A DNA stretch of 58,813 bases from Verrucomicrobiota bacterium (lineage in GTDB: Bacteria; Verrucomicrobiota; Verrucomicrobiia; Chthoniobacterales; JAFAMB01), in contig JAFBAP010000053.1 of assembly GCA_019247695.1 (NCBI GenBank), positions 1-58,813 of the forward strand. Direction: 5' to 3'. The position numbers were made by a program, and so were the translations under genes. The first letter of the stretch is position 1. The number at the start of each line of letters is the position of its first letter. The notes beneath the pieces are model-generated. The model searched no databases. It saw nothing but the letters and a program-made list of their open reading frames with translations, and had not been told where the DNA came from. Positions 1 to 58,813 of this stretch are shown here, one piece after another.

Positions 1-87
1 CAGAGTTTCTGGCGAAGTTGAGGCAAGAAGAAGTGTAGAGAAGCCCCCCCACTAGCCCCCCGGGCCTGGCTTCAGCTTCGCCAGCCC
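1..87 (+). other. rRNA operon spacer upstream of 5S
   Basis: This short stretch lies just before the 5S gene on the same strand and holds no ORF. By position it is probably the 23S-5S spacer, possibly with the last bases of 23S rRNA. I cannot recognise a 23S 3' end with confidence, and the larger rRNA genes would lie off the left edge. It contains a C-rich run near 45-62. Confidence 0.4.
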
Positions 88-202
88 TCTGGTGACCCGA
101 GCGCGGTGGCCCCACCCGTTTCCATTCCGAACACGGCCGTGAAACGCCGCAGCCCCGATGGTAGTGCCGCGTGAGGCGGTGCGAGAGTAGGCCGTTGCCA
201 GA
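88..202 (+). rRNA. rrf: 5S ribosomal RNA
   Basis: The RNA is the 5S component of the large ribosomal subunit. The sequence carries the conserved 5S blocks: a loop region with CATTCCGAACACGG (about 123-136), CCCCGATGGTAGTGCCGCG (about 152-171) and GAGAGTAGG (183-191). The ends TCTGG (88-92) and CCAGA (198-202) pair to form helix I, giving about 115 nt, the normal bacterial length. A strong intrinsic terminator follows immediately, as expected at the end of an rRNA operon. The exact ends could shift by a few bases. Confidence 0.93.
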
Positions 203-210
203 ACTGATGG

Positions 211-252
211 GCCCCGGGTTCCTCAAAAAGGACCCCGGGGCTCTTTTTTTTC
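211..252 (+). terminator. Intrinsic terminator of the rRNA operon
   Basis: A GC-rich hairpin pairs GCCCCGGGTTCC (211-222) with GGACCCCGGGGC (230-241), including one G-T wobble, around a short A-rich loop. A run of T follows (243-252). It sits 8 nt past the 5S gene and is a classic Rho-independent terminator. Confidence 0.9.
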
Positions 253-668
253 ACACGGCGCCACGGCGACCACGGCGGGAGGAGAGGAATCACCCGCAGA
301 AGAACGCAGAAAAGAAAAAACATCCACAGATTACACAGATTGACACAGATTAAGGTGACACGGCGGCCGAAGCGGGTGTGGCGGGCACAACGTAAGAGTC
401 CACACGGCGACCACGGCTGGAAGAGGAAAGAGTTCGGCGTTCAAAACGGCATCCTAAGGGTCCCCTGTTGGCGTCAAGCTCGGGGCCTCAGCCTGAACCT
501 TCCCGGCCATCCCCTTAATCTGTGTAATCTGTGAATGTTTTTTTCTTTTCTGCGTTCTTCTGCGTGTTCTGCGGATGATTCCTCTCTTTCCGCCGTGGTC
601 GCCGTGGTTCGCCGTGTGAACTCTTACGTTGTGCCCGCCAAACCGCTTGCCCGCCGTGTGACCCGGCA
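253..668. repeat. Composite dispersed repeat, inverted pair (site R1)
   Basis: This stretch has no convincing gene. The left half (253-465) carries the CACGGCG-rich module A, then module B (CGCAGAAGAACGCAGAAAAG, then CCACAGATTACACAGATTGA), then a second copy of A. The right half (505-668) carries the same modules in inverse orientation (TTAATCTGTGTAATCTGTG, then CGCCGTGTGAACTCTTACG). The two halves form a long imperfect palindrome around a core at about 446-504. The same modules recur at 8404-8832, 16437-16651, 31627-32005, 53622-53834 and 58493-58813. Short ORFs read through them are artefacts. Confidence 0.85.
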
Positions 669-776
669 CCCGGAAAAACTCCGAAATTTAACTAAGGGCG
701 GCACCGCAACCTCCGATAATCTTGATTGGAGGTGGGGCGAAGAAGTAGGGACCTCCAGCCGTAGTAAGCACCGGGC

Positions 777-808
777 GCAGGCTGACCGCTGGTAAAGGGT
801 CAGCCTGC
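777..808 (-). terminator. Hairpin overlapping the hybrid-kinase stop codon
   Basis: A perfect 11-bp inverted repeat (GCAGGCTGACC at 777-787, GGTCAGCCTGC at 798-808) encloses a 10-nt loop and spans the TGA stop (800-802) of the minus-strand kinase gene. It is well placed for 3'-end formation or transcript protection. No U-run follows on the minus strand, so it is not a canonical intrinsic terminator. Confidence 0.4.
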
Positions 809-3800
809 TTCCCCGAGGCCGGCCGCTTTCGTGCACGGCTGCTCCCGGACCGGGTTCTGCGATCCCTCCGACCCGCCGATGTCTTCAGCGGAGGGATCCG
901 CGCCGGCCATTTTCTCCAAAAACTCTTCGATGGAATGCATGCGGAACTCCCGCAGGAGCGTCTCCAAGCGGCTGTAGATCAGGTGATGCTGCGGCAGCTG
1001 ATCTTTCAACCGCTTGAGACTGCCTGACACCGCCGTCACGTCGCCCACCTGCGCAGCCTTCAGCAGTGCAAGGAGTTCCGTGCGCGGCAGTGAAGATCCG
1101 TCCTCCCCGGCTACCGGTGCGTGCGCGGCAGGACGCTCAGTCCCCTCGACAGATTGCTCGTACACCCATTTAAGATCCAACCGGCGCCCGAGCAACTCGA
1201 CAAGTTCATCCTCTCGCACCGGTTTCGGCAAGAACTCGTCAAAGCCATGCCGGATCGCCTCCGCTTTGTCCTCCTCATAGACACTGGCCGAGGTCGCGAC
1301 CTTGAGCATCGTGGCAGAATCTCCGAGATCGCCAAGCTGGCTGATCACCGCAAACCCGTCCTCGCCCGGCACCCGCAAATCGCTGATTAACACGTCGAAC
1401 CGGTCCGGAGAACTCAACAATTTCACCGCCCCGGACGGGCTGTTCATACAAAGCGCATCGAACCCCAACGCTTCCAGCAATTCACAAAGCATCGATCGAT
1501 CTTGCGGGTCATCATCGATCACCAGGACACGACGCTTTCGACCTTCGTAGCCTACGATCTTCCGGAGCGGTCGGGCAAGGGCATGCGGCTCGCTCCAATG
1601 GTTCACCGGAAGCACGACCCGAAACGTGCTGCCCTGACCCAGGAAACTTTCAACCGTGATCTCGCCATTAAGTACCTCAACCAGACGACGACAGATATGC
1701 AGCCCTAACCCGACACCGTGCTGGTGCTCCGTATGATTGGATGCCTGGAAAAACGGCTCGAACACGCGGGTGACTTCGCCCGAGGGGATACCCAATCCCG
1801 TGTCCCGCACCTCGAATACGATCCGATCCCCCTCACGCCGCGCGCATAAAGCCACCGAACCGGCTCTGGTGAATTTGAAAGCGTTATTCAACAGATTGGT
1901 CAAGACCTGCCGCACCCTCAAAGGATCGGTCAGGGTCCAGACCGGCCCCTCAAAAGCCAGCTCCGTTTCGAACTTCACCGGGCCAGGCTCCGCCTTCAGC
2001 TCGAATTCGTCGGCCAAATCGGTCACGAAAGCCTTAAGCTCGACCGGAGCCATGTTCACCGTGACAGACCCCGCCTCAATCCGCGAGACATCCAGCAGCT
2101 CATTGATCATCTGAAGCAGGTGTTCGCCGCTCGTGTACACGCTCGATAACCGGCGCTTCTGCGGCTCCGGCAAGGCCGGATCTCGAAGCGCGAGCCGTGA
2201 GAACCCGATAATGCTGTTCAGCGGCGTCCGCAGCTCGTGACTCATGTTCGCCAGAAATCTTGACTTCGCCAGGTTCGCCGCTTCCGCCGTTTCCTTCGCT
2301 TCTTCCAGCCGCAGTTGGCTTTCCCGCAAGGCGCGGGTCCGCTGCTCGACGACCGCCATAAGGGCCTTCTCACGTCGCTGCAACTGATAAACGCGCAGCC
2401 TCACCAGCAGGGCGATGGACAAGGCGCAAAGCGCGCCATAGGTCAGACATGCCCACCAGGTACGAAACCACGGAGGCCGCACGATGAAAGCGAGTCGAAA
2501 CGGCCTGCTTTGCACGCCGTCACTGTCCACCGCGACCACATGCAGCTGGTAGTTGCCTTCATTTAATGCTCCCGCATGCCAGATCGGCTCATCGGAAATC
2601 GGGGTTAAATGGGAAGCGGACGGCCCATCCAGACGAGCCTGGAACCGCAGTGCCTCACCCTGCCCGAATCGATCCGTGCCGAAACGCACCTGGAAGTCCC
2701 GCTCGCCGAATGGAACAATCAGAGCTCTCGGGAATCCGGGCAGAGCCATGGGACGCCCATCCTCCGCCATGGCTTCCTCGGGATAAATGTCGAAACTCGA
2801 CGGGCGCGTTCCCACCTCCGTTGCCAGGTCGACCCGCACGACCCCATAGGTTCCGCTGATCCAGGCCACCGGCCCCTCAGGGCGTTCTTCCTCCCGGATC
2901 GATTTCACTTCCCCCACAAACCGTACCACCGACCCAGGCAACGCCTCCCTGTTGCCGTCCGGAGCAACCCGCCAGATCTTCTCGACGCCTGATCCCTCAC
3001 CGTCGTTTTCAACCGGCGCGCTTACGAGCCAAAGCCGAGGCGGCAAACCGCTTCCCGCAACGATCAACTGTATCGTCTCGTGTTCGGACTTCGGGGTGAG
3101 TCCAAATTCGCTGAACCGTCGACTTTCCGGATCGAACCGGTACAGCTCCGGCCCAAGCCCGAAAAGGTAGCCCTGGCCCCAGGCCACGATGTGAGCTTCC
3201 TGCTTCGAGCTGCCCAGACTGCCGGGAAGCGCAATCCTCTCGCCGCGCGCGCGCCCGGCGCGCAACGCCTCCAGACTCTCTGCATGAACTCTGAAAAGCC
3301 CGGAACCGAGCGTACCGACCAGGAGGTCGCCCGCAGGCGTTTCCGCCAGCGACCGGACATCCTCGCCGAAACCGCTCAGGCGCTCTCCGGGCACGATCGT
3401 ACCCTCATGATCCTCCAGGATCGCCAAGCCGTCCTGCATCCCCACAAAGACCACCCCGTGCAAACGCGCAGACACAAGCATGGAGGTCACGCTTCGCTGG
3501 CGGGACGTCAGCAGTTTCACCCCGTTTCCCTGAAGGTAGTAGATGCCTTCCCAGGCGCCGGCCAGGAATCCCTGGGAAACCTCTTCGAGCAGCCAAATGT
3601 CGGAACTCACGTTTTGCACCCGGCGAAACCGCGACGGAAGTCCACCTCCGTTCGGTTCCAACCTAAACAGCCCATCCTTGGCCGCTGCGTAGATGGCTCC
3701 CCGGTACCGCCGCACATCGTTAACCTTTCCGCGTCCGAGCCCGTTCAAACTGTCGAAGAACTGGTAGTTAGGTTTCAGGACCACCCTGGTCAATCCGGTT

Positions 3801-4777
3801 TCGCCGCAGACCCAGAGTCCTCCGTCCCGATCCGTGACCAGGTTCAGCATCGCAGTATCGGGGAACCCGTTCTCTTCCAGAAAAGTGCTCACCAGCCGGC
3901 CGGAAAGGTCGATAAACACCAAGCCGCGGCCCCGAACCGCCAACGCGAGCTTGTCCGGGGCCACCAAAATCCCGGCCATCAACCGGCCGCTCCGGCAAAT
4001 TGAATCCGCCTCCGTCGGGAAAGGTTCTATCTCGGACCCCCGCAAGCGGAAGATGCCGCGATCAGGCGTCAGCAGCAGGGTGTCACCGTCCGGCAGATCG
4101 ATGGCTCGGCTGACCTTCGTTTCCCGCAACGGCCCGCTGTCCGCCGCCACCAGAAACTCGCCTTTGACGAGTTCATAAAGGGGCTGTCCCCGCGCGTGTG
4201 CAAACAGATGTTTTGGCGTGCCGGATACAAACCAGGAATCTTCCGCCTGGGCCGGCCACGAAATCGCCCCAAACTGCCCTTCATGCCAGACCAGAAGCCC
4301 TGTATCAACCGCGAAGTAAACGGTGTCACCGTCGGAAAACACGTCCCAGACGGCCCGGAAAGGTTTGTAGTTCGCCGGAATCTGCTCGGTTAATGATCGG
4401 AACTGGTAACTCCCGTTTTGCAGCTCCAACGTTCCAATCACGTCCAGGCCGGCCGCCCAGATCTGACCCCTTTGGTCGATGGCCAGGCCACGTACAAACT
4501 GCGCGTCCGGAATTACCGTCCGGCGCCAGCGCAAGCCATCGAATGATAGTACGCAGCCGTTGCTGCCAAAAAGCATTAAACCACGTCCGTCCTGAAGGCC
4601 GACCCAAACCTGATCCGGCCCTTGAAAGTCGCGGGTCGTGTAATACCGGAAGAGTGGGCGACCAATCTCCGGCGGACCCTCGCCGAAGCTGACCGAAGCC
4701 AACGGCCAACCAACATGCACAATCAGCAGGATTGCGCGAACTATCCGAAACACAGGCGTCATGCGCGTCCGAGCCAC
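800..4777 (-). CDS. Hybrid sensor histidine kinase with periplasmic propeller and C-terminal receiver
   Basis: The product is a 1325-residue membrane sensor kinase. An N-terminal signal/anchor (about 10-32) precedes a long extracytoplasmic region (about 40-690) with [14 protein letters not shown]-type repeats of the two-component-regulator propeller family. A Y_Y_Y-like beta domain (about 695-765) and one membrane helix (about 772-793) follow. Next come a coiled linker, a HisKA domain with [11 protein letters not shown] (phospho-acceptor His847), a HATPase domain with DTGLGIP and [11 protein letters not shown], and a receiver with IDDD and ISDLRVP (phospho-acceptor Asp1133). The C-terminal helical tail (about 1210-1290) resembles tails of other hybrid kinases. 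There is no DNA-binding domain, so phosphate must pass to an unlinked partner. Propeller sensors of this type often respond to polysaccharides, but the ligand here is unknown. Met6 is an alternative start. Confidence 0.92.
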
Positions 4778-4802
4778 CTCCCCGCCGACAAACGGGCGCT
4801 CC

Positions 4803-5200
4803 TCTTAACCGGGAACTTTAATCACGCCGGGGCCGGGCCGTAAAGAATGACTTTGGTCAGTACGCCGTGACGGCGCCGGCCACAACCGCGCAGGATTTGT
4901 AAAAACAATAATGATTGACTTAAAAAATAAATGAAATAATCTTAAGAGCAGGATGCAGTCCGGTTCGAGCACGCTAAGAAACCAGAAACTTGCCCCGGCA
5001 GGCGTAGCGCACCCGCGGGTCCGAACCGGCGCGCCTCGTTGTTCGTTATCCCTGGAAACCCTTGTTCAGCTCCAAATTTGGCGTCGCGGAGGTCAGCCCT
5101 GTAAAGGATTGGTTTAGGTAATGTGGATCATGGATGGTCCCTCGCCCGCACCGCATTCCTAACCCTGACCCCGCGTTCGCCTTTGCTGGGCCGGTTCCCG
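4803..5200. other. Intergenic region with AT-rich patch and a nested inverted repeat
   Basis: About 400 nt separate the start of the kinase gene from the end of the channel gene, with no plausible ORF. Positions 4903-4945 are very AT-rich against the GC-rich background and contain TTGACT (4915-4920) on the plus strand. Just downstream, CCGGTTCG (4960-4967) can pair with CGAACCGG (5022-5029), and inside it CGCTA (4972-4976) with TAGCG (5005-5009). The AT-rich patch may be the kinase promoter (minus strand), a promoter for a small plus-strand RNA, or both. I see no known riboswitch motif. Confidence 0.4.
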
Positions 5201-7609
5201 TCACGCCAGCGGGATGTTCTCGTGCGTCAGGCGTTGATTGATCGCCCCGATCAGGTCACTCCGGATCTGAAACCAGTCTTCATAGCTATCGGTCCAGGCC
5301 CTCAGCTCAAGGGTAAGTGAGCCTGCGCTCAGCGTCGACACGTATGCCTGGGGGGCTGGATGCTTCGCCACGTGCGGATGATCCTGGGCCACCTGCTTCA
5401 ACAGTTGCGCTGCATGCGCCGGATCCACCCCACGGGCGACGTTGACCTGGATCACGATGACGCGCTGCCGGTCTGAGAATGTCCAATTAATCACCTGATT
5501 GGAAATCAGTGTTCCGTTCGGGATGATCACTTCGGAGCCATCCATGGTGCGAACGACGCTCGCCCGGATTCCGATCCGTTCGACGGAGCCGGTTGCGGTA
5601 TCGACCTGGATCACATCGCCGACCTTGATCGGGCGTTCGAACAGCAGGATCAGCCCGGAGACAAAATTGTTGATGATATTCTGCAGCCCGAAGCCGATCC
5701 CGACGCTGAACGCGCCGGCCAGGATCGTGAACTTGGTCATGTCGAACCCGAGCGCGGCCAAGCCGACAAAAAAACCGGCCACGAGCACCAGGTAATGAAG
5801 CAGCGTGGAAACGGCGTACGGAAGGCCCCGGGGCAGGTTGAAGCGCTCATAGACGTCTTCTTCCAGCAGAAAACGCAGGAATCGCGAAACCAGGAACGAG
5901 GCCCAGACCGCGATGGCGAATGCCAGGACATGGCCCAGGGAAAGCTGGAGTGAGCCGATCGTGAGGGTGGCGTCGAGGACGGCTTTACTCCAGCCCAGCA
6001 GAGGCGCGCGCAGCTGCAGCAGCTCCAGGAAGGTGTGCAACCAAAACAGGAAACCGACCGCCTGAAACACCCGAATGGTGCGATCCCGCAGCAGGGCGCG
6101 ATGGTTGCGCACCATACGCAGGTAGGTAAGCGGACGTGTCTCGAAGGCGACGGCCGTCAAACCTTCGAGCACCCGCACGCCGCCGTAAAGCACGATCGCG
6201 ACGTATGACCCACGCAGGACGCCGGCGGCCAGAAGGTTAGCCAGGCTCACGTACCCAAAGACGTTTGCGACCAGCGCCGCCGACAGGCCCGCCGCGGCCA
6301 TGCGCGCGTAGAGTCCGATTGGCTGCAGGGGATGCAGCACCCGTTTTTCCTTGAGAGCCGCTGATGCGCGCCGTTCGCTTTTCAGGAGCCAGATCGAAAA
6401 CAGCAGGCCTCCCAGCGTTTCGATCAACAGGAGCCCGCGCGCGACGGCCGGCAGCGACGCGGTTACGAGGCGCAGTTCGTTGAGCAGCCAGAAGCTGATG
6501 CAGGCGTAGAGAATTGGAAAATGCCTGGGCTCGACCAACCGCCGCAGCAGGAGGACGGTCGGGATCAGGACCACCGCACCCAGGCTGGCCCGCATCACTC
6601 GCGGCGCCTGCGGGTAAATCACCCCGATCAGGAGCGCTGAAAGGGCGATCGCGGCTGAGATCGGCATTTCAAAAACCGGGGTCGACCGGTGCAAGGCGGG
6701 ATTTTGTTCGATCCAACGCCGGATACCGCGCCGTGCCCAGCAAAGCGCGAAAACCAGCAGCGCAACGATGCTGGCGTGGAAAAGGAGTTCTCCCGGTTGC
6801 CGTTGCAGATAACTCCAAAGGGCGCTGGCCTGGGCGGAGAAGGTCGTTTCGCTCGCCTGCGCCAGGTTGCTGCCCGGTTCTCCGGAATTCCCGAGCCGCC
6901 AAAGGGGCGCACTGTCGCGCTCCCAGAGCCGGCCGGTGGCTTGTTCCCGTGCCTGGCGGATCAAACCCTCGGCGGTGTCGATCCTGGTTTCCCGGGCCGC
7001 AAGCCGGGACTGGAGGCTCAGGATTTCCGCCCTGCGGCCCTCCAGATCATTACGGCTTTGCTGGATAGACCCTACGAAGGAGTTAATCTGGTCCGAGGTT
7101 TCCGGCGGCAGATTGGCGGCCTTCGCACTCGCAGCGGTTATGCGCCAGGTGTCGGCCATCTGCGCAAGCCGCGCCAGTCGCGCGTCAAGTTCGGTCGCTC
7201 GCCGCACCAGGTCCCGGCTCAAGCCCTGGGCAGTGTCGCGGAGGCTCTGCCATTCTCTTTCCAGCTCTGCCAGCATTTCCAACGACGGGCTGCCGGAGAG
7301 AATCTGGCTGGTCTCGGTCGTGCGCGCGTCGATATCGCGAGCGAGGGCGGGCAGTTCATCGAGGATTTTGGTTCTGGCCTCGTCAGAGGTGAGGCCCGTG
7401 CTGATGTCACGAAGCGTGTTTGCCGCGTTGTTGGCTTCGGCTACCACGTCCGGCAAGGGAATCGGGCTCGGGCTTGGGGTGGATGAGGCCGCCGGCGACG
7501 CCGCAGGGCTGGTGGATGCGGCCGGCGCGGCAGCCGCCTGCGCCCTTGAATCGCCGATGCACAATGCCGCGCAGGTGAGCGTGATAAAAATTCGCAAGTT
7601 GTGAGTCAT
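5201..7609 (-). CDS. Large MscS-family mechanosensitive channel
   Basis: The 802-residue protein is a member of the long MscS/MscK-like channel group that releases solutes on hypo-osmotic shock. A signal peptide (about 1-26) precedes a Pro/Ala/Ser-rich stretch and a helical, probably coiled periplasmic domain (about 50-235). About ten membrane helices follow from residue 280 on. The pore-forming MscS core is near 625-665, with Gly/Ala-rich GAFSVGIGFGLQNIINN and then ERPIKVGDVIQV, the start of the cytoplasmic beta domain. The gene stands alone; its 5' end abuts a TGCCACAAATG-type repeat (7619-7779) shared with the divergent acetyltransferase. No Shine-Dalgarno sequence is visible. Confidence 0.9.
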   Translation of the reverse strand: MTHNLRIFITLTCAALCIGDSRAQAAAAPAASTSPAASPAASSTPSPSPIPLPDVVAEANNAANTLRDISTGLTSDEARTKILDELPALARDIDARTTETSQILSGSPSLEMLAELEREWQSLRDTAQGLSRDLVRRATELDARLARLAQMADTWRITAASAKAANLPPETSDQINSFVGSIQQSRNDLEGRRAEILSLQSRLAARETRIDTAEGLIRQAREQATGRLWERDSAPLWRLGNSGEPGSNLAQASETTFSAQASALWSYLQRQPGELLFHASIVALLVFALCWARRGIRRWIEQNPALHRSTPVFEMPISAAIALSALLIGVIYPQAPRVMRASLGAVVLIPTVLLLRRLVEPRHFPILYACISFWLLNELRLVTASLPAVARGLLLIETLGGLLFSIWLLKSERRASAALKEKRVLHPLQPIGLYARMAAAGLSAALVANVFGYVSLANLLAAGVLRGSYVAIVLYGGVRVLEGLTAVAFETRPLTYLRMVRNHRALLRDRTIRVFQAVGFLFWLHTFLELLQLRAPLLGWSKAVLDATLTIGSLQLSLGHVLAFAIAVWASFLVSRFLRFLLEEDVYERFNLPRGLPYAVSTLLHYLVLVAGFFVGLAALGFDMTKFTILAGAFSVGIGFGLQNIINNFVSGLILLFERPIKVGDVIQVDTATGSVERIGIRASVVRTMDGSEVIIPNGTLISNQVINWTFSDRQRVIVIQVNVARGVDPAHAAQLLKQVAQDHPHVAKHPAPQAYVSTLSAGSLTLELRAWTDSYEDWFQIRSDLIGAINQRLTHENIPLA

Positions 7610-7618
7610 CGTTGCAAC

Positions 7619-7779
7619 GCCACAAATGGCACGAATGAAAAAGTGTCACAAACGCGATGAGGCTCCTCTACCTGGCCGCATGCTTGGGCCTGCGCCGCCG
7701 AGGTGTTTGGCCCAGCCGCCGGAACGCAATAAGTCGCGGACTCCGTTTGTCGCACTTTTTCGATCGTGCCATTTGTGGC
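7619..7779. repeat. Palindromic TGCCACAAATG-type element (site E1)
   Basis: The arms at 7619-7645 (starting GCCACAAATGGCACGA) and 7753-7779 (ending TCGTGCCATTTGTGGC) are inverted copies of about 27 bp with only a few mismatches. They flank a 107-bp centre. The element lies between the divergent channel and acetyltransferase genes. Related arms occur at 19271-19516, 48953-49286 and 58493-58515. An in-frame extension of the acetyltransferase ORF back to 7657 runs through this repeat and is unlikely to be coding. Confidence 0.7.
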
Positions 7780-7806
7780 CTTGTCCCGGTCGTGGCACTG
7801 GTGGCC

Positions 7807-8430
7807 ATGGGCTTGGCGCATGACTATCGTTCCCTCATCTTATTGGCCGGGGACCGTTACCGGCTCGTGCCGCTCGACTTGAGTTTTGACCAAATCTTTT
7901 TCGATCTAGTGGCGTCTTCGCGCCAGGAACTCAGCCATTCGTTCACGTGGTGCACTCCCGGCTACACGGTCGAGACTGCCAGAGCCTGGCTGCAAAGCCG
8001 GGAACGGGCCCGAGCGGAAGATCGAGCCTACGATTTCGTGATCACCCGGGCCGACAACGGAGAATTGGTCGGCGCGTGCGGGATTAACCAGATTCAGACC
8101 GAGCACCGGCTCGGCAATTTGTATTACTGGGTAGCCGCGGCCGAACAGGGACGAGGTGCGGCCACCGCGGGCGTTTCCAGCCTGGTCGAGTTCGGGCTTA
8201 AAGGTCTCGGTTTGATCCGTCTTGAGATGCTGGTGCCGGAACGCAATTTTAGCGCGGAACGGGTAGCTGAAAAGGTCGGTGCGACTCGTGAGGTGCTGCT
8301 GCGCAACCGGTTGATCCTGCAAGCGCGGGTCCAGCATGCCTACCTGTTTTCAGTTCTCGGTTCACCCGAAGCGCTCCTTTCCCCACCCGATCCCCGGTGG
8401 GAAAAGATCACGGTAACGGGTAACGGGTAA
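7807..8430 (+). CDS. GNAT-family N-acetyltransferase (RimJ/RimL-like)
   Basis: The 207-residue product resembles RimJ/RimL-type acetyltransferases, which move an acetyl group from acetyl-CoA to a protein N-terminus or small amine. The pattern DRYRLVPLD, then WLQSR, then FVITRADNGELVGACGI, then GNLYYWV and EQGRGAATAGV (the acetyl-CoA-binding motif A region), then LEMLVPERNFSAERVAEKVG is typical. Start Met7807 was chosen because the upstream in-frame part lies in a repeat element. The last residues (TVTGNG) and the TAA stop are encoded by a GGGTAAC heptamer array, so the natural C-terminus may have been replaced. The substrate is unknown. Confidence 0.82.
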   Translation: MGLAHDYRSLILLAGDRYRLVPLDLSFDQIFFDLVASSRQELSHSFTWCTPGYTVETARAWLQSRERARAEDRAYDFVITRADNGELVGACGINQIQTEHRLGNLYYWVAAAEQGRGAATAGVSSLVEFGLKGLGLIRLEMLVPERNFSAERVAEKVGATREVLLRNRLILQARVQHAYLFSVLGSPEALLSPPDPRWEKITVTGNG

Positions 8431-8832
8431 CGGGTGTCGGTCACACGGCGGGCACGGCGGGTGTGGCGGGCACGACGTAAGAGTTCACACGGTCACACCA
8501 CGGGCACCACGTAAGAGTTCACACGGCGAACACGGCGGGCCACGGCGACCACGGCGGGAAGAGGAAAGAGTTCGGAGTTCGGAGTTCGGAGTTCGGAGTT
8601 CGGAGTTCGGAGTTCGGAGTTCGGAGTTCGGAGTTCGGAGTTCGGAGCGGCAGGATGGGGGGTGGGTGCGAGTGTCAACCTTAGAGTTGCCGCCGGGTCC
8701 CCTTAATCTGTGTCAATCTGTGTAATCTGTGGATGTTTTCTCTTTTCTGCGTTCTTCTGCGCGTTCTGCGGATGATTTAATCTTTCCGCCGTGGCGCCGT
8801 GTGAGTCTTTTGCGCCGTGCCCGCGGTGTGAC
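8404..8832. repeat. Composite dispersed repeat with heptamer arrays (site R2)
   Basis: This gene-free stretch shows a full module order: GGGTAAC heptamers (8410-8444), CACGGCG module A with an internal duplication (8450-8560), a GAGTTCG heptamer array of about 11 copies (8568-8647), a core (about 8650-8700, GGGTGCGAGTGTCAAC), then module B in inverse orientation (8700-8780, TTAATCTGTGTCAATCTGTG) and a degraded inverse A (8790-8832). The same order and orientation occur at 58493-58813. Confidence 0.88.
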
Positions 8833-8893
8833 TGGGGAATTAAAACCATAACCGGACGGCAGACGAACATAGAGCGCTAAAGTCCCCCCCTTT

Positions 8894-10714
8894 ATGAATA
8901 CTTCCCACGAGCTGCAATGGATCGACTACCTGATCATGATCATTTATTTCGGCTTCGTCCTAGGTATCGGCGTTGTGCTGAAGCGATACATGCGGACCAG
9001 TTCCGAGTTTTTGTCGGCAGGCCGCTCGATCCCCGCCTGGGTAGCCGGCTTGGCGTTCCTGTCGGCGAACCTGGGCGCCCAGGAAGTGATCGGCATGGCG
9101 GCATCCGGCGCCAAGTACGGCATTGCGACCAGCCATTTTTATTGGTTAGGGGCCATTCCGGCCATGGTGTTCGTCGGCATTTTCATGATGCCGTTCTATT
9201 ATGGCTCGCGGGCGCGCTCGGTACCCGACTACCTGTCGCTGCGGTTCGATGAAAAGACCCGTGGTCTGAACGCGATCACCTTCGCCGTCATGACGGTCAT
9301 GTCGTCGGGGATTTCAATGTACGCGATGGCCCTGTTGATTCAGACCCTGCACATCTTTGACACGCCCTTTCGCGTGCTGCACCTGCCCGAGAGCTGGGTT
9401 TTCCACGTCAGCATCGTGCTGTCGGCCATAATCGTGCTGGGTTACATTTTTCTGGGCGGCTTAACCAGCGCCATCTACAACGAGGTTTTACAATTTTTTC
9501 TGATCGTGGCCGGCTTTGCACCTTTGGTGTTCCTGGGGCTTAAAAACGTGGGCGGCTGGGGGGGCCTGAAGGCCAACTTGCCGCCGGCCTTTGTCCACGC
9601 CTGGCGCGGCATGGATAACCCGCACAACAACCCGTTGGGCGTCGAGTGGTTCAGCCTGGTTATGGGGTTGGGCTTTGTCCTGTCATTTGGTTACTGGTGC
9701 ACCGACTTCCTGGTAGTGCAGCGGGCCATGGCGGCCGATTCGATGAACGCGGCCCGCCGCACCCCCCTGATCGCAGCGGTACCGAAAATGTTGTTCCCGT
9801 TCCTGGTAATCTTGCCGGGCTTGATTGCTCTGGCATTGACCCGGCCCGCCCAAAACCCGGCGGTAGCGAGCGCGCACGGTTCAGCGCCGCAGAGTGCAGA
9901 GGTGGCCAGCGCACAGGAACCGTTGATTCCGCCTCAGCTCAGCGCCAAGACCGGCGAGGTGGTGCGCGACAAGGACGGCAACGAGGTGCTGGACTACAAC
10001 CTGGTCATCCCGCAAATGCTCCTGCACTACTTCCCCAGCGGGATGCTGGGTATCGGTCTTACGGCCCTGCTGGCCAGTTTCATGTCGGGCATGGCGGGAA
10101 ACGTGACGGCCTTCAATACGGTCTGGACCTACGACATCTACCAGGCCTACATACATAAAGGCGACAGTGATGAGCATTACTTGCAGATGGCACATTTCGC
10201 CACGGTCTTCGGAGTGCTCTTGTCGATAGGAGCGGCTTATTTTGCCGCCACGTTTAACAACATCATGGACATCCTGCAGTTGGTGTTCGCTTTTGTGAAC
10301 GCGCCGCTGTTTGCAACCTTTCTGTTAGGCATGTTCTGGAGGCGGGCGACGGGACATGGCGCCTTTGTGGGGCTGCTGGCCGGGATTGCCGGAGCGGCCC
10401 TGCACCAGGGTCTGACGCTGCCGGAAGGCGCCGTGCCCGGGATTAAAGGTGGCTGGATCGCGGTGTTAAACACCTACTCGAGCGAGATGGCGCAAAACTT
10501 CTGGACCGCGATCTGGGCCTGGACGACCTGTTTTATTGTGACGATCATCGTCAGCCTGGCGACCAAGCCGCGGCCGGAAAGTGAGCTGCGCGGCTTGGTT
10601 TATGCCCTGACGGACAAGGCGCACGACGCCGGCGGCGCATGGTATACCCGGCCCGTGCCGGTGGGCCTGATCGTGCTGGCGCTGACCTTGTTGCTCAACG
10701 TACTTTTCTTTTAG
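8894..10714 (+). CDS. Sodium:solute symporter (SSS family)
   Basis: The 606-residue membrane protein belongs to the sodium/solute symporter family, which couples Na+ entry to uptake of sugars, amino acids or vitamins. It begins with the usual first helix (IDYLIMIIYFGFVLGIGVVL), followed by SSEFLSAGRSIPAWVAGLAFLSANLGAQEV, the classic substrate/Na+ site region. Later come SGMAGNVTAFNTVWTYDIYQ and about 13 membrane helices in all. A hydrophilic insertion of about 60 residues (about 315-375) separates two helices. The substrate cannot be told from sequence. A tiny membrane protein follows 30 nt downstream and is probably co-transcribed. No Shine-Dalgarno sequence precedes the ATG. Confidence 0.92.
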   Translation: MNTSHELQWIDYLIMIIYFGFVLGIGVVLKRYMRTSSEFLSAGRSIPAWVAGLAFLSANLGAQEVIGMAASGAKYGIATSHFYWLGAIPAMVFVGIFMMPFYYGSRARSVPDYLSLRFDEKTRGLNAITFAVMTVMSSGISMYAMALLIQTLHIFDTPFRVLHLPESWVFHVSIVLSAIIVLGYIFLGGLTSAIYNEVLQFFLIVAGFAPLVFLGLKNVGGWGGLKANLPPAFVHAWRGMDNPHNNPLGVEWFSLVMGLGFVLSFGYWCTDFLVVQRAMAADSMNAARRTPLIAAVPKMLFPFLVILPGLIALALTRPAQNPAVASAHGSAPQSAEVASAQEPLIPPQLSAKTGEVVRDKDGNEVLDYNLVIPQMLLHYFPSGMLGIGLTALLASFMSGMAGNVTAFNTVWTYDIYQAYIHKGDSDEHYLQMAHFATVFGVLLSIGAAYFAATFNNIMDILQLVFAFVNAPLFATFLLGMFWRRATGHGAFVGLLAGIAGAALHQGLTLPEGAVPGIKGGWIAVLNTYSSEMAQNFWTAIWAWTTCFIVTIIVSLATKPRPESELRGLVYALTDKAHDAGGAWYTRPVPVGLIVLALTLLLNVLFF

Positions 10715-10744
10715 GAGGAAACTAACAAATTAGACGGAGATTAT

Positions 10745-11005
10745 ATGGGCTTCGATATTCGACTGCCGATTGGTTATCTGTTCACCATCCTGGGTCTGTT
10801 GCTGGCCCTGTATGGGCTAATGTCCGCCAACAGCGCAGCCTACCAGCGCTCGCTTGGGATCAACGTCAATCTTACGTGGGGAGTGGTGTTATTGATTTTC
10901 GGCTTGATCATGGCCTACTTCGCCAAACGGTCACAGTCCCGCGTACGGCGCGAGGCGCCGGATGCTGCCCCGCAAGGCGCTGCGCCGCGGCACCACATGC
11001 ACTGA
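10745..11005 (+). CDS. Small two-helix membrane protein, likely symporter partner
   Basis: This 86-residue protein has two hydrophobic helices (about 9-27 and 43-61), a short polar loop (NSAAYQRSLGINVNLTW) and a basic, His-ending tail. It lies 30 nt after the symporter with a good ribosome-binding site (GGAG 8 nt before the ATG), unlike most genes here. I do not recognise a characterised family. Position and size suggest an accessory subunit or stabiliser of the symporter, which is inference. Confidence 0.75.
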   Translation: MGFDIRLPIGYLFTILGLLLALYGLMSANSAAYQRSLGINVNLTWGVVLLIFGLIMAYFAKRSQSRVRREAPDAAPQGAAPRHHMH

Positions 11006-11119
11006 TAAAACACAAAAGTTGAAACGACTCGTACGGGTCGCGGGTTGAGTGGCCGGGTTACCCCCGGCGGGCTCGCAGTTCGTTCAATCCGCGATCCGTA
11101 CCGATTAAGGTGATTAAAG

Positions 11120-12118
11120 GTGGCAATCGAATACAAACGTTTAGGAAAACATGGGGTTCTGGTCAGCAACATCTGCCTGGGCACCATGAACTTCGGCTGG
11201 CATACCGGCCCGGAAGAAAGCTTCAAGATCATGGACCGGGCCCTGGAGCTCGGCGTCAATTTCTTCGACACTGCCGACGTTTACGGCCGGGGCGGCGAGC
11301 AGGGCGACACGGAAGAGATCCTGGGGCGCTGGTTCGCTCAGGGCGGGAGCCGCCGCGAAGCGGTGGTCCTGGCCACGAAGGTCTTTAATCCCGTTCAGCG
11401 TAAGGCCAACCGGGCTGAACCTAATACGGACGGCCGAAGTCTTTCCGCCTATAAAATCCGCAAGCACTGCGAGGGAAGCCTGAAACGGCTCCAGACCGAC
11501 CACATCGACCTTTACCAGATGCACCACGTGGACCGGGATTGCCCCTGGGACGAGATCTGGCAGGCCTTCGGACAGTTGAGCCACCAGGGCAAGGTGGTCT
11601 ACGTGGGATCCAGCAACTTTGCGGGGTGGGACATCGCCACCGCTTGCCAGGAGGCGTCCAAGCGCGGCTTGATGGGGCTCTCCAGTGAGCAAAGCATCTA
11701 TCACCTGAATAATCGGGTGGTGGAACTGGAAGTTATTCCCGCCTGCCGGTACTACGGCCTGGGACTCATCCCGTGGAGCCCCTTGGCCGGCGGTCTCCTG
11801 GGCGGAGCGCTGGAAAAACTGGAAAGCGGCCGGCGTACCAGCGAGGAAGCCCGGAAGGAAATCAACGACAACCGGCCCAAGCTCGAACAGTACGAAGCCT
11901 TGTGCAAAAAACTGGGCGAACCCCCGGCCGCGGTGGCCCTGGCCTGGCTTTTGCACAATCCCATCGTGACGGCGCCCATCATCGGCCCTCGAACCATCGA
12001 GCAACTTGAGTCCACCCTGCGCGCAACCGAAATCAGGTTGGATGGGGAAATCCTGCGAAGGCTCGATGAGATTTTTCCGGGTCCTGGCGGCGAAGCGCCT
12101 CAAGCCTATGCTTGGTAA
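11120..12118 (+). CDS. Aldo/keto reductase
   Basis: The 332-residue protein is an NADPH-dependent aldo/keto reductase of the YghZ/KCNAB-like group. The catalytic tetrad is visible as Asp50 and Tyr55 in FFDTADVYG, Lys87 in VLATK and His135 in LYQMHHVD. VGSSNFAGWD, EQSIYHLNNR and IPWSPLAGGLLGG are further family motifs, and the C-terminal IIGPRTIEQLE binds the cofactor phosphate. The start is GTG, with AAGGTGA about 6 nt upstream. It follows the symporter pair by 114 nt and might reduce a carbonyl substrate imported by it; that link is conjecture. Confidence 0.92.
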   Translation: MAIEYKRLGKHGVLVSNICLGTMNFGWHTGPEESFKIMDRALELGVNFFDTADVYGRGGEQGDTEEILGRWFAQGGSRREAVVLATKVFNPVQRKANRAEPNTDGRSLSAYKIRKHCEGSLKRLQTDHIDLYQMHHVDRDCPWDEIWQAFGQLSHQGKVVYVGSSNFAGWDIATACQEASKRGLMGLSSEQSIYHLNNRVVELEVIPACRYYGLGLIPWSPLAGGLLGGALEKLESGRRTSEEARKEINDNRPKLEQYEALCKKLGEPPAAVALAWLLHNPIVTAPIIGPRTIEQLESTLRATEIRLDGEILRRLDEIFPGPGGEAPQAYAW

Positions 12119-12129
12119 ATGACAGCGAG

Positions 12130-12381
12130 ATGAGCCCGGCGAAGAAACAGCTTGCCCGTTTCATGGCGCTCGCCGGCACGCTTCTGCCGGCTTTACTGGG
12201 CTGCGCGCAGTCTGGCCGGGTAACCACGGTCGGTTTCCCGAGCGCCCCTCAAGACCGGTTTCCTGCCCGGGCAGGCACTTACGATCTTCGCGAAGAAGTG
12301 GACGACTCGCCCGATTTTTACCACGGTAACTTCGAGCCGTACCGGGAGACGCCGGTGCCGTCCGGGGATGAGTTTCGATGA
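12130..12381 (+). CDS. Small lipoprotein of unknown function
   Basis: The 83-residue product has a short basic start (MSPAKKQLAR), a hydrophobic stretch and a lipobox LLGC, so it is probably a lipid-anchored envelope protein. The mature part is polar (DSPDFYHGNFEPY) and matches no family I know. The ATG at 12130 is preferred over an in-frame TTG at 12112 that overlaps the preceding gene's stop. Its TGA overlaps the ATG of the next lipoprotein gene, suggesting translational coupling. Confidence 0.6.
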   Translation: MSPAKKQLARFMALAGTLLPALLGCAQSGRVTTVGFPSAPQDRFPARAGTYDLREEVDDSPDFYHGNFEPYRETPVPSGDEFR

Positions 12382-12977
12382 TGGACGCCGCGGCGGCATG
12401 CCGGCCCGCGGCAGGTCAACAACCTGGGCCAAAGATGCCACGATCCAAAAGGGTGAAACAACCGCGTTGCGGGGTTTACCTGAACTTGTTTATTGCGCTA
12501 AACGTCGCGGTCTGCCTGACGCTCGGCGGCTGCGCGCATCGCGCAAGCGGGCGTTCGACCGCCGCGCAGACGCCAACCTACCCGCCGATCTCGCCGGCTT
12601 CGGTTCAGATTATTAATCGCCGGCCGCCGGTCGCCTATGACGAACTCGGCAGGGTAACGGTTCAGACGGAAAGCGTTCAGCCCCGTGCCCGGAGCATGCA
12701 AGAGGTACGGGAAATGGCCGCGCAGGCCGGCGCCAATGCCGCTGTTCTGCTGGATGAGAGGACTTTCCGGCAGCACAACAGCGTTACGCGACGAAGCACG
12801 AACATGCGCCGGCTGATCGCCCTGTTGATCCGCCGTAAGGACGTCTGGACGCCACCGTTGGAGAATCCGTACCAGGTACCGGCGGCGCCTTCGCCCTCCC
12901 CGAGCCCACGCAGCGAACGCGGCGCGCCGCCCCCGCCGGCGCCTCAGGGGGCCCCGCCTGGAGCAACGGGCACCTGA
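12378..12977 (+). CDS. Lipoprotein with Pro/Ser-rich tail
   Basis: The protein has up to 199 residues. A lipobox (LTLGGC) near residue 50 marks it as a lipoprotein. The mature part has a compact domain (about 75-150; SVQIINRRPPVAYDELGRV, then SMQEVREMAAQAGANAAVLL) resembling envelope-stress or DUF-type lipoprotein domains. It ends in a low-complexity Pro/Ala/Ser tail. ATG at 12378 overlaps the upstream stop (ATGA). Met at 12435 would give a more usual signal-peptide length and is a good alternative start. The function is unknown. Confidence 0.6.
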   Translation: MMDAAAACRPAAGQQPGPKMPRSKRVKQPRCGVYLNLFIALNVAVCLTLGGCAHRASGRSTAAQTPTYPPISPASVQIINRRPPVAYDELGRVTVQTESVQPRARSMQEVREMAAQAGANAAVLLDERTFRQHNSVTRRSTNMRRLIALLIRRKDVWTPPLENPYQVPAAPSPSPSPRSERGAPPPPAPQGAPPGATGT

Positions 12978-13034
12978 AGAATAGGATGCCACGAATAAAG
13001 GGCTTTCATCTGCGGCATTCCCTTTCAGCTGCTT

Positions 13035-13316
13035 TCAGCTGTTGTCGGCTTGCGCCGTCGGATGATAGCCCGTCCCCAAAATAGCGTCGTGCAGCGAGGG
13101 GGCGTGGACTTTGCGGGCATCAAACGTCACCCGGACTTCGGCCCGGTCCAGGTCGGCGACTGCACTCTCAACACCATCCAGGTCGCGCAGGGCAGCTTCA
13201 ATCTGGGCCGCGCGATGCTGATCGTCGAGCCCTTCGACCGCGATAATGGCGTTTTCCAGAACCGGTTGATCGGTAGGGATCGGGGCGTGTGGGTCGGCGG
13301 GGTCTTGCTGTGACAT
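13035..13316 (-). CDS. HMA-like small protein lacking the CxxC metal site
   Basis: The 93-residue protein matches the ferredoxin-like layout of heavy-metal-associated domains: strand NAIIAVEGL, helix AAQIEAALRDLDGVESAVADL, strand EVRVTFDARKV, helix SLHDAILGTGY. Genuine HMA domains carry GMxCxxC after the first strand; here the sequence is GLDDQHRA and the protein has no cysteine. Copper or zinc binding through cysteine is therefore excluded. It lies 27 nt downstream of the peroxiredoxin gene on the same strand and is likely co-transcribed with it. Confidence 0.65.
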   Translation of the reverse strand: MSQQDPADPHAPIPTDQPVLENAIIAVEGLDDQHRAAQIEAALRDLDGVESAVADLDRAEVRVTFDARKVHAPSLHDAILGTGYHPTAQADNS

Positions 13317-13343
13317 AAGTGATCTGGTTTTGAAAGGTTCGCA

Positions 13344-13874
13344 TTACGACGGGGATTTCTCCACCACGGCGAGCACATCCTGCGCCTGCTTGTCCGTAGC
13401 AGCGTGCGTATCGAACCAGACCAGCCTGCCGTCCTTGAACAGGTAAGCCTGCCTGGCCGCCGCGACCTCCATGATGATGGGCACGCCGAACGCGCTCGTC
13501 ACCTTACGATCGGTGTCGGCGATCAGCGGAAAAGGAAGGTGTTCCTTTTCCTGGAACCGTTTCTGATCGGCTACCGAATCAAGGCTGACCCCGACCACCC
13601 GCACGTTGTGGTGCACCAGGTCGGCATACGCGTCCCGCAGACTGCAGGCCTGCGCGGTGCAGCCGGGCGTCATCGCTTTCGGGTAAAAGTAAACGAGCAG
13701 GTATCCGTGCGCTCCCGTGCTGGGAAGGTCCAGCACCTGGCTATCCTGAGTCATTCCGGCAACGCTGGGAATAGGATCGCCCAACTTCAATTTTGGGTTT
13801 GCGGCCACAACCTTCAACGCCAGAAGGCCACCCAGGGTGGCCACAACCGCTCCAAGCAGAATTTTCCTCATCAT
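13344..13874 (-). CDS. Exported peroxiredoxin (AhpC/TSA, BCP-like)
   Basis: The 176-residue protein reduces peroxides with a thiol. A signal peptide or anchor (MRKILLGAVVATLGGLLALKVVA) suggests an extracytoplasmic location. The active-site motif is PKAMTPGCTAQACSLRD, with peroxidatic Cys72 and a second Cys77 five residues on, as in atypical two-cysteine BCP enzymes. VVGVSLDSVADQKRFQEKEHLPFPLIAD is also typical. ATG at 13874 was chosen because the longer ORF needs a TTG start. The HMA-like gene follows closely. Confidence 0.88.
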   Translation of the reverse strand: MMRKILLGAVVATLGGLLALKVVAANPKLKLGDPIPSVAGMTQDSQVLDLPSTGAHGYLLVYFYPKAMTPGCTAQACSLRDAYADLVHHNVRVVGVSLDSVADQKRFQEKEHLPFPLIADTDRKVTSAFGVPIIMEVAAARQAYLFKDGRLVWFDTHAATDKQAQDVLAVVEKSPS

Positions 13875-13931
13875 ATGAACAATATTGAACAATTCGTCTC
13901 CACGCCTGCGCCGGGCGCCCGGGAATTCGTC

Positions 13932-14096
13932 TCACATGTGGAGCAACCCGAGCAGGCCGATCACAATCAGATAAATCGCCACGATAAAGCTAAGCAACCG
14001 GGGCACAATCAGGATCAAAATCCCGGCGATCAGAGAGACCAAAGGTGAGAGCGTAACAGCAATCAGGGCCACAATTGGGGAGAAGGCGAGGGTCAT
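13932..14096 (-). CDS. DUF3096 small membrane protein
   Basis: A 54-residue, almost wholly hydrophobic protein with two predicted helices (about 3-26 and 29-50) and only a few charged residues. The pattern PIVALIAGILILIVPRLLSFIVAIYLIVIGLLGL is that of the DUF3096 family, whose function is unknown. A longer in-frame ORF reaches 14246, but the extra 50 residues are polar and unlike the family. ATG 14096 gives the family-typical length. Confidence 0.75.
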   Translation of the reverse strand: MTLAFSPIVALIAVTLSPLVSLIAGILILIVPRLLSFIVAIYLIVIGLLGLLHM

Positions 14097-14288
14097 GGTG
14101 GAATGGATAAAGATTGTCTTTAAGTCACAACGGACCGGTATCCGGGTCAAGCCGGACGCCGCAGAATGGCTTTGCTCAGCATGGCGTGATAGACATTGCC
14201 CAGCCCTGAGGGTCAGGGCCTTCCGGCCCATTCCCGTTGACGACATCCCATGATTGCTATCTCGGCAAACGTCGGATAGGCAAGGTCG

Positions 14289-15563
14289 GTGCCTGCCCTT
14301 AATTACGCTTCAGCCCCTGCAAAAACGCGGCTGCTCCTGGTTTACGGCCTGGGCGGTTTTGCCATGAACCTGACGAATCTGGTCATGTCGCAGTGGCTTT
14401 ACGAGCGGTACGTCGTCGAGGGCGTACTCGCAGCTTCCACCTTTGCAATCCTTCTTCTCGCCGGGCGCTTGACCGACGCATTTTCCGATCCCCTCATCGC
14501 TTTCTGGACGGATAACCTGAGGACCCGGTACGGCCGCCGGCTTCCCTTTCTGCGTTGGGGCACCGGCCCGTTTGCCCTGGCCTGCGTGTTGCTCTGGACG
14601 CCGCCCGTAACCCTCGATCCTGCCGGGCGCACCCTCTACGCGTTCGTTGTTACCCAGTTTTATTTTCTCATGTACGGGCTGGTGATTACCCCCTACCTGG
14701 CGCTTCTGCCAGAACTTTTGGTGGATCAGCGTGACCGCCTTAATCTGACCACCGCACAATCGACCGCGGCCCTGGCCGGCACCCTCTCTTTCGCCTTGAC
14801 CGGCGCGGTCCTGCAGGCTGGCGGCTACGGGGCGATAGCCTTGATGCTCGCCGCCGGCGTGGTCATCTCTTTCTTGCCCGCAGCTTTTACTCTGCGCGAA
14901 TCGGAGGCACGCACCAGCACGGCGCCCGCCGGTCTGAGAGAGTTTCCCCGCTGGTTAGGGCAAGGACTCAGGAATACGGATTTCCACCCGCTCCTGGCCG
15001 CCACGTCTCTTTTCTGGTTCGGCCTGAACCTGATCCTGATGCTTGTCCCACGGCTGGTTCAGGAGCAGTTGCACGCACCCCCGGGCGCCGTAACCCTGGT
15101 GATGCTGCCCTTTATCGGGGTGAACCTGATCGGGTTTTTCATCTGCAACGGGCTGGCCAAGCGCATCGGACCGCACCGCTGTTTCACGGGCGCCCTTCTG
15201 CTGGCCGGCTTGGAGTTTCCGCTCTTTGGGGTGTGCGGTCGGCTTCTGCCCGGCTTGGCCAGCGCACAAATCGTGGCCGCGCTGGCCGCGCTGCCGGCCG
15301 CCGGGTTTGCCGTACTCCCGTTTGCCTTGCTCGCCGAGGTTATTGACCGCGATGCCAAACGATCCGGCTACCACCGGGAGGCGCTTTATTTCGGTGTGCA
15401 GGCGATCTTTCAGAAGAGTGCCATCGGGTTGTCGGTGGTTGCGTTTGCGTGGATTCAGGCCAACCATTACGGGCTTGTCCTGGTAAGTTTGCTGGCCGGC
15501 GTGGCCTGTGGCCTCGCCGGGGGCATTTATGGCTGGGCAACGTTGCGCCGTGCCCGCCTTTGA
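14289..15563 (+). CDS. GPH-family MFS sugar:cation symporter
   Basis: The 424-residue protein has 12 predicted helices and fits the glycoside-pentoside-hexuronide (MelB-like) branch of the major facilitator superfamily. Characteristic parts are GRLTDAFSDPLIAFWTDNLRTRYGRRLPFLRWG (the family's Asp-rich cation/sugar site in helix 2 and the following basic loop) and QFYFLMYGLVITPYLALLPEL. It starts with GTG. The sugar is not identifiable. It is a single-gene unit. Confidence 0.87.
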   Translation: MPALNYASAPAKTRLLLVYGLGGFAMNLTNLVMSQWLYERYVVEGVLAASTFAILLLAGRLTDAFSDPLIAFWTDNLRTRYGRRLPFLRWGTGPFALACVLLWTPPVTLDPAGRTLYAFVVTQFYFLMYGLVITPYLALLPELLVDQRDRLNLTTAQSTAALAGTLSFALTGAVLQAGGYGAIALMLAAGVVISFLPAAFTLRESEARTSTAPAGLREFPRWLGQGLRNTDFHPLLAATSLFWFGLNLILMLVPRLVQEQLHAPPGAVTLVMLPFIGVNLIGFFICNGLAKRIGPHRCFTGALLLAGLEFPLFGVCGRLLPGLASAQIVAALAALPAAGFAVLPFALLAEVIDRDAKRSGYHREALYFGVQAIFQKSAIGLSVVAFAWIQANHYGLVLVSLLAGVACGLAGGIYGWATLRRARL

Positions 15564-15732
15564 CGGCGATGCGATTGAGCGGTGCGGTTTGGAAGACTCG
15601 TCTTGATTGGCGCCGGATCCGTGATTCAGTGTCGGGCGTGCACTGGACCAAGGGCACCAACGCGCCTGAGGTCCACGCGACTAAATACGGACGTACTGTG
15701 TCATGCATTGCCGAGTTCGATTTCCGAAAAGG

Positions 15733-16431
15733 ATGAAGTGTTCAACCCGGATCAGCCGGCTGCCCCGATGGGTAGGAATCGCAGGTGTGACTTTCCTGTC
15801 TGCGGTCCCCTGGTTTTGTCAGGCTTCGGAAGGCGATTGGCGGGAGGTGAGTCGAACTGCCGGCCTCGCCATCTCGGTCCGGGACCGCGGCGGTAACCCC
15901 ATCAAGGAACTCCGGGCGGTGGGGACGATTGATGCGCCGACCTGGGTCGTGAAAAACGTCCTCGACGACGTCGACAGCTACCCCAGCTTCATGCCGTACA
16001 CGGTTGAGGCCAGGCTCCTGAACAGGGACACCGCCAAGCGAACCGCCACCGTCTACATGAAGCTTGACCCGCCGCTGGTCGGACCCCGGGACGTCACCAT
16101 CCGCATCCAGGAGCAGGTATCGAAAGCTCCTGACGGCAACATAATCTACAATTCTCACTGGGAAGCGGACAACGCTACCGGGCCGGCCGTTCAGGCCGGC
16201 GTGACCCGGATGAACCTCGACGAAGGTTCCTGGACGCTTGAACCCACCGCGGACGGCAAATCGACGCGAGCCATCTATTCGCTGTTGACGGACGCGGGCG
16301 GCAACCTGCCGCCGTTTGTCGTCAACATGGCCAATAAGCGCAGCATCGCCGATTTGTTCGAAGCGGTGCGCAAACAGACCCAAAACGGCAAATACCGCCA
16401 GAGTCAACTGGCCACCGATTCCAGTTCTTAG
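15733..16431 (+). CDS. Exported START/SRPBCC-like lipid-binding protein
   Basis: The 232-residue product begins with a signal peptide (to about residue 28, ...WFCQASEG). It then has a START-like fold: VGTIDAPTWVVKNVLDDVDSYPSFMPY, then YMKLDPPLVGPRDVTIRI, then a long C-terminal helix (FVVNMANKRSIADLFEAVRKQ). Such domains bind lipids or other hydrophobic ligands in a deep cavity. ATG 15733 gives a normal signal peptide; ATG 15703 is an in-frame alternative. A repeat begins six bases after its stop codon. Confidence 0.75.
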   Translation: MKCSTRISRLPRWVGIAGVTFLSAVPWFCQASEGDWREVSRTAGLAISVRDRGGNPIKELRAVGTIDAPTWVVKNVLDDVDSYPSFMPYTVEARLLNRDTAKRTATVYMKLDPPLVGPRDVTIRIQEQVSKAPDGNIIYNSHWEADNATGPAVQAGVTRMNLDEGSWTLEPTADGKSTRAIYSLLTDAGGNLPPFVVNMANKRSIADLFEAVRKQTQNGKYRQSQLATDSSS

Positions 16432-16436
16432 TCCCA

Positions 16437-16651
16437 CGGTCACACGGCGGACACAGCGGATTTGGCGGGCACGACGTAAGAGTTCACACGGCGAACACGG
16501 CAAGCCACGGCGACCACGGCGGTGGATTCGCAGAACACGCAGAACACGCAGAAAAGAGAAAACATCCACAGGTTACACAGATTAGGGGCACACGACGGGC
16601 GCGGCCGCTCCGAACTCCGAACTCCGAACTCCAAACGCCGAGCTCCGAACT
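16437..16651. repeat. Composite dispersed repeat (site R3)
   Basis: Module A (16440-16530; GCGGGCACGACGTAAGAG, CGAACACGGC), module B in direct orientation (16530-16590; CGCAGAAAAGAGAAAACATC) and a short CGAACTC heptamer array (about 16607-16651) fill the space between two convergent genes. The array touches the TAG stop (16652-16654) of the sugar dehydrogenase. Confidence 0.85.
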
Positions 16652-18007
16652 CTACCTGGCGCGGGCGAGCCGGTAGACGGTTCCGCTGTCGTCGTCGGAA
16701 ATGTAGAGTGCCCCATCCTTGCCCGGTTTGACGTCTACCGGCCGTCCCCAGACGTCCTGCGTGGCGTCGTCCAGCCACCCGGTTACCAAGTCAACCTGTG
16801 AGCCCGGCCGGCCATCGTGCGTCCAGGGAAAGTACGCGACCTTGTAACCGGTCTTCCGGGTCCGATCCCACGAGCCATGGTAGGCCGTCACCAGTCCATG
16901 CCGTACCTGTTCGGGAACATTGCTTGATTGCAGAAAGGCCATTCCGAGCGGGGCGGAATGCGCCTGGATGCCTTTATCCACCCGTGTAAAGGTCGATTCG
17001 GGAAAACGGCGCCAATCCGGATTGTTATCGTAGTCCGGGTCAAAGGGCATGTTATCCAAGCCGGAAGGGGTATCGGGATCGGGATTTGCAAAGGGCCAAC
17101 CGTAGTTGGCGCCGTCTTTGACGTGGATCAGCTCATCCGGCGGGTGATCGTCAACGTAGGAACTCAGGCGTTTGCCGTAGTCGTCGCCGTCACCCTGGCG
17201 CCAGGGCCGGTGGAAGGGGAACCGGATCTCGTCTCGCTCGTTGACGACGGCCCACAACTCGCCCGTACCGGGTAAAAAATCCAGGCCTTCGGCGTTCCGG
17301 ATGCCGCGAGCGAAAATCCGCCCGTGGCTACCGTCAAGATCATATTGGTAGATCGCGGAACGTACCGGGTTGCTGGTGGTGTCGGACGGGCTCGCGTTGG
17401 TGGCTGAAGCGACATCGACGTACAGCTTGTTGTCGGGCCCGATCGCCAGGTTCTTGAGTTCGTGCCCGTAAGCGCCGCCCAGTCCCGCACTGCTGGCATC
17501 CGGCAGGTTAGGTACGATCACTTCCCGGTTCGAGACCCTTTCGGAAGCCGGATCGTAGCGGAAACGCACAATCTCATTGCATTCACCGACGTAAAGGTAA
17601 GTGGCGCCGTCGATGTTCTTAAAGGCCATGCCTTGAGGCAGCCGGAGCCCGCTGGCGAGCAGTTGCACCGAGCGATCTCCGTCAAGCCGCACCAGCCAGA
17701 TCTTGCCGTGCGCCGGTTGGGAAACCAAAAGGTTCCCAGCCGGGGTGCCCATCAGAAAGCGGGCACGGGCGATTCGAGCAACCACCTCGATGATGAAGCC
17801 TTTGGGTACCCGCAGCCTTCGTTCCCGATCGAACGTACCCTCACGGAGTTCGGAAGGCACCTGCACCGGCACCGTTTCGAACGACAGCGGGTCGGCAGCC
17901 CTGGCGGGCAAGGTAACGGCCGGCAGCGCCATCGTTACCGCCCAGGTTACGCCAAACCAGTTCACAAAGCATCGCGGGAGAAGAGACGAAAGGGGTCGCA
18001 ACAGCAT
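16652..18007 (-). CDS. Exported PQQ-type sugar/sorbosone dehydrogenase-like protein
   Basis: The 451-residue protein has a signal peptide (to about 37) and a six-bladed propeller like soluble PQQ glucose/sorbosone dehydrogenases, which oxidise aldoses in the periplasm. Motifs include RVPKGFIIEVVARI, LPQGMAFKN, GHELKNLAIGPDNKLYV, FARGIRNAEGLDF, DGANYGWPF, AYHGSWDR and GRPVDVKPGKDGALYISDD. PQQ dependence is family inference; the cofactor residues were not all checked. ATG 18007 is preferred because an upstream in-frame start (18067) would overlap the divergent glycosyltransferase. The stop abuts a repeat array. Confidence 0.87.
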   Translation of the reverse strand: MLLRPLSSLLPRCFVNWFGVTWAVTMALPAVTLPARAADPLSFETVPVQVPSELREGTFDRERRLRVPKGFIIEVVARIARARFLMGTPAGNLLVSQPAHGKIWLVRLDGDRSVQLLASGLRLPQGMAFKNIDGATYLYVGECNEIVRFRYDPASERVSNREVIVPNLPDASSAGLGGAYGHELKNLAIGPDNKLYVDVASATNASPSDTTSNPVRSAIYQYDLDGSHGRIFARGIRNAEGLDFLPGTGELWAVVNERDEIRFPFHRPWRQGDGDDYGKRLSSYVDDHPPDELIHVKDGANYGWPFANPDPDTPSGLDNMPFDPDYDNNPDWRRFPESTFTRVDKGIQAHSAPLGMAFLQSSNVPEQVRHGLVTAYHGSWDRTRKTGYKVAYFPWTHDGRPGSQVDLVTGWLDDATQDVWGRPVDVKPGKDGALYISDDDSGTVYRLARAR

Positions 18008-18053
18008 GGCCGATTCCAGGCAGGTAAGCTGGTCGCACCCGCCCGGGGTTGCA

Positions 18054-19289
18054 ATGGCGATTTGCATCCGCTTCTATCCTTCGGTGATTTGCGTTTGGGT
18101 AAACAAGCGCGACTGGCGCCAACCGGGGCCGATCGTGAACGTCGGTCTGCGCAATGCGTACGCCCTTGCGGCGCTGGGGAAAGAAACTCACTTTTTTGTC
18201 GGTGCAGGACCGGCTTCCGAGACCGCCGGTGACCTGAAGGAATTCTATGGTCTGGATGCCAACCCGAACCTTCATATCCATCGGGTCGCGCGTACGGCGC
18301 TGCTCGCCCGGTGGGGGTTGCGCCCTGGTGAGACCAGCAGCGGCCCGATCTTTCGCCAGGCCGCCCGGTTTATCCGCACGTCAGTGAGCAACAATGCGGT
18401 GGTCGCGGTGATTACCCGGGAAGCTTCGTTCTTGCCGTACCTGGTTTGGCTCAAGGCATGGTGCGGCTCGCGCCTGCTTGGTTTCTATGAAGCTCATGAT
18501 TTTCATGGCGACCTTGCCTGGCGCCGCGCCCAGCGCTTGCCGGTCAGGAGCCAGGATGTACGCCAAAGCTGGCTGGAACGGTTATTTTTACCGTGGTTAG
18601 ACGGCGTGATCTGCATCACCGGCGCGCAACGGGACCTGTTTGCCGCCAGACAGAGCCGGTTGGCCATTTGCACGTTGCCGCTAGGCACCGACCCCGTTGA
18701 TGCGCCGCCTGTCGACCCCGAAACGCGCCGTGTCTTGCGACGGGCCGTCTACATCGGGCGCCTCTCCCGCGGCAAGGGCCGCGATCTGCTGCTGGCCGCG
18801 GCCCCGCAACTGGCGCGGGCCGGGATCAGACTGGCTTTCTGGGGCGGCAATTCCGAGCAGGCCGCCGCCCTGCAACGCCAGGCGGCCGATCAGGGCGTGG
18901 GCGCGTGGGTCGAAGTCATAAGTTCACGCCCGCCGGATGCGCTCGGCCGGGATCTGAGCGCGCGTGCCAGCGTCGGGCTGGCTCCGTTGGCCGATGACGC
19001 ATACAACCGTTACCTGACCTGCCCGGTGAAAGCGCTCGATTACCTGTCGCACAGTCTCCCGGTGGTCGCCAGCGACCTGCCTTCGACGCGAGAAGTGCTA
19101 GGTGATCAGGGCGCCGGCCGTTTCGTTCCGCCCGGCGATGCCGATACGCTCGCACGATCCATCATCGAACTGCTCGATGATGCCGCCGCCTACGCGGCCG
19201 CAACGCGCGCTGCGCACGCACGTGCCTGTGCGCTGGCCTGGCCCAAGCGCGGAGAACGACTGCTGGCCTTTATAGAATGCCAAAGATAA
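18054..19289 (+). CDS. GT4-like glycosyltransferase
   Basis: The 411-residue protein has the two-Rossmann layout of GT-B enzymes. The N-terminal half includes QPGPIVNVGLRNAYALAALG and GFYEAHDFHGDLAWRR. The C-terminal donor-binding half has AVYIGRLSRGKGRDLLLAAA, LAPLADDAYNRYLTCPVKALDYLSHSLPVVASDLPSTREVL, the usual GT4 nucleotide-sugar signature with Asp/Glu. It starts 46 bp from the divergent sugar dehydrogenase. An in-frame extension to 17703 would run antisense through that gene and is rejected. The stop TAA (19287-19289) lies within a palindromic repeat. The acceptor is unknown. Confidence 0.85.
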   Translation: MAICIRFYPSVICVWVNKRDWRQPGPIVNVGLRNAYALAALGKETHFFVGAGPASETAGDLKEFYGLDANPNLHIHRVARTALLARWGLRPGETSSGPIFRQAARFIRTSVSNNAVVAVITREASFLPYLVWLKAWCGSRLLGFYEAHDFHGDLAWRRAQRLPVRSQDVRQSWLERLFLPWLDGVICITGAQRDLFAARQSRLAICTLPLGTDPVDAPPVDPETRRVLRRAVYIGRLSRGKGRDLLLAAAPQLARAGIRLAFWGGNSEQAAALQRQAADQGVGAWVEVISSRPPDALGRDLSARASVGLAPLADDAYNRYLTCPVKALDYLSHSLPVVASDLPSTREVLGDQGAGRFVPPGDADTLARSIIELLDDAAAYAAATRAAHARACALAWPKRGERLLAFIECQR

Positions 19290-19516
19290 AATGCCACAAA
19301 TGACGGACTCCTACCTGCGGCATTCCCGGCCCCTTCGGCTCGTAGCGTCAGGGCAACGCTGCAAATGACGGAAGTAGGAGAGCACGCCACCGGCTGGCTT
19401 CTCTTCCATCTATGGCGTTCTTCCGCTTATAACATCTGCGGCATCCTAGACGTCCGTCATTTGTGGCATTTTTTTCACTTGTGGCATTTGTGGCATTTTA
19501 TCTTTGGCATTTTATA
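19271..19516. repeat. Palindromic element with 32-bp terminal inverted repeats (site E2)
   Basis: Arms at 19271-19302 and 19485-19516 are inverted copies matching at 31 of 32 positions, with AATGCCAAAGATAAAATGCC in the left arm. The interior has further TTTGTGGCATT copies. The whole 246-bp element sits between two convergent genes and contains the stop codons of both (19287-19289 plus strand, 19512-19514 minus strand). It contains no ORF of note and looks like a MITE or a bidirectional 3'-end element. Confidence 0.8.
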
Positions 19517-19973
19517 GGTCACCTCGGGTCCAGATCTCCGTGCGTCCGATGACGGAGAGAAGGACGTAACCGCGCACCTCCAAGGTGTTGGCTCCCGTCA
19601 ACTCCATGGTGCAGGAATAAGTCTTGCCGGATTTCGGATCGTAGATGGTTCCATGGTCCCATTTCCCGGCGCCAGCGGGGGTGAATCCGGTCATGAAGAC
19701 CATACCGATGATGGGGCGGCTGCGTTTGGCGGCGTCCGGGTTGTGGATATCCGTTTTGACCCTGCCGTCAGGGGCGAGCGGTTCGCGCAGCGCCACGATT
19801 TTCGCGTTCAGTTTTCCGGATTCTTCATAGATTTCGAATGCGCCGTCCTGGTTATGCCACCGGCCGGCGACGTCGGCCGTCCGGGTAGATTCGGACGCAC
19901 CTGCGATGATGGGTAGTCCGGCGAAACCGCACGCAAACGCCGCAAACAAAAGGCTGACGTAAAGACGGATCAT
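19512..19973 (-). CDS. DUF2147 exported protein
   Basis: The 153-residue protein has a signal peptide (MIRLYVSLLFAAFACGFAG) followed by a compact domain: GRWHNQDGAFEIYEESGKLNAKIV, then GMVFMTGFTPAGAGKWDHGTIYDPKSGKTYSC, then LEVRGYVLLSVIGRTEIWTR. This is the DUF2147 pattern; the function of the family is unknown, though members are often near envelope or stress genes. ATG 19973 is preferred over 20000 as it gives a standard signal peptide. The last codons and the stop are contributed by the E2 repeat. Confidence 0.82.
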   Translation of the reverse strand: MIRLYVSLLFAAFACGFAGLPIIAGASESTRTADVAGRWHNQDGAFEIYEESGKLNAKIVALREPLAPDGRVKTDIHNPDAAKRSRPIIGMVFMTGFTPAGAGKWDHGTIYDPKSGKTYSCTMELTGANTLEVRGYVLLSVIGRTEIWTRGDL

Positions 19974-20161
19974 ACTACGAGGTCGTGGCGACCTCGCCAA
20001 AAGTTACGTTTCAGTTCTGACCTATGGACGTTCGCTTTTTGAGCCGGTTGAGCAGAACGCAGCAAAAAAGATTGGCAGCGTCACGGGACCATCGTACGTA
20101 CGGGGGGTGCGAATCTTCTCGCTAAACCGTTTACCTTAATCCGGATCTCTTCCTTTCCCGC

Positions 20162-20881
20162 ATGAGCAGCGACCGTCCTGAGCCTAAAACAAACTGGCGT
20201 AACCTTTGTCCGAAAATAATTCTCGAAGGAACCCGGATGACCTATAAAACGGAGATTGCGTTCGGTCTGAACGAGCATCCCCGGTTTGTGGGGCCGCGCA
20301 AGTACCGTTACCATTCCCCAATCATCTCCGCGGAATGGGGGGGATTCCTGAACGCGCCCTGGGGTGAATGCCTTATCACCTTCAGCCCGGAACGTGAAAC
20401 GCTCGCCCTTGAGACGTACGAGCTGTGGTTGCAGCTTTTCGAGCATCAACCCTACCTTTCCTACATTGTCGACCGTTTCCATCTCTCGACCCAGGTCTAC
20501 CAGTGGCTCTACCGGCACCGGAAATACGACTTCACGGAATTGGAAGAACGCCTTTACCAGCTTGGGTTCCGCCTGGTCTTCTGCCATCGCGACCCGGATA
20601 CCTTTGTTGAGGCGCGGCGCGAGCGCCTCAAGGTCTCGGGCAACCCGAGCCAGTATGATGACCTAACCCTGATCATGCGCGAACAGGAGCTCCTGGCGAG
20701 TTACGCGGAGAAGAGCATCCTGCCGAAGTTTTACGTCGACATCACTGATGGCGACCTTCGATCCAAGATGGAAGCGATCGTGGGCTGGTATGAAGCGACC
20801 GGAGGCCTCACCGTGGATTGCGACCGGGTACGTCCGGTCGTGAACGAAAAGCTGCCCTCGGTCGTCGAGTCGGCGGCTTGA
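20162..20881 (+). CDS. Thymidylate-kinase-like P-loop protein with altered P-loop
   Basis: The 239-residue protein aligns in plan with dNMP/deoxynucleoside kinases: strand KIILEGTRMTYKTEIA in place of the P-loop, YIVDRFHLSTQVYQ resembling the DR-F/Y-S motif of thymidylate kinases, and LVFCHRDPDTFVEARRER resembling the lid region. The Walker A glycine before the lysine is replaced by tyrosine (Tyr28; GTRMTYKT, Lys29). Phosphate binding may therefore differ from that in true kinases. Kinase activity is uncertain. It is a stand-alone gene with no visible ribosome-binding site. Confidence 0.65.
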   Translation: MSSDRPEPKTNWRNLCPKIILEGTRMTYKTEIAFGLNEHPRFVGPRKYRYHSPIISAEWGGFLNAPWGECLITFSPERETLALETYELWLQLFEHQPYLSYIVDRFHLSTQVYQWLYRHRKYDFTELEERLYQLGFRLVFCHRDPDTFVEARRERLKVSGNPSQYDDLTLIMREQELLASYAEKSILPKFYVDITDGDLRSKMEAIVGWYEATGGLTVDCDRVRPVVNEKLPSVVESAA

Positions 20882-23735
<2,854 letters not shown>

Positions 23736-23738
23736 ACT

Positions 23739-23766
23739 TGACTTAGGGGGTGCAGTCTTTTATGGC
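23739..23766 (+). promoter_or_regulatory. Candidate sigma-70 promoter for pyrH
   Basis: TTGACT (23739-23743 region) is followed after about 17 nt by TATGGC, just upstream of the pyrH ATG at 23782. The -35 match is good and the -10 match is weak. It would give a leader of only about 10 nt. No Shine-Dalgarno sequence is visible, in keeping with a short leader. Confidence 0.3.
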
Positions 23767-23781
23767 GTTATAAATTTTTTC

Positions 23782-24525
23782 ATGTCCAATCTCAAAACGG
23801 CTCCCGGGCAGCCTAAATACCGCCGGATTGTTTTGAAAGTAAGCGGAGAAGCCCTTCGAGAACCGGGCAGTCACGAGACGATTTCCCCTGCCATCGTCAG
23901 CGACATCGCTCGTCAGATACAGGAAGTGCGCGATCTCGGTGTTGAAGTGGCCGTCGTGATCGGGGGCGGCAACATCTGGCGCGGCCTTGCCGCGAGTCAT
24001 CGCGGGATGGACCGCACCACCGCCGACTACATGGGGATGCTGGCTACCGTGATCAACGGCATGGCGCTCCAGAGCGCCCTCGAACAACTCGGGGTCGTCA
24101 CGCGGCTGCAAACGGCGATTGAAATGGCTAACGTCGCCGAACCCTTTATCCTGCGGCGGGCCATCCGCCACCTCGAATTGGGGCGCGTGGTCATCTTCGG
24201 CGCCGGCACCGGCAACCCGTTCTTCTCAACCGATACCACGGCGGCGTTGCGGGCCAGCGAGATTCGGGCTGAGGTGATCCTCAAGGCGACCAAAGTCGAC
24301 GGAATCTACGACAGCGATCCGAAGCTGAATCCCAATGCCCAGCGCTACGAGTGGGTTACCTACAGCGAAGCGCTCACCAAACGGCTCAAGGTCATGGATT
24401 CCACCGCGTTCAGCCTTTGCATGGACAACCGGGTGCCGATCATTGTGTTCGACATGGCCGTGCCCCATAATATCAGGCGCGTGGTTTGCGGCGAAAAAGT
24501 TGGGACCCTGGTAACCTCGGAATAA
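23782..24525 (+). CDS. pyrH: UMP kinase PyrH
   Basis: The 247-residue enzyme phosphorylates UMP to UDP in pyrimidine nucleotide synthesis. [11 protein letters not shown], then [13 protein letters not shown], then [22 protein letters not shown], then [25 protein letters not shown] and [15 protein letters not shown] are the signature blocks of the amino-acid-kinase fold UMP kinases. Met23782 is preferred: the in-frame extension back to 23710 lies in the end of ligA. It is followed by frr, the usual pyrH-frr order. Confidence 0.97.
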
Positions 24526-24613
24526 GCGCCCGAAGGGATCGGATCGGAAACGCTCCGAACGTGCGGTGGCCCGTTGACGAGCCATTCGGCGTGCAGGTAC
24601 CCTTGAGACAAGT

Positions 24614-24619
24614 TTGTGG
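24614..24619 (+). promoter_or_regulatory. Shine-Dalgarno site of frr
   Basis: GTGGAGG lies 11 nt before ATG 24631. Because the alternative GTG start at 24616 would place this motif inside the coding region, it supports ATG 24631. It is one of few clear Shine-Dalgarno motifs in the window. Confidence 0.6.
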
Positions 24620-24630
24620 AGGCAGCAGTT

Positions 24631-25191
24631 ATGACTGGAGACGATATTTTGTTGGACACGGAGGAAGCGATGGAAAAGAGCACGGAGTACCTGCTTCACG
24701 AATTCGCTTCCTTGCGGACGGGGAAGGCCTCACCGGGGTTGGTGGAGAACCTTGACGTGTCTGCTTATGGCACGACGATGAAGCTGAAACAGTTGGCGCT
24801 GATCACCACGCCGGAACCACGCCTGCTTGTGATCCAGCCGTTTGATGCGAGCGTCACGCGCGACATCGAAAAGGCGATCAGCGAATCGAAGCTGGGCATC
24901 AACCCGGCCGTTGAAGGTAAACTTATTCGCCTGCGAATTCCGGAGCTTTCCGAGGAGCGCCGGAAGGATCTGGTCAAAGCTGCCCGCCACATGGCGGAAG
25001 AGGCCCGGGTTCGGGTCCGCGGCAGCCGGCGAGGCGCCATCGACCAGGTGAAGAAGCTGGAGAAAGATGGAAAGATCACTGAGGACGACCGGCGTCACCT
25101 TGAGCAGGAAATTCAAGAACTGACCGACAAGTACGTCAAGCAGATCGACTCTCACCTGGAAACGAAGGAAGTCGACATTATGAAGGTATGA
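24631..25191 (+). CDS. frr: Ribosome recycling factor
   Basis: The 186-residue protein, with EF-G, splits the post-termination ribosome. It shows the family pattern: EEAMEKSTEYLLHEFASLRTGKASPGLVENL, then YGTTMKLKQLALITTPEPRLLVIQPFD, the helix bundle with RIRIPELSEERRKDLVK-like sequence, and a C-terminal coiled helix to VDIMKV. Its TGA overlaps the ATG of the next gene (ATGA at 25188-25191), so that gene is probably translationally coupled. Confidence 0.97.
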   Translation: MTGDDILLDTEEAMEKSTEYLLHEFASLRTGKASPGLVENLDVSAYGTTMKLKQLALITTPEPRLLVIQPFDASVTRDIEKAISESKLGINPAVEGKLIRLRIPELSEERRKDLVKAARHMAEEARVRVRGSRRGAIDQVKKLEKDGKITEDDRRHLEQEIQELTDKYVKQIDSHLETKEVDIMKV

Positions 25192-25718
25192 AACTGGTCC
25201 CCTGCGCGGTCATTGCAGCCGCTTTGATCGTTGGCCCCGTAATTTTCGCCGCGCCACGGCCGGCCCCGGGACCGGCCAGGCAGGTTCCCCCCAGCAGCGT
25301 CGTCCGGCCCGCCCCGGAATTCGCCTGGAGCAGCGTGGCGGGTAAGGTCCGTCGCCTGCGCGACCTCCGGGGGCAACCGGTGGTCCTGGTTTTTGCAACC
25401 GGCCCGGCGGCAAAGGATTTCGCCCGGCAAGTCAAGCAGATCACCCGTCAGTATCGGCTTCTGGCGGCGCGTAACGCCGTGTTTTTTGTAGCCTTTACGA
25501 AAGAGACGGGGGTGATTACCCGCTCGGACGTGCCGTTTATCGTGTTGCCGGATCCCGAGTCAATCGCAGACGAATACCAGGTGGGCGACTTTGGCATCGC
25601 CATTATCGGCCCGGACGGCAACCTGGATTACGCAACGGACCGCGTCATTCCGGGCCAGCGAATTCTGGACGTCATCAATAATTCTTTTCAGGTCCAGGCT
25701 CAGCAGCGGCGAGGCTGA
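25188..25718 (+). CDS. Exported redoxin-like protein without catalytic cysteines
   Basis: The 176-residue protein has a signal peptide (MKLVPCAVIAAALIVGPVIFA) and a thioredoxin/peroxiredoxin-like core: GKVRRLRDLRGQPVVLVFATGP, then FARQVKQITRQYRLL, then VPFIVLPDPESIADEYQVGDFGIAIIGPDGNLDYA. The position of the catalytic cysteine in such proteins (after VLVFA) holds TGPAAKD, and the mature protein has no cysteine. It cannot act by thiol chemistry, so a binding or structural role is more likely. It overlaps frr by 4 nt. Confidence 0.65.
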   Translation: MKLVPCAVIAAALIVGPVIFAAPRPAPGPARQVPPSSVVRPAPEFAWSSVAGKVRRLRDLRGQPVVLVFATGPAAKDFARQVKQITRQYRLLAARNAVFFVAFTKETGVITRSDVPFIVLPDPESIADEYQVGDFGIAIIGPDGNLDYATDRVIPGQRILDVINNSFQVQAQQRRG

Positions 25719-25858
25719 GGCTGATAAGGCAAGGCAGGCCCTCAACGCCGTCACGACGCGGCGCCGGGTCATGGTCAACCGGTCAACCCTTAGGTCCTCG
25801 CCGTTGTTGACCCTGGCGGGGAAGGCTTCGATGGTTTCACGGCCAATCCGGCCAGAGT

Positions 25859-26842
25859 ATGGATACGCAGCATTACGCACGAATCAGTTTTTTCGTGAAT
25901 CCAGCAAGCGGCAACGTCGGACCGGAAAACCGGGCCCTGGTGGAAGGGCGGCTTCGTGCGCTGACGGACTCGCTTGAGGTGCATGAAGTTACGCCGGCGT
26001 CGAAGCTGGTGGCGGAAGCCAGAGCTGCGGCCGAGGGAGGCGCGGAGTTGGTGGTGGTGGCGGGCGGTGACGGTACCATCCGGGAGGTTGCCTCCGGGAT
26101 GGTAAACACCGGGGTGGCGCTCGGCATCCTGCCGCTTGGCACCTTCAACAACCTTGCCCTGAGCCTCGGTATTCCGCGTGAAATCGATCGCGCCTGCGAG
26201 ATTCTCGAGCGCGGGCACCCTCGCAAGATCGATGTCGGCCTGGCCAATGAGAAACATTTCTTTTTCGAAGCCGCCGGGGTGGGGGTTGACGCGGAACTTT
26301 TTCCGATTGGGGAACTGGTCAAGCAAGGCCGGTTCACCATGATCTTTCGAGCTATCCGCCTGGCTTTGAGGTACCGCCAGGCGGCGGTTTTGTTACGTTT
26401 TGACCGGTCTGTGAGCGAAGCTTACCAATCCTCGCGCCGCGGCTTGTCGCCCGTGCGCCACCGGCGCCGCCGGTTTCGCTCAAAAAGCCGTAACCGCATC
26501 CGGTTAAGGTGTTCGTTCCTGGCGGTTGCGAACGGCCCTTACTATGGCACGAATTTCGCCATCTGCCCTACCGCCAAGCTTGATGACGGGCTCTTTACCA
26601 TTGGGGTATTTCGAGACTTCAGCAAACGGGAGCTTGCCACCCACCTCTGGTCGATCAGCCGCGGCCGTTACCATTTCCATCCGAAGATGGAGATCTTCGA
26701 GGTGGAATCGTTCGAGGTGAATGCCCGACGGGCCTTGTTCGTCCATGTCGACGGCCTGCCGATCGGCACCACACCCGTCCGTTTTCGAGTATTGCGCGAG
26801 GCCCTGACGGTGATGGTGAAGGAGGGACCGAGCGTCGCATGA
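25859..26842 (+). CDS. Diacylglycerol-kinase-family lipid kinase
   Basis: The 327-residue protein belongs to the YegS/DgkB-like family that phosphorylates lipids such as diacylglycerol. FFVNPASGN opens the nucleotide domain, VVAGGDGTIREVASG (Gly69-Gly70-Asp71-Gly72) is the family signature, and LPLGTFNNLALSL follows. The C-terminal beta domain has VANGPYYGTNFAICP and HVDGLPIGTTPVRF. An Arg-rich stretch (about 190-217; RRGLSPVRHRRRRFRSK) interrupts the second domain where the family usually has a short loop. This could bind anionic phospholipid. Confidence 0.88.
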   Translation: MDTQHYARISFFVNPASGNVGPENRALVEGRLRALTDSLEVHEVTPASKLVAEARAAAEGGAELVVVAGGDGTIREVASGMVNTGVALGILPLGTFNNLALSLGIPREIDRACEILERGHPRKIDVGLANEKHFFFEAAGVGVDAELFPIGELVKQGRFTMIFRAIRLALRYRQAAVLLRFDRSVSEAYQSSRRGLSPVRHRRRRFRSKSRNRIRLRCSFLAVANGPYYGTNFAICPTAKLDDGLFTIGVFRDFSKRELATHLWSISRGRYHFHPKMEIFEVESFEVNARRALFVHVDGLPIGTTPVRFRVLREALTVMVKEGPSVA

Positions 26843-26960
26843 ATTCCTCAAAACAAAGGTCGCAGGCCGTTCTAAACCAAGGCCGCAGGCGGTTCTGCGG
26901 GCACGCGCGCCCAATTCGCACTTGATTTGATGCCCCGCCCGTCGAACATTGCCTGCTGCG

Positions 26961-28331
26961 ATGACTCTGACGGAGAAGATTTTAGCACGTGCAAGCGGGA
27001 AGGATCGCGTTGAGGCAGGCGATAACATTTGGGTTAACGTCGATATCCTTCTTACCCACGATGTTTGCGGTCCGGGCAGCATCGGTGTCTTTCAGCGCGA
27101 GTTCGGAAAGAACGCCAAGGTTTGGGATCCCAAAAAGATCGTCATTATTCCGGATCACTACATCTTTACCGCGGACCGGCTTTCCAACCGCAACGTGGAC
27201 ATCCTTCGGGAGTTCGCCAAGCAACAGGGACTACCCTATTTTTACGACGTCATCGATGACCCGAACGGCCAGTGGAAGTTTGATCCTGCGCGGGGCCAGG
27301 TCCGGCGCCAGTACGGTTCGCGTTACCAAGGCGTTTGCCACACGGCGCTGCCGCGGTTAGGCCATGCCCGGCCCGGTGAAGTGCTGTTCGGCACCGACTC
27401 ACATACCTGCATGGCCGGGGCGTTCGGCGAATTTGCGACCGGTATCGGCAACACCGACGCGGGTTTCATCCTTGGCACGGGCAAGCTGCTCGTCAAGGTG
27501 CCCGACACGATGCGCTTCTACCTGGAAGGCGAGTTGCCGCCGGGCGTGATGGCCAAGGATGTGATTCTTAACGTGATCGGCGACATCGGTTTTGACGGGG
27601 CCACTTACCGGGCGATGCAATGGGAAGGACCCGGCGCATCGGCGTTGACCATGGATGACCGGATGACGATTGCGAATATGGCCATCGAAGCCGGAGGTAA
27701 AAACGGCATCTTTCCGGCAGACGAGAAAACCTTTGCCTACGTCAACGAGCGGCTTCGTGCCAACGGCACCAAAGCGGATTATGACCCGGCGGAGCTTGAC
27801 CGTGACCAGAAGTTTATCTTCGACAAGGTTTACGACCTGTCCAAGCTGGAGCCCACGGTGGCGATGCACCCGAATCCGGGTAATCGCGCCCTGGCGAAAG
27901 AACTGGGTCAAGTCCGGTTGGACCGGGCTTACATCGGCTCCTGCACCGGCGGAAAGACGAGCGATTTCGTGGCGTTCGCCGAAGTGGTGCGGGGCAGGCA
28001 CGTCAAGATCGACACGTTCGGGGTGCCGGCTACCTCGGATGTGGTCCACGAGTTGAAGACGCTCCGGATGGATTCGGCTTCAGTCTGGGATGTATTGGTC
28101 GATGCAGGTGTTATGATGACGGAGAACGCCTCCTGCGCTGCCTGTCTGGGTGGCCCGTCTGATACCTTCGGCCGGCTGAATGCGCCTCTGACCTGCATCA
28201 GCGCCACCAACCGGAATTTCCCGGGCCGTATGGGCAGCAAGGAATCGAAGGTGTTTCTGGCCAGCCCGTATACGGTGGCCGCTTCGGCGCTGACCGGGCA
28301 CGTTACCGATCCGCGCGAGTTTCTGAATTGA
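26961..28331 (+). CDS. leuC: 3-isopropylmalate dehydratase large subunit (archaeal-type LeuC)
   Basis: The 456-residue protein is an aconitase-fold [4Fe-4S] dehydratase, which with LeuD isomerises isopropylmalate in leucine synthesis. LFGTDSHTCMAGAFGEFATGIGNTDAGF, then GSCTGGKTSDF (Cys328), and ASCAACLGG (Cys392, Cys395) supply substrate and cluster motifs. The sequence is closer to the archaeal/Thermotoga-type large subunit, so homoaconitase or methylmalate activity is possible. ATG 26961 is preferred to a TTG at 26949. It is separated from leuD by a lipoprotein gene. Confidence 0.92.
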   Translation: MTLTEKILARASGKDRVEAGDNIWVNVDILLTHDVCGPGSIGVFQREFGKNAKVWDPKKIVIIPDHYIFTADRLSNRNVDILREFAKQQGLPYFYDVIDDPNGQWKFDPARGQVRRQYGSRYQGVCHTALPRLGHARPGEVLFGTDSHTCMAGAFGEFATGIGNTDAGFILGTGKLLVKVPDTMRFYLEGELPPGVMAKDVILNVIGDIGFDGATYRAMQWEGPGASALTMDDRMTIANMAIEAGGKNGIFPADEKTFAYVNERLRANGTKADYDPAELDRDQKFIFDKVYDLSKLEPTVAMHPNPGNRALAKELGQVRLDRAYIGSCTGGKTSDFVAFAEVVRGRHVKIDTFGVPATSDVVHELKTLRMDSASVWDVLVDAGVMMTENASCAACLGGPSDTFGRLNAPLTCISATNRNFPGRMGSKESKVFLASPYTVAASALTGHVTDPREFLN

Positions 28332-28333
28332 AC

Positions 28334-29011
28334 ATGTTGTGGACGCCGATGTTGAAATGGCTTTTCCTCGGCGTCCTGTTGTTGGGTTTGGCCGGATTTG
28401 GTTGTGTTCACCGCCGGCCGCCTGATCCGCTGAAGGCGGCTGCCGCCGCGGCCGGCCCGGCGTTAGGTGACGATTTCAGGGCCACCAGACGCGGCGACGT
28501 TCCTCTGTACCGTTCGGGTCCTCGGCAAATGGCGATACCCGATACGCTGCTGCCCAAGGACACGCTGGTGCGGGTCGTGCGCACGCAGTTCGGTTACACC
28601 CTGGTGCAAACGGAGTCCGGGCTGCTCGGCTGGGTTGCCTCCGAGGATCTGGGCGCGCCGCCCGTCCTTCCGGCGGTTGCCGCCAGTGACGCAATGCCGC
28701 CATTGCCGGCCGGCGGGCCGGCGTCGGCCGTTAACCGGATCGACGCCCTCAATGCGAGGGCATCGGGGCAGGATACGCTTCCGGTCGGAGGCGCAGCCGG
28801 TGCCGGTTCGTCCCATCCGGAGACAAACGGCGACAGCGCGATCGTGGCGCGCTACCGCATTGACGCTCCTCCGGCGGCGGGGAACACCAACAAAGCGACG
28901 CACGCCGCCACACCTGCGGCTGCCGAGGCTACTAACAACCCGGCACCTTCGCCGGCAACGTCCGAGGCTGCCGGATCGGCATCCTCTCCCACTCCTGAAC
29001 CTTCGCCTTAG
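28334..29011 (+). CDS. SH3-domain lipoprotein inserted between leuC and leuD
   Basis: The 225-residue product begins with a signal peptide and lipobox (LAGFGC). It then carries a bacterial SH3-like segment (about 50-105; GDVPLYRSGPRQMAIPDTLLPKDTLVRVVRTQFGYTLVQTESGLLGWVASEDL) that typically binds peptidoglycan or protein. A long low-complexity Ala/Pro/Ser/Thr tail ends the protein. The first in-frame ATG lies 3 nt after the leuC stop; Met at 28349 is an alternative. Its place inside a leucine operon is odd and has no obvious metabolic meaning. Confidence 0.75.
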   Translation: MLWTPMLKWLFLGVLLLGLAGFGCVHRRPPDPLKAAAAAAGPALGDDFRATRRGDVPLYRSGPRQMAIPDTLLPKDTLVRVVRTQFGYTLVQTESGLLGWVASEDLGAPPVLPAVAASDAMPPLPAGGPASAVNRIDALNARASGQDTLPVGGAAGAGSSHPETNGDSAIVARYRIDAPPAAGNTNKATHAATPAAAEATNNPAPSPATSEAAGSASSPTPEPSP

Positions 29012-29019
29012 TTCTTTCT

Positions 29020-29562
29020 ATGCCGAACGTGATCATCAGCCCGGTTTTTGTGCTGGGCGATAACATTGATACCGATCAGATCATACCCGCCCATTACCTT
29101 ACCCTCGTTCCTACCATCCCGGAGGAGTACGAAAAACTGGGTTCGTATGCGATGGCGGGATTACCCGAGGAACTTTACCCGACTCCGTTCATCGAGGAAG
29201 GCACGGCAAAAACGCATTATAAAATCGTAGTTGCCGGTAAAAATTTCGGCTGCGGCAGTTCCCGCGAGCACGCCCCGATCGCCATGGGTGCGGCCGGAGT
29301 GGAACTGGTCGTGGCGGAGTCTTACGCCCGGATCTTTTTCCGAAACGCGGTGGCTACGGGTGAGCTCTACCCTTTTGAAGCGCGGGAACGTTTGGTGGAT
29401 AAAATCAAAACCGGCGACATCGCCACGCTCGATCTTGACTCCGATACGTTCGAGTTCGGCGGCCAGACTTACGTCCTCAAACCCATGGGCGACGTGCGGC
29501 CGGTGATTGAGGCCGGGGGTCTCTTCAACTACGCCCGTCAAACGGGGATGATCAGTTCCTGA
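29020..29562 (+). CDS. leuD: 3-isopropylmalate dehydratase small subunit LeuD
   Basis: The 180-residue protein is the swivel subunit of isopropylmalate isomerase. It carries GDNIDTDQIIPAHYL near the start and GKNFGCGSSREHAPIAM (about 73-89), the classic aconitase-C active-site motif. The short length and motif order match the archaeal/Thermotoga-type small subunit rather than the longer E. coli LeuD, in agreement with the LeuC here. It lies 8 nt after the lipoprotein gene. Confidence 0.94.
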   Translation: MPNVIISPVFVLGDNIDTDQIIPAHYLTLVPTIPEEYEKLGSYAMAGLPEELYPTPFIEEGTAKTHYKIVVAGKNFGCGSSREHAPIAMGAAGVELVVAESYARIFFRNAVATGELYPFEARERLVDKIKTGDIATLDLDSDTFEFGGQTYVLKPMGDVRPVIEAGGLFNYARQTGMISS

Positions 29563-29582
29563 CGCGCAGCGCGTAACGGAGG

Positions 29583-30518
29583 GTGAAATTTTCGGTCATC
29601 ACGCCGTGTTATAACCGGCGCGATTACATCGCCGAGGCCGTCGACAGCGTCCTTGCCCAAGGTTATGCGGATTTCGAACATTGGATCATTGACGCCGGAT
29701 CGAACGACGGCACCCTGGAGGTGCTCGGACGCTATCCCCACCTGAAAGTGGTGTCAGAGCCGGACCGCGGGGTGTACGACGGCATGAACAAGGGCCTCTG
29801 CCGTGCGAGCGGGGATGTCGTGGTGCTGCTGAATTCTGATGACATCCTGACCCCCGGGGCGTTTCATTTGGCGGCCGGGCTCCTCGGCAGCACCGTCGGT
29901 ACCATGCTGGTCTCCGGAGGTTGCGAAATTTTCCGGACGACCGCGGCGGGACGTGAAGTGGTCATGCACCGGTACCTGAACCCGCGGCACTACCAGCTTT
30001 CACTGAAAAATGTGACGGTAGGGCACCCGTTAATCAACGCGCGTTTTTTCCGTCGCAAAGTTTTCGAGCAGATCGGGCTTTTTGACCTGCGGTACCCGAT
30101 TGCGGCCGACCGCGATTTTCTGATCCGGGCGGCGCTTCGCGGTCTGCCTGACGCGCCGGTCACGCGCCTGCTTTACCGTTATCGTTGGCACGCAGGTTCA
30201 CTTACGATGAACGCGGGAAATGCTTCGCTCCTGCAAGGGATGCAGGATGGGCTGGAGATCGCACGGCACTACCTTTCGGCAGGCCGGTTGGCGCCCGCGG
30301 ACGCCGCGCACTTCAAACAATGGCGCCGTGAATCGCTTGCGAACGAGGTCATGATCCATGCCGTCAATGGTGCGTTGCCTACCGCCGTGACGACCGCGAT
30401 GCGGAGCGTCGCCCGGGAGCCGCTGACGGCCGTGACGTTGGCACGCCTCGGGACGCTCGCCGTCTACCGGCGTCTCCGTACCTGGAACCGGCTTCGGCAG
30501 GCGCATGATGAAGCGTAA
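29583..30518 (+). CDS. GT2-family glycosyltransferase
   Basis: The 311-residue protein has a GT-A fold: FSVITPCYNRRDYIAEAVDSVLAQ, HWIIDAGSNDGT, SEPDRGVYDGMNKGL and LLNSDDIL (the DXD metal site region), then PIAADRDFLIRAALRG. It fits the WcaA-like family that adds sugars to exopolysaccharide or lipid-linked glycans. The start is GTG 29583. Its end overlaps the next glycosyltransferase by 14 nt, so the two are co-translated and probably act in one glycan pathway. Confidence 0.92.
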   Translation: MKFSVITPCYNRRDYIAEAVDSVLAQGYADFEHWIIDAGSNDGTLEVLGRYPHLKVVSEPDRGVYDGMNKGLCRASGDVVVLLNSDDILTPGAFHLAAGLLGSTVGTMLVSGGCEIFRTTAAGREVVMHRYLNPRHYQLSLKNVTVGHPLINARFFRRKVFEQIGLFDLRYPIAADRDFLIRAALRGLPDAPVTRLLYRYRWHAGSLTMNAGNASLLQGMQDGLEIARHYLSAGRLAPADAAHFKQWRRESLANEVMIHAVNGALPTAVTTAMRSVAREPLTAVTLARLGTLAVYRRLRTWNRLRQAHDEA

Positions 30519-31665
30519 AATCCGCGTTCTGCATTTGATCGACAGCCTGGACCTCGGGGGTGCCCAGACGTTGTTACTGGAGTGCCTGCCGCGCTTCGAT
30601 CAGGACGCCTATGATTTTACCCTCGCGACGTTTCATGCCAACCGGCGCACGGTTTTTCTCAAACGTGCCTGCCAGGCCGGGATCCACGTCACGGCGCTCT
30701 CCCCTTACCGAATCCTCCCGTTGTACGCGGTGACGTTGCCGGCCCTGCTGCTCAGCGGTGCTTTCGATATAGTCCACTGCCATCTGTATGCCTCAAACTG
30801 GTTGGGCAGACCGCTCGCACGCCTGCTGGGCGTTCCGGTCGTGGTCGGCCATGACCACTGCTTCGATGCGTTCCGGTTTCGCTTTCCCTGGCGACGGATG
30901 GACGCCTGGAGCGCCCGTTTTGCCGACGTTAATTTTGTGATCTCCTCATCCATCATACAACGGTTGGTGGAAGACGAGGGCCTCGAGCCAGCGCGGCTGG
31001 CGTTGCTGCCAAACGGGTTCGCCGCGTCGCCCGTCGCCCCTCGATCGAGCCGGTCCGGCGTAAACCGCGGCGAGCGGCGTGGGGCCCGCGCCGATTTCCG
31101 GTGGATAGGAGCAGCCGGACGTCTGGTCGGCTGGAAACGGTTCGACCGCTTTCTGGCCCTGGCGCAGGCGCTGTCGACCATCGATGACCGGTACCGGTTC
31201 GTCCTCGCCGGCGACGGACCGGCCGCAGCGCGACTGCACGCCATGGCAAAGCGGCTTGGTCTGGATGAACGCGTGGTGTGGCCCGGCGCGGTGCCGGCCT
31301 TGGACGGGCTGTTTGCCAACGTGGACGCCTTTGTCCTGACGTCAGATCTGGAAGACGTGCCGATGGTTTTGCTGGAGGCGTTTGCGCAGCGGGTCCCGAC
31401 CGCAACGATGGCCGTGAATGCGGAACGCCGAAAACTTTTTTGCGAAACGTTGTTGCTTGAGCCGGAGGCAACCCCCGAACGATGGGCACAAGACTTGGAT
31501 GCGCTTTTGCAGGACGCACCGCGACTCCGCCGGATGACCGACGAGGCGCACCGATCGTTAGCCGGCCGGTTCTCCCTTGATCGACAGGTGTCGGTGATTG
31601 ATGCCCATTACCGGCGCCTCATCACCACACGGCGGCCGCAGCGAGAGAAAGCGGGCACGACGTAA
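30505..31665 (+). CDS. GT4-family glycosyltransferase
   Basis: The 386-residue protein has GT-B organisation: RVLHLIDSLDLGGAQTLLLECLPRF at the N-terminus, IVHCHLYASNWLGR, then GAAGRLVGWKRFDRFLALAQAL, VLAGDGPAAARLHAMA, WPGAVPALDGLFANVDAFVLTSDLEDVPMVLLEAFA in the donor half. It overlaps the GT2 gene. The last residues (about TTRRPQREKAGTT) and the TAA are encoded by a copy of the CACGGCG repeat module, so the native C-terminus may have been replaced by the repeat. Confidence 0.9.
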   Translation: MMKRKIRVLHLIDSLDLGGAQTLLLECLPRFDQDAYDFTLATFHANRRTVFLKRACQAGIHVTALSPYRILPLYAVTLPALLLSGAFDIVHCHLYASNWLGRPLARLLGVPVVVGHDHCFDAFRFRFPWRRMDAWSARFADVNFVISSSIIQRLVEDEGLEPARLALLPNGFAASPVAPRSSRSGVNRGERRGARADFRWIGAAGRLVGWKRFDRFLALAQALSTIDDRYRFVLAGDGPAAARLHAMAKRLGLDERVVWPGAVPALDGLFANVDAFVLTSDLEDVPMVLLEAFAQRVPTATMAVNAERRKLFCETLLLEPEATPERWAQDLDALLQDAPRLRRMTDEAHRSLAGRFSLDRQVSVIDAHYRRLITTRRPQREKAGTT

Positions 31666-32005
31666 AAGTTCACACGGTCACACGGCGGCCGCAGCGAACT
31701 GGCGGGCACAACGACAGAGTTCACACGGCGAACACGGCGAGCCACGGCGACCACGGCGGGAAGACAAATGCCATAAATGAGGGCCGCCGGTTAGGCACGC
31801 CGGGAACCTATGCCGTCTTTGGCCCGGGGCGGCGGTTGGCAGTAACCGGGGACTTTAGTGAGCATTAATCTCGCCGCCCCGGGCCAAAGACGGCGTAATC
31901 CTTGCCGAGGTGCCGGGTAATTTTGTCTTTCCGCCGTGTTCGCCGTGGCTCGCCGTGTGAACTCTGTCGTTGTGCCCGCCTTTTCGCTGTGCCCGCCGTG
32001 TGACG
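31627..32005. repeat. Large palindromic composite repeat (site R4)
   Basis: The stretch lies between convergent genes. Module A occurs about one and a half times (31627-31765), then inversely at 31920-32005. The centre holds a perfect 23-bp inverted repeat (31812-31834 and 31872-31894) with the half GCCGTCTTTGGCCCGGGGC and a 37-nt spacer. The arms allow a very long hairpin in either strand's transcript. The left end supplies the GT4 stop codon and the right edge touches the stop of the minus-strand hexapeptide gene. Confidence 0.87.
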
Positions 32006-32680
32006 TTAGGCCCGGGGTATCGGCTGCACCTCCTGGCGACTCTTCAGAATCGTGTTGCCCGGCAGGACGCCGCTGAAACGGCTGAGCGGATAGACCATGC
32101 TGTCGCGGCCCAGAATCGATCCGGGATTGATGACGGCATTGGAGCCGATCTCGGTGCGATCGCCGATGATGGCGCCAAACTTTCGCAGCCCGGTGGCGAT
32201 CACCTGTGAACCGGCTCGAACAAAAATTTCCGTCCCGTCCAGCTTCACGTTCGAGAGGATTACGCCTGCACCGAGGTGCGCTTTATAGCCCAGGATGGAG
32301 TCACCCACGTAACTGAAATGCGGGATCTGGGCCGCGTTGAACACGATGCAGTTTTTGAATTCGCATGAGTTTCCCATAACCACGTTATCTCCGACGATAA
32401 CGTTTTCACGGACGTAACAGCCGCTCCGGATCTCGCAGTTGTTGCCGATCCAGGCCGGCCCCTTCAACGTCGCGCCGTTTTCAATCACCGTGCCTTCACC
32501 GACGAACACTGCCGGACCGACGTAAGGTTGGCCCAACAGGCGTCCGTGCATGCCCGGCCTGAGGCGGAACTGCAGGTAACTGCCGATTTGTTTGAGGGCA
32601 TCCCAGATTTGCGTGCTGTTATCGAACAGCGTCCGGTGTTCGATCTGATTAAGGTCCAGATAATCCGTAACAGAGAACAT
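32006..32680 (-). CDS. Left-handed beta-helix acyl/nucleotidyl-transferase-like protein
   Basis: The 224-residue protein consists mainly of hexapeptide repeats (from about 50: PYVGPAVFVGEGTVIENGATLKGPAWIGNNCEIRSGCYVRENVIVGDNVVMGN) forming a parallel beta-helix as in GlmU/LpxA-like transferases. A short N-terminal segment (YLDLNQIEHRTLFD) precedes the helix, and no nucleotidyltransferase domain is present, so the substrate is unclear. ATG 32680 is used because the earlier in-frame part lacks conservation. It lies 88 nt downstream of cysS and may share its transcript. Confidence 0.8.
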   Translation of the reverse strand: MFSVTDYLDLNQIEHRTLFDNSTQIWDALKQIGSYLQFRLRPGMHGRLLGQPYVGPAVFVGEGTVIENGATLKGPAWIGNNCEIRSGCYVRENVIVGDNVVMGNSCEFKNCIVFNAAQIPHFSYVGDSILGYKAHLGAGVILSNVKLDGTEIFVRAGSQVIATGLRKFGAIIGDRTEIGSNAVINPGSILGRDSMVYPLSRFSGVLPGNTILKSRQEVQPIPRA

Positions 32681-32768
32681 GGAGCGTATGGTAGCCGGTA
32701 GCTGGCGGATTGTAACGTGCAACCCGCACCGGCAGGAGTTGATGGTCGGGCTGCACGGTTCGCACCCC

Positions 32769-34181
32769 TTAGGTGGCGCCGGACACGCGGGTGAGTTTCT
32801 GGCCTTCTTTCGTGTCTTTGACCATCCAGCCGAGGCTTGCGATCTTGTCCCGCAGCGCGTCGCTTTCAGGCCAGTTTTTTGCGCGCCGCGCGGCTGCGCG
32901 TGCATCCAGCAGGGTCTGGACTTCGGGTGCGATCTGGGCGTCGTCGTCCTGCAACTGCAGGACCTGGTTCATCGTTTCCCATTCACGAAGGAGTGCCGCG
33001 GCCTGTGCCGGACCTAACTCTTTCTGGTCGATGGCCCGATTGGTGGCACGGATCTGTTCGAACAATTCCGCCAGCGCCGCCGAAATGTTTAGGTCATCGT
33101 CCAGCGCGGCCAGGAAACGTTCGGCGCTATCCGGCGCGTAGCGAGGATCCGGACCGGCCGAGCCGGCCAGATCGGCCAGGCGCTGGCGCCATTCGTCGAT
33201 CCGCAAAAGGGATTGGCGCGCTTCGACGAGGCTGTCCTGCGTGAAATTAAGCGGCAACCGATAATTTACCCGCAGCAGGGCATAACGAACCTGGCGGCCG
33301 GTGAAACCCTGGTTCAGCAGGTCGCGCAACGTATAAAAGTTACCGAGCGACTTCGACATTTTCTGGCCTTCAACCAGCAAGTGCGCGCAGTGCAGCCAGT
33401 ACCGGACAAACCGCTTACCGGTGCAGCACTCGGACTGCGCGATCTCGGCTTCGTGATGGGGAAAGATGTTGTCGACGCCGCCGCAATGGATGTCGAGTTC
33501 AGCACCAAGCAGGCGCGTCGCCATCGCGCTGCACTCGATGTGCCAGCCGGGCCGGCCACGTCCCCAAGGGCTTTCCCACCAGACGTCGCCGTCTTTTTCG
33601 TCCCATGCTTTCCAGAGAGCGAAGTCGCCGATTGACTCCTTGTCATAGTCGTCCTGCTGAATGCGTCCGGAAGGCCTGAGTTCGTCGAGGTTCAGGTGCG
33701 CCAGTTTGCCGTAGTCCGGATCCCGATTGATCCGGAAATAGATTGAGCGGTCTTCAGCCTGATAGGCGATGTCCTTGTCCATGAGCACCTGGATCATCTC
33801 GATCATGCGCTGAATATTTTCCGGCGCGGTTGCTGCCGGGTAATCGTCAGCCCGTTTGATCCGGAGCACCTCGCAATCGACAAAAAAGGCGTCGATGTAT
33901 TTTTTGGTGAATTCGTGAAGCGGCACGCCGGCCTCGCGGCTGTTGCGGATGGTCTTATCGTCGACGTCGGTCAGGTTCATCACGCGGTGCACCCGAAAGC
34001 CGCGCGCCTCCAGGTGGCGCTGCAGCAGGTCCTCAAAGAGGTAAGCGCGAAAATTGCCGATGTGCGCGAAGGAATAGACGGTCGGCCCGCACGTGTAGAT
34101 CTTTACGACCTTACCGGCCGGATCAAGCGGATTGAAGGTCTCGAGTTCGCGCGTGTAAGTGTTATACAACTGGATCGCCAT
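32769..34181 (-). CDS. cysS: Cysteinyl-tRNA synthetase
   Basis: The 470-residue enzyme charges tRNA-Cys. VKIYTCGPTVYSFAHIGNFRAY holds zinc ligand Cys31 and the HIGH-type motif (HIGN, 40-43). PGWHIECSAMA and GGVDNIFPHHEAE carry other zinc ligands. GQKMSKSLGNF has the KMSKS loop (Lys274). The C-terminal helical DALR-type and anticodon domains follow. The length matches the family. It follows ispF on the minus strand after 130 nt. Confidence 0.97.
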   Translation of the reverse strand: MAIQLYNTYTRELETFNPLDPAGKVVKIYTCGPTVYSFAHIGNFRAYLFEDLLQRHLEARGFRVHRVMNLTDVDDKTIRNSREAGVPLHEFTKKYIDAFFVDCEVLRIKRADDYPAATAPENIQRMIEMIQVLMDKDIAYQAEDRSIYFRINRDPDYGKLAHLNLDELRPSGRIQQDDYDKESIGDFALWKAWDEKDGDVWWESPWGRGRPGWHIECSAMATRLLGAELDIHCGGVDNIFPHHEAEIAQSECCTGKRFVRYWLHCAHLLVEGQKMSKSLGNFYTLRDLLNQGFTGRQVRYALLRVNYRLPLNFTQDSLVEARQSLLRIDEWRQRLADLAGSAGPDPRYAPDSAERFLAALDDDLNISAALAELFEQIRATNRAIDQKELGPAQAAALLREWETMNQVLQLQDDDAQIAPEVQTLLDARAAARRAKNWPESDALRDKIASLGWMVKDTKEGQKLTRVSGAT

Positions 34182-34311
34182 AGCGATGTTGGTTTATGCC
34201 CTGTCCTCAGGTCGCCCTCCATTTACGGGCCGGGCCGGCCGGTAATTAGGACGTGAAACAAGAGCCAGATTTCGCAAACGCGCAACTCCAACCGATCTTT
34301 GCCGTGTCATG

Positions 34312-34824
34312 TCACGCCACGTGTCGCGGCGCATCGGGCGACACGCTCGGTTCGACCCGTTCAACGCCGGCCACCGCAAAGGCGGCGATGCCTTCGCCGC
34401 GGCCGAGGGCACCCAGGCCTTCGTTGGTCGTTGCCTTGATGCCGATAGCGTCCGCCGGCAAATACAGCGTTCGCGCCAGCCGCGCCCGCATCGTTGACAG
34501 GTGCGGCCCGATCTTCGGTTCTTCCGCCACGATGGTGGAGTCGATGTTGACGATGGCAAAACGTTTTGCGGCAAGGATCGCCTGCACGCGTTGCAGGATT
34601 TCCTGGCTATCCATCCCTTTGATCGCAGCGTCCGTGTTGGGAAAATGATAACCGATGTCGCGCTCGCCGATTGCGCCCAGCAAAGCGTCCGCGATCGCAT
34701 GGCTCAGCACATCCGCATCAGAATGGCCTTCCAGGCCGCGCGGATGCGGGATCTCCACCCCGCCGAGCACCAGCTTTCTTCCGGTCACAAGCCGGTGGAT
34801 GTCGTAACCGAAACCGACGCGCAT
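34312..34824 (-). CDS. ispF: 2-C-methyl-D-erythritol 2,4-cyclodiphosphate synthase IspF
   Basis: The 170-residue protein performs the cyclisation step of the MEP isoprenoid pathway. GYDIHRL supplies metal ligands Asp8 and His10, and HSDADVLSHAIADALLGA supplies His42. GERDIGYHFPN and IKATTNEGLGALGRGEGIAA are further signatures. It is about ten residues longer than usual because of a C-terminal tail (VEPSVSPDAPRHVA). The gene starts 1 nt after the upstream monophosphatase stop, so the two are coupled. Confidence 0.96.
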   Translation of the reverse strand: MRVGFGYDIHRLVTGRKLVLGGVEIPHPRGLEGHSDADVLSHAIADALLGAIGERDIGYHFPNTDAAIKGMDSQEILQRVQAILAAKRFAIVNIDSTIVAEEPKIGPHLSTMRARLARTLYLPADAIGIKATTNEGLGALGRGEGIAAFAVAGVERVEPSVSPDAPRHVA

Positions 34825-34825
34825 A

Positions 34826-35578
34826 TCACTCTACCTCCGGCAGACTGATCTTTCCGTTGGTGGCGACGACCGCCAGCTTGCCGTCGTGGACCTTGCTCGG
34901 CTCGATGGCGATCCTGCCGCCCGCCCGCTCGACCAGCAGAACCCCCGCCGCCACATCCCACCAGTTCACGCTTCGTTCGATGTAGGCATCGTAACGGCCG
35001 CACGCCACGTAAGCGAGGTCGAGCGCCGCACTGCCCATCATGCGGCATTTGCGCGCTCGCAGGATCAGCGTCTTGAATGTCTGCAGGCCCGCTTCGATGC
35101 CCAGGCCGGTTTTGGAAAACCCGACCGACACGATCGACTGGCTTACATCGCCGTGATTGCTCACCGTCACGACCCGGCCATTCAGAAGCGTGTCGCTTTC
35201 GCACGTCGCCTGCCAGAGTTCATCCCGCATCGGATCATAAATGACGCCGACCAGGATTTTCGACTTTTCTCGCAACGCGATCGAGATGCAGAAGTGCGGG
35301 ATGCCGTAAAAGAAATTCACGGTCCCGTCAATCGGATCGATGACCCACTCATGGTCGCTGCCCGTGGCCGCGGAAGAGCCTTCTTCACCCAGCACGGAAT
35401 GCGTCGGGAACCGGCTTAGCAGGGATTGAGTGATGAGATCCTGCGAGCGTTCATCCAGTTCAAGTTTGATATCGTGCGCTTCTTCCGCATTGACGACCAG
35501 CTGCTTGCCGAAGTGCGTGCGGATGAGGTCGCCGGCTTGCCGGGCAGCCTCGGTCGCTGCTTTCAAGAAATCATTCAT
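34826..35578 (-). CDS. Inositol-monophosphatase-family phosphatase
   Basis: The 250-residue protein hydrolyses a sugar- or inositol-phosphate with Mg2+. LGEEGSS (Glu65, Glu66) and WVIDPIDGTVNFFYGIPHFCISIAL (Asp81, Asp84) form the metal site. NWWDVAAGVLLVERAGG, near the C-terminus, carries the last metal ligand Asp. The family includes SuhB, fructose-1,6-bisphosphatase-like and PAP phosphatases; the substrate is not resolved. ATG 35578 gives the usual length and has AGGGA just upstream, whereas the longer ORF starts in non-conserved sequence. It leads a run with ispF and cysS. Confidence 0.92.
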   Translation of the reverse strand: MNDFLKAATEAARQAGDLIRTHFGKQLVVNAEEAHDIKLELDERSQDLITQSLLSRFPTHSVLGEEGSSAATGSDHEWVIDPIDGTVNFFYGIPHFCISIALREKSKILVGVIYDPMRDELWQATCESDTLLNGRVVTVSNHGDVSQSIVSVGFSKTGLGIEAGLQTFKTLILRARKCRMMGSAALDLAYVACGRYDAYIERSVNWWDVAAGVLLVERAGGRIAIEPSKVHDGKLAVVATNGKISLPEVE

Positions 35579-35902
35579 AGCGTCCCTATGCATAGCGCGG
35601 GATCGCGGCGAGAAAAGCAAAGAGGTGCGAAAGATCACCCGGCAGAAACAAACGAGCGATGCATCCCGTCCGGTTCAACCCGCCGCCCCCAGCCTTTTTG
35701 ATTTTGTGAAACCGCCGGGTGCATTCGCATCGAAACCGCAATAGCTGACGCGCGTTTTGTCCCTACCTCACGAAATTCGCGTTAGGCAAAAATATAACTT
35801 CACTACATTTTCTGGTTGACGATAGAAACGGAGTCGGTTAGTCAACATTTTTGTAATGAGTGTCAACTCTCCGCTACTGCGGACGGAAAGGGGGGATAAC
35901 TG
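35579..35902. other. Divergent intergenic region upstream of the H1-like gene
   Basis: About 320 nt between the phosphatase gene (minus) and the H1-like gene (plus). Positions 35780-35870 are AT-richer than their surroundings and contain TTGACG (35816-35821), a plausible -35 element. A good -10 is not seen at the expected distance. No repeat modules of the kind found elsewhere are present. This is presumably the promoter region of both flanking genes. Confidence 0.4.
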
Positions 35903-36061
35903 ATGCCCGCAAAGAAAGCCCCGGCGAAGAAAACCGCGGCGTCTCCCGCGACCAGCAAGACTACGAGTTCGAATGCAAAGAAGGCTCCGGCCAAGAAAGT
36001 CGCGAAGAAAGCTGCTGCGCCCGCAACCGCCGCGAAGAAAAAGCCCGCCGCCAAATCTTAA
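35903..36061 (+). CDS. Lysine/alanine-rich histone H1-like protein
   Basis: The 52-residue protein is composed almost wholly of Lys, Ala, Pro, Ser and Thr, with PAKKAPAKK and KKAPAKKVAKKAAAP motifs. It resembles the C-terminal tail of eukaryotic histone H1 and bacterial H1-like (HctB/AlgP-type) proteins that bind DNA non-specifically and compact the nucleoid. Such proteins are common in Verrucomicrobia and Chlamydiae. A perfect intrinsic terminator follows 26 nt after the stop, which supports it as a real, independently transcribed gene. It is below usual gene-caller size limits. Confidence 0.85.
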   Translation: MPAKKAPAKKTAASPATSKTTSSNAKKAPAKKVAKKAAAPATAAKKKPAAKS

Positions 36062-36087
36062 ACCGGTTGTACGCGTACTCTTTTGGG

Positions 36088-36122
36088 ATAGGAGGAGAGA
36101 TGATCTCTCCTCCTATTTTTTT
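36088..36122 (+). terminator. Intrinsic terminator of the H1-like gene
   Basis: A perfect 13-bp stem (ATAGGAGGAGAGA at 36088-36100, its complement at 36104-36116) with a TGA loop is followed by seven T. This is one of the clearest terminators in the window. The stem sequence also carries an AGGAGG block, which is incidental. Confidence 0.92.
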
Positions 36123-36272
36123 CACGCGCTTGAGCCGTGTCGATGAGTATGGGGCGGCGTGGGTGGGACCCGCAACGGCCGGGACGCAACGTCGAAAGGG
36201 CCGCCGGTCGCGCGGGTTCGCGGCGGGCCGGAGGCATGCGCTCGTGCGAAAACAGGTGCCGGGTGCGTGCTG

Positions 36273-36815
36273 CTAACCGGGCACGCGTTTCCGGTACTTG
36301 AGCGCCTGGGCAACGATATCATCCACCGGCCAAAGGCGTCCGATGCCTTCGTAGCCGCACGCGAGCAGACCTTCTTCGGGGCCGATAAAGCGTGCGTCCC
36401 GGCTCCGGAGCGTCGCGACATTTTGCTCGGTTGCCGGGTGCAGCCACATCTTGCCGTTCATGGCCGGTGCGATCAGCAGGGGCGCGCGCGTGGCGAGCGC
36501 GATCGAGGTCAGCGCGTCGTCCGCGAAACCGTGCGCAAGCTTGGCGATGACGTCCGCTGTGGCCGGCGCGATGAGCAGCAGTTCGGCATTATCGGCAAGT
36601 TCGATGTGACCGGGATGCCAATCAGCTTTCTCGTCGAAAATGTCGACCGTCACGGGATGGCGGGAAAGCGTCTGCAGGGTAAGCGGCGTGATGAACTGCG
36701 TTGCCCCTCGGGTCATGACGACGTGAACCGAGCAGCCCTGTTTGGTAAGTTTGCTCGCCAGATCGGCCGCTTTGTAAGCCGCAATGGAAGCGGTAACGCC
36801 AAGAACCACGTTCAT
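36273..36815 (-). CDS. coaC: Phosphopantothenoylcysteine decarboxylase (CoaC domain alone)
   Basis: The 180-residue flavoprotein decarboxylates 4'-phosphopantothenoylcysteine in CoA synthesis. VTASIAAYKAADLASKL, then GHIELADNAELLLIAPATADVIAK (His70, the catalytic-type His), PAMNGKMW and GLLACGYEGIGRL (active Cys) match the HFCD family. Only the decarboxylase half of the usual CoaBC fusion is present, so the synthetase must be encoded separately. Met36815 is preferred to an upstream in-frame Met. It lies 104 nt downstream of yicC. Confidence 0.88.
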   Translation of the reverse strand: MNVVLGVTASIAAYKAADLASKLTKQGCSVHVVMTRGATQFITPLTLQTLSRHPVTVDIFDEKADWHPGHIELADNAELLLIAPATADVIAKLAHGFADDALTSIALATRAPLLIAPAMNGKMWLHPATEQNVATLRSRDARFIGPEEGLLACGYEGIGRLWPVDDIVAQALKYRKRVPG

Positions 36816-36918
36816 GGTTAGATCATCCATCAGAGACAGGCCGATCGCCGGTCAGCCCATCCGGTCCATGGTCCCGTTTAGCAGGCCTTTCACCCCTGCC
36901 CGGACGGGTGACCGGCAA

Positions 36919-37791
36919 TTACTCAACATTTTGAATTTGTTCGCGAATCTTGTCGAGTTCGGCCTTGGCCTGAACGACCAGCTGCGAAATCTCCACGTCG
37001 TTCGCCTTTGCGCTCAGCGTGTTGAGTTCGCGTCCGATCTCCTGGCCGATGAATTCCAGGGTGCGTCCGATCGCATCCGGCTGCCGGCAGGTCACCTGGA
37101 ACTGGTCGAGATGCGATTCCAGGCGCGTCACCTCTTCAGAAAAGTCTGATCGCTCGGCAAAAAACGCCACCTCTTTAGCCAGGCGCTCGTCGTCCATGTT
37201 CACGTGGATTTCCAGTTTCTGGATGCGATCCCGGAGGTTAGACCGGTAGCGCGCAACTGCTTGCGGGCGCAAACGTTTGACCTTGGTTAAAATCGAGTGC
37301 ACCAACCGGGCGCGTTTCAGCAAGTCGCGCTGCAGGTGAGCGCCTTCCTTCGCCCGCATGGCCATCAACTGATCCAGCGCTGATTCGATTGCGCCGGTCA
37401 GCGCGGTTTTCAGCGCCGGACTGACTCGGGCTTCGTTGGCCCCTTCGATCACACCCGGCAACCGCACCAGGGTGTCGAGGCTGACTTCGCCGGTTAAACC
37501 AAGTGAAGCCTGCAAACCTTTAAACGCCTTCAAATACGCGTGGGCCAAGGGCTCATTTATCTTCACAACCGGCCCGGCGGCGCCCGGGTCGGCCACGACC
37601 GAGACCGTGAGCCGTCCGCGGTGCACCCGCCGCGTCACCGCCGCGCGCACGTCAGCTTCCGAGGCCGCCAGGGCGGAAGGCAGATTGATGGCCAGATCGA
37701 TCTGCCGCTTGTTTACCGATTGGATCTCGACCGCAAGCTTGACGCCGGCGCACGTCGAGTGGCCGCGGCCATAACCGGTCATGCTATGCAT
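36919..37791 (-). CDS. yicC: YicC-family endoribonuclease-like protein
   Basis: The 290-residue protein starts with the typical [10 protein letters not shown] and continues [17 protein letters not shown]. It ends with the conserved [17 protein letters not shown] and [48 protein letters not shown], which is the DUF1732 part. YicC proteins act in RNA turnover as endoribonucleases. The start overlaps the end of carB by 8 nt, so the two are likely coupled. A gmk gene, the frequent neighbour, is absent. Confidence 0.95.
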
Positions 37792-40700
37792 GTGGGGCGT
37801 GGTCGTGGTATTCCTGCAGCGCTTTCACGCCGATACCTTTCTTTTGGACCGAGTAAATGGCGCGGATACTCGCCTCAACGGCGCTGACCGTGGTCAGGAT
37901 CGGAATGCGGCGTGCCACCGCCAGGCTGCGGATGCGCACCTCGTCCTGGCGCGGCACTTTGCCGCTTGGCGTGTTGATGATGAGATCGATTTCATCGTTC
38001 TTGATCATGTCGAGAACGTGAGGCCGTCCCTCCGATAGCTTGAACAGGCGAGTAACCGGCAACCCGGCATTGCTCAGCGCCCGTGCGGTGCCGCTCGTCG
38101 CGTATAGTTTGAAGCTGAGTGCGACCAGTTCGCGGGCGAGGGTTAGCATCGGTGCTTTGTCGCTATCCTTTACGCTGACAAAAATATTTCCGCTGCGGGG
38201 CAGAGGCGGCTGCGCCGCCATCTGCGACTTGGCGTACGCCAACCCGAGATCGCCGTCGATGCCCATGACTTCGCCGGTCGATTTCATTTCCGGACCAAGC
38301 GCGATGTCGATGCCGGGAAACCGGATAAACGGAAACACGGCTTCCTTCACCGAGTAATGCGGGGGCACCAATTCCTCGGTGAAACTGAGTTCCCGAAGCG
38401 TCTTTCCGGCCATCACCTTGGCGGCGAGCTTTGCTAAGGGCACGCCGATGGCTTTACTGACGAACGGGACGGTGCGGGACGCGCGCGGGTTAACTTCAAG
38501 CACGTACACCGCATCTTCCTTGATCGCGAACTGTACGTTCATCAGCCCGCGTACTTCCAAGGCATGGGCCATCGCTTTGGTGGCGCGCACGATTTCATCG
38601 TGGATGGCCGGGCTGAGTGAAAAAGCCGGAATCACGCAAGCGCTGTCGCCGCTGTGGATCCCGGCTTGTTCAATGTGCTGCATCACCGCCCCGATCACGG
38701 CCGTTTCGCCGTCGGCGATACAGTCCACGTCAACCTCGATGGCATCTTCGAGAAAACGATCGACGAGCACCGGCCGTTGCGGGCTGGCTTCGACCGCCGT
38801 ACGAATGTAGCGGCGCAGGTCTTCTTCCTGGTAAACAATTTCCATCGCCCGTCCCCCCAGCACGAAAGAAGGACGCACCAGAACGGGGAAACCGATTTTC
38901 CTGGCGACCGCGACGGCCTCCTCTGCGTCGATGGCGCTGCCGTTAGGGGGCTGGTTGAGTTGCAAGCGCTGCAACAGGGCCGCGAAATCTTTCCGGTCTT
39001 CAGCGATTTCGATGCTGCGCGGCTGGGTGCCGATAATGTTCACGCCGTTAGCCTGTAATGCGGCCGCCAGATTCAACGGCGTCTGGCCGCCAAACTGGAC
39101 GATCGCGGCCCAACATTTCTCCTGTTGGTAGATATTAAGGACGTCTTCCAGGGTCAGCGGCTCGAAATACAGCTTATCGCTGGTGTCGTAATCGGTCGAC
39201 ACGGTCTCCGGATTGGAGTTCACCATGATGGTTTCAAAACCTTCCTCCTTCAGGGCGAAGGCCGCATGCACGCAGCAATAATCGAACTCGATGCCCTGCC
39301 CGATCCGGTTGGGGCCGCCACCCAGAATCATGACCTTCCTGCGGTCCCCGGTGCGCGTCTCATTTTCTTCGCCGTACGTGGAATAGTAGTAAGGCGTGTA
39401 GGCCTCAAACTCGGCGGCGCAGGTGTCGACAAGCCGGTAAGTGGGAACGATGCCGGCTGCGATTCGTTCCTGGCGGACTTCGTTCTCACTGCGTCCGGTC
39501 AGGTGCGCAATCTGGCGGTCGGAAAAACCAAACAACTTCGCGTGGCGCAGGTTAAAATCTCCGCGCCGGATGTTTTCCTCTTCCTGCACGATCTGCCGGA
39601 TGTTCTGAAGGAACCAGGGATCGATGCCGGTGATCTCGTGCAGGCGCTCGACCGAAAGGCCGGCCTGCATCCCGTACCGGAGGTAAAAGATGCGATCCCA
39701 CGACGGGTTCACCAGCTTGCGCTCGATCTCGTCCAGGGCCCATGCACCATCCGGCAGGCGAGGTTCGCGATCTTTCCCGTCTCCGCCTAACCCGGCCCGA
39801 CCGATCTCAAGCGAGCGCAATGCTTTCTGTAATGCTTCCTTGAAGGTGCGCCCGATCGCCATGGCCTCGCCGACGCTCTTCATCTGGGTGGTTAAGGTCG
39901 GGTCAGCCTGTGGGAATTTCTCAAAGGTGAACCGCGGCACTTTCACCACGCAGTAATCGATCACGGGTTCGAAACTCGCCGGGGTCTCGCGGGTGATGTC
40001 GTTGCGGATTTCGTCGAGGGTGTAGCCGACCGCTAACTTGGCGGCGATCTTGGCGATGGGAAATCCCGTGGCTTTGGAAGCCAGGGCCGAGGATCGCGAA
40101 ACTCGCGGGTTCATTTCGATCACGGCCATCCGCCCGTTTTTCGGGTTCAGAGCAAACTGAATGTTTGAACCGCCCGTCTCGACGCCGATCTCCCGGATGA
40201 CTGCGAAAGAGGCGTCACGCATGAGTTGGTACTCGCGGTCGGTCAGGGTCTGGACCGGAGCAACCGTAATGGAGTCGCCGGTGTGAACCCCCATCGCATC
40301 GAAGTTCTCGATGGAGCAGATCACGACGCAGTTGTCCGCGCGGTCGCGCATCACCTCCATTTCGAATTCTTTCCAGCCGAGCAGCGATTCTTCGATGAGG
40401 ACCTCGGAGACCGGCGATAAGCTGAGCCCGCGCGCGACGATTTCCTCGAACTCCTGGCGGTTGTAAGCGATGCCCCCGCCTGAGCCGCCTAAAGTGAAGG
40501 CCGGCCGGATGATCAAGGGGAACGTGCCGACCTCGAGCGCGACCCGGCGCGCCTCGTCAAGGTTATGGGCCGTACCGGACCTGGGCACATCCAAACCGAT
40601 GCGCAGCATCGCCTCCTTGAACAGTTGCCGGTTTTCCCCTTTATCGATCGCCTCGGCGTTGGCGCCGATCAAACGTACGCCGTACTTCTTGAGCGCGCCG

Positions 40701-41014
40701 CTTCGGAAGAGGTCCATGGCGGTGTTGAGAGCGGTCTGGCCGCCAAGCGTGGGAAGCAACGCGTCCGGCTTTTCACGTTCGATGATTTTTTCAACGACTT
40801 CCGGCGTGATCGGTTCGATGTAGGTGCGAGCCGCAAACTCCGGGTCGGTCATGATCGTGGCAGGGTTTGAGTTGACCAGGACGACCTCATACCCTTCTTC
40901 CTTAAGCGCTTTGCAAGCCTGCACGCCCGAATAGTCGAACTCGCAGCCTTGCCCGATAACGATCGGTCCCGATCCGATCAGCAATATTTTGTGGAGGTCG
41001 GTGTCTTTGGGCAT
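37784..41014 (-). CDS. carB: Carbamoyl-phosphate synthase large subunit
   Basis: The 1076-residue protein makes carbamoyl phosphate for pyrimidine and arginine synthesis. Two homologous synthetase halves are present: the first with [44 protein letters not shown] and [10 protein letters not shown], the second with [32 protein letters not shown] and ATP-grasp motifs. A C-terminal allosteric MGS-like domain (from about 940) ends it. Length is standard. The small subunit carA is not in this window. No Shine-Dalgarno sequence is seen before ATG 41014. Confidence 0.97.
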
Positions 41015-41151
41015 CGAGGTTGCAGATTAGCCCGAAGGCAAGTGGGCGCAAGCGCAGCGTCACCTAAGGGGTCCGGCCTGCCGCGGTCCGATGCTGCCCG
41101 GCAGGCTGATACACAGGCATTGCTTTTACGACGGCCCTGCTTTGTGCCGGG

Positions 41152-41382
41152 CTAAAGCTGCTGCTCGAACTCTACAATCCGGTGCAGCGCTTCGACGAAA
41201 GATTGCAGGCCGCTCGCCGGCAGCATGATCGTGTCTCTGCGACCGCTTACGTCTTCCGTGATCTTCAGGAAACGTCCCCGCTGATTTTCTTTCAAATCGA
41301 GGAAGAACACCTTCCGATCCACCTGAATTTTCTCAGAAACGAGGGCATCATCAGACCGATGTGATTCGTCACTGTTATTCAT
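41152..41382 (-). CDS. PUR-alpha-like nucleic-acid-binding protein (DUF3276)
   Basis: The 76-residue protein has the PUR repeat pattern: KIQVDRKVFFLDLKENQRGRFLKITEDVSGRRDTIMLPASGLQSFVEALHRIVEF. This matches the bacterial PUR-alpha family (BpuR of Borrelia), which binds single-stranded DNA and RNA and regulates expression. A short acidic/polar N-terminus precedes it. It lies 137 nt upstream of carB on the same strand. Its RNA or DNA targets are unknown. Confidence 0.87.
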   Translation of the reverse strand: MNNSDESHRSDDALVSEKIQVDRKVFFLDLKENQRGRFLKITEDVSGRRDTIMLPASGLQSFVEALHRIVEFEQQL

Positions 41383-41454
41383 ATAACCTGTCTGCCTGCT
41401 GCTTCCATATTTGTGGGCCGCAACTGCTTAGAACGTTATTCGTCTCCATCGCCG

Positions 41455-42426
41455 TTACGGATCAAACAAGCCGACGGCGGCACGAACTTTGTGCATGGTT
41501 TCCTCGGCTACCGCTCGCGCTTGCGTTGCCCCTTGCGCTAAAACGCTCTCGACGTAACCCGGGTCGGCCTCCAGCCGGGCCCGGCGTTCGCGCATGGGCC
41601 GGAACGTTTCCCAGAACTTTTCAAACAGGCGTTTCTTGAATTCGCCGTAGCCCACCCCGCCCTCACGGAATTGTCTTTCCATGAGCTGCACCTCATCGGG
41701 CGGCGCAAACAACCGGTAGAGCTGGTAAATGGTTGACCGGGACGGATCTTTGGGCGCTTCCACCGGGGTCGAGTCGGTGACGACGCTCATCACCTTTTTA
41801 CGGAGTGCCTTTTCCGGCCCGAATACTTCAAGGGTATTACCGTAACTCTTACTCATCTTCTGGCCGTCCAGCCCCGGTACCGTGGCGACCTCGTCACGGA
41901 TGTAGGGTTCGGGCAGGTGCAGAATTTCGCCGTAAGTCTCATTAAACTTGATGGCAAGATCCCGCGTAATCTCGAGGTGCTGCTTTTGATCTTTGCCGAC
42001 CGGCACGACGTCCGACCGGTAAATCAGGATGTCTGCAGCCATCAGCACCGGGTACGCGAAAAGACCGTGTGAGGCCGGTAAGCCGCGCGCAATCTTGTCT
42101 TTATAAGAGGTGCAGCGTTCAAGCAGACCCATCGGGGTGACCGTGCTCAAAATCCACGCCAGCTCCGCCACGGCAGGGACGTCCGACTGCCGGAAAAAGC
42201 AGGCCTTGGCCGGGTCCAGCCCGCACGCCAGCAAATCGAGCGCGAGATTATGCGTGTATTCGCGCAGCGTCGGGCCGTGTTGGGTGCTGGTCAGGGCGTG
42301 GTAGCTGGCGATGAAGTAAAAGGCTTCGCCCCGGTCCTGCAGTTCCACCGCGGGACGCACCGCCCCGAAGTAGTTTCCGATGTGTAAGGCGCCGCTTGGC
42401 TGCAGCCCGGTGATGTAACGAAGCAT
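41455..42426 (-). CDS. trpS: Tryptophanyl-tRNA synthetase
   Basis: The 323-residue enzyme charges tRNA-Trp. ITGLQPSGALHIGNYFGA includes the HIGH-type motif (His15), FIASYHALT, and GLDGQKMSKSYGN has the KMSKS loop (Lys190). It has a Rossmann core and a helical C-terminal domain. ATG 42426 was chosen because AGGAG lies 6 nt upstream, inside what would be the GTG-initiated extension. The region just upstream holds heptamer repeats (site R5). Confidence 0.97.
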   Translation of the reverse strand: MLRYITGLQPSGALHIGNYFGAVRPAVELQDRGEAFYFIASYHALTSTQHGPTLREYTHNLALDLLACGLDPAKACFFRQSDVPAVAELAWILSTVTPMGLLERCTSYKDKIARGLPASHGLFAYPVLMAADILIYRSDVVPVGKDQKQHLEITRDLAIKFNETYGEILHLPEPYIRDEVATVPGLDGQKMSKSYGNTLEVFGPEKALRKKVMSVVTDSTPVEAPKDPSRSTIYQLYRLFAPPDEVQLMERQFREGGVGYGEFKKRLFEKFWETFRPMRERRARLEADPGYVESVLAQGATQARAVAEETMHKVRAAVGLFDP

Positions 42427-42441
42427 GGCGACTCCTAGCAC

Positions 42442-42668
42442 AGGCAGTGGCGAGTGGCGAGTGGCGAGCGCCGGGCGCCGATCGGAGCTCGGCGTTCGGC
42501 GTTCGGCGTTCGGCGTTCGGCGTTCGGAGTGGCATCCTGAGGATCGGGTGTGAGTGTCAAGTTCCGGGTTGGTGGGTCGCTCTCTGCTCTGCCTTTGTGA
42601 TCCGCAGAATGATTGAGCCCGGTTCTACGACGTCTCCGAACGCCGAACGCCGGACTCCGAACTTTACC
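42442..42668. repeat. Heptamer arrays and repeat core (site R5)
   Basis: Between the TPR gene and trpS are an imperfect GAGTGGC heptamer array (about 42446-42466) and a GGCGTTC array of about five copies (42491-42525). A version of the repeat core follows (42540-42575, GGGTGTGAGTGTCAAG), then CGAACGCCGAACGCC heptamers (about 42636-42660). The last array sits next to the TGA of the TPR gene. Confidence 0.78.
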
Positions 42669-42670
42669 CG

Positions 42671-43945
42671 TCACCATTTCCAGCTTGCGATGAGGCGCTG
42701 TTCCTCCGCCGTGAGGGCGTCCCAGAGTTTGCGGTGGTCCGGCTCATAGCGATGATCCTGAAAAGCCGCCATCCTGGCACGCAACTCGTAGAGTTGCTCC
42801 AGCCGCGGCAGGGACCCGATATAGCATTCCCGCAGGAACCGGGTTGCGGCCGGGTTCTGTTCCCAGATGCCGCCGAATGAATCCAGGAAATCCAGCGCGA
42901 ACTGGACGTCACCCCGGTCATTGTGTTGCCACAAATCGGGCGATGGTTCCGGCAAGTCCAGCAGCAAGGGGGCGAGGTAAAAGTTTTGCAACAGGCCCCG
43001 GCGATATTTCCTGAGGGCCTCTTTGTCGTCATCGGACTCGAACAAAGTGTAGGCCCAGCCGAACATGAGTCCGGGATCTTCCAGATCGGCGGGATAGGTT
43101 TGCTGGTACCAGGCAAAATATTCCTGCGCTTGCTCCAGCTGGCCCGCTGCCAGGTGAAGCAGGGGCAGCAGAAAGCGAAAGCCGGAGTAATCCGTCGGGT
43201 TCTCGACGAGGGTATTCTCGCCGATGCCGATGGCGTGTTGAAGGTCGCCCTGCTGCCAGGCTGCGAGCATTTGGCCGTGGCACGCTTTAAGGTAAGGACC
43301 CGGCTGGTCCTTTACGTGGAGCGGTTCCGCCGCCGCCGCCGCTTGCGCAAAATGTTCGGTTGCGACCTCAAACTGCCCTTCCTGCAACTCGATGTCGCCG
43401 GCCTCCAGCAGCGCTTCCGGCAAATTCGGGGCGAGTTCCAGCGCCTTTTTCAGAAGAACGCGCTTCTTTTCCTTGCTCCGGGTCTGCCGGACCGCTCGCA
43501 CCAAACCCTGCGCCACGGAACCCGGTCCTTGGGTTTCGAGCAGGTTCTCCGCCGAACCCGTCGCGAGTTTGCTGAGCTGCAGTTCGACCTTGGCTTCGGT
43601 CCCACCATGATGGGTCCGATCACGATCGACAAGGTTGATCTGGCAGTGAAACTCCCGGGACAGGTGTTGCCAGGTGCCCTCGTCCCATTCCTCAAAATCG
43701 GGGATCTGGAGTTCGTCCGGAACCCCCCGCTCTTCGAAGAGCCGGTGCAAAAACAACTCGGCCCGGCGCTGTTCGAGTTCGCGCACGAACTCGTGGCCGA
43801 CCAGCACGCCCGAGAAGCGGTGCACGACGTACAGGCAGGTCGGCAGGACAAACATCGACCCGAACTGGATCGGCACGTCCAAATCGAACCAGTCAAAACT
43901 CCAGACCTCTCGAGTCGTGCGCAACGGTTGGATCATAGGAGGCAA
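42671..43945 (-). CDS. TPR-repeat protein
   Basis: The 424-residue protein has an N-terminal globular part (about 1-140, beginning VWSFDWFDLDVPIQFGSMFV), and then helical repeats, for example LPEALLEAGDIELQEGQFEVATEHFAQAAAAAEPL and FLLPLLHLAAGQLEQAQEYFAWYQQTYP, which look like tetratricopeptide repeats. No signal peptide or membrane segment is seen, so it is probably cytoplasmic. TPR proteins bind other proteins; the partner is unknown. Its TGA abuts a repeat tract. A DEDDy exonuclease gene lies 79 nt upstream. Confidence 0.72.
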   Translation of the reverse strand: MPPMIQPLRTTREVWSFDWFDLDVPIQFGSMFVLPTCLYVVHRFSGVLVGHEFVRELEQRRAELFLHRLFEERGVPDELQIPDFEEWDEGTWQHLSREFHCQINLVDRDRTHHGGTEAKVELQLSKLATGSAENLLETQGPGSVAQGLVRAVRQTRSKEKKRVLLKKALELAPNLPEALLEAGDIELQEGQFEVATEHFAQAAAAAEPLHVKDQPGPYLKACHGQMLAAWQQGDLQHAIGIGENTLVENPTDYSGFRFLLPLLHLAAGQLEQAQEYFAWYQQTYPADLEDPGLMFGWAYTLFESDDDKEALRKYRRGLLQNFYLAPLLLDLPEPSPDLWQHNDRGDVQFALDFLDSFGGIWEQNPAATRFLRECYIGSLPRLEQLYELRARMAAFQDHRYEPDHRKLWDALTAEEQRLIASWKW

Positions 43946-44024
43946 ATTAGGGGGCGATACCCGACATTCAACCTCAACGCTCGCCTCGTTGCAGCCGGGG
44001 CGACGCGGGAGCGATTGCGATTGA

Positions 44025-44558
44025 TTACCAGGCGACTTCGACCCGTTGTTTTCGGCTGAATTTATCCGTGTAGAACAGTTCCCCGTTCTGTTTGCCGTAC
44101 TCGTGCACGAGCTTGGTCACCTTGACGTCGTAACAGCAGTACTCGGCGATTTCGAGCATCCTGCGTTCCCGCCACCATTTGATGGCGTCGATACCGTCAG
44201 CGGTCTTGCCGACGCCGAGCGTGGTTTGCGCGATGTTGTCCAGTTTCGGCTTGCTGCCGATGCGCTGCTCGATATCAACCAGCAGGTCCAGCGTCCGGAC
44301 GTAGTGCGGCAGGTCGAGCACCGTATAACCCATCAACACCTCATAATCGAAGTTGATCACGTTGAAACCGACTACCAAATCGGCTTTCAGGAGTTGTTGT
44401 ACCAGTTCATCCACCCGCGCTTCGCCGTAGATGCGGTACTCTTCGAGCCCCGTACTGTAAGTGACCCCAAGCGACATGCCCATGTCGCGTTTCCGATCCC
44501 ATCCGCCCACGTCATTGGCGGTTCGCTGGGTTTCGAGGTCAAAGTAGACGATGTTCAT
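44025..44558 (-). CDS. DEDDy-type 3'-5' exonuclease-like protein
   Basis: The 177-residue protein has the four acidic motifs of the DnaQ-like superfamily: YFDLET (Asp7, Glu9), VVGFNVINFDYEVL (Asp71) and YCCYDVKVT (Tyr140, Asp144), with DEDDy order. It is short, with no polymerase or helicase domain, like the YprB ribonuclease-H-like group. It probably trims DNA or RNA ends. The substrate is not predictable. It lies on the minus strand next to the TPR gene. Confidence 0.75.
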   Translation of the reverse strand: MNIVYFDLETQRTANDVGGWDRKRDMGMSLGVTYSTGLEEYRIYGEARVDELVQQLLKADLVVGFNVINFDYEVLMGYTVLDLPHYVRTLDLLVDIEQRIGSKPKLDNIAQTTLGVGKTADGIDAIKWWRERRMLEIAEYCCYDVKVTKLVHEYGKQNGELFYTDKFSRKQRVEVAW

Positions 44559-44653
44559 TCAGAATCCTTGAAAGGCAAGAAAGCGATTACCGATGAGTCA
44601 AGTCTTTACGTACCACGCACTTCAAAGGAGAGGGGTTTTGCTTTTCAAGGCTT

Positions 44654-46195
44654 CTAATCGAAAGAACCGGCATCGAAACGGTACAGGTTTTCCAGGCCGG
44701 TCACGTGGTACTCCTCGACCACCCGGCCGTCCGATGCAAAAACCCGCATCCCGTTTTTCCCGTCGGGGATCCATTTGACCTGTTTGACGCCTTTCGTGGT
44801 GGACACCTGGCAGATCGGCAGGCCGTCGCTGTTGACCAGCCAGGTACCCGAGCTGTCGGCAGAAACGGTAAGCTGAAAAACCTGCTGCCGGGCGTTCTCC
44901 AATGGGTTATCGGCCGCCCTGACCGAGACGGGTGACGACTCGCCCGGATCGTTCACCGGCATCACCTGACCGTTCTTCAGGCTGAAACCGGGGAAATTCT
45001 CTCGGGCCCGGTCGAACCATTTTTCCCAGATTGACTGTTGCGCGCGGGCCTGCTGGTACCGCAGGCCGACCACGCGTTCCCGGTCGTTGGCTTTGATCAG
45101 AAGCAGCAGAACGTCCCTGTCTCGGGCTGCACTGATCCGGGTGGCCCCGCGCAAGTCCGGCGGCAGCTCCAGGTCGCGGACTTCGAGGCTGCGCACGTTG
45201 AGTTGCCTGACGAGGGCCCGGTCACCTTCCTTGACCAGCAGCCAGGCCGTGTCCTCACGGCCGGCCGCGACATCGAGCAACGGTTTGGGGTCACCGGTTT
45301 CCAGCGGAAGAGCCTGCGGGCCGTCGAGACGCCAAAGCTTTCCGGCCTCGGTCCCGACGAGGATGGTGGATTGAAGCACGGCGGCGTACGCCAGGTCGCG
45401 AGCCGGCGGCTCGAGCGACTGCCGGTTTTGCCCGTTAAGCAGCACGGGTCCTTGATCCCGAAGCAGCAGCGTCCGGGTGCCGTCACTATCGACGTCGCGC
45501 AAGCCCTCGCCCTTCTCCCGCCAGACAACGGTCTGGGTTTTCGGGTCCAGTACTTCAACGCGATCCTGGCCGAGCAGCAACAGGCCAGGGCCGGCTGCCT
45601 TCAGCCGCAGCCGGCCCGGCAGATCGACCGGTACGTGCTGCGGCTCGGCCGTCTTGGCGTCAACGATCAGCACCTCAGGTTTATCCGCCGTGACCAGGAC
45701 CGCCGCCTGTTCTTTGGCGTAGAACGCCGCGTCCACCACTTCGGACGGGCGCGGTGCATCCGTGTTATCGGCGAAGTCGTTGAAGTAAAAGGCTTCCCCC
45801 GAAACGTCGACGTCTTCGCCTGCGACGATACCGCGCGCGTAATACTTGCCGCCGGGTACAGGTTTGCCCTCGGCATCGTTGCCGTCCCAATCCGCCACCA
45901 GCCCATTGAGCCCCGCCTTGAAGCTCTCGACCGGGGCGGCCCGGGCCAGCACCCGCACCAGTTTGCCCCGAGCGTCGTACACGCCGAGGCTGATCACACC
46001 TTCCACGGGCGGCGGCACAAACATGAGCTGATGCGGATTGGCCGTTTGTTCCTCTTGCGCCTGCAAGCCGGGTACGAAAGGCGAAGCCGGTCCGACGACA
46101 CCCCAGGCGCACGCCGCGGCAAATCCGACCATGACGCCCAGCGCTTTTGCGCGCCTCGGATCCGTGAACAGGGAAACCGGTTGCAGAGAAATCAA
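44654..46195 (-). CDS. Exported propeller protein with FlgD-like Ig domain
   Basis: The 513-residue protein has a signal peptide (to about 47). A domain then follows that resembles FlgD-type Ig folds (VISLGVYDARGKLVRVLARAAPVESFKAGLNGLVADWDGNDAEGKPVPGGKYYARG). The rest, about 160-500, is a repeated beta pattern typical of a propeller (VEVLDPKTQTVVWREKGEGLRDV; TILVGTEAGKLWRLD). No catalytic motif is seen. It lies 20 nt downstream of the GH57 gene, with which it may be co-transcribed. Confidence 0.6.
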   Translation of the reverse strand: MISLQPVSLFTDPRRAKALGVMVGFAAACAWGVVGPASPFVPGLQAQEEQTANPHQLMFVPPPVEGVISLGVYDARGKLVRVLARAAPVESFKAGLNGLVADWDGNDAEGKPVPGGKYYARGIVAGEDVDVSGEAFYFNDFADNTDAPRPSEVVDAAFYAKEQAAVLVTADKPEVLIVDAKTAEPQHVPVDLPGRLRLKAAGPGLLLLGQDRVEVLDPKTQTVVWREKGEGLRDVDSDGTRTLLLRDQGPVLLNGQNRQSLEPPARDLAYAAVLQSTILVGTEAGKLWRLDGPQALPLETGDPKPLLDVAAGREDTAWLLVKEGDRALVRQLNVRSLEVRDLELPPDLRGATRISAARDRDVLLLLIKANDRERVVGLRYQQARAQQSIWEKWFDRARENFPGFSLKNGQVMPVNDPGESSPVSVRAADNPLENARQQVFQLTVSADSSGTWLVNSDGLPICQVSTTKGVKQVKWIPDGKNGMRVFASDGRVVEEYHVTGLENLYRFDAGSFD

Positions 46196-46214
46196 GGTTT
46201 TCGGGTTCGGTGCC

Positions 46215-47822
46215 TCAGGGGGTTTGGCTGTTCACGGGTTCTGCATAGTACCGCCAATCCAGGTTCGGGAACAGTTTGTCGCGCCACTCGCAATTTTCCA
46301 GGAAGGCTTCATCGACGGTGCCGCCTTTGAGCTGATCGTAAAGCCGGGTGAACCGAAGCAGGTGGTCGCGCGTCTCCTTGGTCGCGAATTCGCGGGCCGT
46401 ACCCGTCTTCATCAGGAACGCCCAATCGCTGGCCTGGGCCAGCAGGAGTTCCCGTGCCATCTGCTGCAGTACACGGTCTTTCCATTTAGCCGGTTTTTGT
46501 TCCGCCGTCCGCGCGCACTCGATCATCCGGCGAGCCGCAGCGTGCAGGTGCGGGTAGATCCAGGCGTTGTCTTCGCTCAGCCAGACCTCCCAGAAACCCT
46601 TGTGGCCCCAGCTTGACGGGCTCGGGTTCACCACCTGCAGCGTGTCGTGCCGTTCAAGGTAGGCGCTCGGGGTGGTCAGCTGGTACACATTCTGGTCATA
46701 GACCGTTTTACGAATGAAAAGGTCCAGAAACCTGGGGCCTTCGTACCACCAGTGGCCGAACAACTCGGCGTCGAAGGGGCTCACGACGACCGGCTCGATG
46801 TGGGTGACGTCGAGAATCTTCTGGATCTGCCGGGCCCGGCTGTTCATGAAGTCGCCGGCGTGCCAATCCGCTGCGCCCTGCGCCCAGCCGGGCACATAGA
46901 CTTCTTTCGGCACCCCGCGCCCGGTGATCCGGTGATACTTGATCCCGGTGAACTTGCGGTGACCGTCCGGCGGCAGGTAGGGCCGCAGGTATTCCAGGTC
47001 GAGCTCAAAACCGATGTCCCGGTAAAAGTCGCGGTAGGCCGGATCACCGGGGTAACCTTCCCGCGCGCTCCAGACCTGCCGGCTCGATTCGCGGTCGCGC
47101 GCGAACACCGCGGGGCCGCCCGGGGTAAAGGCCGGCGCGAAAATGGCGTAACGGGGTCTGGGGTTCCCAAACATGAGCCCGTGCGCGTCGAGGATAAACC
47201 AGCGGATTTCCGCCTCCGCGAGAAAGCTTTCCAGGCCTCGAAAATACGCGCACTCGGGAATCCAGATGCCCCGGGGCGATCGCCCGAACTCGCGCACGTA
47301 ATCGTCGCGCGCGATCAGTATCTGCGCGCGCACCGCCTCGGGCGTCTGCTCCATCAAGGGCAGAAAACCATGGGTGGCCGCGCAGGTGATGATCTCCAGA
47401 AAACCACGATCCTGGAAGCGGCGAAACCCTTTGACCAGGTCGCACTGCAGCCGGTCGACGTAAATTTCTTTAATCTCCTGGAACCGCGAGTGATACAACC
47501 GCGCCAGGTGATTGAAATCCGGCTGGTTTTGCGTGCGCTCGATCTCCCGCTCGGACAAGGCAATCGCACGGTCTAAATATTTAAGATAGCGTTCGCGCAA
47601 CAGTTCGTCATCGAGCATGGCGCACAGCGGCGGCGTGAGCGACATCGTCAGCTTGAAAGGAACACCGTCGCGAGCCAGACCCTCGAAAACTTGCCAAAGG
47701 GGAACGTACGTTTCAGAAATCGCCTCAAAGAGCCAATCCTCTTCGAGGAACTCCGGATATTCCGGGTGTCGCACAAAGGGCAGGTGTGCGTGCAGGACCA
47801 GAGCCAAGAAACCTTTCCGCAT
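46215..47822 (-). CDS. GH57 1,4-alpha-glucan branching enzyme
   Basis: The 535-residue protein belongs to the GH57 DUF1957 branching enzymes that form alpha-1,6 branches in glycogen. LVLHAHLPFVRHPEY opens the barrel, GIWIPECAYFRGLE carries nucleophile Glu190 and VVSPFDAELFGHWWYEGPRFLDLF carries acid/base Asp351, spaced as in the characterised Thermus and Thermococcus enzymes (Glu183/184, Asp353/354). GKYHRITG-type and SSWGHKGFWEVW segments follow, with a C-terminal helical domain. It is clear in identity; glycogen context genes are not present nearby. Confidence 0.92.
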   Translation of the reverse strand: MRKGFLALVLHAHLPFVRHPEYPEFLEEDWLFEAISETYVPLWQVFEGLARDGVPFKLTMSLTPPLCAMLDDELLRERYLKYLDRAIALSEREIERTQNQPDFNHLARLYHSRFQEIKEIYVDRLQCDLVKGFRRFQDRGFLEIITCAATHGFLPLMEQTPEAVRAQILIARDDYVREFGRSPRGIWIPECAYFRGLESFLAEAEIRWFILDAHGLMFGNPRPRYAIFAPAFTPGGPAVFARDRESSRQVWSAREGYPGDPAYRDFYRDIGFELDLEYLRPYLPPDGHRKFTGIKYHRITGRGVPKEVYVPGWAQGAADWHAGDFMNSRARQIQKILDVTHIEPVVVSPFDAELFGHWWYEGPRFLDLFIRKTVYDQNVYQLTTPSAYLERHDTLQVVNPSPSSWGHKGFWEVWLSEDNAWIYPHLHAAARRMIECARTAEQKPAKWKDRVLQQMARELLLAQASDWAFLMKTGTAREFATKETRDHLLRFTRLYDQLKGGTVDEAFLENCEWRDKLFPNLDWRYYAEPVNSQTP

Positions 47823-47926
47823 TCACCCAAGACTTAACTGTAGACTCCTACAGCCATGCAAAGAGCTTTTTCGGATTTCTGGCGTCGACTTGACGCCCCG
47901 CCCGGCTTGCACCGTAAATAGCCCCC

Positions 47927-48952
47927 GTGAAATTCTCCTACAGGCTCTGGTCGCTGCTTGCTGGTTTGCTGTTGGCCGGCGGCGCCTCAATGGCCCAGCC
48001 GCAAAAACCTTTGCCTGAGCGGTACGACAACCCGCTCGGGATCGCGTTTGAGGAACTTAAATACCCGTTCCCGACGGCCTTTCTGAACCTCTATGTGGAA
48101 GGTCAGGACGTCCGGATGTGTTTCATGGACGTGCCCCCGGCCAAAAACCCGAACGGGCGCACCGTGATCCTGCTCCATGGGAAAAACTTCTGGGGCGCAT
48201 ACTGGGCTGAGACGATCCGTTTCCTGGCCGACCGCGGTTACCGCGTGGTTGTGCCTGACCAGATCGGGTTCGGCAAATCCACCAAGCCCGACATCCATTA
48301 CAGTTTTGACTTTCTAGCCGAAAACACGGCCGGTCTCCTGGATCTGCTGCAGATCCAGAAAGCTGCCGTCGTGGGGCACTCGATGGGAGGCATGGTTGCA
48401 GCCCGCTTCGCCCGGCTTTATCCGGGGCGTACCGACGCACTCGTGCTCGAGGATCCGATCGGGCTGGAGGACTACCGCCTGACGGTGCCGCCGGCGCCGC
48501 TCGAACAGCTTTACCAGCAGGAACTGAATACCAGCCTCGAGGATTACCGAAAATACGTGCAGAGCTATTTCGTGACCTACCCCCCGGAAAAGGCGGAAGC
48601 GTTTGTTGAGCCGCGCATCCGGGTGAGCCTGAGCGGGGAGTTTCCCCGGTGGGCACGCGCCGCGGCCCTCACGACGATGATGATCTACCAGCAGCCGGTC
48701 TGTTACGAGTTACCGGACATCAAAGTGCCTACGCTCGTGATCGTGGGGCAGGAGGACCACACGGCCGTGGGCCGCGACCGCGCGCCGATCGATTTGCGCC
48801 GCAACCTCGGCCACGTCGCTGAGTTGGCCCGGAAAGCCGTGGGCCAGATTCCCGGGGCCCGCCTGGTTGAAATCCCGAGCGTCGGTCACGTGCCGCACCT
48901 TGAGGCGCCGGACCCGTTTAACCATGCCGTGGAGGACTTTTTGAAGCGCTGA
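47927..48952 (+). CDS. Exported alpha/beta hydrolase
   Basis: The 341-residue protein has a signal peptide (to about 23) and an alpha/beta-hydrolase core. ILLHGKNFWGAYW forms the oxyanion region, VVGHSMGGMVAARFARLYP the nucleophile elbow (Ser152), VGQEDHTA the acid (Asp277) and SVGHVPH the His (His321). It may be an esterase or epoxide-hydrolase-like enzyme. The start is GTG 47927 with no Shine-Dalgarno sequence. A repeat begins directly after its stop. Confidence 0.87.
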   Translation: MKFSYRLWSLLAGLLLAGGASMAQPQKPLPERYDNPLGIAFEELKYPFPTAFLNLYVEGQDVRMCFMDVPPAKNPNGRTVILLHGKNFWGAYWAETIRFLADRGYRVVVPDQIGFGKSTKPDIHYSFDFLAENTAGLLDLLQIQKAAVVGHSMGGMVAARFARLYPGRTDALVLEDPIGLEDYRLTVPPAPLEQLYQQELNTSLEDYRKYVQSYFVTYPPEKAEAFVEPRIRVSLSGEFPRWARAAALTTMMIYQQPVCYELPDIKVPTLVIVGQEDHTAVGRDRAPIDLRRNLGHVAELARKAVGQIPGARLVEIPSVGHVPHLEAPDPFNHAVEDFLKR

Positions 48953-49286
48953 CAAAAATGCCGCAAATGGAAGAGAGTGGCGGGTAACGGGTAACGGGTA
49001 ACGGGTAACGGGTGTCGGGTGCCGGGCGTCGGGTCGAGTAAATGCCGCGGAGGGGTGACTTCGACGGCTCGTGCGCATGGCGTGGATTCCATAACTGGCG
49101 CTGAAGGACGGGCGGGCGGCGTCGAGGCCTCCAATCCTTCCCGGCATTTCTTCCTGGGCTGACGCGCGGCGCTCTCCACCGGGTACAACGTCGCCTTCTT
49201 CCACCCGACACCCGACACCCGTTACCCGTTACCCGCCACTCTCTTCCGCTTGCGGCATTTTTCCGCTTGTGGCATTTGTGGCATTT
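48953..49286. repeat. Palindromic composite with GGGTAAC heptamers (site R6)
   Basis: A TGCCGCAAATGGAAGAGAG element (48956-48980) leads into CGGGTAA heptamers (four perfect plus variants, 48981-49036). After a 170-nt centre come inverse heptamers (ACCCGTT/ACCCGAC, 49203-49237) and inverse CCACTCTCTTCCGC and TTTGTGGCATT units (49235-49286). It is thus a long imperfect palindrome between two plus-strand genes. An ORF reading through it to 49250 is rejected. Confidence 0.85.
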
Positions 49287-49303
49287 TCTTTAAGGATTTC
49301 CGA

Positions 49304-50059
49304 ATGGCGCGCTATTTTTTCTTGGCTTGTTGGTTAGGTCTGCTCGCCGGAGTGGCCGGGGCGCAGACGGCGGCTTCTTCCGGGCTAAGCCCGGTTCAGG
49401 CGGTCCCCCTGGCGCCGGATCGCGGCGAACACATCGTTGTGACCGGGGGTGTCTCGCTGTGGGAATGGGAGAAGTACAAATTAGAGCCGCACGACCATTG
49501 GTGGCTTAACTTCGTCCGGGCGAGCCGTCTGCGGATCGAACAGCTGCGCCAGGAGTACGGTCCGTCCGCCAGGATCACCTGGTTCGTGTTTGAGCCGGCT
49601 TACCGGCGCCGCCAAAGGCAGGAGATTGAAAATCTATTCAGCGTGATCAACTCGGTGCGCGATAAGTACGGCGTCCGCCTCGTGTATTTCCAGCGGGCCG
49701 ACCAGCTCTGCGACTACTTGAATCGCGGTCAGGATCGCAGCCGTTTCAAGATCGCGTCCTTTGACTATTTCGGGCACTCGAACCGCGCGTGTTTCATGTT
49801 TGACTACAGCAACCAGATCGGCAGCGCATCCAAGGCCTGGCTGCACGAAACCGAACTGAAAAACAAACTGCGTCGCGGCGTTTTCGTCAGGAACGCCGAG
49901 GTTAAAGCCTGGGGTTGCTATACCGGCGAAGAAATGTCTCGTTACTGGTACGATGCGACCGGGGCCCGGATGCTCGGAGCGGTGGGCAAGACTCAATACA
50001 TGACAAACGAGTTGCCGGTCTTGAGCTCGCCTGCGGGCCGGTGGACGTATGGGCTGTGA
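49304..50059 (+). CDS. Exported protein with caspase-like His/Cys pattern
   Basis: The 251-residue protein has a signal peptide (MARYFFLACWLGLLAGVAGA). A strand HIVVTGG, helices with EKYKLEPHDHWWLNFVRASRLRIEQL, then IASFDYFGHSN (His158) and VKAWGCYTGEEMS (Cys205) follow. The order of a strand ending in GHS and one ending in GCYTG resembles the His/Cys dyad of caspase-fold peptidases and CHAT-type proteins. I do not recognise a named family, and the fold is a guess from pattern and spacing. Met49304 was chosen as it follows the repeats and gives a normal signal peptide. Confidence 0.55.
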   Translation: MARYFFLACWLGLLAGVAGAQTAASSGLSPVQAVPLAPDRGEHIVVTGGVSLWEWEKYKLEPHDHWWLNFVRASRLRIEQLRQEYGPSARITWFVFEPAYRRRQRQEIENLFSVINSVRDKYGVRLVYFQRADQLCDYLNRGQDRSRFKIASFDYFGHSNRACFMFDYSNQIGSASKAWLHETELKNKLRRGVFVRNAEVKAWGCYTGEEMSRYWYDATGARMLGAVGKTQYMTNELPVLSSPAGRWTYGL

Positions 50060-50094
50060 AGTCGCACCGTTGATGATCGATACAGCCGACTTCT

Positions 50095-51030
50095 ATGCAG
50101 CTTCCTGACCTTGAACGGGTTTACCGCACCCCATTTTTTGACCTTATTTCCCGCGCCCGGGCAGTTTATCTTAAGCATTGGTCAGGGCAGGGAGTTCAGC
50201 TTTGCACGCTGTTAAGTATCAAGACGGGCGGCTGCAGCGAGGATTGCGCCTACTGCGCCCAGAGCGCCCGGCACTCAACGGGTTTGAAACGTGAAAATCT
50301 GCTGGGCAAGGAAGAAGTCGTGACCGTGGCCCGGCGTGCCAGGGCGAATGGAGCCACGCGGTTCTGCATGGGGGCCGCCTGGAAGGGGGTGCGTAACGGC
50401 GATACGCGGTTCGAGCAGGTGCTTGAAATCGTGCGCGAGGTCAGCGCGTTGGGAATGGAAGTGTGCGTGACGCTCGGCCAGCTTTCACAAGTGGAGGCGG
50501 AACGGTTGCGTGAGGCCGGCGTGACCGCCTACAACCATAACATCGACACCTCCGAGGAATTTTACCCGCAGATCGTGAGCACACACACGTTCCAGGACCG
50601 GTTAACCACGATCCGTGCCGTGCAAGGGGCTAACCTGGCCTTGTGCTGCGGCGGCATTATCGGGATGGGTGAAAGCGAACTCGACCGCTTGAAGATGCTG
50701 GAGGTGTTATCCGAGCTGAGTCCGGCGCCCGAAAGCGTGCCGATCAATTGCCTGGTGCCGATCCCGGGCACGCCTCTGGCCGAGCAGGCGCCCGTTGACC
50801 CATTCGAGCTTGTCCGTCTGATCGCCACGACCCGGATCGCTCTGCCCCGGGCGAGGGTGCGGCTCTCGGCCGGGCGGACCAGCTTGTCGCGCGAGGCCCA
50901 AGCGCTCTGCTTTTTTGCCGGCGCCAACTCGATTTTTTACGGCGATAAGCTTCTGACCACCGGGAATCCGGGGGTGGATGCGGATCGGGCCTTACTCCAG
51001 GCTCTTGGGTTGCACCCTTCGACCGCTTAG
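50095..51030 (+). CDS. bioB: Biotin synthase
   Basis: The 311-residue radical-SAM enzyme inserts sulfur into dethiobiotin. GGCSEDCAYCAQSARHSTG holds the [4Fe-4S] ligands Cys47, Cys51 and Cys54. RFCMGAAWKGVRNGD, then VCVTLGQLSQ, then YNHNIDTSEEFY and RVRLSAGRTSLSRE-like (the [2Fe-2S] ligand region with Arg) follow. The length matches the family. No other bio gene lies beside it; the helicase gene follows after 62 nt. Confidence 0.96.
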   Translation: MQLPDLERVYRTPFFDLISRARAVYLKHWSGQGVQLCTLLSIKTGGCSEDCAYCAQSARHSTGLKRENLLGKEEVVTVARRARANGATRFCMGAAWKGVRNGDTRFEQVLEIVREVSALGMEVCVTLGQLSQVEAERLREAGVTAYNHNIDTSEEFYPQIVSTHTFQDRLTTIRAVQGANLALCCGGIIGMGESELDRLKMLEVLSELSPAPESVPINCLVPIPGTPLAEQAPVDPFELVRLIATTRIALPRARVRLSAGRTSLSREAQALCFFAGANSIFYGDKLLTTGNPGVDADRALLQALGLHPSTA

Positions 51031-51091
51031 GGATTTCTCAGGGACCGGGGGATTTGCGTTTCGATCGGGCCGCATCGACACTGGCCTGAAG

Positions 51092-53617
51092 ATGGTCAGT
51101 TTGATCATCCCGGACAAGTGGCAGCAGGATGCAGTCAACTACCTGCGTGAGGGTTGTGACGTGGTCCTGCATGCGCCGACGGGGGCGGGAAAGACATACG
51201 TATTTGAGTTGCTGTACGACTCCCTGAGGGGTCAGGCGGTCTACACCGTGCCTACGCGCGCCCTGGCCAATGACAAGCTGGCGGAATGGCGGAACCGGGG
51301 TTGGGACGTCGGAATTTCCACCGGTGACATTGCCGAGAACCTTAACGCCCGAGTCATTGTCGCGACGCTGGAGACCCAGAAGACCCGGATCTTACAGGGC
51401 AACGGCCCGAAGCTGCTCGTTGTGGACGAGTACCAGCTGATGGCAGATCCCGTCCGGGGCGTCAACTACGAGCTTGTCCTGGCGCTGGCGCCGCCCGAGA
51501 CGCAACTGCTGCTGATGAGCGGAAGCGTGGGGAACCCGCAGGACGTGGTGACGTGGTTGCAGCGGATCGGGCGCAAGGCGCAGTTGGTGCAGCATCCGGA
51601 ACGTCCGGTTCGCCTGGATGAGGTTATGCTGAACGACCTGCCGGCGCAGGCGCCGGGTTCGGTCCGCGGCTACTGGCCGCGGCTGATTGCGCGCGCGCTG
51701 TTCGCCGGCCTCGGGCCGATCCTGATCTTTGCTCCGCGCCGCAATTATGCCGAGGAGCTCGCCCGGACGCTGGCCGCAGCCGTGCCGCTGGATGATCCGC
51801 TGTCCATCAGCCAGGAACAAGCGACGCTCGCCAGCGAGCCGCTCTCCAGACTGCTTCGGAGCCGGATTGCGTTTCATCACAGCGGACTCTCTTATGCGGT
51901 GCGCGCCGGCATTATCGAACCGCTGGCCAAGCGGGGCCAGTTACGCGTCGTGGTCGCCACGATGGGCCTGGCCGCGGGAATCAACTTTTCCATGCGTTCC
52001 GTGCTGATCACGGGCACGACTTACCAGGCCGGTAACCTGCAGCTGCAGGTGCGTCCGGATGAGTTGTTGCAGATGTTCGGACGGGCCGGACGTCGCGGGC
52101 TCGACGAGGCGGGGTACGCTCTGGTTACACCGGATACGCCGCGGTTGCACGAGGCGCACCCCTTGAGGCTGCGGCGGGCGGAATCGATTGATTGGCCGTC
52201 GATGCTGGCCGTCATGGAAGGGGCACGCCGCCATGGCCGGGACCCGTTTCGCCAAGCGATGGAGTTGTCACGCCGCCTCTACTCACCCCGCCGGCTGCCG
52301 TTGGGCGTTGAAGTGGCCTATGGCGATCCGGGATTGCCCGGCCCGGCCGGTGCCGGTGCCGGTGCGGGTGAACCATCCCAGTCCGGAGCCGGTTCCAACG
52401 GTGCCGAGGGTGAACCGAAACCGTTCCGGCCATGCGGATTGCTGGTCGACGGCGAGCGGGGCCGCTTTGTCCGCCGCAACGAACCGGAAATGCGGAATTC
52501 ACGGGGCGAATGGGAACGCCAGCCTCCGCCGCAACGCAGTACCCTGGCCGACCTTTGGTTCGAGGTGGCTCCAGGCCGGTGGCGGCCTGCCCTGACCGTG
52601 GCTTCCGCCGTCGCTAAACGCGGGTTCGGTAACCTCTGCAAGATTCGTTTGGACGAGCGCCGGTTTCAGTACGGGCGCGAGGTTCCGGTCGCGGTCGCGG
52701 CAGCCAATGGTTGGGCGCCGGTCAAGTGGCTTCGTAAAATCCTGCAGTCCCAGTACCCGGTCCTGGCGATTCAAAAAAGCTGGCCGCAGGGCGAATTTCT
52801 GCGCCTGGTGATGCCGGTGGCAGCCAAGACCCTGGACGGCGCACTGGTCGACTGGCGCTTGCAGGGGCGTACCGTCATCGCGCGGTTCGGGTACGGGCAC
52901 CACGAGGTGGATGGTTTTCTCGACCGGCATGGCCGGTTGCTGCATGAGCCGGCAACCCGCCGGCAATACCCGGAGATTTGCGTTCCGTGTCCGTTTCGCC
53001 CGCAGTGCGAGTCGCTGGATCTGGCGGTGACGCCGTCGCTGGCTTGGCGCCAGCTTGGACTTATCGATCCCCAGGGTTACCCGACCCGCCGGGGGATGAT
53101 GTTCAGCTTCTTTAACCACGGCGAAGGACTGGCGATTTCCGCCGCTTTGGAACAGCCGGAATATGCCATCGAAGACATCATCTTCGACCTCGGCAACCTG
53201 CGTGCCGGGCACCGCTTCTCCATGGATGAGTCGCGAATCGGCGGACGGCTCGGCTGGATCTGCCAGCAAACCTACCAGCGCGCAGACTTTACCGGCTACC
53301 TCGAGATGGGGGTCCCTCCCGCTTACGGCAACGGCGCCTCCGAGGTCATCCGGAACGTCGTGGAACTCTCGGTGCCGCGATACAAACTGCTTAACGAAAT
53401 GATCCGGTACGGCGACATCGAACGGGTGCTGACGGAATGGCGCAGTTTGCTTCGCCAGATTGCGCAGGCGCCGGAGGTGGACTGGGATCGCTGGTGCGAG
53501 TTGCGTGCCGCGGCGGCCCGGTTCGTCACCGCGACCCAAAGCCCGGCCCTTCAGCCTCTGCCTGCCCTGCTGCCGGCCCAGATGCGGCGTTACCAGCCGC
53601 GAATGGCTTTGATCTGA
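51092..53617 (+). CDS. Ski2-like DEAD/DEAH-box helicase with Cys cluster
   Basis: The 841-residue protein is an SF2 helicase. APTGAGKT (Lys34) is motif I; VDEYQ (Asp112-Glu113) is motif II, ending in Gln where Ski2-type helicases have His; SGSVGN is motif III; and QMFGRAGRRG (327-336) is motif VI. A Gly/Ala linker (about 411-444) separates the helicase core from a 400-residue C-terminal region of unknown fold. The C-terminal region has CVPCPFRPQC (Cys630, 633, 639), a probable metal or cluster site. RNA or DNA remodelling is likely. ATG 51092 avoids the bioB overlap. Confidence 0.85.
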   Translation: MVSLIIPDKWQQDAVNYLREGCDVVLHAPTGAGKTYVFELLYDSLRGQAVYTVPTRALANDKLAEWRNRGWDVGISTGDIAENLNARVIVATLETQKTRILQGNGPKLLVVDEYQLMADPVRGVNYELVLALAPPETQLLLMSGSVGNPQDVVTWLQRIGRKAQLVQHPERPVRLDEVMLNDLPAQAPGSVRGYWPRLIARALFAGLGPILIFAPRRNYAEELARTLAAAVPLDDPLSISQEQATLASEPLSRLLRSRIAFHHSGLSYAVRAGIIEPLAKRGQLRVVVATMGLAAGINFSMRSVLITGTTYQAGNLQLQVRPDELLQMFGRAGRRGLDEAGYALVTPDTPRLHEAHPLRLRRAESIDWPSMLAVMEGARRHGRDPFRQAMELSRRLYSPRRLPLGVEVAYGDPGLPGPAGAGAGAGEPSQSGAGSNGAEGEPKPFRPCGLLVDGERGRFVRRNEPEMRNSRGEWERQPPPQRSTLADLWFEVAPGRWRPALTVASAVAKRGFGNLCKIRLDERRFQYGREVPVAVAAANGWAPVKWLRKILQSQYPVLAIQKSWPQGEFLRLVMPVAAKTLDGALVDWRLQGRTVIARFGYGHHEVDGFLDRHGRLLHEPATRRQYPEICVPCPFRPQCESLDLAVTPSLAWRQLGLIDPQGYPTRRGMMFSFFNHGEGLAISAALEQPEYAIEDIIFDLGNLRAGHRFSMDESRIGGRLGWICQQTYQRADFTGYLEMGVPPAYGNGASEVIRNVVELSVPRYKLLNEMIRYGDIERVLTEWRSLLRQIAQAPEVDWDRWCELRAAAARFVTATQSPALQPLPALLPAQMRRYQPRMALI

Positions 53618-53621
53618 GCAG

Positions 53622-53834
53622 GTCATCCGCAGAACACGCAGACAACGCAGAAAAGGACAAAACGTCCACAGATTACACAGATTGACACAGATCAAGAGGA
53701 CCCCGGCGGCCCCCCCATACTTGGCAGCAACTCTGAAGTTGACACGGGCCTGTCGCACCCATGCTGCCGGGCCGAACGCCGAACCCCGAACTTTACTCGT
53801 TACCCGTTACGCGCTACGCGTTACGCGTTACTCC
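53622..53834. repeat. Composite dispersed repeat (site R7)
   Basis: Module B in direct orientation (53622-53690; CCGCAGAACACGCAG, CCACAGATTACACAGATTGA), the repeat core inverted (53697-53770; GCAACTCTGAAGTTGACAC), CGAACGC/CGAACCC heptamers and CGTTACx heptamers (53790-53834) follow each other. The array runs up to the start codon of the next gene. It begins 4 nt after the helicase stop. Confidence 0.85.
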
Positions 53835-54242
53835 ATGAGCCTGCCCGTCGATGATCGTCTTCCTGGCCAGCGCTGGGCGCAAGGCCTGATGGCCGGCTTC
53901 GTTATCCTCTTCGCGGGCATCGCCGGGCTGGTGGCCTGGGAACGCCAGCACCGGTCAGAACTCGAATTGGTGCGCCAGCCGACGGCGGTCGGCGATCCGG
54001 TGACGCTGCGGTACGATCCGAAGCAAAACCCCGCAGCCGAGATCCTGAAGTGGCACGGCCAACCCTACTACCTCCAGTCCAATGCAATGCTGAGAATCCC
54101 GGATTACGACGTGACTAAACTTGCCCGCGACGACAGCGGCCGGATACAGCTTTACCGTGCCAACGGCAACGATGAGAACGATGGCCGGCTCGTGCTGGTC
54201 AAGGTTGATCACGATGCGTTCCTGCGATTGACCAGCCGGTAG
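53835..54242 (+). CDS. Small single-helix membrane protein
   Basis: The 135-residue protein has one membrane helix (about 19-36; GLMAGFVILFAGIAGLVAW) and a C-terminal domain of about 95 residues outside the membrane (GDPVTLRYDPKQNPAAEILKWHGQPYYLQS; LYRANGNDENDGRLVLVKVDHDAFLRL). I recognise no family. The start was placed after the repeat-encoded extension. It lies 19 nt before the MOSC gene and may be co-transcribed with it. Confidence 0.6.
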   Translation: MSLPVDDRLPGQRWAQGLMAGFVILFAGIAGLVAWERQHRSELELVRQPTAVGDPVTLRYDPKQNPAAEILKWHGQPYYLQSNAMLRIPDYDVTKLARDDSGRIQLYRANGNDENDGRLVLVKVDHDAFLRLTSR

Positions 54243-54261
54243 GCCCACGCCAGTTCGTCCC

Positions 54262-55101
54262 ATGATCGTATCCGCGATTTACATCTACCCGGTCAAGTCC
54301 TGCCGCGGTATTTCCGTGCAGGAAGCGGAGGTAACACCGGCAGGCTTTCGGCGCGACCGTGAATTTCTGGTGGTCGATAAGGACGGCGGCTTCCTTACCC
54401 AGCGCACCACACCCGCACTGGCCTTGGTAGAGGTCGAGCTGGCCGGCGACGGCCTGCGGCTGCGTGTTCCGGAGGCAGGCTCCCTCCGGCTCCCGTGGCC
54501 GTCCGGCGAACCTGCGCATCCGATGGCCGTGAAGATATGGCGTGATACGGTCACGGCCTGGGATGCCGGCGACGAGGCGGCCGCGTGGTTCAGCGAGTAC
54601 CTGGGCCGGCCTTGTCGTGTGGTCCGAAGGGGAAACGGGTTCCGGCGCGAGATTCCACCGGCGAAGGTCCCGGAGGTTCACCGCGAGGCCTTGCCCGACC
54701 CGTTGGTTTCGTTTGCGGATGCCTTTCCCTACCTGATCGCCTCGGAATCTTCCTTGCAGGACCTGAACTCCAGGCTGGATCGACCCGTTCCGATGGACCG
54801 GTTCCGCCCGAACATCGTTATTCGAGGTTGCGATTGCCCGTACGTTGAGGACCGGTGGCAGGTGATTCGGATCGGCGCCACCACGTTCCGGCACGGCGGT
54901 CCGTGTGTACGTTGTGTGGTGACGACGACCGACCAGCGTACGCTTGAGCGCAGCCCGGAGCCGCTGCGTACCCTGGCGACTTATCGCCGGGTGCCGGAAG
55001 GCGGCGTTATCTTTGCGGTGAATTTCTTCAGTGACCGGCATGACGGCGCCGTACGGGTGGGAATGCCCGTGGAGGTGGTGGCTTCCGGGATCGCAGGTTA
55101 G
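54262..55101 (+). CDS. MOSC-domain protein (YcbX/mARC-like)
   Basis: The 279-residue protein begins with the MOSC N-terminal beta-barrel signature IYIYPVKSCRGISVQEAEVTPAGFRRDREFLVVD, and continues with a MOSC core ending in DRFRPNIVIRG and GGPCVRCVVTTTD, the cysteine-bearing segment that binds molybdenum cofactor in the YcbX/mARC enzymes. It is probably a reductase of N-hydroxylated substrates. No 2Fe-2S domain is fused to it. Its TAG stop abuts the TAA of the convergent gene with no gap. Confidence 0.92.
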   Translation: MIVSAIYIYPVKSCRGISVQEAEVTPAGFRRDREFLVVDKDGGFLTQRTTPALALVEVELAGDGLRLRVPEAGSLRLPWPSGEPAHPMAVKIWRDTVTAWDAGDEAAAWFSEYLGRPCRVVRRGNGFRREIPPAKVPEVHREALPDPLVSFADAFPYLIASESSLQDLNSRLDRPVPMDRFRPNIVIRGCDCPYVEDRWQVIRIGATTFRHGGPCVRCVVTTTDQRTLERSPEPLRTLATYRRVPEGGVIFAVNFFSDRHDGAVRVGMPVEVVASGIAG

Positions 55102-56430
55102 TTAGGTCGGCGGTGCAGCCCGCGCCCGCCTCGTGGTGATAACCCGCAACGCGCTCGCCAGGGTGCGCCGCGACGCGGCCGCAAGGCGCACGCTGGCGGC
55201 GGAGCCGGCCGTACCGAGGCCGGGCGGGTGCCTGCGGGTCCGGATTTCCCGCACGACGCCTCCCGATCGTACCTCAATTTCCTGGCTGCCCCAGCGGATC
55301 CGGCGCGAGAACCAGCTGGCCAGCCACGCCGTAAACTCGGTAAAAACCAGTACCGGGCTCAAGGCAAGCACCAGGCCGGGCGGGACCTCGATCTTCAGGC
55401 TCCGATTGAAATGCATTTGCACCGCGACCCGCATTAACAGAACGGCGGGCACGACCAGCCAGGTGATTCTTCCGCAGATCAGGCCCAGGGAAATCAGGAG
55501 CGGCAGCGTGAAAACGACACCCGCACCGGCAAATCCCGCCGGCTTGCTGACGCGGTAGGTCACCGCCGCCCGCCGTTGATGAGCCCAGAATTCCGGCCAG
55601 TCGAGCGCATCGGCCCGCAGCAGGACCGGCCTTCGGCACAGGTACAAGCCGAAGCCGCGCTCCCGCAAAGCACGGCCGATCTGAAAATCATCAGCCAGAT
55701 CGTGGGCGAATCGTTCCCAGCCGGCCAGAGCTTCCCACATGTGCCGCGTAAGGCCCAGGCACGCCCCGAAAACCGCCGTCGGCCGGCCTGCCAGCCGCGA
55801 CCATGCGTCGCCCATGAGCAAAAATGTCAGTGTGCCCATTGCGTCTGCCAACTGGGGAAGCGTATCAAGATCACCGAAGCGGTAAGCGGCCATGACGGCC
55901 GTGGCCCCGTCCAGCTGCGTACGGACCTCTCGCAGGAGCGCCGGGCCGGGCACGGCCTCCGAGTCGAACAGGACCCACCGGTCACGGCCGGCATAAGGGG
56001 TCATTTGCACGAGTTTCGACACCTTGCGATTAGGTAATCCGGATGCCCGGCAGTGAATAACCTTTACTCGGGGGTCGCGTGCCGCGACGGCCAAAAGGGA
56101 GGGCGTCAAAACCGTTTCGATATCTTCCACGCCGAAGATCACTTCGTCATCCGGTTGCAGCTGTTCAACAAATCGCAGCAGGTCACCAAGGCGGGGTGCG
56201 TCAAACGTTTTCAAGGGGCGGAAAAAGGTAACGGCGCCGCCGGCAGCCGCAGCGTTGCCGGGCCCGGGTTTGCCTGGACGGTGAGAGGTTACGGCACGAT
56301 CTGCCTTGCGGTGACCGGGCCGCCAACGCCGCCGGACCAGCCGGGCGCCGCCGCACCAGAAAAGCAATTGTGCACCGGCCCAAATCCAGATCCAGATCCA
56401 GATCCAGAGCCATTGCCACCAGGACTCCAT
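55102..56430 (-). CDS. HpnI/ceramide-glucosyltransferase-like GT2 protein
   Basis: The 442-residue membrane protein has the GT21 layout: PLKTFDAPRLGDLLRFVEQLQPDDEVIFGVED, then SGLPNRKVSKLVQM, then DSEAVPGPALL and DDFQIGRALRERG, and HQRRAAVTYR, a degenerate version of the usual QxxRW. Three C-terminal membrane helices follow. An N-terminal helix has a WIWIWIWIW tract from a 6-bp tandem repeat (56384-56407). With the epimerase HpnA-like gene 5 nt upstream it probably modifies hopanoid or another lipid. The C-terminal tail is about 50 residues longer than usual. Confidence 0.78.
   Translation of the reverse strand: MESWWQWLWIWIWIWIWAGAQLLFWCGGARLVRRRWRPGHRKADRAVTSHRPGKPGPGNAAAAGGAVTFFRPLKTFDAPRLGDLLRFVEQLQPDDEVIFGVEDIETVLTPSLLAVAARDPRVKVIHCRASGLPNRKVSKLVQMTPYAGRDRWVLFDSEAVPGPALLREVRTQLDGATAVMAAYRFGDLDTLPQLADAMGTLTFLLMGDAWSRLAGRPTAVFGACLGLTRHMWEALAGWERFAHDLADDFQIGRALRERGFGLYLCRRPVLLRADALDWPEFWAHQRRAAVTYRVSKPAGFAGAGVVFTLPLLISLGLICGRITWLVVPAVLLMRVAVQMHFNRSLKIEVPPGLVLALSPVLVFTEFTAWLASWFSRRIRWGSQEIEVRSGGVVREIRTRRHPPGLGTAGSAASVRLAAASRRTLASALRVITTRRARAAPPT
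56384..56407. repeat. Hexanucleotide tandem repeat in hpnI-like gene
   Basis: ATCCAG occurs four times in a row. On the coding strand this reads Ile-Trp repeated, within a predicted N-terminal membrane helix. Unit length 6 keeps the frame, so copy-number changes would lengthen or shorten the helix by two residues. Confidence 0.9.
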
Positions 56431-56435
56431 GGCGT

Positions 56436-57431
56436 TTATGCAGGGATCAGGGCGTGTTCGCGGAAGTAAGTCACCGCATCCCGAATCGCCTCATCAATGC
56501 CGCGCGGCGCATAACCGAGCTCGGCGATGGCTTTGCTCGAATCGAAAAACAGGCAGTACCGGCTGGTGCGCACCGCCTCGATCGCCGCCGCCGGTTCACG
56601 CCGATAATGATGGCTGGCTCGCTCGCTGATCTCGGCCACGAGCCGGCACGCCCAGTACGGCGCCACCACCTTTGGAGCCCGGTACCGGCCGTAAGGTTCG
56701 ACCTTCTGCAGGAACTGGCGGAGCCAGAGATTCTGGCATCCCAGCAGGTAACGTTGGCCGGAGATGCCCCGGTGCAGCGCCAGGAGGTGTCCGAGGGCTA
56801 CATCGCGAACGTCCACAAAATTCAGCCCGGTGTGCGAAACAACCGGGAATCTACCGGATAAAAAATCGACCAGGATCCGGCCGGTCGGGGTTGGCCGCTG
56901 ATCGCCGGGTCCGATCACGGCCGTCGGCAGCACGCTGACGATGGGCCAGCCGTGACGACAACGCTGTTGCACCTCATGGTACGCCAGGAGCTTGGAACGT
57001 TTATATGGCCCCGGCGCCTGGTCGGCGGTCATCAGTTCAGCCTCGTTCTGTTCACCTTGCTTGCGCGGAGCAAGAATGCCGCAGGTGCTGGTGTAGACGA
57101 CTTTCTCCACGCCGGCCCGGCACGCTGCCTCCAGCACGTTAACCGTGCCTTGCACGTTGTTCCGGTAAATCTCGTCAGTTTCGGTGGACCAGAACCGGTA
57201 ATCGCCCGCCACGTGAAATACGTAACGGCAATCCCGCAAAGGTTCGGCCAAAGTGTCGGGTCGGGTGATGTCTGCCTCAAACCAACAGATCCCAGGATCT
57301 TTCTCCGGCAACGGCGCACCCAGCGAGCGGGTCACACCGCGCACTTTGCACCCGGCGCGCAGCAACTCCCTGGCCACATGCCAGCCCAGAAAGCCCCGTG
57401 CCCCGGTCACCAGGACCTCACAATTGGTCAT
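56436..57431 (-). CDS. hpnA: HpnA-like NAD-dependent sugar epimerase/reductase
   Basis: The 331-residue short-chain dehydrogenase has the Rossmann start VLVTGARGFLGWHVARELLRAG, and VFHVAGDYRFWSTETDEIYRNNVQGTVNVLEAACRAG, which is typical of hopanoid-associated HpnA. The YxxxK active site is PYKRSKLLAY. It probably makes or alters a sugar attached to hopanoids or other lipids. It lies 5 nt upstream of the HpnI-like glycosyltransferase gene, as in hopanoid clusters, though no squalene-hopene cyclase is present here. Confidence 0.85.
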   Translation of the reverse strand: MTNCEVLVTGARGFLGWHVARELLRAGCKVRGVTRSLGAPLPEKDPGICWFEADITRPDTLAEPLRDCRYVFHVAGDYRFWSTETDEIYRNNVQGTVNVLEAACRAGVEKVVYTSTCGILAPRKQGEQNEAELMTADQAPGPYKRSKLLAYHEVQQRCRHGWPIVSVLPTAVIGPGDQRPTPTGRILVDFLSGRFPVVSHTGLNFVDVRDVALGHLLALHRGISGQRYLLGCQNLWLRQFLQKVEPYGRYRAPKVVAPYWACRLVAEISERASHHYRREPAAAIEAVRTSRYCLFFDSSKAIAELGYAPRGIDEAIRDAVTYFREHALIPA

Positions 57432-57537
57432 GCTCTCATTCTTTCGGTTTGAACGTTTCCTTTATTTGGCAGCCGCGTGCAGAGAATGCCACCGAGGTGT
57501 GCGGGTGGCAATGGCTCGCCTGCTCGCCGGGCAGCCG

Positions 57538-58476
57538 TTAAGGTGCAGGCCGTATTTGCCGGGCCCGCAGATAGGCGTGAACCCAAAATCCGATCCCCAC
57601 AAGGATCATGAATAACGAAAGGAATTGGCCCCGGCTGAACGGGCCGGTGAGCGGCGCATCCGGTTCCCGGAAGGTTTCACCAAAAATCCGTACGGCGGCA
57701 TACGCGATAAAAAAAAGGCCCGTAACCACGCCGTCAGGTTTGCGAACCTTCAGGCGCACCGCCAGCAAAAGCACGAACAGGAACAACCCTTCCAGAAGCG
57801 CCTCATACAATTGGCTCGGATGGCGCGGCGTTAAAATGCCGGCCAGCACGGATCGCACCGGCCCACTGGTGCGAGCGGCCTGGAGGACGGCTTCAACCGA
57901 ATCCAGGTTGGGATCGAGTTGGTGGACCTGACTTAGGGCTCGGGCCGCCTCGTCCGGATGGTCAAGCAGCTCGGCCGGGAACTGCATGGCCCACGGAACG
58001 GTCGCCGCCCGGCCGTAAAGCTCGCCGTTGATGAAATTCGCGATGCGCCCGAAAAAAAGGCCGATCGGCGCGACGGCGACGAGATTGTCGCCCAGGCCGG
58101 GCCAGGAGAGGTGATGCCTGCGGGCATAAATCAGGCTGAAAACAATCAAGCCCAGGATACCGCCGTGACTCGACATGCCTCCATCCCATACGCGCAGGAT
58201 GCCGAGCGGATCCTCCGTCAGCATCTCCGGCCGGTAAAAAAGCACGTACCCCAGCCGGCCGCCGGCCAACACCCCGAAGAGCGCAGCGTAGAAAGTGAAA
58301 TCGCCCACCTGCGATTCCTTCAAAGGGCCATACCCGCGCCGCGCCAGCCACTTCAACAGGTAAAATGCCCCGGTAAACCCGCAGAGGTAAGCCAGGCCGT
58401 AATAGCGGATGCCGAATTGAGGCCCGAAACGGATCAGGAACGGGCTGAGATGGTGCACGTAATAGGCGAGCCACAT
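57538..58476 (-). CDS. lgt: Prolipoprotein diacylglyceryl transferase
   Basis: The 312-residue membrane enzyme attaches diacylglyceryl to the lipobox cysteine of prolipoproteins. GLAYLCGFTGAFYLLKW, then VWDGGMSSHGGILG and GRIANFINGELYGR, the Lgt signature, are present, followed by HPSQLYEALLEGLF. Seven or so helices are expected. Met58476 is preferred over the longer ORF (58503). A repeat (site R8) begins 17 nt upstream of the start. This enzyme would process the lipoproteins of the window. Confidence 0.96.
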   Translation of the reverse strand: MWLAYYVHHLSPFLIRFGPQFGIRYYGLAYLCGFTGAFYLLKWLARRGYGPLKESQVGDFTFYAALFGVLAGGRLGYVLFYRPEMLTEDPLGILRVWDGGMSSHGGILGLIVFSLIYARRHHLSWPGLGDNLVAVAPIGLFFGRIANFINGELYGRAATVPWAMQFPAELLDHPDEAARALSQVHQLDPNLDSVEAVLQAARTSGPVRSVLAGILTPRHPSQLYEALLEGLFLFVLLLAVRLKVRKPDGVVTGLFFIAYAAVRIFGETFREPDAPLTGPFSRGQFLSLFMILVGIGFWVHAYLRARQIRPAP

Positions 58477-58492
58477 GTCGAATGCCACGGCA

Positions 58493-58813
58493 GAAAATGC
58501 CACAAATGGAAGAGAGTGTCGGGTAACGGGTAACGGGTAACGGGTAACGGGTAACGGGTAACGGGTAACGGGTAACGGGTAACGGGTAACGGGTAACGGG
58601 TAACGGGTGTCGGGTCACACGGCGGGCACAGCGGGTTTGGCGGGCACGACGTAAGAGTTCACACGGCGAGCCACGGCGGGAAGAGGAGAGAGTTCGGGGT
58701 TCGGAGTTCGGAGTGGGGGGTGGGTGCGAGTCTCGGCCTTAGAGTTGCCGCCGGGTCCTCTTAATCTGTGTCAAGCTGTGTAATCTGTGGATGCTTTCCT
58801 CTTTTCTGCGTGT
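58493..58813. repeat. Composite dispersed repeat, edge of window (site R8)
   Basis: The order is: TGCCACAAATGGAAGAGAG (58499-58517), twelve perfect CGGGTAA heptamers (58520-58603) plus variants, module A (58612-58680), a short GAGTTCG array (about 58688-58711), the core (58712-58758, GGGTGCGAGTCTCGGC) and inverse module B (58760 to the edge). The arrangement and orientation equal site R2 (8404-8832). It probably continues past the right edge. Confidence 0.9.

Follow-up and report, generated by a model that had tools for sequence, protein, structure and literature searches.

Intervening sequences (IVSs) of 23S rRNA genes are known from Coxiella, Leptospira and other bacteria, where they carry an S23p/IVP ORF, form a stem and are sporadically spread, and their origin has been called unclear (PMC4990558). 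A part of the same paper, citing Lin 2006, describes the IVP family as a homopentameric ring. In the portion of PMC4692102 that covers them, cyanobacterial STRRs and Xanthomonas GGGAATC repeats are intergenic tandem heptamers, the latter often arranged as convergent inverted pairs, and that portion treats both as repeats or G-quadruplex sites and describes no gene enclosed by them. The part of PMC2700814 devoted to classes 1-3 of Geobacter metallireducens presents them as opposite-strand array pairs with variable spacing (4 × 8, 3 × 9 (TCTCCGTSY) and 5 × 7 nt), which are read as IHF/HU-type sites and, in that part, are given no link to IVP or GxxExxY. REP/REPIN sequences with RAYT are palindromic, intergenic and nonautonomous, and consist of conserved 20-40 bp single hairpins with a tetranucleotide tag (PMC3116915, PMC3733652). 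TAACTGA heptamers occur at scattered places in Beggiatoaceae as well as in other bacteria. In eukaryotes, the foldback (FB/TU) transposons have long inverted ends composed of short tandem repeats.

Here, we analyzed a contig (C53) of a Verrucomicrobiota genome (5.19 Mb, 191 contigs), hereafter the window, that is, the whole stretch of 58,813 nucleotides, together with a repeat site in it, R2. We consider that R2 and its kin are probably palindromic mobile elements, R2 being a nested, ORF-less member of an IVS-like class. The likeness to 23S rRNA IVSs lies in terminal inverted repeats that form a long stem, a PF05635 ORF and a sporadic distribution; the S23p/IVP ORF is absent at R2 itself but present in four sibling elements with the same arm types. 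On the other hand, the elements described here lie between protein genes or in ORFs, whereas IVSs are located in rRNA helices 9, 25 and 45, and they further differ from IVSs in their short-tandem-array arms, high copy number, frequent noncoding copies and GxxExxY as an alternative cargo. Their array pairs are similar to those of Geobacter in the part of PMC2700814 mentioned above, and STRR-type arrays flank IVP genes at 10 of 10 loci on cyanobacterial plasmids, in contrast with the treatment of STRRs in the corresponding portion of PMC4692102. REP/REPIN sequences share the palindromic, intergenic and nonautonomous copies, but the arms here are tandem arrays of variable sequence instead of hairpins with a GTAG/CGTC tag. 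With regard to MITEs, neither conserved terminal inverted repeats across copies nor a target duplication of constant length was found. Unlike FB/TU transposons, the present elements are bacterial, much smaller and associated with other proteins. In the open-licence literature, no paper was found that ties such arrays to IVP or GxxExxY, and the novelty of this link is provisional.

Repeat modules in the window and across the genome

R2 is noncoding, with no IVP ORF inside, and is made up of the following modules:

8411-8435, forward strand: outer arm H1, GGGTAAC heptamers
8442-8558, forward strand: arm A, CACGGCG-type, with 9-mers CACACGGCG/CACGGCGGG plus GGGCACGACGTAAGAGTTCACACGGCG
8568-8648, forward strand: inner arm H2, 11.4 perfect GAGTTCG heptamers (TRF)
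8649-8699, forward strand: core, GCGGCA...GGGTGCGAGTGTCAACCTTAGAGTTGCCGCC, with 81 copies in the genome
8703-8735, forward strand: module B, TTAATCTGTGTCAATCTGTGTAATCTGTGGATG, a 9-mer array (module map)
8742-8774, forward strand: module C, TTCTGCG, with the 9-mer-like TTTTCTGCGTTCTTCTGCGCGTTCTGCGG (module map)
8787-8832, reverse strand: right arm A', which is A inverted and closes the palindrome (inverted pair 8439-8459 / 8812-8832)

The R2 unit is palindromic because its right end is the inverted A arm, and the whole element had a fold z of -6.9 relative to shuffles. The other sites in the window are as follows:

252-667, forward strand: R1, A - C' - B' - A - H2 - centre (core variant CGGCATCCTAAGGG) - B - C - A', nested, fold z -6.3
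16436-16652, no strand assigned: R3, A - C' - B' - H2', spanning the interval from one stop codon to the other of a convergent gene pair
19270-19516, no strand assigned: R4, M - centre - M', a simple palindrome with arms ATGCCACAAATG, fold z -4.7
31626-32003, no strand assigned: R5, A - A - centre - A', the centre containing a long palindrome of its own, fold z -7.3
42443-42662, forward strand: R6, H2 - core variant - C/E remnants - H2'
48955-49288, no strand assigned: R7, M - H1 - centre - H1' - M', with one arm pair nested in the other, fold z -4.3
53624-53833, reverse strand: R7b, C' - B' - core' - H2' - H1', the order of R2 inverted and without A
58494-58813, forward strand: R8, M - H1 - A - H2 - core - B, truncated by the contig end at 58813

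An earlier note on this DNA had claimed that R2 and R8 share one order and orientation. The modules are indeed present at these positions: R8 follows the order of R2 from 58520, with the M module ATGCCACAAATG preceding at about 58494, and 214 of 224 ungapped columns were identical between the two sites (95.5%), with an alignment score of 159.5, whereas 200 shuffles reached at most 42.8. The order GGGTAAC, A, GAGTTCG, core and B that was given for R2 is also correct, but the inverted copy of A at the right end had been overlooked. Similarly, the common order of two sites 50 kb apart is real but not peculiar to them, since it is a genome-wide rule.

According to gene calls made with a simple codon-usage scorer, all sites in the window were intergenic, and none was found in an rRNA helix; R1 is downstream of the 5S gene and outside it. 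In the region 88-260, a terminator-like hairpin and a T-run come after this 5S rRNA gene, and R1 begins right after the T-run. An Rfam scan of the window detected the 5S rRNA and nothing else. Folding was far above shuffles at R1, R2 and R4-R7, but not at R3 and R7b, which are without paired arms. Inverted arms composed of tandemly repeated units of roughly 7 or 9 nt were seen directly at R4, R6 and R7 and as a nested composite at R2, and each layer also stands alone as a palindrome with its own centre: M at R4, A at R5, H2 at R6, and M and H1 at R7. A single copy of the R2-type core folded no better than shuffles and covariation support was absent among 62 sequences, so the possibility that the core is a conserved RNA structure was dropped. 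Some additional features were observed in the window, including a lone degenerate M arm (CCACAAATGGCACGAATGAAAAAGTGTCAC) between divergent genes at 7610-7656, which is better kept in the sister genome G001 (end of contig C354), a 23-bp sequence (AAACAAAGGCCGCAGGCCGTTCT) present twice in tandem just past a gene at 26851-26896 and unrelated to the modules, and an intergenic stretch at 44559-44653 that is about 75 bp longer than in G001 and has no repeat modules.

When the whole genome was searched with the core GGGTGCGAGTNTNNNCCTTAGAGTTG (up to three mismatches), 81 matches were obtained, compared with 0 for a reversed-pattern control; R2 as the query gave 98 matching pieces in 40 scored candidates of 505. 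Module order was counted in 65 core copies inspected together with their flanking sequence. H2 was directly to the left of the core in 61 of them and B directly to the right in 57, B was followed by C in 54, and the exact order A-H2-core-B-C occurred in 35. The right end of the core unit was an E box with inverted H2, or else inverted A. On the left side, M (ATGCCACAA) was outside H1 (GGGTAAC) in 5/5 cases and outside A in 5/5, H1 was outside A in 10/10 and outside H2 in 14/14, and A was outside H2 in 40/46; the right-side layers mirrored this order in fewer available cases. It should be noted that many contigs of these draft genomes end in the repeats and that array lengths may be collapsed.

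A fixed order throughout the genome, which the earlier note had set as a test, is thus borne out by the 81 cores and by the exact arrangement in more than half of the copies read. The linear modular mosaic it described holds with respect to this fixed order, but the modules are nested inverted arms and not a linear cassette, because the layer order is fixed, the right side mirrors the left, single layers form palindromes and the sites with paired arms fold. We also agree that the layout is not that of CRISPR or BOX and looks unlike REP: CRISPR is excluded by contiguous 7-mers lacking unique spacers and by the inverted pairs, BOX was set aside by its anatomy, and the arms are multi-copy arrays and not single short hairpins as in REP.

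IVP and GxxExxY genes between inverted arms

Outside this genome, module B was present elsewhere in the order (Chthoniobacterales relatives), often as inverted pairs, and 9-mer arrays of the CACAGATTA type formed inverted pairs with centres of 40-150 bp. In one of these relatives (L103), the centre between the 9-mer arms was a GxxExxY gene, and for this reason IVP and GxxExxY genes were surveyed for arms. To our knowledge, neither gene has an established role. IVP corresponds to PF05635, and the copy in genome G245 matched PDB 2gsc, which is XCC0516 of X. campestris (E 2e-25), as well as 2rld; its match to bAvd, a DGR protein, was weak. GxxExxY corresponds to PF13366 of the PD-(D/E)XK superfamily, and the PD...ELK residues are retained in the L151 copy, for which the top match among solved structures was T7 endonuclease I at a non-significant E of 0.16-0.9. 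Among the genomes sampled in the phylum of the window, IVP was found in 224/289 and GxxExxY in 52/115; no match to IVP was detected in 50,697 phage records.

Two GxxExxY genes (TIGR04256) are present in the genome containing R2, along with four 23S_rRNA_IVP four-helix-bundle genes (TIGR02436), and all six are between inverted arms (C'/C, A/A', H2/H2', H1-like in two cases, and M/M'). The earlier description of a dispersed element without coding capacity is therefore accurate with regard to its dispersal and to the noncoding R2, but not for the class, since the same arms enclose IVP and GxxExxY genes. Inverted arms, defined by a score of at least 13, were present at 28/34 IVP loci (mismatched-flank control 5.7%) and 31/32 GxxExxY loci (8.2%) of the same phylum and at 28/30 IVP loci in named genomes of other phyla, including Acidobacteriota, Planctomycetota, Bacteroidota and Gemmatimonadota (2.7%), some of the tested loci being best-scoring matches and not a random sample. 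All IVP loci pooled gave 56/64, with controls of 3-6%, and at the same loci only 3/164 pairs of segments placed off the cargo gene scored as inverted arms. On cyanobacterial plasmids, the ten IVP genes were between inverted heptamer-type arms without exception, and some of these elements were inside cas or ribonucleotide reductase gene clusters. IVP genes in Cas clusters (L368, L374 and L375) were seen between cas6 and cas4 in Anabaena sp. 90 and Pseudanabaena galeata and between cas10 and cmr3 in Picosynechococcus PCC 7003. The GxxExxY gene of Bacteroides finegoldii had arms of 3 × 9 nt; in Treponema, an 11-nt inverted match and nothing longer was found around this gene.

The mean self-identity of IVP arms was 0.61 and 0.58 at lags 7 and 14, respectively, compared with about 0.25 elsewhere, and the arms of GxxExxY genes peaked at lag 9 (0.37). 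A minority of IVP arms had a period of 6, 8, 9 or 10. Since the arm repeat changes from locus to locus (for example, GAGCTTG, AGTGGCT, TAGGCAT, AGGGATG and GGTCGAG), the period and the inversion are the conserved traits and the sequence is not. Three IVP loci of Vicinamibacteria and Gemmatimonadota (L355, L358 and L360) had inverted arms that were very long or composite, in some cases with units of 6 nt. Direct descent of the noncoding R2 centre from an ORF-bearing unit, including derivation of the core from IVP units, is unsupported, because the nucleotide profile of the core matched none of the six cargo loci of the genome significantly. By eye, the core and cargo units have a short box in common (GGCATCCT, GTGTCAAGTTC), which is insufficient to indicate kinship.

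Insertions, empty sites and turnover in relatives

Comparison of related genomes revealed clean insertions at the nucleotide level for IVP-bearing and noncoding relatives of R2, though not for R2 itself. An IVP element armed with GAGCTTA/GGAGCTT repeats splits a DNA methyltransferase gene of G245, whereas in G370, G351 and G345 this gene is uninterrupted; the site measures about 155-161 bp in G351 and G370 compared with about 910 in G245, where the right arm includes a 100-N gap. In G245, one frame is open through the methyltransferase and the heptamer arms (L254 36-2252; LELSKESLELSKE ... SSKLQAPSSKLQAP), again with the 100-N gap present. The IVP element between cas10 and cmr3 of Picosynechococcus PCC 7003 has an empty counterpart in PCC 7002 (about 92% identity). 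Empty counterparts were also seen for three sites of Nostoc plasmids. In these plasmids, the occupied site reads GGTTCTA / element / GTTATG and the empty site GGTTCTAGGTTATG, with TTCTA repeated. A site between TraM and a hypothetical gene was empty in three plasmids, occupied by the IVP element in two and, in ATCC 53789 pNsp_c, by a noncoding element whose arms are related to those of the IVP element. An element of about 289 bp in C057 p057_H, noncoding and with heptamer arms, had an empty site in UHCC 0926, with GTC repeated. Nested insertion was also observed: in strain N6, a noncoding element of about 182 bp, again with heptamer arms, lies within an IVP ORF, with flanks closely matching ATCC 53789 and no clear duplication. 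The target repeats were inconsistent in three resolved insertions of related elements (0-1, 3 and 5-6 bp).

At orthologous sites, the arms had turned over and a centre had been inverted. The R3 site is occupied in the sister genome G001, from a second species of the same genus, by a different module mix, and at R6 the centre is inverted in G001, with an extra A/A' pair outside that is present in G001 alone of the two species. No empty site was found for the R2-type core element, R3 and R6 being occupied in both species, and at R2 itself the G001 contigs end on both sides of the site. With respect to the check for empty sites in relatives that the earlier note had suggested, clean empty sites were found for related IVP-bearing and noncoding elements, but R3 and R6 were occupied and rearranged.

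Possible routes of movement and remodelling

By their anatomy, the elements may be regarded as 23S rRNA-type IVS elements placed between genes. One unit consists of a left arm, which is a 7-nt array or some three 9-nt repeats, followed by a centre and by an inverted copy of this arm; the centre is an IVP gene, a GxxExxY nuclease-family gene or, as at R2, noncoding sequence. R2 is a composite of nested units, with H1 around A around H2-core-B-C, and such nested composites (R1 and R2) might arise by insertion into existing elements. ORF-bearing units may supply IVP and/or the nuclease and ORF-less units may move in trans, so that any centre could be moved or converted if the arms suit. The repeat arrays might serve as multivalent binding sites for a pentameric IVP and as portable homology. 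The two arms could be kept alike by slippage together with cruciform template switching or gene conversion, and these processes might also swap or invert centres, as seen at R6.

Several other explanations should be considered. The elements might be MITE/REPIN-like sequences moved by an unlinked conventional transposase (for example, RAYT or IS), with IVP and GxxExxY as passengers. Their inverted ends, intergenic scatter, noncoding majority and clean insertions fit this idea, but the arm repeat changes by locus while period and inversion stay, no TIR is conserved, the length of the target duplication is not constant, and the single-hairpin organisation of REP was not seen, which makes it unlikely. 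We consider equally unlikely an RNA-level IVS whose transcribed hairpin is cut by RNase III and re-inserted via reverse transcription. The ORF family and the stem anatomy are as in 23S IVSs (PMC4990558), the strong folds at R1, R2 and R4-R7 would suit a transcribed hairpin, and IVP weakly matches bAvd, a DGR accessory protein. However, elements are found in either orientation and also where two genes converge, between their stop codons, and movement driven by reverse transcriptase in this genome is disfavoured because the sole reverse transcriptase locus found (L297/L298, G000:C164:16892-17523) has a broken frame.

Movement may also not be needed at all if the arms form in situ at the ends of genes, through replication slippage combined with template switching at quasi-palindromes, and have a function in termination or in mRNA stabilisation. 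Sites just past stop codons, variable heptamer numbers, co-varying arms and the turnover of content at the fixed sites R3 and R6 agree with this scenario, which nevertheless appears improbable in view of 81 near-alike cores across the genome and of the empty sites and ORF insertions in relatives, and is weakened by the N6 insertion within an IVP ORF. Even less probable, by a little, is a role in binding a nucleoid protein or a global regulator, which was suggested for Geobacter metallireducens, where the relevant part of PMC2700814 describes the same paired array anatomy; this leaves the IVP and GxxExxY cargo, the nested composites and the locus-specific repeats unexplained.

Returning to mobile, IVS-like palindromes as the preferred reading, a broader and more tentative proposal is that they belong to an unrecognised bacterial mobile superfamily, in which IVP (heptamer) and GxxExxY (nonamer) might recognise, move and remodel inverted arrays; STRRs, Xanthomonas GGGAATC repeats, Geobacter arrays and rRNA IVSs could be parts of it, and R2-like units its nonautonomous bulk. 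One anatomy and a testable protein link join heptamer repeats, paired nonamer arrays and rRNA IVSs of unclear origin, and the presence of nearly all tested IVP and GxxExxY copies inside inverted arms points to what to test. The elements also break up operons (Cas, ribonucleotide reductase) and genes. If a protein ring or a nuclease recognises arms of free sequence and fixed period, this would be an unusual recognition rule.
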